From Solobacterium sp. (GTDB lineage Bacteria > Bacillota_I > Bacilli_A > Erysipelotrichales > Erysipelotrichaceae): 43,160 nucleotides of DNA. The position numbers and the translations under genes are program-made. The DNA lies in contig JAILQT010000030.1 of NCBI GenBank assembly GCA_024698805.1, positions 1 through 43,160 of the forward strand, given 5' to 3'. The notes beneath the pieces were generated by a model, which was given only the letters and a program-made list of their open reading frames with translations, was not told the origin of the DNA and ran no database searches. This document shows positions 1 to 43,160 of this stretch, one piece after another; the stretch's first letter is position 1; every line of letters begins with the position of its first letter.

Positions 1-922
1 CAACACGATCTCGATCGTGATCCTGGCTGCAGGCATCCTGCTCGGCGTCGTCAACATGACGCAGAAGAAGGGATTCTTCAACCTCGGCATCGACTTCTCC
101 AGCGGTACGAAACTCACGATCACAAGCAATGAAACGATCGATCTCGACGAAGTGAAGACACTGATGGCGGAAACAGGCTTTGACGGCTTCACATACCAGA
201 GCGCAGGCGACAATGCCGTCTATGCGATCACGAAACAGTCACTGACAACAGATGAACTGAACACGATCAAGGAAGTCTATATCGAAGCTTACGGAATCGA
301 GCCGGGCGACAACGTCGTTACGCCTGTCGTCGGACGCGACCTGGTCAGGAACGCATTCATCCTGACGATCGTCGCATGGATCGCCATGATGATCTATGTC
401 ACGATCCGTTTTGAATGGGACTACGCCCTCGGCTGCATCACCGCGCTGCTGCATGACGTAGGCATCGTCCTTGCCGTATTCTCGATCCTCAGAATGGAAG
501 TCAACATTGAGCTGATCTCCGTCCTGCTCACGATCATCGGTTACTCCATCAACAACTCCATCGTCGTCTTCGACAGGGTTCGTGAGATGCTGAAGGATGT
601 AAAGAGGAAGCCGAACAAAGAGATGTACAGGGACCTCGTCAACAGGGCACTCGACGCAACGATCAAGATGTCCATCAACAGCTCGATCACAACGATCCTG
701 CCTGTCATCGTCCTGCTCGTGATCGGGTCACGCGCGATCATCACATTCATGGTCGCCATGTTCATCGGCCTGATCGCCGGTACGATCTCCTCGATCTTCG
801 TAGCACCGACTGTCTGGATCTGGGCGCGCGATCACTTCAAGCCCCATGAGAAGAAGACAAAGAAGAAGTGGGAAGACAAGGAACACCTTGACGAATACAC
901 GATCAAGGGAATCAACGCATAG
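1..922 (+). CDS. secF: Protein translocase subunit SecF (5'-truncated by window edge)
   Basis: Reading frame open from the window start to tag at 920-922; the 'FFNLGIDFSSGTKLTI' and 'LLTIIGYSINNSIVVFDRVRE' segments are typical of SecF/SecD-family TM proteins. Confidence 0.9.
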   Translation, partial: NTISIVILAAGILLGVVNMTQKKGFFNLGIDFSSGTKLTITSNETIDLDEVKTLMAETGFDGFTYQSAGDNAVYAITKQSLTTDELNTIKEVYIEAYGIEPGDNVVTPVVGRDLVRNAFILTIVAWIAMMIYVTIRFEWDYALGCITALLHDVGIVLAVFSILRMEVNIELISVLLTIIGYSINNSIVVFDRVREMLKDVKRKPNKEMYRDLVNRALDATIKMSINSSITTILPVIVLLVIGSRAIITFMVAMFIGLIAGTISSIFVAPTVWIWARDHFKPHEKKTKKKWEDKEHLDEYTIKGINA

Positions 923-929
923 TTAAGAA

Positions 930-962
930 AAGACGCAGATGGGTTTCATCTGCTCTTTTTTG
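930..962 (+). terminator. Rho-independent terminator/attenuator after secF
   Basis: GCAGATG ggttt CATCTGC stem (935-953) followed by a T-tract. Confidence 0.7.
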
Positions 963-975
963 AAAGGATTTGTAT

Positions 976-1632
976 ATGAAAGCAGTATTATTCGACTGTG
1001 ACGGCCTGATGTTCGATACGGAAGCAGAGGCCCAGAAGATCTGGAAACGGATGGCCGAAGAGAAGGGCATCGACCTCCCGGAGGATTTCCGGTACCACAT
1101 CACAGGTACAGGCAAAAGGGACTATGTCTGGATCGATTCGATCAAAGGCCTGCGCGAGGCGCTGCCGGAGATCTCCGGCAAACGCTTCGACCTGGATTAC
1201 TGGAGGTCATTCGAACCGGACTCACTGAACAAGAAAGGCCTGAAAGAACTGTTTGCCTGGCTGCGTGACAACGGCTACAAAACAGCCGTATGTTCCTCAT
1301 CGCGCAGTGAATATGTGAAGGCGCTGATCTCCACGGTATCGGGAGGGCTCCCGGTCGAAGTCATCGTCGGCGGCGACCATGTCACAAGGTCCAAGCCGGA
1401 CCCGCAGATCTTCCTCCTCGGCGCAAAGACGCTCGGCGTCGAACCGGAAGAATGCCTCGTGCTCGAGGATTCGAAGTTCGGCATCATGGCAGCCGCGGCA
1501 GCGCATATGCGTTCCGTATTCATCGAGGATACGATCGAGCCGGATGCACAGATGGAAGCGCTGATCGATATGCGTGCGGATGATCTTTCCAGGGTCATCG
1601 GCATCCTGAAGGAAATGGAGGCGGCACAGTGA
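976..1632 (+). CDS. HAD-superfamily hydrolase (beta-phosphoglucomutase-like)
   Basis: MKAVLFDCDGLMFDTEAEA (DxD motif I), 'CSSSRSEYV', 'KPDPQIFLLGAKTLGVEPEECLVLEDSKFGIMAA'; GAAAGGA RBS upstream of ATG 976; the ORF-track start at 970 is a TTG two codons upstream. Confidence 0.85.
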   Translation: MKAVLFDCDGLMFDTEAEAQKIWKRMAEEKGIDLPEDFRYHITGTGKRDYVWIDSIKGLREALPEISGKRFDLDYWRSFEPDSLNKKGLKELFAWLRDNGYKTAVCSSSRSEYVKALISTVSGGLPVEVIVGGDHVTRSKPDPQIFLLGAKTLGVEPEECLVLEDSKFGIMAAAAAHMRSVFIEDTIEPDAQMEALIDMRADDLSRVIGILKEMEAAQ

Positions 1633-3209
1633 AGTGGGAGATCATTACCCCGGATGAGCGGGAGATCTGTGAAAGATACCATACCGGCAGGCTGAGCGGG
1701 AAACTGCTCGCTGCTTCCGGCCTTGGGGACGAAGACATCCGCACGCTGCTGGATGATTCGTACCATGTGGTCACTTCCGGAGCGGAATGCGTCCGCCGGT
1801 GTGCAGAGGAACTGGTGAAAGCGAAGACTTCAGGTCTGAAGGTGTTCATCGCCGGCGACTACGACGCCGACGGCATCTGCAGCACGGCGATCATGAAGCG
1901 GACGCTGGACAGGCTCCGGATCACGAACGGCTATTACATCCCTGACAGGCTGAAGGAAGGCTACGGCCTTTCCGCAGCCACGGTGCGCGCCGCGCATGCG
2001 AAGGGCTATGCAATGATCATCACCGTTGACAACGGTGTCAGGGCACACGAGGCGATCGCCTGCGCGCACAGCCTCGGCATGAAGATCATCGTCACTGACC
2101 ACCATGTGATCGACGAAGAGGTCGATGCGGACCTGCTCGTCCATCCCTGCCTTATGGAAGAGGATTATAAATACCTGTGCGGTGCGGGCGTCGCGCTGCA
2201 GATCAGCCGCACGCTGATCGGGGAAGACGACGAGATGACTGCCCTCGCTGCCTGCGCCAGCATCGGCGACGTGATGCCGCTGTGGCGGCAGACGCGCGAG
2301 ATCGTCAAGGCAGGCATGGCAGTCCTGAGGACCGGCAGGCCCAGGCCGCTTGCGAAACTGCTGACGCCGGGCTCCGCTGTCAGCGAGACGACGATCGCGT
2401 TCCAGATCGTGCCGAAGCTCAACAGTGTCGGCCGGATGAGCCATATCTCCAATGTGAACACGGTCGTGCGCTACCTTCTCAGCACAGATGAGAAAGTCCA
2501 GACCGACTACTGCATCCAGCTCGGCCGGATCAATGACCTGCGCCGCGAACTGTCCGTGAAGGAGACTGCAGACGCTGCCAGACTGGACAGAGGGGAGAAG
2601 TTCGCCGTCCTGTATGACCCGTCCTTCCATGAAGGCATCGTCGGCCTTGCGGCGGGAAAGCTCGCGGATGAGTTCCGCCGGCCTGTGCTCGTCATGGCAA
2701 AGGGTGAAGGCATATACAAGGGCAGCGGCAGGGCGCCCGAAGGTTTTGACATGTTCTCCTTCTTTGCGGATTTCGACTATCTGTCCGCGTTCGGCGGCCA
2801 TGAAGCCGCAGTAGGGCTTTCCGTAGCCGAAGGTGATCTTGAGCGGTTCCTGCAGGATGTCCGGGAGAAGATGGAACGCACGGATTTCGTCTATCAGGAG
2901 CCGTGTGAGAAGGCAGTCCTGATCACGGAAAGGATGCTGAACTTCGACGACGTCAGCGACCTGGAGAGGCTGTCCCCGTATCCGAAGGACCTGATCCGCC
3001 CGTATTTTGCCCTGCGCGGGGAATACCGGAAGGTCTATGAATCCGACAAACTCGCGCGCTATGCGATCGCTGCCAATACAGAAGCTGCGCTGTTCAAAAG
3101 GAAAGGACTGCCGTGTCCCGATACGGCGCACGTGCTGATCGGCAGACCGTCTGTGAACAGGTGGAGGAATTCGGTAAAAATACAGCTTGAAATCGAAGAA
3201 ATTTCCTGA
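1629..3209 (+). CDS. recJ: Single-stranded-DNA-specific exonuclease RecJ (DHH family)
   Basis: 'FIAGDYDADGICSTAIMKRTL', 'IIVTDHHVIDEE', 'LNSVGRMSH', 'GSGRAPEGFDMFSFF...FGGHEAAVGLSV' DHH/DHHA1 motifs; GTG start overlapping the HAD stop. Confidence 0.88.
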   Translation: MKWEIITPDEREICERYHTGRLSGKLLAASGLGDEDIRTLLDDSYHVVTSGAECVRRCAEELVKAKTSGLKVFIAGDYDADGICSTAIMKRTLDRLRITNGYYIPDRLKEGYGLSAATVRAAHAKGYAMIITVDNGVRAHEAIACAHSLGMKIIVTDHHVIDEEVDADLLVHPCLMEEDYKYLCGAGVALQISRTLIGEDDEMTALAACASIGDVMPLWRQTREIVKAGMAVLRTGRPRPLAKLLTPGSAVSETTIAFQIVPKLNSVGRMSHISNVNTVVRYLLSTDEKVQTDYCIQLGRINDLRRELSVKETADAARLDRGEKFAVLYDPSFHEGIVGLAAGKLADEFRRPVLVMAKGEGIYKGSGRAPEGFDMFSFFADFDYLSAFGGHEAAVGLSVAEGDLERFLQDVREKMERTDFVYQEPCEKAVLITERMLNFDDVSDLERLSPYPKDLIRPYFALRGEYRKVYESDKLARYAIAANTEAALFKRKGLPCPDTAHVLIGRPSVNRWRNSVKIQLEIEEIS

Positions 3210-3273
3210 AATCAAAAGAAAAGAAATTAGATTGGTTGTATAATATGCGTATCTTTTCTTCGGAGGTAATAAT

Positions 3274-3801
3274 ATGACAGTCAGATTAGAGGATTATATC
3301 GCAACGATACCGGATTTCCCGAAAGAAGGCATTCTTTTCAGAGATGTGACGCCGATGGTCGCCGATGGTGAAGCTTTCCACCAGATGGTCGACGAGATCG
3401 CTGAATACGCGAAGTCGGTCGGTGCCGAAGTGATCGTCGGACCGGAGAGCCGCGGTTTCCTTTTCGGATGTCCTGTAGCCTATGCGATGAATATCGGATT
3501 CGTACCTGTCAGAAAACCCGGCAAGCTGCCGCGCGAAACGGTCTCCTGCACATACGATCTGGAATATGGCTCCAATGAACTGCATATGCATAAAGACGCG
3601 ATCAAACCCGGGCAGAGATGCCTGGTCATCGACGACCTGCTCGCTACCGGCGGGACTGCGGAAGCAGCCTGCAAACTGGTCGAAATGGTCGGCGGCGTCG
3701 TGGCAGGACTTGCTTTTGTCGTTGAACTCGAAGGCCTGGACGGTATCGCGCGTATCGACGGCTACGATGTTTACAGAAAAATGTACCTGTCTGACAAATA
3801 A
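3274..3801 (+). CDS. apt: Adenine phosphoribosyltransferase
   Basis: '[17 protein letters not shown]', '[11 protein letters not shown]', '[22 protein letters not shown]' PRPP motif. Confidence 0.95.
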
Positions 3802-3826
3802 TCGAAGCCGGTCTTCGATTTTTCAA
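3800..3826 (+). terminator. Rho-independent terminator after apt
   Basis: AATCGAAG ccggt CTTCGATT followed by T-tract. Confidence 0.7.
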
Positions 3827-3839
3827 TAAGGGGAGGGAT

Positions 3840-6041
3840 ATGGCTGAACACAAAAATCCGGGAATTGATGATGTAATGGATGAAGCCAAAACATATATTC
3901 ACGCACCGGAGAGTCTTGCATTGCTCGAAAAAGCCGCGAATTACGCGTCCGAGCACCATGCAGGACAATTTCGTCGTTCCGGAGAGCCGTATATCATCCA
4001 CCTGACAAATGTAGCTTACATCCTCGCGAAGATGCGCTGCGGGCCGATGACGGTCGCTGCCGGTTTCCTGCATGACGTGATCGAGGACTGCGGCGTCTCG
4101 CATGAACAGCTCGCCCGTGATTTCAGCGATGAGATGGCGGACCTCGTCGAAGCAGTCACAAAGGTCGGCACCCTTGAGTTCAAGGGGAAGGACGACCCGG
4201 AATACCAGGCTGCCAACCACCGCAAGATCTTCATTGCGATGGCGAAGGACGTGCGCGTCATCCTGGTCAAGCTCGTGGACAGGCTGCACAACATGCGCAC
4301 GCTGCAGTACCAGTCGGAAGCTTCCCAGAAGCGCATCGCGATGGAGACGCTCGAAGTCTATGCGCCGATCGCGCACCGTCTCGGTATCAGTTCCATCAAG
4401 AACGAGCTCGAGGACCTGTCTTTCTTCTATCTGAACCGCGAGGAATACTACCATATCGCCAAGCTCGTGGAAGCGAAGAAGGCGGAGCGCGACGAGGCGG
4501 TCAGCCGCATGATCAGCGACATCTCGGAGATGCTGAAGGAGAACAACATCGAATTCCGGATCTTCGGCAGGTCCAAGCATCTGTATTCGATCTACAGGAA
4601 GATGGTCACAAAGCACAAGCGGTTCGACGAGATCCTCGACCTGCTCGCGATCCGCATCATCACGAAGACGGAACTGAACTGCTACGAGGTGCTGGGTTAC
4701 ATACACGCGGCCTACAAGCCGATCCCCGGCAGGCTGAAGGATTATATCGCCGTCCCGAAAACGAATATGTACCAGTCGATCCATACGACGATCATCGGCG
4801 AGGACGCGAAGATCTTCGAGGTCCAGATCCGGACCGAAGAGATGGACGCTGTCGCCGAACGCGGTGTCGCGGCGCACTGGAGATACAAGGAAGGTTCCAA
4901 ATACGACGCCAGGGCGGAACAGAAGGAGATCGAGAACAAGCTCTCCTGGTTCAAGAACTTCGCACTGTATTCCGAGGACGACGTCAATGAGAGCGCCTCC
5001 GAATACATGGCGACGCTGCAGCGCGACGTCTTTGAAGCCAATGTATATGTCATGACCCCGATGGGGCGCGTCATCGACCTGCCCAACGGCGCTACGCCGA
5101 TCGACTTCGCCTACCGCATCCATACCGATGTCGGCCATACGGCGGTCGGCGCGATCGTCAACAACGCGATGGTGCCGCTGAATACGGAGCTCCATACGGG
5201 CGACGTCGTGCAGATCAAGACGATGAAGGGCACCGGTCCGAGCGAAGACTGGCTGAAATTCGTCAAGACGAACCAGGCACGCAACAAGATCCGCCGCTAC
5301 CTGCAGCTCAAGGAATCCGAAAAGCATGAAGAGCGTGTCGCCGAGGGCGAGAAGGCCCTGGCGGAAGAGCTGCGCAAGCGTGGTGCAGACCCGAAGGAAT
5401 ATCTCGACAAAAAGCATATCGAGCCTTTGTACAGGGAATTCCGGGTGACCAATTATACGGAATTCATGTATTCCCTTGCGGTGAAGTCCAACAGCGTCTC
5501 GGCCGTCGCCGACAGACTGACGAACCAGCGTCATGTGCCGACCGAGGACGAAGTGCTCTCCAGGGTGCTGAACAAGGAAGAGCCGAGGAGGACGACAAAG
5601 CTCGGCCTCGTCATCCCCGGCATCGAGTCGATGAAGATGTCCATCGCGCATTGCTGCAAGCCTGTCTACGGCGATAAGATCGTCGGCTTCATCACGAAGG
5701 CGGACGGCGTCAAGGTGCACCGCGCCGACTGTTCGAACATCATCCACATCAAGAACAGGAAGATCCCCGTCGAATGGGATGAAGGCGATCATGAGCGGCT
5801 GTATGACAGCGTGCTGATCGTCAACTGCTATGACCGCAGCTTCCTGCTCACGGATATCGTGACGCTCGTCAACCAGTGCAAGGTGCCGATGGAATCGGTC
5901 AGCGCCAATGTGAACAAGGACAAGATCACGAGCACGATCAAAATGAGCATCCGCGTCCATGACCTCGATCAGCTCGAGAACGTCATCTCGAATCTGCGGA
6001 AAGTCGAATCGGTCATCACGGTCAAAAGATCGTCGCAATGA
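3840..6041 (+). CDS. relA: RelA/SpoT bifunctional (p)ppGpp synthetase/hydrolase
   Basis: HD domain 'GFLHDVIEDCGV', synthetase 'PIPGRLKDYIAVPKTNMYQSIHTTIIG', TGS 'TPMGRVIDLPNGATPIDFAYRIHTDVGHTAVGA', C-terminal ACT. Confidence 0.95.
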   Translation: MAEHKNPGIDDVMDEAKTYIHAPESLALLEKAANYASEHHAGQFRRSGEPYIIHLTNVAYILAKMRCGPMTVAAGFLHDVIEDCGVSHEQLARDFSDEMADLVEAVTKVGTLEFKGKDDPEYQAANHRKIFIAMAKDVRVILVKLVDRLHNMRTLQYQSEASQKRIAMETLEVYAPIAHRLGISSIKNELEDLSFFYLNREEYYHIAKLVEAKKAERDEAVSRMISDISEMLKENNIEFRIFGRSKHLYSIYRKMVTKHKRFDEILDLLAIRIITKTELNCYEVLGYIHAAYKPIPGRLKDYIAVPKTNMYQSIHTTIIGEDAKIFEVQIRTEEMDAVAERGVAAHWRYKEGSKYDARAEQKEIENKLSWFKNFALYSEDDVNESASEYMATLQRDVFEANVYVMTPMGRVIDLPNGATPIDFAYRIHTDVGHTAVGAIVNNAMVPLNTELHTGDVVQIKTMKGTGPSEDWLKFVKTNQARNKIRRYLQLKESEKHEERVAEGEKALAEELRKRGADPKEYLDKKHIEPLYREFRVTNYTEFMYSLAVKSNSVSAVADRLTNQRHVPTEDEVLSRVLNKEEPRRTTKLGLVIPGIESMKMSIAHCCKPVYGDKIVGFITKADGVKVHRADCSNIIHIKNRKIPVEWDEGDHERLYDSVLIVNCYDRSFLLTDIVTLVNQCKVPMESVSANVNKDKITSTIKMSIRVHDLDQLENVISNLRKVESVITVKRSSQ

Positions 6042-6045
6042 CTGC

Positions 6046-6074
6046 TTGTCTTAAGACATAAAAACAATTATAAT
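6046..6074 (+). promoter_or_regulatory. Sigma-A-type promoter for the hisS-aspS T-box transcript
   Basis: TTGTCT (6046-6051), 17-nt spacer, TATAAT (6069-6074). Confidence 0.75.
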
Positions 6075-6088
6075 CTCTTCTGTAAATT

Positions 6089-6300
6089 CAGAGAGGGAGA
6101 GATATTCTGTGAAAGCCGGTACAGCGACAATGGTACGGTGAAAGCATTGCGGCGGAAACAGAAGCGGACACTCCTTAGAAGATATTCCGAAACAGCAGTA
6201 GGAGTATACGTATTCCGCGTTAAGGAAGAGCGTACGGACATTGTCCGTAAACTGAGGTGGTACCGCGCGCAAGCGTCCTTGGATGAGGGCGTTTTTTATA
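6089..6300 (+). ncRNA. T-box leader regulating hisS-aspS, with antiterminator and terminator
   Basis: Stem I distal loop GGTGAAAGC; pairings TTCTGT/ACAGAA and AGGGAG/CTCCTT frame a specifier loop GCGGACA(C); T-box core TGAGGTGGTACCGCG (6253-6267); terminator gcgtcc...gggcgtTTTTT (6273-6297) just upstream of hisS. Confidence 0.88.
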
Positions 6301-6317
6301 TACTGGGAGGTATTTAC

Positions 6318-7583
<1,266 letters not shown>

Positions 7584-9341
7584 ATGAAAAGAACACATGA
7601 GAACGGCACGCTGCATGCGTGTGATGCGGGCAAAGAAGTAACACTCGTCGGCTGGGTCCAGAAAAGAAGGAACCTCGGCTCGATCGTATTCGTCGATCTG
7701 CGCGACAGGAGCGGCGTCGTCCAGATCACATTCGATGAAACGATCAGTGAAAAGGTGAAGGAAGTACGAAGCGAATTCATCCTGCAGGTGACCGGCACAG
7801 TCCAGATGCGCAAAGACGCCAACCCGAAGATGGCGACCGGCGAGATCGAAGTGCTCGCGAAAGACGTCGTCATCGTCAACCGGGCGGAGACTGCCCCGAT
7901 CACGATCAGCGACGATACCGATACGAATGAAGACACAAGGCTGAAATACAGGTATCTGGATCTCAGAAGGCATGTCCTGCAGCAGAACCTGATCCTGCGC
8001 CACAGGGTATGCATGGCAGCGAGGAACCTGCTGGACTCCGAGGGCTTCGTCGAGATCGAGACGCCGATCCTCGCCAGGAGCACGCCCGAGGGCGCAAGGG
8101 ACTACCTTGTACCTTCCAGGATCTATAACGGCAAGTTCTGGGCACTGCCCCAGTCCCCGCAGATCTACAAGCAGCTGCTGATGATCTCCGGCATGGAGAA
8201 ATACTTCCAGATCGCGAGATGCTTCCGCGACGAGGATCTCAGAAGCGACCGCCAGCCGGAATTCACGCAGATCGATATCGAGATGAGTTTCGGCGACGAA
8301 GATACGATCTTCGGCGTTGTCGAACGGCTGATGAAGGCGATCTTCAGAGAGTGCATCAGCGCGGAACTTGAGGATACGTTCGTACGCATCCCGTACAGCG
8401 AATGCATGCGCCTGTACGGAACGGACAAGCCCGACCTGCGCTTCGGCAATACGATCACGGAACTCAATGACATCTTCAAAGATACGGAATTCCAGGTGTT
8501 CCGGTCCGTTCTTGATACAGACGGTATCATCGGCGCGCTGAAATTCTCCGAAGCAGCTTCGAAATACAGCCGCAAGGGCATCGACAAGCTGCAGGATTTT
8601 GTGAAGCACGGCTTTAAGGCAAAGGCGCTTGCATGGCTGAAGCAGGAGAACGGCACCCTCAGCGGTTCGATCGCAAAGGCGCTCAGCGACGCGGAAAAGG
8701 CAGCGCTCAGCGAAAAGCTCTCCCTGGCAGACGGGGACCTCGTCCTCATCATCGCCGACCAGGCAAAGATCGTCCGCTCATCCCTCGGCGCACTGCGCGT
8801 ACGGCTCGGTCATGAACTGGACCTGATCGAAAAGGATGTATACAAATTCCTGTGGGTCACGGATTTCCCGATGTTCGAATACAGTGAAGAGGAAAACAGA
8901 TGGGTCGCTTCCCATCATCCGTTCACAGCACCGAAGGAAGAAGATGTCCGGTACCTCTTCTCGGATCCCGGACGCGTATCCTCCAGGGCGTACGACCTCG
9001 TCCTCAACGGGTATGAACTGCTGAGCGGCTCGATCCGTATCCATGACCAGGATCTGCAGGAGAAGGTCTTCGAAGCCATCGGCCTGACGATGGAAGAGGC
9101 GCAGGAACGCTTCGGTTTCTTCCTGCAGGCATTCCGCTACGGCACGCCCCCGCACGGCGGCGTCGGCATCGGTCTGGAAAGACTCGTCATGGTGCTGGCC
9201 GGCACGGACAATATCCGCGACGTCGTTGCCTTCCCGACAACGAACAGCTCCCTCGACCTCATGTCGGATGCCCCGAATGTCGTTGACAGGGCACAGCTTG
9301 ACATTCTCGGAATTGAGATAACCAAAAACAATAACGATTAA
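7584..9341 (+). CDS. aspS: Aspartyl-tRNA synthetase
   Basis: OB-fold 'VTLVGWVQKRRNLGSIVFVDLRDRSGVVQ', 'YRYLDLRR', 'ARCFRDEDLRSDRQPEFTQIDIEMSF', C-terminal 'GTPPHGGVGIGLERLVMVLAGTDNIRDVVAFP'. Confidence 0.96.
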   Translation: MKRTHENGTLHACDAGKEVTLVGWVQKRRNLGSIVFVDLRDRSGVVQITFDETISEKVKEVRSEFILQVTGTVQMRKDANPKMATGEIEVLAKDVVIVNRAETAPITISDDTDTNEDTRLKYRYLDLRRHVLQQNLILRHRVCMAARNLLDSEGFVEIETPILARSTPEGARDYLVPSRIYNGKFWALPQSPQIYKQLLMISGMEKYFQIARCFRDEDLRSDRQPEFTQIDIEMSFGDEDTIFGVVERLMKAIFRECISAELEDTFVRIPYSECMRLYGTDKPDLRFGNTITELNDIFKDTEFQVFRSVLDTDGIIGALKFSEAASKYSRKGIDKLQDFVKHGFKAKALAWLKQENGTLSGSIAKALSDAEKAALSEKLSLADGDLVLIIADQAKIVRSSLGALRVRLGHELDLIEKDVYKFLWVTDFPMFEYSEEENRWVASHHPFTAPKEEDVRYLFSDPGRVSSRAYDLVLNGYELLSGSIRIHDQDLQEKVFEAIGLTMEEAQERFGFFLQAFRYGTPPHGGVGIGLERLVMVLAGTDNIRDVVAFPTTNSSLDLMSDAPNVVDRAQLDILGIEITKNNND

Positions 9342-9389
9342 TATACAGCGTGTCAAGACTGTTATTACGAAATGCGCTGTCGTATAATT

Positions 9390-9586
9390 TAATTGCCGGA
9401 GGACTTCGTATTTTTCCTACATTTTGATATAAGGGAATTCTGACTGGAGATTCCTGTGTTGAACGCTCGGTACGGCCGAGAATCCTGACGGATGACCAAG
9501 AATACCCACCTCTACATAAGAGGGAACATATCACCCCTTCGGCTAAACCGCAGAAAAACTGCCGTCTGATTTCGGCAGTTTTTAAT
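9390..9586 (+). ncRNA. ssrS: Candidate 6S RNA with its terminator
   Basis: About 150-nt non-coding transcript candidate after TATAAT (9383-9388); ends close on each other: GCCGGAGG (9395-9402) pairs with CCTTCGGC (9536-9543); internal stems CTCGG/CCGAG; strong terminator AAAAACTGCCG/CGGCAGTTTTT (9554-9583); placed directly downstream of aspS, where 6S-1 (bsrA) lies in B. subtilis. Confidence 0.6.
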
Positions 9587-9638
9587 ATTTGCGCGCTTTT
9601 TTTCATGTATGATTAGTACATACAAGGAGAAAAACAAA

Positions 9639-10307
9639 ATGAAATATCAGATCAAAGGCGGAGCATTCCCCGTCGTGGAATGCATTGTTGACGCAAATGA
9701 AACGATGATCACGGAAGGCGGATCCATGGTATGGATGTCCCCGAACATGCAGATGGAGACGACCGGTACCGGCGGCTTCGGCAGACTGTTCTCCGGTGAG
9801 AATATCTTCCAGAACCTGTATACGGCACGCGGCGGCCAGGGCATGATCGCATTCGGTTCTTCCTTCCCCGGCAAGATCGTCGCGGTGGACGTATCCCAGG
9901 GCGACTGGATCGTGCAGAAATCCGCATTCCTGGCAAGCGAGCAGACAGTGCAGCTGAGCGTCCATTTCCGCAAGAAGGCCATGAGCGGCCTGTTCAGCGG
10001 CGAAGGCTTCATCATGCAGAAACTCAGCGGTATGGGCACCGCATTCGTCGAGATCGACGGCGAACTGATCGAATACTATCTGAATGCAGGCCAGCAGCTC
10101 ATCGTCGATACAGGCAACGTCGCAGGCTTTGAAGCGTCCGTCGCGATGGACGTCGTACCCGTCAAGGGCCTTAAAAACAAACTGCTTGGCGGCGAGGGCC
10201 TGTTCAACACCGTGCTGACCGGTCCGGGAAGGATATGGCTGCAGACGATGCCGATCTCCTCTGTTGCGTCTGCCATCATTCCCTATATCCCTACATCAGG
10301 CAGCTGA
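9639..10307 (+). CDS. AIM24/TIGR00266-family protein
   Basis: 'MKYQIKGGAFPVVECIVDANETMITEGGSMVWMSPNMQMETTG...' and 'GPGRIWLQTMPISSVAS'; AAGGAG RBS before ATG 9639. Confidence 0.8.
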   Translation: MKYQIKGGAFPVVECIVDANETMITEGGSMVWMSPNMQMETTGTGGFGRLFSGENIFQNLYTARGGQGMIAFGSSFPGKIVAVDVSQGDWIVQKSAFLASEQTVQLSVHFRKKAMSGLFSGEGFIMQKLSGMGTAFVEIDGELIEYYLNAGQQLIVDTGNVAGFEASVAMDVVPVKGLKNKLLGGEGLFNTVLTGPGRIWLQTMPISSVASAIIPYIPTSGS

Positions 10308-10325
10308 TCGTGAAACCGGACGGAT

Positions 10326-10703
10326 ATGAAAAAACGGAAAAAGACGAAGACGACGGCCGCAGGCATCATAGCAGGATTGATGGCTGTCTCCTTCTCGCAG
10401 GCGTGCATATTCAACCATAATGCTGCCGTCTACGGGCCGCCTCCTTCCGCTTCGTACGATCCGGATGACAATGTCAACGAAGACGTCTACGGGCCTCCCG
10501 AGGAGGATCCGGCAGAGACCCCGGTGACGGAGCAGATCGAAGAGACGTATGACCCTGCAGAAAATGTTCCTGTGTGCGTCTACGGTCCCGCGTCGTATTT
10601 CGAGGATGAGGAACCGGCGGAAGAGACGGCTGTGCCGCAGGAGACATACGATCCCGAAGAGAATGTGCCTGCCGACGTATACGGCCCGCCGCCCGCAGAC
10701 TGA
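10326..10703 (+). CDS. Small secreted/lipoprotein-like peptide with repeated YDPxxNVxxxVYGPP motifs; putative rSAM-modified RiPP-like precursor
   Basis: 125 aa; basic, hydrophobic N-terminus (MKKRKKTKTTAAGIIAGLMAVSFSQAC); four VYGP motifs, three within YDP(DD/AE/EE)NVxxxVYGP units; stop at 10701-10703 followed at once by the rSAM ATG at 10705. Confidence 0.7.
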   Translation: MKKRKKTKTTAAGIIAGLMAVSFSQACIFNHNAAVYGPPPSASYDPDDNVNEDVYGPPEEDPAETPVTEQIEETYDPAENVPVCVYGPASYFEDEEPAEETAVPQETYDPEENVPADVYGPPPAD

Positions 10704-10704
10704 T

Positions 10705-11784
10705 ATGAAGACGGTCAGGGAGATCAAACAGGAACATCTGGATATCCTTTCGGATCATGTGCAGAAGCTGTACCGGAAACCGCAGCTGAAGCATCTGTTC
10801 CTGGAACTGACGCTGCGCTGCAACGAGCACTGCTTCCACTGCGGCAGCAGCGGCGGCGACGTACGCAGCGAAGAGATGACATCCGATGATTACAGGCGCG
10901 TCCTCGATGAGGTAAAGCAGGACTTCGATATCTCGAAGATGATGCTGTGCATCACCGGCGGCGAGCCGCTGCTCAGGAAGGACTTCTTCGATATCCTGGG
11001 CTATGCGCACAGCCTCGGCTATACATGGGGCATGACGACCAACGCGACGCTGATCACGAAGGATATCGCGCATAAGCTTCATGAATGCGGGATGGTTACC
11101 GTATCCGTGTCCATCGACGGACTGGAGGAGACACATGACAGCCTGCGCGGCATGAAAGGCGGCTACAGACGCGCCATGGAAGGCATACAGAACCTCATCG
11201 ACGAGGATGCTTTCCGCAATGTGCAGGTGACGACCGTCATCAACCGGAAGAACATTTCCGAACTGGACGACCTGTTCGGGATCATGGACGGCCTGGATAT
11301 CGATTCCTGGCGCGTCATCCACCTCGAACCGATCGGCAGAGCGCTGCTGAGGCCGGACCTGATGCTGGAAAAGGAGGATTATATCCGCCTGTTCAGCTTC
11401 ATCCGTGAAAAAAGGCAGCAGGAATACCCGCTGGAGTTCGGATGCAGTCATTATCTCGGACTGGATCTAGAAGCCGAAGTCCGGGACTGGTACTGGCTGT
11501 GCAATGCCGGCGTCCATACGGCTTCGATCATGGCGAACGGCGATATCGGCGCGTGTCTCGATATTGAAAGACGACCGGAAACGGTCCAGGGGAACATATA
11601 CAGGGACAGGTTCTCCGATATCTGGCAGAACCGGTTTGAACTGTTCCGCAGGGATCTTTCCGCAGATACGCAGATGTGCAGCGGCTGCGCGCATGCGAAA
11701 TACTGCCGCGGCGACGCGCATCACAGCTACGATTACGATCACAGAAAGCCCCTCGTATGCATGAAGGGGATACTGTTCGAATAA
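10705..11784 (+). CDS. Radical SAM/SPASM-domain protein, putative peptide maturase
   Basis: CxxxCxxC in 'LRCNEHCFHCGSS', 'ITGGEPLLRKDF', C-terminal Cys-rich SPASM-like 'CNAGVHTASIMANGDIGACLDI...CSGCAHAKYCRGDAHHSY...CMKG'. Start set at ATG 10705 (ORF track over-extends to 10549 in another frame of the peptide gene). Confidence 0.85.
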   Translation: MKTVREIKQEHLDILSDHVQKLYRKPQLKHLFLELTLRCNEHCFHCGSSGGDVRSEEMTSDDYRRVLDEVKQDFDISKMMLCITGGEPLLRKDFFDILGYAHSLGYTWGMTTNATLITKDIAHKLHECGMVTVSVSIDGLEETHDSLRGMKGGYRRAMEGIQNLIDEDAFRNVQVTTVINRKNISELDDLFGIMDGLDIDSWRVIHLEPIGRALLRPDLMLEKEDYIRLFSFIREKRQQEYPLEFGCSHYLGLDLEAEVRDWYWLCNAGVHTASIMANGDIGACLDIERRPETVQGNIYRDRFSDIWQNRFELFRRDLSADTQMCSGCAHAKYCRGDAHHSYDYDHRKPLVCMKGILFE

Positions 11785-11809
11785 CGTGTTCCCGCAGGAC
11801 ACGTTTTTC
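11783..11809 (+). terminator. Rho-independent terminator after the rSAM gene
   Basis: AACGTGT tcccgcagg ACACGTT TTT. Confidence 0.75.
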
Positions 11810-11829
11810 AAAAGTGACAGGAGGGTTTT

Positions 11830-12720
11830 ATGAAATACGTCATGACCGCATTGTCTGCTGCGGCACTGCTGTGCCTGTGCGGCTGTTCCGCGGGAACTCC
11901 GTCAGCAGCGGCATCTTCTAAGACGCCGTCCCCCGAGGGGGCTGCGGCGTGGACACTTGAGGATATACGGTATTATGCCGGCGGCGACAGCAACGGCAGC
12001 ACGGACACGCTCTCGCTTTCACGCCGGGAGAACGTCCTCGTGCTCAACCAGAGCCCGGCGTTCTATGTGCCGGTGCGCGTGAGCGAATACAGCGTGACGG
12101 CGGATACGTTCACGAAGATCGAAGCGCTGCTCGATCCCGCAGAACTCGGCGCATGGTCAAAGATCGAAGCGGAGACTGAGGTCCTCGACGGTCCGGGGAA
12201 CAGCTATATGTTCCGGATCACGGAAAACGGTGCAGAGAATACGTATTACATCGACGGCTATGCGGACCTCGGCGGCGGCAATGCCGTCCTGAAGGAGGTC
12301 ATGGACATCGTCCGGGCGAACATGAACGAACAGCAGCTGCGCGTGCAGTACCTGCTGAATGAAGAAGAGGCGGTAGCCGATGCAGAGATCTCCTCCCTCA
12401 ACGAAGAGACGATCACATACCTGATGGGCGGATACTGGCAGTGCGTCAGCGAGCTGGTTGACGGGCAGCCGGAGGACCACGGCATCACGCTGATGAATTC
12501 GAATGAATACTGCTCCTACACGGATGCGGAACATGAGGAAAGCGAAGAGTTCACGATCCGGATCGTGAAGGAGCCGCTGGAGGATCTGGACAGTGCCTGG
12601 TATGCCGTGTTTGAAAATGACGAACACAGCTTTACAGCCGTGCTGCGCGGCGCGAAGCTGATCACGTCGCGGCAGGCGGGAGAGCATATGCGCTATTGTG
12701 TCTTTGAGCGCGCATCATAA
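11830..12720 (+). CDS. Putative lipoprotein of unknown function
   Basis: N-terminal signal 'MKYVMTALSAAALLCLCGCSAG' with lipobox LCGC; no recognised domain. Confidence 0.7.
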   Translation: MKYVMTALSAAALLCLCGCSAGTPSAAASSKTPSPEGAAAWTLEDIRYYAGGDSNGSTDTLSLSRRENVLVLNQSPAFYVPVRVSEYSVTADTFTKIEALLDPAELGAWSKIEAETEVLDGPGNSYMFRITENGAENTYYIDGYADLGGGNAVLKEVMDIVRANMNEQQLRVQYLLNEEEAVADAEISSLNEETITYLMGGYWQCVSELVDGQPEDHGITLMNSNEYCSYTDAEHEESEEFTIRIVKEPLEDLDSAWYAVFENDEHSFTAVLRGAKLITSRQAGEHMRYCVFERAS

Positions 12721-12760
12721 TGATGCGGGCAGGGGCCTGCGGGAGGATATGACAATTCTG

Positions 12761-12789
12761 TTGCAGTAAAGATGAAAAAGCATTAAAAT
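12761..12789 (+). promoter_or_regulatory. Sigma-A-type promoter for the YneF-like gene
   Basis: TTGCAG (12761-12766), 17-nt spacer, TAAAAT (12784-12789). Confidence 0.55.
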
Positions 12790-12818
12790 AAATGACGTTA
12801 TCAAAAGGTGGTGTTAGT

Positions 12819-13031
12819 ATGAGTGCATTTTGGAGTTCGCTGTTATGGTTCCTGCTCGGTGCGGTAGTTTCAGCAGTCGCAACATTCTTTTTCACAAAGA
12901 AAAAGTTTGAAAAAGAACTGCGCGAGAATCCCCCGATCAACGAGAAGATGGTCCGTGCCATGTTCATGCAGATGGGAAGGAAACCCAGTGAAGCTCAGAT
13001 CCGTCAGGTGATGAAGCAGCTTAAACAATAA
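12819..13031 (+). CDS. YneF/UPF0154-family small membrane protein
   Basis: One N-terminal TM helix, then 'FFFTKKKFEKELRENPPINEKMVRAMFMQMGRKPSEAQIRQVMKQLK'. Confidence 0.85.
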   Translation: MSAFWSSLLWFLLGAVVSAVATFFFTKKKFEKELRENPPINEKMVRAMFMQMGRKPSEAQIRQVMKQLKQ

Positions 13032-13036
13032 CAACA

Positions 13037-13066
13037 GCCTTCGGATAAAAAATCCGGAGGTTTTTG
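13037..13066 (+). terminator. Rho-independent terminator
   Basis: CCTTCGGAT aaaaa ATCCGGAGG TTTTTG. Confidence 0.75.
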
Positions 13067-13129
13067 TTTGCTGTCGGGAATTTGCGCCAGACCCTCCTGT
13101 AGTATACAGGCAGAAAGGGAGGAGCAGCT

Positions 13130-13435
13130 ATGAAACAGGTATATTTTACGCTCACCGGTACCGGATACCACTGCGGCACGGAATTCCTGGAAAAGGATAT
13201 GACCGTGTTCCTTGAGAAGGAGAAGGACAACGAATTCGACACGGAAGCCATCTGTGTCCGCCTTCCGGGACTCGGGAAGATCGGACATGTCGCCAACAGT
13301 GTCCGCACGAGGATCGGTGAATCATGGTCTGCCGGCAGGCTCTATGACAGGATCGGCGATACGGCCGAGGCGAAGGTGATGTATATCCTGCCCAGGGGCG
13401 TTCTCTGCGTGATCGGCCTGGAGGATGAAGACTGA
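13130..13435 (+). CDS. Small stand-alone HIRAN-like domain protein
   Basis: 'TGTGYHCGTEFLEKDMTVFLEKEKDNEFDTEAICVRLPGLGKIGHVANS' resembles the HIRAN pattern (conserved D-xx-AI-V and G-IG-V). Confidence 0.55.
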   Translation: MKQVYFTLTGTGYHCGTEFLEKDMTVFLEKEKDNEFDTEAICVRLPGLGKIGHVANSVRTRIGESWSAGRLYDRIGDTAEAKVMYILPRGVLCVIGLEDED

Positions 13436-13436
13436 T

Positions 13437-13580
13437 ATGACGAAGGCGGAATGGATCTGGACCCTCAGGTACATCCTGATGCGGATCAAACTCGGTTTTC
13501 TCAACCTCGTCATGCCGCCTCTGTCGATGCTGAATGCATCGGTAAAAAAGGATATGAAAGAACTCTTTCCGGATGAGTGA
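13437..13580 (+). CDS. Small hypothetical protein (47 aa) following the HIRAN-like gene
   Basis: ATG 13437 one nt after the preceding stop; MTKAEWIWTLRYILMRIKLGFLNLVMPPLSMLNASVKKDMKELFPDE*; missed by the ORF track because of size. Confidence 0.5.
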   Translation: MTKAEWIWTLRYILMRIKLGFLNLVMPPLSMLNASVKKDMKELFPDE

Positions 13581-13608
13581 AACGGTCTCGCCGGAAGGAT
13601 GATCCGGT

Positions 13609-13648
13609 GCCCTGCACATGCTTTCAGAAAGCGTGCAGGGTATTTTTA
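13609..13648 (+). terminator. Rho-independent terminator
   Basis: CCCTGCACatgctttcagaaagcGTGCAGGG tatTTTTT. Confidence 0.8.
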
Positions 13649-13728
13649 ATTGCTTTTCGCCAGCATTTACAACTATTCAAATAAAGCGATTAGTCCTATA
13701 ATTATAGGTGGTACAAAAGGAGGATATA

Positions 13729-16700
13729 ATGAGTACAGAAAACAAAAGAGTTTTCGAAGCAATGGATGGTAATACCGCTACCGCGCATTCCGCTTATGCG
13801 TTTACGGAAGTAGCAGGTATCTATCCGATCACACCGTCTTCCCCGATGGCAGAGAATGTTGATGCCTGGTCCACAGCCGGCAGAACAAACATTTTCGGGG
13901 ATAAGGTAAAGGTTGTTGAGATGCAGTCCGAGGGCGGCGCAGCCGGTTCGATCCACGGCGCACTGCAGGCCGGTTCCCTTGCGACAACATTCACAGCTTC
14001 CCAGGGTCTGCTTCTGATGATTCCGAATATCTACAAGCTCAAGGGTGAACTCCTGCCGGGTGTTATCCATGTTTCCGCAAGATCGCTCGCAACACACACA
14101 CTGAGTATTTTCGGTGACCATCAGGACGTTTACGCATGCCGTCAGACAGGCATCATCATGATGTGCTCCCATTCCGTCCAGGACTGCATGGACCTCGGCG
14201 GCGCAGCACACCTGATCGCGATCGACGCACAGGCACCTGTCATGCATTTCTTTGACGGTTTCCGTACATCACACGAGATCGACAAGATCGAAGTCATGGA
14301 CTATGACTTCCTGAAGAGCCTGCTCAACACAGAGAAACTCGAGGCTTTCCGTGCAGCTGCACTGAATCCGCACGGCAACCCGATGACACGCGGCGGCTCC
14401 CAGAACGACGACATTTACTTCCAGGCTGCAGAAGCACAGAACAAGCACTATGATGCAGTTCCCGACATCGCTGCGAAGTATTTCAAGGCCATCAGCGAGC
14501 ACACAGGCCGCAGCTATGCACCGTTCGTATACGTAGGTGCTCCGGATGCGGAAAGGATCATCATCGCGATGGGCTCCGTAACAGATACAGTCACAGAGAC
14601 GATCAATACGCTCGTTGCCCAGGGCGAAAAAGTCGGTCTGATCAAAGTCTATCTGTACCGTCCGTTCTCCCAGAAGTATCTGGAAGAAGTACTTCCTGCA
14701 ACTGTTAAGAAGATCGCTGTCCTTGACCGTGCAAAAGAGCAGGGCACAAGGGAACCTCTGTTCCTCGACGTCTGCTATGCACTGCGCAAGCATAAGGATC
14801 TCACGATCACCGGCGGCCGCTACGGTCTGTCTTCCAAGGATACCAACCCGTCCCACATCAACGCTGTATTTGAAGAGCTGAAGAAGGACGAACCCGCTGA
14901 AGAATTCACGATCGGTATCGAAGACGATGTAACGAACCTGTCCCTCAAGCCGGTCAACATCGATGTCGTTTCCGATTACACAAGCTGTCTGTTCTACGGT
15001 CTCGGTTCCGACGGTACAGTCGGTGCGAACAAGAGCACAGTCAAGATCATCGGCAACAACACAGATCTCTATTCTCAGGCATATTTCGCATACGACTCCA
15101 AGAAGGCAGGCGGCGTCACACGTTCGCATCTGCGTTTCGGAAAGAGCCCGATCCACAGCCCGTACTATATCGATAAGGCAGACTTCATCTCCTGCTCACT
15201 GGAATCCTACTGCTTCAAGTTCGATATGGTCCGCAACCTGAAGGAAGGCGGAACATTCCTGCTCAATACAACGATGGATCCTTCTGAAGTCGGCGACAGG
15301 CTCCCGAACAGGATGCTTGCAGGCCTGGCTGAGAAGAAGGCTAAGTTCTATATCATCAACGCCAACAAGATCGCCCAGGAGACAAAGATGGGCCGTCATA
15401 CAAACACGATCCTGCAGTCCGCATTCTTCGCGCTCAACGAGCAGATCATGCCGTATGACAAGTCTGTTGAACTGATGAAAGACAGCGCAAGACACACCTA
15501 TGCACGTAAGGGTGAAGATGTCGTCAACAACAACATCGCTGCGATCGACAGAGGCAAGAGCGGTCTCGTAGAGATCGAAGTCAAGCCTGAATGGAAGGAT
15601 CTGACATACGATGCAAGCCTGATCGCAAAGACAGGTGACGATTACTTCGACAACTACCTGCAGAGGATCAACGCTCTTGAAGGTTATGACATGCCTGTAT
15701 CCTCGTTCATCGAAAACGGTGTTCTCGACGGAACGATCAAACCGGATGTCTCCTTCCGTGAAAAGAGAAATATCGCTGCGCAGGTCCCTGTATGGGATGC
15801 GTCCAAGTGCGTAGCCTGCGGCCAGTGCGCATTCGCATGCCCGCACGCAACGATCCGTCCGTTCCTGCTCAACGCTGATGAATATGCAAAGGCAGAGAAG
15901 ATCGCTGAAGAGATCGGCGTTGAATTCACAACTGTCGATGAGAAGAAGCTCGCTGCTTATCCGGGCGCAAAGGATGCCGGTCTGAAGTACAGGATCCAGC
16001 TGTCCCCGATGAACTGCGTAGGCTGCGGCGTCTGCCTCAGAGTCTGCCCGACAAAGGCACTCGGTGCTGCAGATATCGCTACACAGCAGAAGGAAGAACC
16101 TCTGGCAGACTATCTGTACAAAGAGACAGAATACAAGCCTCAGTATGCAAGACCGAATACAGTCCAGGAATCCTCACTGCTGATGCCTTACTTCGAAGTC
16201 AGCGGATGCTGCCCGGGCTGCGGTGAAGCGCCTTACTACCGTCTGGCTTCCCAGCTGTTCGGCAAGGACATGCTCGTAGCCAACGCTACAGGCTGCTCCA
16301 TGATCTACTGCTCCGCTACACCTTCCACACCGTTCCTGACAGACGCTGACGGAAACGGTGTCGCATGGGCGAACTCCCTGTTCGAAGACAACGCTGAATT
16401 CGGTTTCGGTATGGCTGTCGCACAGACATTCAAGGCTGCAAGGATCCTCAAGATCATGGAAGACAACCTTGACAGTGTTGAACCCGAACTCAAGGAATGC
16501 TTCAAAGCTTACATCGCTGCGAAGGACAACCGTGACAAGCAGAGAGAGATCAAAGACGCTCTCGTAAGCGGCATCAAGGCTTCCGCAAATGAAAATGTCA
16601 AAGCCCTCCTCGAGATGGAAAGAGACCTCGTCGGCAAGTCCGTATGGATCGTCGGCGGCGACGGCTGGGCATATGATATCGGTTACGGCGGACTTGACCA

Positions 16701-17280
16701 TGTCATGGCAAACAACCTGAATGTCAACGTCCTCGTACTGGATACAGAAGTCTACTCCAACACAGGCGGTCAGTCCTCCAAGTCTTCCCAGGCTGCTTCC
16801 ATCGCGAAGTTCACAGCCGGCGGTAAGGCACTGGCTAAGAAGGACCTCGGCCAGATCGTCATGGAATACGGACATGCATATGTTGCACAGGTATCCATGG
16901 GCGCTAACCAGCTCCAGACGATCAAGGCGTTCAAGGAAGCTGAAAGCTATGACGGACCTTCCCTCATTATCGCTTACAGCCCCTGCGCTGAACAGGGTAT
17001 CAAGGGCGGTCTCGTAAACGCTCCTGCGATCCAGAAGAACGCTGTTGAATGCGGTTATGTCACACTGTACCGTTTCGACCCGAGACTCGAGAAGCCGCTG
17101 CAGATCGACTCCAAGGAACCGAAGTGGGATAAGTTCAACGCATTCCTGATGAACGAGGCCCGTTACTTCAACCTGCCGAAGATCAGAGGTCAGGAAGCTG
17201 CTGAAGCACTCTTCGCTAAGACGCTGTCTGACGCTCAGACACGTTATGCAAAACTGAAGTCCAAATTCGACGCTCAGTAA
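13729..17280 (+). CDS. nifJ: Pyruvate:ferredoxin (flavodoxin) oxidoreductase
   Basis: 'MDGNTATAHSAYAFTEVAGIYPITPSSPMAE', two 4Fe-4S motifs (CVACGQCAFACPH, CVGCGVCLRVCP), C-terminal TPP domain 'GDGWAYDIGYGGLDHVMA...DTEVYSNTGGQSSKSS'; AAGGAGG RBS at ATG 13729. Confidence 0.97.
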   Translation: MSTENKRVFEAMDGNTATAHSAYAFTEVAGIYPITPSSPMAENVDAWSTAGRTNIFGDKVKVVEMQSEGGAAGSIHGALQAGSLATTFTASQGLLLMIPNIYKLKGELLPGVIHVSARSLATHTLSIFGDHQDVYACRQTGIIMMCSHSVQDCMDLGGAAHLIAIDAQAPVMHFFDGFRTSHEIDKIEVMDYDFLKSLLNTEKLEAFRAAALNPHGNPMTRGGSQNDDIYFQAAEAQNKHYDAVPDIAAKYFKAISEHTGRSYAPFVYVGAPDAERIIIAMGSVTDTVTETINTLVAQGEKVGLIKVYLYRPFSQKYLEEVLPATVKKIAVLDRAKEQGTREPLFLDVCYALRKHKDLTITGGRYGLSSKDTNPSHINAVFEELKKDEPAEEFTIGIEDDVTNLSLKPVNIDVVSDYTSCLFYGLGSDGTVGANKSTVKIIGNNTDLYSQAYFAYDSKKAGGVTRSHLRFGKSPIHSPYYIDKADFISCSLESYCFKFDMVRNLKEGGTFLLNTTMDPSEVGDRLPNRMLAGLAEKKAKFYIINANKIAQETKMGRHTNTILQSAFFALNEQIMPYDKSVELMKDSARHTYARKGEDVVNNNIAAIDRGKSGLVEIEVKPEWKDLTYDASLIAKTGDDYFDNYLQRINALEGYDMPVSSFIENGVLDGTIKPDVSFREKRNIAAQVPVWDASKCVACGQCAFACPHATIRPFLLNADEYAKAEKIAEEIGVEFTTVDEKKLAAYPGAKDAGLKYRIQLSPMNCVGCGVCLRVCPTKALGAADIATQQKEEPLADYLYKETEYKPQYARPNTVQESSLLMPYFEVSGCCPGCGEAPYYRLASQLFGKDMLVANATGCSMIYCSATPSTPFLTDADGNGVAWANSLFEDNAEFGFGMAVAQTFKAARILKIMEDNLDSVEPELKECFKAYIAAKDNRDKQREIKDALVSGIKASANENVKALLEMERDLVGKSVWIVGGDGWAYDIGYGGLDHVMANNLNVNVLVLDTEVYSNTGGQSSKSSQAASIAKFTAGGKALAKKDLGQIVMEYGHAYVAQVSMGANQLQTIKAFKEAESYDGPSLIIAYSPCAEQGIKGGLVNAPAIQKNAVECGYVTLYRFDPRLEKPLQIDSKEPKWDKFNAFLMNEARYFNLPKIRGQEAAEALFAKTLSDAQTRYAKLKSKFDAQ

Positions 17281-17292
17281 TCTTTGAATCCA

Positions 17293-17323
17293 GGACAGTA
17301 CCGGTCATTTCCGGTACTGTTTT
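17293..17323 (+). terminator. Rho-independent terminator after nifJ
   Basis: ACAGTACCGG tcattt CCGGTACTGT TTTTA. Confidence 0.85.
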
Positions 17324-17378
17324 TATATTGGTTTCCGCTGGAATCGTATATGATTAAGGAAGAATATGAGGTTACCTT

Positions 17379-19586
17379 ATGCAGATCATCTATCATGAAC
17401 AAAGCAGGACGTTCCATCTGCGGAACTCTGTCACAAGTTATATCTTCAGGATCATCGATCCGGGATATCCCGTGCACCTGTATTACGGAAAAGCGATACA
17501 TGACAGGGAGGATTTCGACCATCTTCTGGAAGCAGCGCCGCGGCCGATGTCCGTGCTGATCGCAGACGACGGAAGCGAGCTTTCCCTCGAACATCTGAAG
17601 CTCGAATATCCCGTATACGGCACAGGCGACATGCGTCCGCCCGCACTGGATATACGGGCGTCGAACGGCAGCCGCCTGCTCGACCTCCGGTATGAAAGCC
17701 ACCGTATCACGGAAGGGAAGCCGGGCATCCCGGGACTGCCTGCCGTCTATTGTGACGACAGCAGCGAAGCGATGACGCTGCAGATCAGACTGAAGGACGC
17801 AAAGACAGGCCTGGCTGTCATTCTGAACTATACCGTCACGGAATATGCCCCGGCGATGATGCGCAGCGCGGAGATCATCAACGAAGGCACGCAGGAGATC
17901 GTCCTCGAACATGCGATGAGTCTTTCCCTGGACCTGCCGGACCGGGATTATGACATGATCATGCTGACAGGCGCATGGGCAAGGGAAAGAAGCGTAAAGA
18001 GGAACCCGCTTCATGAAGGGGCGCAGTCCATCTCTTCCATGCGCGGTTTCTCCAGCCCGCATTTCAATCCCTTTATTGCACTGTGCCGGAAGAACTGCAC
18101 GGAGACGGAAGGGGAGGTCACCGGTCTCTCGTTCGTCTACAGCGGCAATTTTCTGGCAGAAGCTTACTGCGATACTTACGATACCGTACGCCTGCGCATG
18201 GGCATCCACCCGGATACATTCAAATGGCATCTTGCGCCGCAGGCTTCCTTCCATACCCCGGAAGCTGTCCTGGCATACAGCTGCACGGGACTCAACGGCA
18301 TGTCGCAGATCTTCCATAAACTGTATGCGGAAAGGCTGGTCAGGGGATACTGGCGCGGCAGGCCGAGGCCGGTCCTGCTCAACAACTGGGAAGCGACCTA
18401 TTTTGATTTCGATGAGGCGAAGCTGCTCGGTATCGCGGCGGAAGCGAAGAAGCTCGGCATCGAGCTGTTCGTCATGGACGACGGCTGGTTCACGAACCGG
18501 CGCAATGACCGCAGCGGGCTGGGAGACTGGGAATACGACCCGGAGCGTTTCCCATACGGACTCGGACATTATACGGAAGCGATCCGCGATATGGGCATGA
18601 TGGCCGGCATCTGGATCGAGCCCGAGATGGTCAGCCCCGGCACAAAGATCTTCCGCGAACATCCGGACTGGGTGATCCATGAAGAGGGGAGGCCGATGCA
18701 TCCGGGCAGGCATGAATATGTGCTGAACTTCGCTGACCCGGATGTTGTGCAGTATATATTTGAAAAGCTGGACAGGCTCCTTTCCGAAGGCGGCTTCGAC
18801 TATGTGAAATGGGATATGAACCGTTCGATGAGCGATGTCTTTGCGGCGTCCCTGCCGCACCAGGATGAGCTCATGCACAGGTATATCCTCGGCGTCTATT
18901 CGCTCTATGAGCGGCTTATCCGGAAGTATCCGAAGACCCTTTTTGAATCGTGTGCGAGCGGCGGGGGAAGGTTCGATCCCGGCATGCTGTATTATGCGCC
19001 GCAGTGCTGGACAAGCGACGACACGGACGCATACGAAAGACAGAAGATCCAGTACGGGACTTCCATGGTCTATCCTGTCTCGTCGATGGGCTCACATGTG
19101 TCGGCTGTGCCGAACCACCAGCTCGGACGGACGGTCTCCCTGAAAACACGCGCGGAAACGGCGTATTTCGGTACCTTCGGCTATGAGATGGACGTCTCGA
19201 AAATGACGGAAGACGAAAAAGAGCAGACGAGGCGCCACATTGCATTCATGAAGGCGAACAGGCAGCTGCTGCAGTTCGGTACTTTCTGGCGTCTGAAGAG
19301 CCCGTTCGAATCGAATGAGACGGTCTGGATGACGGTATCGGAAGATAAGACTGAGGCGGTCGTCGCGTATTACCGCTGCCTCCAGCAGATCAACCGGGGC
19401 TTCCGGCGCATCCGCCTGGCAGGCCTGGACCCGGACAGACTGTACCATGTATCCGAACTGGAGATCGATGTCTACGGGGATGAGCTGATGCACACAGGCC
19501 TGATCCTGAGCGACGGCTCCGGCGGCGAACGCGTCAGCGGGACGGATTTCCTCTCCCGGCTGTATATGCTCAGAGCTGTTTCGTAA
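17379..19586 (+). CDS. Alpha-galactosidase, glycoside hydrolase family 36
   Basis: 'FVMDDGWFTNRRNDRSGLGDWEYDPERFPYGL', 'AGIWIEPEMVSPGTKIF', 'FDYVKWDMNRSMSD', 'LFESCASGGGRFDPGMLYYAPQCWTSDDTD'. Confidence 0.95.
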   Translation: MQIIYHEQSRTFHLRNSVTSYIFRIIDPGYPVHLYYGKAIHDREDFDHLLEAAPRPMSVLIADDGSELSLEHLKLEYPVYGTGDMRPPALDIRASNGSRLLDLRYESHRITEGKPGIPGLPAVYCDDSSEAMTLQIRLKDAKTGLAVILNYTVTEYAPAMMRSAEIINEGTQEIVLEHAMSLSLDLPDRDYDMIMLTGAWARERSVKRNPLHEGAQSISSMRGFSSPHFNPFIALCRKNCTETEGEVTGLSFVYSGNFLAEAYCDTYDTVRLRMGIHPDTFKWHLAPQASFHTPEAVLAYSCTGLNGMSQIFHKLYAERLVRGYWRGRPRPVLLNNWEATYFDFDEAKLLGIAAEAKKLGIELFVMDDGWFTNRRNDRSGLGDWEYDPERFPYGLGHYTEAIRDMGMMAGIWIEPEMVSPGTKIFREHPDWVIHEEGRPMHPGRHEYVLNFADPDVVQYIFEKLDRLLSEGGFDYVKWDMNRSMSDVFAASLPHQDELMHRYILGVYSLYERLIRKYPKTLFESCASGGGRFDPGMLYYAPQCWTSDDTDAYERQKIQYGTSMVYPVSSMGSHVSAVPNHQLGRTVSLKTRAETAYFGTFGYEMDVSKMTEDEKEQTRRHIAFMKANRQLLQFGTFWRLKSPFESNETVWMTVSEDKTEAVVAYYRCLQQINRGFRRIRLAGLDPDRLYHVSELEIDVYGDELMHTGLILSDGSGGERVSGTDFLSRLYMLRAVS

Positions 19587-19602
19587 AAGTACATGAATAA
19601 AC

Positions 19603-19636
19603 AGGCATTCCGGTCTTCCTGCCGGAATGCTTTTTA
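19603..19636 (+). terminator. Rho-independent terminator after the GH36 gene
   Basis: GCATTCCGG tcttcctg CCGGAATGC TTTTT. Confidence 0.85.
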
Positions 19637-19676
19637 AGGTTCTCAATGATTCACAGAAGGGTATTGAAAAGGTATA

Positions 19677-20783
19677 ATGAAGAATATGATGAAGAAGATC
19701 AGGGCCCTTTTTAAAAATACGGCCTTTAATCTGTTTGTGATATTCGCGCTGTCGGGACTGGTCCTCTATTTTACGATGCGCAATGACGGCGATACGGTCA
19801 TCCGGCTGCTCTCGCAGTCCAGCAAATGGATGCTGGTCTTCCTGGTCGTGATGATGATCGTGGATAAGGCGCTGCTGGGATTAGGCCTGATGCTTGAATG
19901 CCGGCAGACGCATCCGCACTACACCTGGTGGAAGGGATTCGTCAACGCCTATGTGGCCGGTCTTTTCAACAATATCACGCCGGGAGCGTCCGGCGGTCAG
20001 GTGGCGCAGGGGTTCATCTTCCGCAAGCAGGGGATACCTGTTTCCCATTCGGTGGGCATCCTGTGGCTGGATTTCATCGTTTACCAGAGCACGATGTGCA
20101 TCTATGTGCTGCTGCTGATCATCTTCCGTTTCCCGTATTTCTATGCGAATTATTCGGAATTCTTCGTGATCGTGATCTTCGGCTTCCTCATTGCGGCCGG
20201 CATCATCGGCTTCCTTTGGGCACTGGCAAAGATCCCGCCTTTCTATCAATGGCTGACGACGTCGGGGATCCGGCTCGGACATAAGCTGCATCTTGTCAAG
20301 GACATGGACGCGGCGCTGAAGTCACTGGATGAACTGCTGGCGGCTTTCGCCAAGGAGGTCGTCGTCCTCAGCACCCATAAGCCGATGATCGTGCAGCTCG
20401 TGCTCATCACCGTGCTGCGCCTGACGCTGCAGTACAGCATTCCTTACTTCTGCGCGAAAGCACTGCATGTGGATGTATCGCCCGCGCTGCTGTTCAATAT
20501 CATCGCCCTCAGTGCCTTTGTGGCAATGGTCAACGCTTTCCTGCCGATGCCCGGCAGCAGCGGCGGGACAGAGGCTACATTCGTACTGATGTTCTCGACG
20601 ATCTTTACGCGGGGGGACGCTGCCAGCATTATGATCCTGTGGCGTTCCGTCACTTTCTACATGACCCTGCTCATCGGCGGCATCATCTTCGCCTATGCGA
20701 AGACAAGGCCGAATGAGCCGATGGAGGAAGCACTGCCCCGTACATACGCTTCCGAAGCGATGGAACATCTGGAGGAATTATGA
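19677..20783 (+). CDS. Lysylphosphatidylglycerol synthase TM region/UPF0104-like flippase family membrane protein
   Basis: Multi-TM protein with 'NNITPGASGGQVAQGFIFRKQG' and 'FLPMPGSSGGTEATF', typical of this family; overlaps the next gene by ATGA. Confidence 0.8.
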   Translation: MKNMMKKIRALFKNTAFNLFVIFALSGLVLYFTMRNDGDTVIRLLSQSSKWMLVFLVVMMIVDKALLGLGLMLECRQTHPHYTWWKGFVNAYVAGLFNNITPGASGGQVAQGFIFRKQGIPVSHSVGILWLDFIVYQSTMCIYVLLLIIFRFPYFYANYSEFFVIVIFGFLIAAGIIGFLWALAKIPPFYQWLTTSGIRLGHKLHLVKDMDAALKSLDELLAAFAKEVVVLSTHKPMIVQLVLITVLRLTLQYSIPYFCAKALHVDVSPALLFNIIALSAFVAMVNAFLPMPGSSGGTEATFVLMFSTIFTRGDAASIMILWRSVTFYMTLLIGGIIFAYAKTRPNEPMEEALPRTYASEAMEHLEEL

Positions 20784-22789
20784 GAATAGGTTTATTTTCC
20801 GATACATTTCCGCCTGAGATCAACGGTGTGGCCAACAGCACCAGGATCCTGGCGGATTCCTTAAAGAAGAGAGGTCACGATGTTTTTGTCGTGTGCACGC
20901 ATAAGGCACTTGTCGAATCGGAGCTCAGCGAGGACGGCAGGATCCTTCGCCTGGCGGGAATGGAACTGAAATTCCTGTACGGCTACGTCATGACTTCCCC
21001 GTTCCACATGAAGGCAATGGAACAGGTCAAGGCCATGGACCTGGATATCATCCATGTGCAGACGGAATTCGGCGTCGGCATATTCGCGCGGCTGTGCGCG
21101 AAGCATCTCGGCCTGCCGATCGTCAGCACCTACCATACGACGTATGAAGACTATACGCATTATGTGAATTTCCTGCATTCCGAGACGGTCGACCACCTCG
21201 CAAAGAAGGGCGTCGCCTCGCTTTCGAGGATGTACGGCAATTCGACGATCGAAGTCATCGCGCCGTCGCAGAAGACCAAGGAGCTCCTTGAGAGCTACCA
21301 TATCTCCAGAAGGATCAGCGTCATCCCGACCGGGCTGGAACTGGAGCGTTTCTCACCGCTTGCGGGCACGCCGGAAAAAAGGGAGGAGATCCGCAGGGAA
21401 TACGGATTCACCTCCGATGATACGCTTGTCGTCTATGTCGGCAGGCTCGCACAGGAAAAGTCCATGGATATCGTCATCCGGGGATTTGCGAATGCCGTCC
21501 GGCAGGGGATGGATGTAAAACTGCTGATCACCGGGGGCGGACCGGACCTGGAACCGCTCAGGAAACTGACGGAACAGCTCGGCATCTCCGGTACGGTAAA
21601 GTTCTCCGGACCCAAGCCTGCGGAAGAAGTCCCGGATATCTACCGCGCTGCCGACGCGTTCATCTCGGCTTCCCGCTCGGAGACGCAGGGCATGACCTTC
21701 ATCGAAGCGCTTGCCAGCGGCCTGCCGCTGTTCGCAAGACATGACGAAGTGCTTGAGGAACTGCTGATCGAAGGGAAGACCGGCTGGTATTTCGAAGATG
21801 AGAATGACCTGCCCGACCAGCTGCGCAAGCTGACAGGGCGTGAGGAAGAGACGGTGCTGAAGATGCAGGCAGACTGCATTGCACATGCGGCAGGCTATTC
21901 CTGCGAGCAGTTCGCCGAGAGCGTCGAAGCCGTATACAGGCGTGCCGTCAGGGCATACCGCGACCGCTGGCTCGTCGACGATATCGAATACAGGCAGAAC
22001 TATGCGGAACTGACACTGTATTCAAATGAAATGAAAAAAGCGGTGGTGCGCGTGACCACCGATGAGTTCTATGAGCTTTCGATCCATAAGGGCGACAAAC
22101 TGCTGCCGTCCGTCGTCGATGAACTGTTCGCACATGAGACAGGGCTCTCTGCCTATCAGAAAAGCCTGCACCGGATATCCGTCAAGGACAGGACTGTGAA
22201 GGAGATCACGGACTGGCTCACGAAAGAGACACAGTGCACGCCCGAACAGGTCGAAGCCGTTACGAAGAAGCTGCTTGAACAGGGCTATCTCGATGATGAG
22301 CGCTACTGCCGCGAGAAGGTCGCATCCATGCGCAGAAGCGCACACGGCACTGCGGCGATCACACGTGACCTGAAGGAGCGCGGCATCCCGGAAGAGATGA
22401 TCCGTGAAATGACCGGCACGGACGAAGACAGCCGTCAGTATGCCCTGCATTATGCCCAGAGGAAACTGAATGCCAATGCGAACGATTCGATGATGATGGT
22501 CCGCAGGAAGATCGTGACATCCCTGATGCAGAGGGGCTATTCCGCTTCCTTTGCGGAAAGCATCGTGGAAGAACTGGATTTCAGCGAAAGGGAGAATGAA
22601 GAGGAAAACAACCTGGACACATGCGTGCGGAAGGCATATGTCCGTTATTCACGCCGTTACTCCGGCAGGGAACTGCGGGAGCATGTATTCCGCTGGTGTA
22701 TGACAAAAGGATTCCGCAGCGACGATATCAAAGCTGCGTTGGAAAGGATCATGGAAAATGAAGAAGATCAGGGAACTGAAGGAGAATGA
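20780..22789 (+). CDS. Fusion protein: GT4 glycosyltransferase (diacylglycerol glucosyltransferase-like) + RecX regulatory domain
   Basis: N-terminal 'MRIGLFSDTFPPEINGVANSTRILADSLKKRGHDV...VSTYHTTYEDYTHY...YVGRLAQEKSMDIVIRGFA...ASRSETQGMTFIEALASGLP'; after about residue 418 RecX-like repeats ('LTKETQCTPEQVEAVTKKLLEQGYLDDERYCREKVASMRRSAHGTAAITRDLKERGIPEEMI...'). Single uninterrupted frame. Confidence 0.85.
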   Translation: MRIGLFSDTFPPEINGVANSTRILADSLKKRGHDVFVVCTHKALVESELSEDGRILRLAGMELKFLYGYVMTSPFHMKAMEQVKAMDLDIIHVQTEFGVGIFARLCAKHLGLPIVSTYHTTYEDYTHYVNFLHSETVDHLAKKGVASLSRMYGNSTIEVIAPSQKTKELLESYHISRRISVIPTGLELERFSPLAGTPEKREEIRREYGFTSDDTLVVYVGRLAQEKSMDIVIRGFANAVRQGMDVKLLITGGGPDLEPLRKLTEQLGISGTVKFSGPKPAEEVPDIYRAADAFISASRSETQGMTFIEALASGLPLFARHDEVLEELLIEGKTGWYFEDENDLPDQLRKLTGREEETVLKMQADCIAHAAGYSCEQFAESVEAVYRRAVRAYRDRWLVDDIEYRQNYAELTLYSNEMKKAVVRVTTDEFYELSIHKGDKLLPSVVDELFAHETGLSAYQKSLHRISVKDRTVKEITDWLTKETQCTPEQVEAVTKKLLEQGYLDDERYCREKVASMRRSAHGTAAITRDLKERGIPEEMIREMTGTDEDSRQYALHYAQRKLNANANDSMMMVRRKIVTSLMQRGYSASFAESIVEELDFSERENEEENNLDTCVRKAYVRYSRRYSGRELREHVFRWCMTKGFRSDDIKAALERIMENEEDQGTEGE

Positions 22790-23711
22790 CAGACTGACGA
22801 TGCCGCTGCTCGTGCAGGACTGCAGGAACGGGACAACGACAAAGGGGGCACCTTATCTGAACCTAGTGCTCCAGGATAACAGCGGCTCGATCGACGGCAA
22901 ATTCTGGGATGTTAAGCCCGAAGCGCGCGAGCTGATCGCTGCCGGCAGGATCATCCGCTTTACCTTCGAGGTGATTTTATACAATAAGAATCTGCAGCTG
23001 CGCATCAACAAGGCCGAACCTTGCAGCCCGGATGAGATCGACTATGATGAATTCGTCATCTCTTCCGGCAGGTCGGAACAGGAGAGGAAGGACAAGACGA
23101 AGTATTTCCTGAACTCCATCAAAAATGAGAATTACAGGAAGCTCGTTAAGGGCATGCTGGAAAAGGTAGGACTGCGGTATTTTTCCTATCCTGCAGCCTC
23201 CAGGATCCACCACAATTTCCTCGGCGGCCTGTCCGAACATTCGATCGGCATGGCGGAGCTGGCAGAAGAACTGTGCAGGCTGTACCCGCAGCTCAACCGG
23301 GACCTGCTGATCTCGGGCATCCTGATCCACGATACCGGCAAGACTGCGGAGATGAGCGGACCTGTCACGACGGAGTATACGCTGGAAGGCAGACTGGAAG
23401 GCCATATCTCGATCGCCAACGGCTGGCTCTCCGAAGTCGCCGCAGAGCTTTCGCTGGAAGACAGCGAGGAAGCGGTCCTCCTGCATCATATGATCCTGTC
23501 CCATCACGGGCATTATGAATTCGGTTCCCCCGTCCTGCCGATGGTGCAGGAAGCGGAAGTGCTTTCCCTGATCGACAACCTCGACGCGAAGCTGAATACG
23601 ATGAAGCAGGCGCTGGATTCCGTAAAGCCGGGTGAATGGACGCTGAAGCTCTTCTCGATGGAGAACAGACAGTTCTACAAACCGAAAAACGGGGAGGACG
23701 TATGCCGCTGA
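22758..23711 (+). CDS. yhaM: 3'-5' exoribonuclease YhaM family (OB-fold + HD domain)
   Basis: 'MKKIRELKENDRLTMPLLVQDCRNGTTTKGAPYLNLVLQDNSGSIDGKFWD', HD motif 'HHNFLGGLSEHSIGMAELAEELC...ISGILIHDTGKTAEM', 'HHMILSHHGHYEFGSPVLPMVQEAEVLSLIDNLDAKL'. Confidence 0.9.
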   Translation: MKKIRELKENDRLTMPLLVQDCRNGTTTKGAPYLNLVLQDNSGSIDGKFWDVKPEARELIAAGRIIRFTFEVILYNKNLQLRINKAEPCSPDEIDYDEFVISSGRSEQERKDKTKYFLNSIKNENYRKLVKGMLEKVGLRYFSYPAASRIHHNFLGGLSEHSIGMAELAEELCRLYPQLNRDLLISGILIHDTGKTAEMSGPVTTEYTLEGRLEGHISIANGWLSEVAAELSLEDSEEAVLLHHMILSHHGHYEFGSPVLPMVQEAEVLSLIDNLDAKLNTMKQALDSVKPGEWTLKLFSMENRQFYKPKNGEDVCR

Positions 23712-25012
23712 AACTGAAGCTTGTACAGACCGTGCACAGCATCCTGTCCCGCTTCGGCAGGGGAGGGTCCCTGCCGGGAGAGCTGGCGCTGCGCCTCGAC
23801 CCGGATTTCATAAAGAGATTCCATATGCCGCCGATCGTGGTGCTCGTTACCGGCACCAACGGCAAGACGACGACTTCCAACCTGATCGCGGAATCGCTCC
23901 GGGAAGCCGGCTATAAAGTCATCAACAACCGCAGGGGCGACAACCTGAACGTCGGCATCGCGACGCTGCTGGCTTCCAGCAGCGACAGCAGCTGGAACAT
24001 CCAGGCAGACGCCGCCGTCATCGAGGTGGATGAACTGACGATCTTCCGGCAGTTCCGCAATCTCCATCCGACGCACCTGGTCGTCAACAATTTCTTCCGC
24101 GACCAGCTGGACCGGGCCGGGGAGATGGAAACGATCATCCGCAAGATCCAGGATGTCACGTATGATTTCGAAGGACACCTGATCCTGAACGGGGATGACC
24201 CCAACGTCGTGCGCATTGCGGATACTGCGAAAAAAGCGCATATATGCTTTTTCAGTGTGGGGAAGAACCCGATCAGCCTGAAGGAGACGGATGAAGCCAG
24301 TGAAGGGAAGTTCTGCCCCAGATGCGGCAGACCGCTGAAATATGAATATTACCAGTACTCCCATATCGGCAGGTTCGAATGTGAATACGACGGTTTCGGC
24401 AGGATCGAACCGTATGTATACGTCAGCGATATCAACTACAATGAGAAATACTTCGTATATGAAGGCAGGAAGATCGCTTCCTTCATCAATACGATCTATG
24501 CGGTATACAACTGCGCCGCTGTACTCGCAGTCCTCAAGACGCTCGGCAAGGACCCGATGTGCGCGGACAGGGTGTTCAGTTCCTTCGTCTTGAAAGAGGG
24601 AAGGAACGAAGTCTTCAATCTGTCGAAGCCGTGTACGATCAACCTTGTCAAGAACCCGACAGGTGCCAATGAGGTCATGAAGTATATCACGGCCCAGCCG
24701 GGGGACAAGAACCTGTGCATCTTCCTGAATGACAACGACCAGGACGGCCATGACATCAGCTGGATCTGGGACGCCCATTTCGAAAGACTGGACAAGCCGG
24801 ACATCAAAACGATCGTATGCAGCGGCTTAAGGGCATACGACATGGCGCTGCGTCTGAAATACGAAGGCATGGAAGACAGGATCATCGTCATTGAAGACAG
24901 CACGGAAGCAGTACGCTGGCTGGATAAAGCGGATATGCAGAGCTTTATCATCGCGACATATACGGCACTGCATCCGACCAGGGCGATCCTCAGGAAGGAG
25001 GAACATTCATGA
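23702..25012 (+). CDS. murT: Lipid II isoglutaminyl synthase, MurT subunit
   Basis: Mur ligase P-loop 'VLVTGTNGKTTTSNLIAESLREAGYKVINNRRGDNLNVGIATLL', Cys motif 'CPRCGRPL', DUF1727-like C-terminus 'LVKNPTGANEVMKYI'; paired with gatD. Confidence 0.93.
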   Translation: MPLKLKLVQTVHSILSRFGRGGSLPGELALRLDPDFIKRFHMPPIVVLVTGTNGKTTTSNLIAESLREAGYKVINNRRGDNLNVGIATLLASSSDSSWNIQADAAVIEVDELTIFRQFRNLHPTHLVVNNFFRDQLDRAGEMETIIRKIQDVTYDFEGHLILNGDDPNVVRIADTAKKAHICFFSVGKNPISLKETDEASEGKFCPRCGRPLKYEYYQYSHIGRFECEYDGFGRIEPYVYVSDINYNEKYFVYEGRKIASFINTIYAVYNCAAVLAVLKTLGKDPMCADRVFSSFVLKEGRNEVFNLSKPCTINLVKNPTGANEVMKYITAQPGDKNLCIFLNDNDQDGHDISWIWDAHFERLDKPDIKTIVCSGLRAYDMALRLKYEGMEDRIIVIEDSTEAVRWLDKADMQSFIIATYTALHPTRAILRKEEHS

Positions 25013-25737
25013 AACTGAAGATGGTATGGATGTATCATGACCTGATGGATCTCTACGGGGATAAAGGCAATACGGAGGTCATCCGCAGAAGATGCGAAAA
25101 GAGGGGCATCGAATGCGTTGTCGATACATGCACGATCGGTGAAGAAGCCGACCTCAGCTCCTATGACCTGTTCTTCCTGGGCGGCGGTGCCGACAGGGAA
25201 CAGTCCCTCATCTTCGAGGACCTGATCTCCCGGAAACAGGACATTGAAAAGGCAATGGAAAGCGGCACGACGTTCCTGCTCATCTGCGGCGGCTACCAGC
25301 TGTTCGGAAAGTATTACAAGGACCAGGACGGCAACATCATCGACGGTCTGGGATTCTTCGATTATTACACGGAGAGCACCGACAGGGACCACCGCTGCAT
25401 CGGCAATATCGCCCTGGAAGTCACGATGGACGGCGATACGTTCAAGGCAGTCGGTTTCGAGAACCACGGCGGTCAGACGAAGAATGTCACCACGCCGCTC
25501 GGCAAGGTCCTCTTCGGCCACGGCAACACCTATAAAAGCGGCTATGAGGGATTTGTCAGGGATAATGTCCTCGCGACGTATATGCACGGACCGCTGCTGC
25601 CGAAAAACCCGATGATCGCCGACAGGATCATCAAAAGGGCACTGAAGCGCAGTTACGGCGATGTTACTCTTGAAAAACTGGACGATACCATCGAGGATAA
25701 GGCCAGGGAAGTCATGTTGAAAAGACTGAAGGTGTAG
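25009..25737 (+). CDS. gatD: Lipid II isoglutaminyl synthase glutaminase subunit GatD
   Basis: 'MVWMYHDLMDLYGDKGNTEVIRRRCEKRGI', 'FLLICGGYQLFGKYY' nucleophile Cys, 'GFENHGGQT'; ATGA overlap with murT. Confidence 0.92.
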   Translation: MKLKMVWMYHDLMDLYGDKGNTEVIRRRCEKRGIECVVDTCTIGEEADLSSYDLFFLGGGADREQSLIFEDLISRKQDIEKAMESGTTFLLICGGYQLFGKYYKDQDGNIIDGLGFFDYYTESTDRDHRCIGNIALEVTMDGDTFKAVGFENHGGQTKNVTTPLGKVLFGHGNTYKSGYEGFVRDNVLATYMHGPLLPKNPMIADRIIKRALKRSYGDVTLEKLDDTIEDKAREVMLKRLKV

Positions 25738-25761
25738 ACTTCGGTCAAACGTCTCAATCAC

Positions 25762-25786
25762 ACGGGGTCATGAGGATCCCGTTTTC
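25762..25786 (+). terminator. Rho-independent terminator after gatD
   Basis: ACGGGGTC atgag GATCCCGT TTTC; near-copy at 34515-34540. Confidence 0.75.
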
Positions 25787-25849
25787 ATATGCAGTAAGGA
25801 TTCCGGATGACGCGAAAGAAGAAGTAAACAAAATCACACATTTTGATAA

Positions 25850-26029
25850 AATTGTGATTTGTTGTGCGGATTATACACGAAAATAAACGGATTTGACAGA
25901 TGGATGATAATTTACGGAATAACAACATTATTATTGATTACAGATGGCTTTGAAAAGAGTCTGTTTTCAATCCTATAGCCCGAAGGCATACCCATGCATT
26001 CATTTTATACACAGAAAGGATTTACGATT
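25850..26029 (+). promoter_or_regulatory. Conserved 5' leader copy A upstream of a surface-protein gene (duplicated at about 31.1 and 34.6 kb)
   Basis: Shared string TGCGGATTaTACACGAAAAtaAACGGATTTGACA... plus bulged hairpin CCTAT(A)GCC CGAA GGC ATACC (25972-25992) and CCCATGCATTCAT; adjoins MYKKLF... Confidence 0.65.
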
Positions 26030-28616
26030 ATGTACAAGAAACTGTTTGCCGTACTGATGTCACTGTTTCTGTCTGTAACAGTTCTGCCGCAGAGTGTTTA
26101 TGCGGAGGAAGAGGCAGAAGAGACAGCAGAAGGAATTGTTGAGACCGAAGAGACAGTACAGGAAGAAGAGGTCATCCCTGACGAGGTGACCGAAGAGGAA
26201 CTGCCTGCTGAGATTATTGAAGAAACTGCAGCGGAAGAGCCGGCAGAGGTGCTGCAGGAAGAGGAAACATCCGGAGAACCTGAATCAGAAATGATCCCTG
26301 AAGAAACAGGGGTAGAGCCTGCGACCGAAGGGGCAGGAGAACCTAAAGAAGAGATTACGGATACCGAAGAGAATATACAGGAAGAAGAAGTTATTCCTGA
26401 AGAAGTGACCGAAGAAGGGAAATCTGCTGAGAGCATTCCTGAAGAGGCTGTTCTTGAAGAACCGGCAGAAGTGCTGCCCGAGGTGGAAGCACCAGAAGAA
26501 GTAATTCCAGAAGAGACAAAAGAAGAAACTGTGATCGAAGAAACACCTGAACAGGAAGACCCGCAAGATGGATCTGCTGAAGAAATCATTGAAGAAGAAA
26601 TCGGGGAAACAGGGGAAACTGCAGAAGCGAAGTATTATGAAGACTTCGAGTATGTAAGTAACGGAACGCAGGTCAAGATAACCGGATACAGGGGAAACAG
26701 TACTGATTTGGTTATTCCTTCCAGTATTCATGGACAGCCTGTAGTAAAGATTGGATGGCAGGCATTCTATGAAACAGACCTGACCAGTATTTTTCTTCCG
26801 GACAGTGTAAAAACAATTGATTACGCTGCATTCATGTTCTGCAGATCTTTAAAAAAAGTAACGATTTCCGCAAGCTACACGAATATCAGTTCTGATGCTT
26901 TCAGAGGCTGCACAGCGATAGAAACAGCAGGACCGATCGGAAGCGGTGCAGACTTTGAGTTTGGCTGGACAAAAAGCATTCCTGAAAATGCATTCAAGTA
27001 TTGCACCGGGTTGACGAGCGTCACAATTCCGGAAGGAATAAAAAATGTGAAAAGATGTGCTTTTCAATACTGCAGCAGCTTGAAACATATAGTAATGCCT
27101 GCAAGTGTAACAAATATTGATTACTACGCTTTTTATGAGTGTACAGCAATAGAAACAGCAGGACCGGTCGGAAGCGGAGCAGATTATGAGTTCGGATGGA
27201 CAAAAAGCATTCCGCAGGGGGCTTTTTGGTGGTGCAGTAATCTTTTAAGTGTAACAATACCGGAAGGTATTAAGAAAATTGGGGATGGAGCATTTTATAA
27301 CTGTAAAAAAACTGAATCATTTAGTTATTCCTGCAAGTGTAACAGATATTGGGGACGATCATACTTACGATTTACACAATCCATTTGGTAACTGTAAAGG
27401 ACTAAAAACAGCCGGCCCGATTGGAAGCGGAGCAAATTATGAGTTTGGCTGGACAAAGAACATCCCGGATTACGCATTTTTCAGCTGCAGCTGGATAACT
27501 AAAATTACGCTGCCGTCAGAGTTGAAATCCATTGGAGTATGTGCATTCAAGGATTGTTCAGGGCTGAAAAAAATAACAATACCGGAGAGTGTTACCAGCA
27601 TTGGGGAATACGCATTCTATAACTGTGCAGGTATAAAAACAGCAGGTCCAATCGGAAGCGGAGCTGCATATCAATTTGGATCGACTTCAAATATACCGGA
27701 CTATGCATTTACCGGCTGCCAGAATCTTCAAACTATTACATTACCTGACAGTGTTACAAGTATTGGGGAAAAGGCATTCTCAGAGTGTAACAAATTGAAC
27801 TCAATTGTGCTTTCAAAAGGTCTTACAAATATAAAAAGCTATGCTTTTGAAGGAACAAATTTATCAAAAATCATAATTCCGGCTACTGTAACAAGTATTG
27901 ACGAATACGCATTCCTTGATTGTAAAAATTTAAGAGATATCCTGATATATCCAGGTGTTTCAAGTATTGGTGAAAAAGCAATTGGATACAGGCTGATTGA
28001 GCGCTATGATCAGGAATACGATGAATGCTTCTACGAAAAGGTCGGCGGTGTAGTTATCAGCGGATATATCGGCAGTGAGGCAGAGCGATACGCAAATGAA
28101 AACGGGTTCACGTTTATCAAAAAAACAGGCTGGGTAAAGCTTGCAGACAAATGGTATTACTATGGTAAAAATGGAGCTTTGAAGAAATGCTGGAAGAAGA
28201 TCTCTGATAAATGGTATTACTTTGATGCTTCAGGAGCTATGACTACAGGCTGGAAAAAGATCTCCGGCAAATGGTATTACTTCACTACAGCAGGAAAGAT
28301 GGTTACCGGGTGGCAGAAGATATCCAGGAAGTGGTATTACTTTACCTCAGGCGGAATTATGATCACTGGCTGGAAAAATCTGGGGGGCAAATGGTATTAC
28401 TTCAGCAGTTCAGGTGACATGACAAGAGGCTGGAAAAAGATCTCCAGCAAATGGTATTACTTCAGCAGTTCAGGTGAAATGATCACAGGCTGGAAAAAGA
28501 TTTCCGGAAAATGGTATTGGTTCGATTCAAACGGAGCAATGTTCGCAAACGGTACAAAGATTATAAATGGAAAGAATTACAGATTTAGCGACAGCGGTAT
28601 CTGCCTGAATCCGTAA
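26030..28616 (+). pseudogene. BspA-type LRR surface protein with C-terminal cell-wall-binding repeats, split by a +1 frameshift at A7 (27305-27311)
   Basis: Signal peptide MYKKLFAVLMSLFLSVTVLPQSVYAEE; Glu/Pro-rich stalk; LRR_5-like 'LTSVTIPEGIKNVKRCAFQYCSSLKHIVMPASVTNI'; frame 1 ends at 27391, the continuation ORF (27279 frame) resumes LRRs and ends with 'GKWYYFTTAGKMVTGW' repeats. Removing one A joins 'GDGAFYNCKK' to 'LNHLVIPASVTDIG'. Confidence 0.8.
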
Positions 28617-28633
28617 CAAAGAGGAGAAATAAT

Positions 28634-30985
28634 ATGTTAAAGAAGATGTCTGCAGCAGTGTTGTCATTTTTAATGACTATTGCAGTTTTCCCACAGAGTA
28701 TTTATGCGGAAGAAGGGATTGAGGAAACAGAAGAAGAGATCATTGAGACTGAAGAGACCGGACAGGAAGAAGAGGCTTTCCCTGAAGAAATGACCGAAGA
28801 GGAATTGCCTGCTGAGAGCATTCCTGAAGAGGTTGTTCCTGAAGAACTGGCAGAAGTGCTGCCCGAAGAGGAAGCACCAGAAGAACAGGAAGAAGTAATT
28901 CCTGAAGAGACAAAAGAAGAAACTGTGATCGAAGAAACAACTGAACAGGAAAACCCGCAGGACGAATCTGCTGAAGAAATCATTGAAGAAGAAATCGGGG
29001 AAACAGGGGAAACTGCAGAAGCGAAGTATTATGAAGACTTCCAGTATATAAGCAACGGAACGCAAGTCAAGATAACCGGATACAGGGGAAACAGTACTGA
29101 TTTGGTTATTCCTTCCAGTATTCATGGACAGCCTGTTGTAAAGATTGGGGAAAAGGCATTCTATGATACAGACCTGACCAGTATTTTTCTCCCGGACAGT
29201 GTAATAAAAATAGACTTCGATGCATTTGGACTCTGTGATTCTTTAAAAAAAGTAACGATTTCTGCAAGTAACACTGATATCAAATCTACTGTTTTCGAAG
29301 GCTGCACAGCAATAGAGACAGCAGGACCGGTCGGAAGCGGAGCAGATTACGAGTTCGGATGGGCAAAAAGCATTCCTGAAAATGCATTCAGAGGGTGCAC
29401 CGGGTTGAAGAGCATCACAATTCCGGAAGGAATAAAAAATTTGGAAAGATATGCTTTTCAATCCTGCAGCAATTTAAAGCATATAGTAATACCTGCTAGT
29501 GTAACAAATATTGAAGTTTTTACGTTTGATGAAGATGAATTTTGGGAAGATATAGCAATAGAGACTGCCGGACCGATCGGAAGCGGAGCAGATTATGAGT
29601 TCGGATGGACTAAAGATATTCCTGATAATGCATTTAGCGGCTGCAGATCTATGACAGAAATAACACTGCCGTCAGGGCTAAAAACTATTGGAGAAAACGC
29701 ATTCTATAATTGTTCGGGTCTGAAAAAAATAACAATACCAAAAAGTGTTACCAGCTTTGGTAATTGGGCTTTCAAGAATTGTACGGGTCTGAAAACAATA
29801 ACAATACCAAAAAGTGTTACCAGCTTTGGATATTCTGCTTTCGATGGTTGTACATGGATAAAAACTGCAGGTCCTGTCGGAAGCGGAGCTTCATATCAAT
29901 TCGAATGGGTTACCAGCATTCCTGATGATGCATTTTCTGGTTGCAGCGGGTTAACAAACATTACAATACCGGAAACAGTAACAAGTATTGGTAAATGGGC
30001 TTTTTCCCATTGCAGTGGTTTGAAAACCTTTACAATACCAGATAATATTACAAGTATTGGTGAAGGGGCTTTTTACGGATGTTATAATCTGAAAACCATA
30101 AAAATACCAGCTAGTGTTTCATATATTAGTGATAATGCATTTGAATCCTGTTCCAGTTTAATAAATATTACAATCCCATCTGGTGTGACAAGTATCGGAA
30201 GAGCAGCATTTATGTGGTGCGGAGAATTATCAAGCATAACGATGCCGACCAGTCTTACGTTTATTGCTGATGATGCGTTTGTGAACTGTGAAAAGCTGAA
30301 GAAAATCAATATTCCTGCTTCTGTTACTGATATTTATCCAAACGCATTAGGTTATACGTACGGTGTTATTGATGAAGATGATCCGGACCGGTATTTCGAT
30401 TATTTTGAAATATATGATTTTGAGATTTCCGGTTATGCAGGCACCGAGGCAGAAAGATACGCAAATGAAAACGGATTCACGTTTATCAAAAAAACAGGCT
30501 GGGTAAAGATTGCAGACAAATGGTATTACTATGGTAAAAATGGAGCTTTGAAGAAATGCTGGAAGAAGATCTCCAACAAGTGGTATTACTTTGATGCTTC
30601 AGGAACTATGACCACAGGCTGGAAAAAGATCTCCGGCAAATGGTATTACTTCACTACAGCAGGAAAGATGGTTACCGGGTGGCAGAAGATATCCAGGAAG
30701 TGGTATTACTTTACCTCAAGCGGAATTATGATCACTGGCTGGAAAAAGCTGGGGGGCAAATGTTATTACTTCAGCAGCTCAGGTGACATGATCACAGGCT
30801 GGAAGAAGATATCAAAAAAATGGTATTACTTCAGCAGCTCAGGTGTTATGACCACAAGCTGGAAAAAAATAAGCGGAAAGTGGTATTACTTCATGAGCAG
30901 CGGAGAGATGCTTGCAGATACTGCCAGGAAGATAGGGAAGAAGGTATATTATTTCGATTCCTCCGGTGTATGTACAAATCCGTAA
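28634..30985 (+). CDS. BspA-type LRR surface protein with E/P-rich stalk and C-terminal cell-wall-binding repeats (intact)
   Basis: MLKKMSAAVLSFLMTIAVFPQSIYAEEG signal; LRR_5-like repeats; GWxKISxKWYYFxxSGxMxTGW repeats; GAGGAG RBS 18 nt after the preceding stop. Confidence 0.88.
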   Translation: MLKKMSAAVLSFLMTIAVFPQSIYAEEGIEETEEEIIETEETGQEEEAFPEEMTEEELPAESIPEEVVPEELAEVLPEEEAPEEQEEVIPEETKEETVIEETTEQENPQDESAEEIIEEEIGETGETAEAKYYEDFQYISNGTQVKITGYRGNSTDLVIPSSIHGQPVVKIGEKAFYDTDLTSIFLPDSVIKIDFDAFGLCDSLKKVTISASNTDIKSTVFEGCTAIETAGPVGSGADYEFGWAKSIPENAFRGCTGLKSITIPEGIKNLERYAFQSCSNLKHIVIPASVTNIEVFTFDEDEFWEDIAIETAGPIGSGADYEFGWTKDIPDNAFSGCRSMTEITLPSGLKTIGENAFYNCSGLKKITIPKSVTSFGNWAFKNCTGLKTITIPKSVTSFGYSAFDGCTWIKTAGPVGSGASYQFEWVTSIPDDAFSGCSGLTNITIPETVTSIGKWAFSHCSGLKTFTIPDNITSIGEGAFYGCYNLKTIKIPASVSYISDNAFESCSSLINITIPSGVTSIGRAAFMWCGELSSITMPTSLTFIADDAFVNCEKLKKINIPASVTDIYPNALGYTYGVIDEDDPDRYFDYFEIYDFEISGYAGTEAERYANENGFTFIKKTGWVKIADKWYYYGKNGALKKCWKKISNKWYYFDASGTMTTGWKKISGKWYYFTTAGKMVTGWQKISRKWYYFTSSGIMITGWKKLGGKCYYFSSSGDMITGWKKISKKWYYFSSSGVMTTSWKKISGKWYYFMSSGEMLADTARKIGKKVYYFDSSGVCTNP

Positions 30986-31041
30986 AGCAGGAATGACTCT
31001 GATACGTTAGATGAAATACATAATTGGATAACAGATATAAG

Positions 31042-31095
31042 CCGTATCTGGCAGGGATAAGTCAAAGGATTCCCAACAAGCCAAATACGGTTTTT
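31042..31095 (+). terminator. Rho-independent terminator after the second surface-protein gene
   Basis: CCGTAT...ATACGG TTTTT with nested GGC/GCC and GGGA/TCCC stems. Confidence 0.65.
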
Positions 31096-31099
31096 CAGT

Positions 31100-31262
31100 G
31101 CGGATTCTACACGAAAACGAACGGATGAGGCATATACAGGATAATTGACGGAATGATAGCATTATGATTGGTTACAGATGGTTTTGAAAAGAATCTTTTT
31201 TTGGTATCGCCCGATGGGCATACCCTTGCATTTATTCCATATGGAGAAAGGATTACACGACT
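31100..31262 (+). promoter_or_regulatory. Conserved 5' leader copy B
   Basis: TGCGGATTcTACACGAAAACGAACGGAT..., bulged hairpin GGTAT(C)GCCC GAT GGGC ATACC (31203-31224); lacks the TTGACA of copies A and C. Confidence 0.6.
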
Positions 31263-34233
31263 ATGTACAAGAAACTGTTTGCCGTACTGATGTCACTGTT
31301 TTTGTCTGTAACTGTCCTGCCGCAGCATGTTTTTGCGGAGGAAGGGACAGAGGAAACAGAGGATGAGATCGTTGAGACCGAAGAGACAGTACTGGAAGAA
31401 GAGGCTGTCCCTGAAAAAGTGACCGAAGAGGAACTGCCTGCTGAGATCATTATTGAAGAAACTGCAGCGGAAGACCCTGCAGTAGTGTTGCAGGAAGAGG
31501 ACACAGCTGAAGAACAGGAAGAAGTGATTCCTGAAGAGAAAGAAGAAGAACCTGTGATCGAAGAGTCTGAAGAACCTGAGGAAGAGATCACGGAAACCGG
31601 GGAGAACATACAGGAAGAAGTTATTTCCGGGGAAGCCCTCATAGAAGAACCTGTTTATGAAGAGCCGGCGGAAGTGCTGCAGGAAGGGGGGAACATCCGA
31701 AGGATCTGAAGCAGAGATGATCCCTGAAGCGACTGAAGAGCCAGAGGAATATATTGAAGAGCCTGGGGTTACAGAAACTGCTCAAGAAGAGGAACTACAG
31801 TCTGAAGAGGTAATTGAAGAGGAATCTGCAGTAGAAACAACAGCTGAAGAAGCAGCCGAAGCAGCAGCGAACTACAAAGAATTTCTGTATACAGATGATG
31901 GAACACAGGTCACGATAAATGGATACAAAGGTACGGATACGGATCTGGTTATTCCATCCAGTATTGATGGACTTCCGGTTACTGCTATTGGAGAGAAAGC
32001 ATTCAGGAAAAGCAGCCTGACAGGTATCTTCCTGCCCGAAAGTGTAATCAGTATTGGAGATTATGCATTTGCAGGATGTGCAGACTTAAGAAAGATCACG
32101 ATATCATCTCCGGAAGCAGTAATTGATGAATTTGGTGTATTTAAGGGCTGCAGCAGCATAAAAACTGCCGGTCCGATCGGCAGCGGTTCGGATTATGAAT
32201 TCGGATGGACTGAAGGCATTCCGGATTACGCATTTATGGATTTAACAGGACTGACCCATGCGGAGATACCGGACGGTATTAAAACAGTAGGCGCTTTTGT
32301 ATTTCAAAACTGCGCAGGATTAACTTCAATAACAATACCCGGTACTGTGACATACATTGATGCCTGGGCATTCAGCGGGTGTACGGGTTTAACCTCTGTT
32401 GTTGTACCGGAGAGCGTGAAAAGTATACAGGATGGGATATTCGATGACTGCACGGGTTTAACTTCTGTTACGATCCCGGACGACCTGGAAAGTATTGGGA
32501 GTTTTGCATTTTATAACTGTAAGAATTTAGGCTCATTTACTATTCCGGGTACTGTGAAAAGCATCGGAAAGGGTGCATTCCTTGGGTGTACGGGTTTAAC
32601 CTCTGTTTCAATACCGGAGAGCGTGAAAAATATTGGAGAGTATGCGTTCTCAGATTGTACGAATATAACTTCTCTTACCATACCCGGTACTGAAATAAGT
32701 ATAGAAGATTGCGCATTCTATGGCTGTGCCGGTTTAAAATCAGCCGGACCTCTCGGAAGCGGGGCTGATTATCAGTTCGGATGGACTGAACGTATTCCGG
32801 ATAATTCATTTGATGGCTGTACCGGATTAACAGAAATAACGATCCCGGACACAGTGACCAGTATTGGGGATTGGGCATTTGGTGTATGCAAAAGTTTACC
32901 TTCCCTTAAAATACCGGATACAGTGACTAGTATAGGGGATGGAGCGTTCTCAATCTGCAGCAGCCTGAAGAACATAAATATCCCGGATGGAATTACCGAA
33001 TATTCACATAGGATGTTCGTTGGCTGTTTCGAGCTGCCTGAAATGCCGGTCCTGCCTAACGCAAAAAGTATTCCTGAAGCTGCCTTTGCGAGCTGTTACC
33101 AGCTCAAAGAAGTAACGATACCGAAAGGTGTAAAAACGATTGGTTTACAAGCATTTGAAGAATGTAAGAATCTGACAAAAGTTACGATCCCTTCAACCGT
33201 TACAAGTATCGACTATAATGCATTTCAGAGTTGTCCGAAACTCAAAAGCATCACTATCCCTGCATCGGTTAAGAAGATCAACGATTATGCTTTCGGGTAT
33301 ACATATTATTTTGATGAAGACGGTAAAGTAGATTACGACAAAGAAGATAAAGTCGACGGCTTCACGATTTACGGGTATCTGGGCAGTGCAGCTGATAAAT
33401 ATGCAAGGGAAAACGGATTTAACTTTATAATTCTGGATAACGGCTGGACGAAATTATCCGGGAAATGGTATTACGTTGACGAAGACGGAAAGAAAGAGAT
33501 CGGCTGGAAACAGATCGGATCAAGATGGTTCTATTTTGACGAGAAAGGTGTAATGGCTAAAAGCTGGAAAGAAATCGACGGCAATATGTATTATTTCGGA
33601 AGATCCGGCGCGATGACCAGGAGCTGGAAGAAATTGAACGGTAAATGGTATTATTTCAAAAGGTCCGGTGCAATGGGTAAAGGCTGGAAGCATATCGCAG
33701 GTAAATGGTACTGGTTTGGTTCTGACGGAATAATGGTCCGTTTCTGGAATAAGATCAACAACAAATGGTTTTACTTCGACGATAACGGCGTAATGGTCAC
33801 TGGATGGCAGCAGATCGACGGGAAGACGTATTATTTCAACTCGTTCGGCAGAATGCTGCGAAGCTGGCATAAACTTGACGACAAATGGTTTTACTTCAAG
33901 CGATCCGGCGAGATGGGAACCGGCTGGAAGCACATCGCCGGCTGGTACTACTACTTCCTCGACAGCGGCGAAATGCTGGAGAATACATTTATGGAGATCG
34001 ACGGTAAGACGTATTATTTCAACTTGCTCGGCAGGATGCTGAGAAGCTGGAATAAGATCGACGGCAAATGGTATTACTTCAATTCTTCCGGTGAAATGGC
34101 AACAGGCTGGAAGAAGATCTCGGACAAATGGTATTACTTCCTGGACAGCGGTGAAATGCTGGAAAACACGACAAAGACGATCGATGGTAAGGAATACAGT
34201 TTCGACGATTCTGGCGTATGCACGAATCCCTGA
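31263..34233 (+). pseudogene. BspA-type LRR/cell-wall-binding-repeat surface protein, split by a +1 frameshift at G6 (31686-31691)
   Basis: ORF 31263-31709 (MYKKLFAVLMSLFLSVTVLPQHVFAEEG..., E-rich) continues in the frame of ORF 31657-34233; at the paralogous site of the 26030 gene the sequence is CAGGAAGAGGAAACATCC versus CAGGAAGGGGGGAACATCC here (one extra nt). Confidence 0.8.
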
Positions 34234-34514
34234 TTCCAAATCCGGAACAGTGATACGGAATGCATAAAGCAGTCATTTGGAAAAAAAGGTACAGATCTGA
34301 CAGAAACGGGATATGTCTGAAACCGTAACAGATTGACGCGTTAATTGCTGATACTTTGTTTATGATGATGTGTCCGCAGTTGGGAATGAAAGTCTGGCGT
34401 GCAGTTTGTGATGCAAAGAACAACTAAGCAAAGCACCGCAAGCAGGATTGACCGGCAGGCAAAAAGCCTTCCCCAGATCCTGAAAGCATTCTATAATCAG
34501 GTCAATTGAATCAC

Positions 34515-34540
34515 ACGGGGTCATGATGATCCCGTTTTTC
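34515..34540 (+). terminator. Terminator copy resembling the gatD terminator
   Basis: TCACACGGGGTCATGATGATCCCGTTTTTC; matches 25759-25785 with few differences. Confidence 0.7.
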
Positions 34541-34599
34541 TTTGCAGCAAAGACCCCGGGTGGCGGGAAAAAAGCAAACAGGATCGGACACTTTGATAA

Positions 34600-34781
34600 A
34601 ATTGTGATTTATTGTGCGGATTTTACACGAAAACGAACGGATTTGACATATGCATGATAATTGACGGAATGATACCATTATTATTGATAAAAGAGGGCTT
34701 TGAACAAAGTCTGTTTTCAGCGGTATCGCCCAATAGGCATACCCATGCATTCATATCATGCGCAGAAAGGATAATAGGACT
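34600..34781 (+). promoter_or_regulatory. Conserved 5' leader copy C
   Basis: TGCGGATTTTACACGAAAACGAACGGATTTGACA..., hairpin GGTAT(C)GCC CAATA GGC ATACC (34722-34743), CCCATGCATTCAT. Confidence 0.65.
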
Positions 34782-37700
34782 ATGTACAAGAAACTGTTTG
34801 TCGTATTGATGTCACTGTTTCTGTCTGTTACAGTCCTGCCGCAGAATGTTTTTGCGGAGGAAGAGACAGGAGAAACAGAAGAAGAGATCGTTGAGATCGA
34901 AGAGTCTGTACAGGAAGAAGAGGCTGTCCCAGAAGAAGCGATCGAAGAAGGGGAACCAGCGGAGAGTATTCCCGAAGAGGCTGTTCCTGAAGAGACAGAA
35001 GAAGTGCTGCCCGAAGAGGAAGCACCAGAAGAACAGGAAGAAGTAATTCCTGAAGAGACAGAAGAACCTGTGATCGCAGAGGCTGAAGAACCTGAAGAAG
35101 AGATCGCAGAGCCAGTACAGGAAGAGCCTGCTGAAGAACCGGAGATCGAGGTAACGCAGGAGAACGAGCATGAGGAGGAGATCACAGGGGAGGAACCTGA
35201 AAAGGAGCCTTCTGAAGAAGTACCTGCAGAGGAGATCGTTGAAGAAGAAACTGTGCAGGAACCTGAAGTGATCACCGAAGAGGAAGAGGAAACTATTCAG
35301 AATGACGAATCTGCAGATGGATTGGAAGATGCGATCCTGCTTACAGAGGGCGAAACTGTACAGATCAGCTCTGAATCCGGTGAGCCTGTCTATCTGAAGT
35401 TCATCCCGTCCGAATCTGCGAATTATAAGATCTGGTCTTTTGATAATGAAGGTGTTGATCCTTTAGCAGAATTGCTGGACGAAAATGGTGATGTGCTGCT
35501 TGAGGATGATGACGGTGCCGGAAATCTGAATTTCTCACTTAAACAGGAATTGGAAGCAGGAACAACATATTATATTCAGGCACGTTCATACAGCAGCAGT
35601 TTTGCCTATAGCGTTGCAGTGGGGAAATATGAAGTAGTTTCCATAACGTTTGATGCGAACGGCGGCTGGTTTGATAATGAAGATGATACTGAGAGAACAT
35701 ATAAATTTGAAACAGGTGATTATTTCAGTTCTATATATGCCTTGAATCATTCTGATTCTAATATGAGTTTTGCCGGCTGGGCGACAGCACCTGATGCAGA
35801 AGAACCGGATGTGTTTGAAGGACAAACACCTGTTTCAGAACTTACGACTGTGTATGCTGTATGGGCAGAGAGTGTTCAGATCACGCTGAATGCTAACGGA
35901 GGTGTTTTCAATACGCATCCCGGTGATCTCGACGAAGACGGACAGTTCGTAAATACATATGCTAAATTCAAAACGATTGACCTGCAGCAGTATAGAGATA
36001 TTATTGGATATTCCTCTATTCTGTATGAATGTGCCGGGTTCTCAGAAGATCCGGATGCATCGCCTGATGATGCGGTACTGTCATATAAAGTCGTCAGTCC
36101 CGTGGTATTGTATGCTGTTTTCAGAAGACATCCCGGGACCGAGGCCAGCTTGAATCAGACAATCAGCGGAACAATTGAAGGAAACAGTGAATACTGGATC
36201 GAATTTGTACCGGAGGAGACTGGCGGCTATACATTTATTACGGAAGGCAGATACAGTTATCCTGAGTACAGAACTGAAGATCAGAGTTCTCTTAATAATC
36301 TGACAACATCCTATACCGATGAAGACGGAAAGGAACATCATAGTGCTAAAGTCCTGCTTCAGGCCGGAAAGCATTATGCAATCAGACTCGTAAATAATAA
36401 TTCAGAAGCATGTGAGTTTACTGCACAGGTCGTCGAAGGTGAATCAGTTTCTGTAACCTATGATGCAAACGGAGGGTATATCAATATAGATGATAATCCT
36501 GCTTTGTATACTGAAACAGTTATCCCCGGGAAGTATTTTGAAGCGCATGGCAGTGAGTTTGTAAAAAACTATGATGCGCATATGCGGTTTGCCGGCTGGG
36601 CAATGACACCGGATGCGGTTGAGCCGGATATCAATTCTAATACAATGATTGAATCAGACATTACTGTCTATGCAGTATGGGTGAATGAATATACTGTCGT
36701 TACGCTGGATGCCAACGGCGGCAGGATGGATCCTGATCAGGATCCTCCCCTGTTAATTGAAGAACTGCAGTATTATGCAGGAGACACACTGTATCTGTCA
36801 TCGTACACACCGTCAAAAAATTTATGGCAGGGTGATTTTGCCGGCTGGGCACTGACTCCCGATGCGGATGTTACAGAAGTACTGCCGAATGATGAACCGT
36901 ATGTCATTACAGAAGATATAACCTTCTATGCAGTTTATGAATATATTGAAGTAGTTGAACTGCCAGAAGGAGTAAATGCCGGACTGCAGCTGAGCGGATC
37001 CGAAAGAAAATGGGCTTCATTCAGCCCGGAAGACAGTGGTAAATATGTGCTGGAACTCGAATTGTTAGGAGAACTTGAATCGGAGGATTATTTGTACCTC
37101 GAAGTGAACAATTCCGAAGACTCACAAATTAACAGTCATTTTATTTTTAACAATCGGGTGAACCTTTACGAAGAATTCACTGACTCCAGGACATATTATC
37201 TTTCTTTTGAGACCGAATCCTCTGATATCATGGTCGCAATAAGGATAAAGAAGTCTTATGCAAATACAGTCACTTATGACGCGAACGGCGGCTGGTTTGA
37301 TAATGAAGACAATACTGTAAGAACAGAGGAATTTGAATCGGATGAATACTTCCGTTCATATACTCCGAATCACTCAGATCCTGCATTGCGTTTTGCCGGC
37401 TGGGCAACGACGCCGGATGCAGAAGAAGCTGATGTTATTGAAGGACAGACCCTTGCTTCAGAACTGACGACTATCTATGCAGTATGGAAAAGCAGAACAC
37501 AGATCATATCCCTGAACGAAAGCGGGACCGTACATGTAAGCGGTGGAGCCGAAGATCAGATCTATCTGGAGTTCATACCTTTAGAAACAGCAGAGTACAA
37601 GATCTATTCTTCTGAGAATGAAGGAACAGATCCATATGCGAAACTGCTTGATGAAAACTATGATGATCTCACTTCAGATGATGACAGTGCCGGTGACAGG

Positions 37701-40700
37701 AATTTCCGATTGACACAGGAACTGGAAGCAGGAAAGACATATTATATCCTTGTGACTTCTTTCAGCGAAGGTAATTTCACTTATGACGTTACAGCGAAAA
37801 AAGTGACTTTCGTCTCAGTCATATTGGATGCAAACGGTGGTCAGTTTAATAATGGCGATACTGAAACGACCCTGGATTTTGATTCCGATGAATACTTTTA
37901 TCTTGAGGGTGACCTGACTCCCTGGAAGGATGAAATGGGATTTGCCGGCTGGGCAACGGCACCGGATACAGAGGAACCAGATGTAATTGAAGGAGAAACT
38001 CCTGTTTCAGAACTGACGACTGTGTATGCAGTATGGGGAGAGTATGTTGAGATCACACTGAACGCTAACGGAGGGTATTTCACAGAAGAATATGATCTGG
38101 ATCAGGCGGGACAGATCACAAAGACATACGTAAAGAATGCAACGATCAATTTACAGTGGTATAAAAACGATACCAGATATTCCACACTTCTGTATGACTG
38201 TGCCGGCTTCTCAGAAGACCCGGATGCATCAGCTGACGAAGCTTTCTGGTCCTATAAAGTGAATGGTCCGGCAGTGCTGTACGCTGTTTTCAGAGAATAT
38301 CCGGGAACTGAAGTCAGTCTGGATCAGACGGTAACCGGAACGGTATCTGCAGGCAGTGAATACAGGTTTGAATTCATACCGGAAAAGACCGGCGGATATT
38401 CGTTCATTTCGGAAGGGGGATTCAATGATTCCTATTATGTTGATGAAAATGGTTATGGTTTTGCAGAGCGGACAGAAACTGACTATGAAGATGGAATCAG
38501 ACGTGAAACTGTTTCTGCAGTCATGGAAAAGGGCAAGCATTATGTCGTCAGGATCATAAACGACTCTGATGAAGATGCAGAGGTCACTTTACAGGTCAGT
38601 GAATGTTCCACCGTTTCTGTTACATATGATGCGAACGGAGGGTATATCAATGTAGATGATAATCCTTCTTCGTATACTGAAACAGTGATCCCGGGAAAGA
38701 ACTTTGAAGAACAATACACTGATTTTGCAAAGAACAATGACGCGCATATGAGATTTCTCGGCTGGGCAACGACACCGGATGCGGAAGAACCGGATATTGA
38801 TTTTAATATAATTATTGAATCTGATATCACTGTTTATGCAGTCTGGGAGAATGCATATCTTGTTGTGACTGTAGACGCTAACGGCGGTCTGTATAACAGT
38901 GATCCTCATAGCTATCTGCCGCGTTACGAGATTGCGGCAGACTACGGAGATGAGTTCTATCTTCGCTCAAACAATTTAGTGCACGGATGGCAGGGAGAAT
39001 TTATCGGATGGGCTCTGGTTCCTGAGGCGGATGAATCTGAATTGTTAACCACAGACGGACCTTTCATCATTACTGAAGATATTACTTACTACGCAATATA
39101 TGAGAAATCAGATCGATATATATTGCATGAGAATGAAACAATCGAAATACATCCGAATTATCCCCGGACAGTAGCTGAGTTTACACCGGAAGAGAGCGGT
39201 TACTATGTACTGGAAACGGCAGGGAATGACGGGACTGATGTGTCAGCAGAATGCACTGTTGAAGTTTATGAAGAGGATGGATATGCGCTCGCCAGTTCAA
39301 ATTATACGGGCGAACTGCATTTTGAGCTTGCTGAATCTAAGACATATTATGTGAGTTTTTCGAATTATGATTCCATTGATACGATCACTGTAAAGATCAC
39401 TAAGCCTGTTTCGAATACAGTTACCTATGATGCAAACGGCGGCTATTTTGATGAAGATGGACATCCTCAGACAATCACCAGGTCAGTGGTAACAGGCAGA
39501 AACTTTGACGCTCTGTATGATAATTATGTGTTAAACGATGATATGGATCTGGGATTTGTAGGCTGGGCTACTGCACCTGATGCTGAAAAGCCGGATATTG
39601 ATTCAAGTACTGTCATAGGATCTGATATTACAGTTTACGCGGTATGGAACAAAACAGTTACTGTAACATTCATAACTGCAGAAGGGTATTATGAAACTCC
39701 CGGACAGACAGTCATAGAAAGAAAACTGGTTACCGGAAAGGAGTTCTGGATTTCCGGTGCAAAGCCGCTGCATTCCGATCAGCATAAGATATTCAAAGGA
39801 TATTCATTCACTGATGGTGCAGAAGAACCAGATCTGGACTGGTCATTTACCGTTACAGAGCCTGTCACTTTATATGCTGTATGGGAGGAAGGTTTTGTCA
39901 TCACATATAATGCAGGTTCGGGTTATATAGGTGATGATACCGGAATCAGGCAAAAGACTTATACAGTTTCTGAAAATGAATTTTTCGATGATGATATCTT
40001 TGCCGAAAATGAAGATGATCACTTCCATTTTATCGGCTGGGCTTCAACAGAAAATGCTGCTGCAGCGGATATGAACGATTCTTTCCGAATCACACAGGAT
40101 ACTAATGTATATGCTGTATGGGAAGAAAGATTTGTCATCCGTTATGACCTGAACGGTTATAAACCCGGCAAAGGTGCTGGCAGAAGTGTTTACCCGGTCA
40201 AAAAGAATTCGGTTGTCAATTTATATAGTCTCAACGGATATTCCTATAACAGTGAACAGATCAACTTCGAAGGCTGGGCACTCAGCCCCGACGCTTCTGC
40301 CGCGGATGTGCTTCCGGAGAGGTATACAATAACTTCTGATATTACAGTTTACGCTGTCAGCGATCCAATTCAGGAGATCACTGCAGGTGAAACTTACGAT
40401 GTATATTACGGTTTCCAGAAAGCATTCTTCTTTACACCGGAAGAATCAGGTACATATAAATTCGCAGCAGATGATTATACACCTGGTATGTATAAAGGAT
40501 TTGAGATCAAGGATTCCAATAATAATACTGTGGGATATGAATATCATGACAGCGGCAGTTTAAGCTTGTTTATTGAACTGAACGCAGGGGAAACCTATAC
40601 GGTAATTGCAGATAAATCGAATGGTTATAACAGATTCTCATTCAAAGTTGAGAAAGCAGATGCTTTCCCTGTAACACTGAATGCGAACGGCGGTACTTTC

Positions 40701-43160
40701 TATGAGAATAACGCAGATACATATATTGCGTTAGCAGAAGCAGGAACTCTGTTCCGGACGATCAGTCATTCCGATCTGGACCGTGAAGGATATGCGATGA
40801 TCGGCTGGTCGCTGCGTCCGGATGCGGCAGAACCTGATGATCTTAAGAATTTTGAGATAACGGGTCCGCTGACTGTTTATGCGGTTTGGAAGAAATACGT
40901 AAATGTCAGCTTTGATCTGAACGGCGGGTTTTATGTATCACCTTATAATGACGGATATACAGAAGCAATCCTTCCGAATACTGCGATCAGACCCTCTGAG
41001 ATGCGCGGCTCTTTACATGGAAATAATGGAATATTGCATGAAGGGGATGTAATGTTTGCGGGATGGGCATTAAGTCCGGATGCAACAGGAGCAGAGATCG
41101 TTTCAGAGTATACGGTCGAATCTGACGTTACTTTCTATGCGGTATGGGTCCCTGCAGTACAGGTTTACTTTAACGGGAACGGCGGAAATGTATATTACAG
41201 CGGGTTTGGCGAGCCGGAATGGAACCTTCCCTGCATAATCGGTTCTGCACTCGATTGTCCTTTCTGGACAGAGCACTATACGAAGCTGAAGGTATTTACC
41301 GGCTGGGCAACTACGCCGGATGCGACAGTACCGGATATCGATGAAAACACGATCGTCACGGAATCATTTACAGCATATGCAGTCTGGGAAGATGGCTATA
41401 CCGTCACATTCGAAGCGAATGGAGGCAATTTCGGAACTGATTACAATCCAAGATTCCACTATTCCTATGCATACAAAAAAGGGAGTGCCTTTGGCGATAA
41501 TATCAAAAGCGAAATGTATTCGGACGTACGGATCCCGGAACCGGATAACCCGATTCTTGCTTTTGCAGGATGGGCAACTGCACCGGATGCGGAAGAACCG
41601 GATGTTGATGACAGCTTTGTGATCGACAGGGACATGAAACTCTATGCAGTGTGGAAAGAGCCTGTATACATTGTTTATGATGCCAACGGCGGGATCTTTG
41701 AAGAGAAAAAGGAGATAAAGATCCATGAAAAGCAGCTGGCAGGAAGCAGCTTCAATACACCTCCCTATGTTCCGGTCAATGCGGATGAATCGCTTGCGTT
41801 CCTCGGCTGGGCAACTGTGCCGAATGCGGAAGCACCGGATATCGACAGCAATACGATCGTTGCAGAAAACATGACGGTATACGCTGTCTGGGGTACACAG
41901 AATACTGTTACGGTCACATATGATGCAGGAAACGGATATTTCAACGGTGATCCTGCAGACACGGCATTCAGCAAAACATATGATAAGAACATATACTGCG
42001 ACATGTCCGATGCCCCGGTACTGCAGCCTGCAGATGAATCACAGGAATTCCTGGGATGGTCTGAAGACGGCAGTATCAGCGGTATCATCGACGGATTTAC
42101 CGCAGCAGGAGATACGACACTGTATGCAGTATACGCAGCACGTACGATTGAAAATGCTCGGACAGAACTGTCAGTAACTACGGCAGTATACAGCGGGACA
42201 CAGATCAGACCGGAGTGCTCTGTATCCTTCTATGGCAGAACACTTGCGGAAGGTACTGACTATACAGTCAGTTATGAAAACAATATCAATGCAGGAACAG
42301 CAGCTGTTACGATCACAGGTATCGGCAGCTTTACCGGCACGGTCACAAAAGAGTTCACGATCACGCCAAAAGCAATTACACCTGCAGTTTCATTCGCAGC
42401 AGAAGTAATATCTTACGACGGTACGGTAAAGACTCCTGAAGTTATCGTGAAAGACGGGGAGACAGTACTGACAAAAGATACAGACTATACAGTTACGTAT
42501 GGTGAAGGAAGGATCAATGCCGGTACATATACGGTTACCGTGGATCTGACAGGCAACTACACAGGCACTGCATCAGCTGCGTTTACGATCAATGCAAAAG
42601 CAGTGACACCGGAAGTAACGCTCAGCGAAGTCTCCTATATCTATGACGGGGTAGTCAAAACACCAGAAATCACGGTCAAAGACGGCAGCACTGTCCTTAC
42701 AGCAGGCATTGATTATACAGCGGCTTATGCGGATGGAAGGATCGAACCGGGAACTTATACCGTAACAGTTACACTGACGGGCAATTATTCAGGAACAGCT
42801 TCTGCAGAGTTTACGATCCTGGAAGAAGAAGCTGAACCTGAAGCAGTACTGGCTGAAACGACATATGAATATGACGGTACGGTCAGGACACCTGAGGTGA
42901 CGGTAACAGCCGGCAGTAAGACACTTGCGGAGAATACAGACTATACAGTTGCGTATTCATCCGGAAGGATCGATGCAGGCACATACACGGTAACGGTAAA
43001 CCTGACCGGCAGGTATTCCGGAACGATCACAAAAGAATTCACGATCACACCGAAGGCCATCGTACCTGCAGTCACACTGACAACGACATCCTATACATAT
43101 AACGGTTCGAAGCGTACACCGGGTGTATCTGTCAAAGACGGTGATACGACACTGGTCAGG
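34782..43160 (+). CDS. Giant modular secreted repeat protein (>=2793 aa, 3'-truncated by window edge)
   Basis: ATG 34782 (MYKKLFVVLMSLFLSVTVLPQNVFAEEE), frame open to the window end by my reading (absent from the ORF track because it has no stop in the window); E/P-rich stalk, 7 PPC-like modules, about 19 'DANGG...(A/L/I)GWAxxPDAxxPD...ITVYAVW' Flg_new/InlB-B-like modules, then MBG/YDG-like repeats 'YDGTVKTPEVxVKDG...GTYTVTVxLTGNYTGT'. Confidence 0.85.
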   Translation, partial: MYKKLFVVLMSLFLSVTVLPQNVFAEEETGETEEEIVEIEESVQEEEAVPEEAIEEGEPAESIPEEAVPEETEEVLPEEEAPEEQEEVIPEETEEPVIAEAEEPEEEIAEPVQEEPAEEPEIEVTQENEHEEEITGEEPEKEPSEEVPAEEIVEEETVQEPEVITEEEEETIQNDESADGLEDAILLTEGETVQISSESGEPVYLKFIPSESANYKIWSFDNEGVDPLAELLDENGDVLLEDDDGAGNLNFSLKQELEAGTTYYIQARSYSSSFAYSVAVGKYEVVSITFDANGGWFDNEDDTERTYKFETGDYFSSIYALNHSDSNMSFAGWATAPDAEEPDVFEGQTPVSELTTVYAVWAESVQITLNANGGVFNTHPGDLDEDGQFVNTYAKFKTIDLQQYRDIIGYSSILYECAGFSEDPDASPDDAVLSYKVVSPVVLYAVFRRHPGTEASLNQTISGTIEGNSEYWIEFVPEETGGYTFITEGRYSYPEYRTEDQSSLNNLTTSYTDEDGKEHHSAKVLLQAGKHYAIRLVNNNSEACEFTAQVVEGESVSVTYDANGGYINIDDNPALYTETVIPGKYFEAHGSEFVKNYDAHMRFAGWAMTPDAVEPDINSNTMIESDITVYAVWVNEYTVVTLDANGGRMDPDQDPPLLIEELQYYAGDTLYLSSYTPSKNLWQGDFAGWALTPDADVTEVLPNDEPYVITEDITFYAVYEYIEVVELPEGVNAGLQLSGSERKWASFSPEDSGKYVLELELLGELESEDYLYLEVNNSEDSQINSHFIFNNRVNLYEEFTDSRTYYLSFETESSDIMVAIRIKKSYANTVTYDANGGWFDNEDNTVRTEEFESDEYFRSYTPNHSDPALRFAGWATTPDAEEADVIEGQTLASELTTIYAVWKSRTQIISLNESGTVHVSGGAEDQIYLEFIPLETAEYKIYSSENEGTDPYAKLLDENYDDLTSDDDSAGDRNFRLTQELEAGKTYYILVTSFSEGNFTYDVTAKKVTFVSVILDANGGQFNNGDTETTLDFDSDEYFYLEGDLTPWKDEMGFAGWATAPDTEEPDVIEGETPVSELTTVYAVWGEYVEITLNANGGYFTEEYDLDQAGQITKTYVKNATINLQWYKNDTRYSTLLYDCAGFSEDPDASADEAFWSYKVNGPAVLYAVFREYPGTEVSLDQTVTGTVSAGSEYRFEFIPEKTGGYSFISEGGFNDSYYVDENGYGFAERTETDYEDGIRRETVSAVMEKGKHYVVRIINDSDEDAEVTLQVSECSTVSVTYDANGGYINVDDNPSSYTETVIPGKNFEEQYTDFAKNNDAHMRFLGWATTPDAEEPDIDFNIIIESDITVYAVWENAYLVVTVDANGGLYNSDPHSYLPRYEIAADYGDEFYLRSNNLVHGWQGEFIGWALVPEADESELLTTDGPFIITEDITYYAIYEKSDRYILHENETIEIHPNYPRTVAEFTPEESGYYVLETAGNDGTDVSAECTVEVYEEDGYALASSNYTGELHFELAESKTYYVSFSNYDSIDTITVKITKPVSNTVTYDANGGYFDEDGHPQTITRSVVTGRNFDALYDNYVLNDDMDLGFVGWATAPDAEKPDIDSSTVIGSDITVYAVWNKTVTVTFITAEGYYETPGQTVIERKLVTGKEFWISGAKPLHSDQHKIFKGYSFTDGAEEPDLDWSFTVTEPVTLYAVWEEGFVITYNAGSGYIGDDTGIRQKTYTVSENEFFDDDIFAENEDDHFHFIGWASTENAAAADMNDSFRITQDTNVYAVWEERFVIRYDLNGYKPGKGAGRSVYPVKKNSVVNLYSLNGYSYNSEQINFEGWALSPDASAADVLPERYTITSDITVYAVSDPIQEITAGETYDVYYGFQKAFFFTPEESGTYKFAADDYTPGMYKGFEIKDSNNNTVGYEYHDSGSLSLFIELNAGETYTVIADKSNGYNRFSFKVEKADAFPVTLNANGGTFYENNADTYIALAEAGTLFRTISHSDLDREGYAMIGWSLRPDAAEPDDLKNFEITGPLTVYAVWKKYVNVSFDLNGGFYVSPYNDGYTEAILPNTAIRPSEMRGSLHGNNGILHEGDVMFAGWALSPDATGAEIVSEYTVESDVTFYAVWVPAVQVYFNGNGGNVYYSGFGEPEWNLPCIIGSALDCPFWTEHYTKLKVFTGWATTPDATVPDIDENTIVTESFTAYAVWEDGYTVTFEANGGNFGTDYNPRFHYSYAYKKGSAFGDNIKSEMYSDVRIPEPDNPILAFAGWATAPDAEEPDVDDSFVIDRDMKLYAVWKEPVYIVYDANGGIFEEKKEIKIHEKQLAGSSFNTPPYVPVNADESLAFLGWATVPNAEAPDIDSNTIVAENMTVYAVWGTQNTVTVTYDAGNGYFNGDPADTAFSKTYDKNIYCDMSDAPVLQPADESQEFLGWSEDGSISGIIDGFTAAGDTTLYAVYAARTIENARTELSVTTAVYSGTQIRPECSVSFYGRTLAEGTDYTVSYENNINAGTAAVTITGIGSFTGTVTKEFTITPKAITPAVSFAAEVISYDGTVKTPEVIVKDGETVLTKDTDYTVTYGEGRINAGTYTVTVDLTGNYTGTASAAFTINAKAVTPEVTLSEVSYIYDGVVKTPEITVKDGSTVLTAGIDYTAAYADGRIEPGTYTVTVTLTGNYSGTASAEFTILEEEAEPEAVLAETTYEYDGTVRTPEVTVTAGSKTLAENTDYTVAYSSGRIDAGTYTVTVNLTGRYSGTITKEFTITPKAIVPAVTLTTTSYTYNGSKRTPGVSVKDGDTTLVR
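35338..39660 (+). repeat. Tandem super-repeat, two copies of about 2.17 kb, inside the giant ORF
   Basis: Corresponding landmarks: FIP at 35400 and 37572 (offset 2172); ITLNANGG at 35880 and 38052 (2172); CAGFSEDPDAS at about 36033 and 38202 (2169); YDANGGYIN(I/V)DDNP at about 36462 and 38628 (2166). Confidence 0.8.

Follow-up and report, generated by a model that had tools for sequence, protein, structure and literature searches.

A VYGPP-repeat surface protein and its adjacent radical SAM/SPASM enzyme in Solobacterium: a candidate two-gene module for splicease-like protein modification

In a window of 43,160 nucleotides from a Solobacterium sp. genome (the whole stretch of DNA that was analysed), a gene encoding a short repeat protein lies directly ahead of a gene encoding a radical SAM/SPASM enzyme. 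As an earlier note on this DNA had described, a single base separates the end of the 125-aa reading frame (10703) from the ATG of the enzyme (10705). The features of the pair are the following:

10326-10703, + strand: VYGPP-repeat protein, predicted substrate, 125 aa (ORF and translation; orthologues adjoin the enzyme in same-genus genomes)
10326-10406, + strand: putative export signal, basic and hydrophobic, up to Cys27, with the imperfect lipobox SQAC (sequence and orthologues)
10428-10445, + strand: unit 1, VYGPPP (sequence)
10455-10499, + strand: unit 2, YDPDDNVNEDVYGPP (sequence; compare the family consensus [FY]DPxxNxxxx[VL]YGPP)
10548-10592, + strand: unit 3, YDPAENVPVCVYGPA (sequence)
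10647-10694, + strand: unit 4, YDPEENVPADVYGPPP (sequence)
10705-11784, + strand: radical SAM/SPASM enzyme, 359 aa (Pfam domains, best NCBIfam match TIGR04133, AlphaFold2 model)
10819-10848, + strand: SAM-cluster motif CxxxCxHCGS, residues 39-48 (CxxxCxHC, residues 39-46)
11500-11760, + strand: SPASM cysteines C266-x12-G-x4-C284, C325-x2-C328-x5-C334 and C352 (sequence comparison)

Neither partner is named by curated NCBIfam or Pfam models, and at E≤1 the repeat protein matches nothing in either collection. Its four V-Y-G-P units start at residues 35, 54, 85 and 118, the first of them 8 residues past Cys27, and read in order VYGPPP, VYGPP, VYGPA and VYGPPP. The arrangement is the one previously reported, an isolated first unit followed by three that are preceded at fixed spacing by YDP(DD/AE/EE)N (residues 44, 75 and 108), the third being VYGPA and not VYGPP. 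Synonymous codons vary between the units, and in 100,000 shuffled versions of the mature region the count of [VIL]YGP units never exceeded 2, against the four observed. The motif is constrained at the peptide level, as the earlier note had held. Orthologues have clear lipoboxes (e.g., VMAGC, IPGC or VSGC), and a simple pattern finds a lipobox-like site in 36 of 72 members of the YGPP family. The Solobacterium protein is secreted and probably lipidated, and it looks like a surface-displayed and not a released product, as had been suspected.

The enzyme matches the Pfam domains Radical_SAM (PF04055, E 2.7e-21) and SPASM (PF13186, E 3.6e-8), in agreement with its first assignment. A mechanically called start at 10549 was rejected, this being merely an upstream in-frame ATG, and homologues begin at 10705. 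The HCGS that closes the SAM-cluster motif is present in 80/80 clade members from the best 80 related loci and is common to the enzymes compared whose partners carry X-Tyr-Gly (XYG), whereas glycine occupies residue 47 in 0/9 other SPASM enzymes. An invariant cysteine (C247, in GCSHYLG) lies just N-terminal of the SPASM cysteines, and the SPASM region is devoid of the C-x3-C of TIGR04103 enzymes. In the AlphaFold2 model, built from 39 aligned sequences (pLDDT 93.2, pTM 0.90), one N-terminal helix only precedes the barrel, so the enzyme has no fused RRE domain. The solved folds nearest to this model are SkfB, SuiB, CteB and anSME, that is, thioether, Lys-Trp crosslink and anSME enzymes, and PDB sequence and fold searches returned generic SPASM relatives only, with no splicease among them.

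The same pairing is found in many other genomes. Each of seven same-genus genomes with a close enzyme, the Solobacterium source included, has a YGPP-type ORF upstream of it. Genomes of 84,980 species were scanned and the best 80 related enzyme loci kept, mostly from Bacillota of the rumen and gut and in some cases from Coriobacteriia; a same-strand upstream YGPP ORF is present at 72 of these 80. Upstream YGPP motifs at the 80 loci number 280 on the strand of the enzyme and 2 on the opposite one, 243 of the 280 being within 1 kb of the enzyme; the median gap between the two genes is 25 nt, and a locus carries up to 13 units. The eight exceptions include two at a contig start, two with the YGPP gene downstream, and one with YGPS. 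A second, evenly drawn sample comprised 598 Clostridia genomes, in which the enzyme is present in 26/299 (about 9%) of the Ruminococcus flavefaciens family and 18/299 (about 6%) of the Butyrivibrio family. At the 43 loci read from this sample, YGPP is on the enzyme's strand in 33 and on the opposite strand in 0, with no adjacent upstream YGPP gene in the other 10. In both samples, some loci without upstream YGPP are at contig ends, or have YGPAP, YGPS, IYGPxP or YYGCP instead.

The earlier note had named beforehand YGPP peptides away from any radical SAM gene as evidence that would count against its pairing, and none was found in the 598 genomes. YGPP-protein queries matched 15 of them, 14 being enzyme-positive with the match adjoining the enzyme (14/14) and the fifteenth containing no YGPP; these queries, short and of low complexity, miss many true YGPP proteins, so that the result speaks for restriction to enzyme-bearing genomes and not for completeness. 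A DNA pattern of paired YGPP codons matched 2 genomes among 60 relatives, both carrying the radical SAM enzyme, and the reversed control pattern matched 4, so that this comparison carries no weight.

When the ORFs flanking the best 80 loci were clustered, YGPP genes were the only neighbour conserved across many loci, and the other large clusters were made up of frames antisense to the enzyme gene. Near the pair, in the window and at the best 80 related loci alike, we detected no RRE, protease or transporter, which extends to relatives what had been noted for this locus. Similarly, no PlpY-like protein or Nif11/NHLP leader was found by family matching among the neighbours, in the window or at related loci; an Rfam search gave no RNA element near the pair, and viral and phage collections returned distant radical SAM proteins only. 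With the pairing so widely kept, peptide and enzyme are almost certainly substrate and enzyme.

Just 3' of the enzyme lies a lipoprotein-like ORF of 296 aa (11830-12720), with no significant Pfam or NCBIfam match and not kept beside the enzyme at other loci. Further downstream, a secreted protein longer than 2801 aa is encoded by an ORF (34758-43160) that runs off the window; its N-terminus is acidic, and its repeats are similar to InlB-type surface modules.

YGPP having served as the search key, the information in a profile of 314 distinct units resides in the preceding residue X and in the contrast with other positions. X is Val in 69%, Leu in 18%, Ile in 4% and Ala in 4%; all positions other than X-Y-G-P-P stay below 50% identity, no partner residue is conserved at a fixed spacing, and Cys occurs at -2 in 17%. 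The proteins carrying the motif are of low complexity and fast evolving (mean column identity 7%); among 72 of them are 15 with a type I dockerin, 3 with DUF805 and 1 with Big_2, most of the remainder being short-lipoprotein-like. A second, paralogous enzyme in the Solobacterium genome (contig C48; L014, identical to L145) is encoded beside three tandem double zinc-ribbon proteins. In the zinc-ribbon partners of this enzyme and of that from G040, I-Y-G-P-x-P, placed between two Cys pairs, is nearly always kept, and other partners in the second sample carry VYGPAP or YYGCPNS. Taking into account that the scaffold varies while X-Tyr-Gly-Pro (X = Val, Leu, Ile or Ala) stays, this stretch is the likely substrate, and the enzyme most plausibly recognises and modifies X-Tyr-Gly-(x)-Pro.

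Pairs of similar enzymes and zinc-ribbon proteins were also seen in G040 and Lachnospiraceae genomes (L013, L189, L190 and L195).

The pair had been put down as a candidate uncharacterised system, yet it does have named relatives. Its best NCBIfam match is TIGR04133, at 270 bits, below the curated cut-off of 425; the best E-value against this model among 39 members of the enzyme family is 3.1e-92, compared with 5.7e-186 for a true member, and enzymes from Parabacteroides and Phocaeicola reach 608 and 618 bits. TIGR04134, the lipoprotein partner family, was matched neither by the Solobacterium peptide (0 families) nor by ten partners from related loci. The score against TIGR04103 is 126.6 bits, below its curated cut-off of 725, and that against the mycofactocin enzyme MftC is 136 bits. 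In a maximum-likelihood tree, unrooted and with few outgroups, XYG-partnered enzymes lie on one side (96/92) and MftC, NirJ, PqqE and others on the other, the YGPP, zinc-ribbon and TIGR04133 enzymes forming one group (95/95); HxsB (a long branch) and Tropicibacter (excluded over its substrate) were left out of this tree, and with both in, it took three label changes to obtain the XYG group. On this sequence comparison, the YGPP-partnered enzymes are placed as sister to the TIGR04133 'rSAM/lipoprotein' family and grouped with TIGR04103-type enzymes.

The TIGR04133/TIGR04134 pairs of Bacteroidota and Treponema, named by NCBI, likewise consist of an adjacent radical SAM/SPASM enzyme and lipoprotein, and share with the YGPP pairs YG-x-P at the lipidated Cys and the invariant HCGS. 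In Parabacteroides, Phocaeicola and Treponema, CEYGSP, CEYGTP or CYGMP occurs near the lipoprotein N-terminus, with the Cys of the Treponema protein directly at the signal end, and at 15 Bacillota loci of the best 80 the first YGPP directly follows the lipobox Cys (e.g., VEGCVYGPPP). They differ in that the TIGR04134 lipoprotein is larger and has one YG site near its start, whereas YGPP units are repeated and sit in acidic repeats, dockerin or DUF805 proteins. TIGR04103-type enzymes are presumably connected with PlpX, a link that we draw from precursor type and motif, PlpX itself standing outside the enzymes compared. The partner of a Nostoc TIGR04103 enzyme is a Nif11 precursor with the C-terminus GRGSIALYGLPPELF (ALYGLPPELF), an end similar to VYGPPExF, the consensus of the YGPP family, and also to the splice tag published for PlpXY, GGPIRPLYGLPI (PMC10533398).

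PlpXY acts on LYG and MYG by excising tyramine and was tested on that tag (PMC10533398), PlpX acting together with the RRE protein PlpY on precursors with Nif11/NHLP leaders (PMC11002830). Both systems combine a radical SAM/SPASM enzyme with an X-Tyr-Gly site, X being Leu or Met in PlpXY (with x-Pro following in LYGLP) and Val, Leu or Ile in the YGPP family (PMC10533398, PMC11002830). From the motif and the kinship, we infer that the YGPP enzyme catalyses tyramine excision or a closely similar reaction. Unlike PlpXY, the YGPP system has no Nif11/NHLP leader, PlpY/RRE partner or RiPP gene cluster, and it presents repeated sites in exported modular proteins; its enzyme differs from TIGR04103 in the set of SPASM ligands (C-x3-C absent, C247 invariant). 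Because PlpY, leader, SPASM ligands and repetition of sites differ, the enzyme would be better described as working like a splicease than as being a PlpX-family splicease.

Several other readings were weighed. Accidental neighbourhood of a housekeeping radical SAM gene and an unrelated surface protein might be suggested by the low complexity and rapid evolution of the YGPP proteins, but it is refuted by two samples in which the genes co-occur and adjoin each other and no other neighbour competes; hardly any weight is left to it. It has also to be considered that YGPP could be a recognition tag only, with the modification made at another residue or on a cofactor that is bound, or that the protein could be a carrier. 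The linkers, in which [FY]DPxxN is loosely kept before VYGPP, and the Cys found at -2 in a minority of units would agree with such a role, which is nevertheless improbable, given that identity falls below one half everywhere outside X-Y-G-P-P and that the motif recurs in unrelated scaffolds.

A more serious competitor, though well behind tyramine excision in our estimate, is that the same Tyr, or the preceding Val, undergoes another change, be it a Tyr-centred C-C or C-O crosslink, β-hydroxylation, desaturation or epimerisation. SPASM enzymes yield many products, the nearest solved folds belong to enzymes of other chemistries, and DUF1843 partners within the same large group show PYG or YA in place of a strict XYG. 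MftC too acts on a Val-Tyr pair, MftA ending in GVY, and is recovered at 136 bits; its VY is C-terminal, however, it has the RRE partner MftB, and in the tree neither MftC nor PqqE belongs to the XYG group. Against such chemistries, Gly and Pro are kept together with Tyr across scaffolds, as in the XYG-x-P splice motif. A crosslink is disfavoured by the absence of a conserved partner at fixed spacing, and a thioether by the lack in most units of the Cys donor of sactipeptides; the constant XYGPP likewise sets the system apart from the thioether cores of sactipeptides and ranthipeptides. Tyr, Asn, Val and Pro had all been listed as potential sites; kinship with XYG-partnered enzymes now favours the Tyr of X-Tyr-Gly, which is very probably the residue modified, and tyramine excision there is the reading that we consider rather likely.

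Radical SAM chemistry is cytosolic, and modification should for this reason precede export. It is proposed that the two genes form a module for surface-protein modification, in which the enzyme would modify the neighbouring protein in the cytosol, at its X-Tyr-Gly-Pro units, and export and anchoring would follow. In a splicease-type reaction, tyramine would be cut from the Tyr and the ends rejoined, with a predicted change of -135.08 Da (-135.0757) per site, which would replace the -2 Da per motif formerly suggested. Each Val-Tyr-Gly would become an α-keto-β-homovaline-Gly linkage, and each Solobacterium molecule could display up to four electrophilic α-ketoamides. We hold this scheme as a whole to be somewhat better than evenly supported. 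About even odds are given to a broader proposal, in which a splicease-like family of gut and rumen Bacillota and of some Coriobacteriia, requiring neither leader nor RRE, would install α-keto-β-amino arrays in surface lipoproteins and in membrane, zinc-ribbon and dockerin-bearing cellulosomal proteins. The label 'RiPP-like' fits loosely. The system departs from classical RiPPs in having an export signal in place of a leader, in lacking an RRE, a leader protease and an exporter, and in that whole modular proteins are among its substrates in many cases. Scott et al. (Chem 8:2659) reportedly surveyed spliceases in 2022; a literature search on YGPP, TIGR04133/TIGR04134 and rSAM-associated lipoproteins found no paper, and did not cover this possibly overlapping survey.

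YGPP proteins of two Coriobacteriaceae MAGs (L022 and L023) have a twin-arginine-like TRREF signal, compared with KK-type signals elsewhere; this signal fits modification before export. The L022 protein contains five VYGPP units.

As for the biological role, which is speculative, protease capture or inhibition at the cell surface or in the cellulosome would be the most likely use, although we regard it only as a tentative suggestion. Spliceotide α-keto-β residues give potent protease inhibition, according to a paper citing Scott et al. 2022 (PMC10373908), and protease inhibitors borne on dockerins are part of cellulosomes (PMC12484212). Elastase- or subtilisin-like proteases might, speculatively, be the targets of a tethered ketoamide whose P1 residue is Val, Leu, Ile or Ala. 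The YGPP dockerin proteins and the cellulosomal serpins and Dpi are all dockerin-carrying accessory proteins, the latter having folded inhibitor domains and the former short repeats with a modifying enzyme (PMC12484212, PMC2930009); a functional parallel may be drawn by analogy.

A testable function is hereby proposed for an unnamed enzyme family, present in about 9% and 6% of the genomes sampled from two Clostridia families, and also, by extension, for the Bacteroidota TIGR04133/TIGR04134 pair. If the proposal is true, electrophilic β-amino residues would be installed in ordinary surface and cellulosomal proteins in the absence of RiPP machinery, and backbone-rewritten residues would belong to routine surface biology rather than to natural-product chemistry, with a bearing on protease defence in the gut. 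Moreover, small, leader-free and repeatable splice tags would become available for protein engineering.

Some further loci were observed among the relatives. On the Agathobacter rectalis plasmid NZ_CP143948.1 (L126), a small unannotated frame (3728-3941) ending in FGPVMYGTGVRM (VMYGTGVRM) lies just upstream of a radical SAM gene whose product is sister to TIGR04103, with an MFS transporter next; this locus, from an isolate of the human gut, is a spliceotide-like candidate. DUF1843 ('GDL') peptides beside TIGR03913 enzymes (L128 and L129) carry RPYGPA, QPYGAG or LYAAG/MYAAS, hinting that this system may belong to the same Tyr-centred group. At L194, a lipoprotein-like ORF (about 1297-1533) and a downstream copy, ending in DYYGCPNSRRVKKLN and SYYGCPNSKKVKKLN, flank a related radical SAM frame that holds one stop, and they are possibly another type of X-Tyr-Gly-x-Pro substrate.
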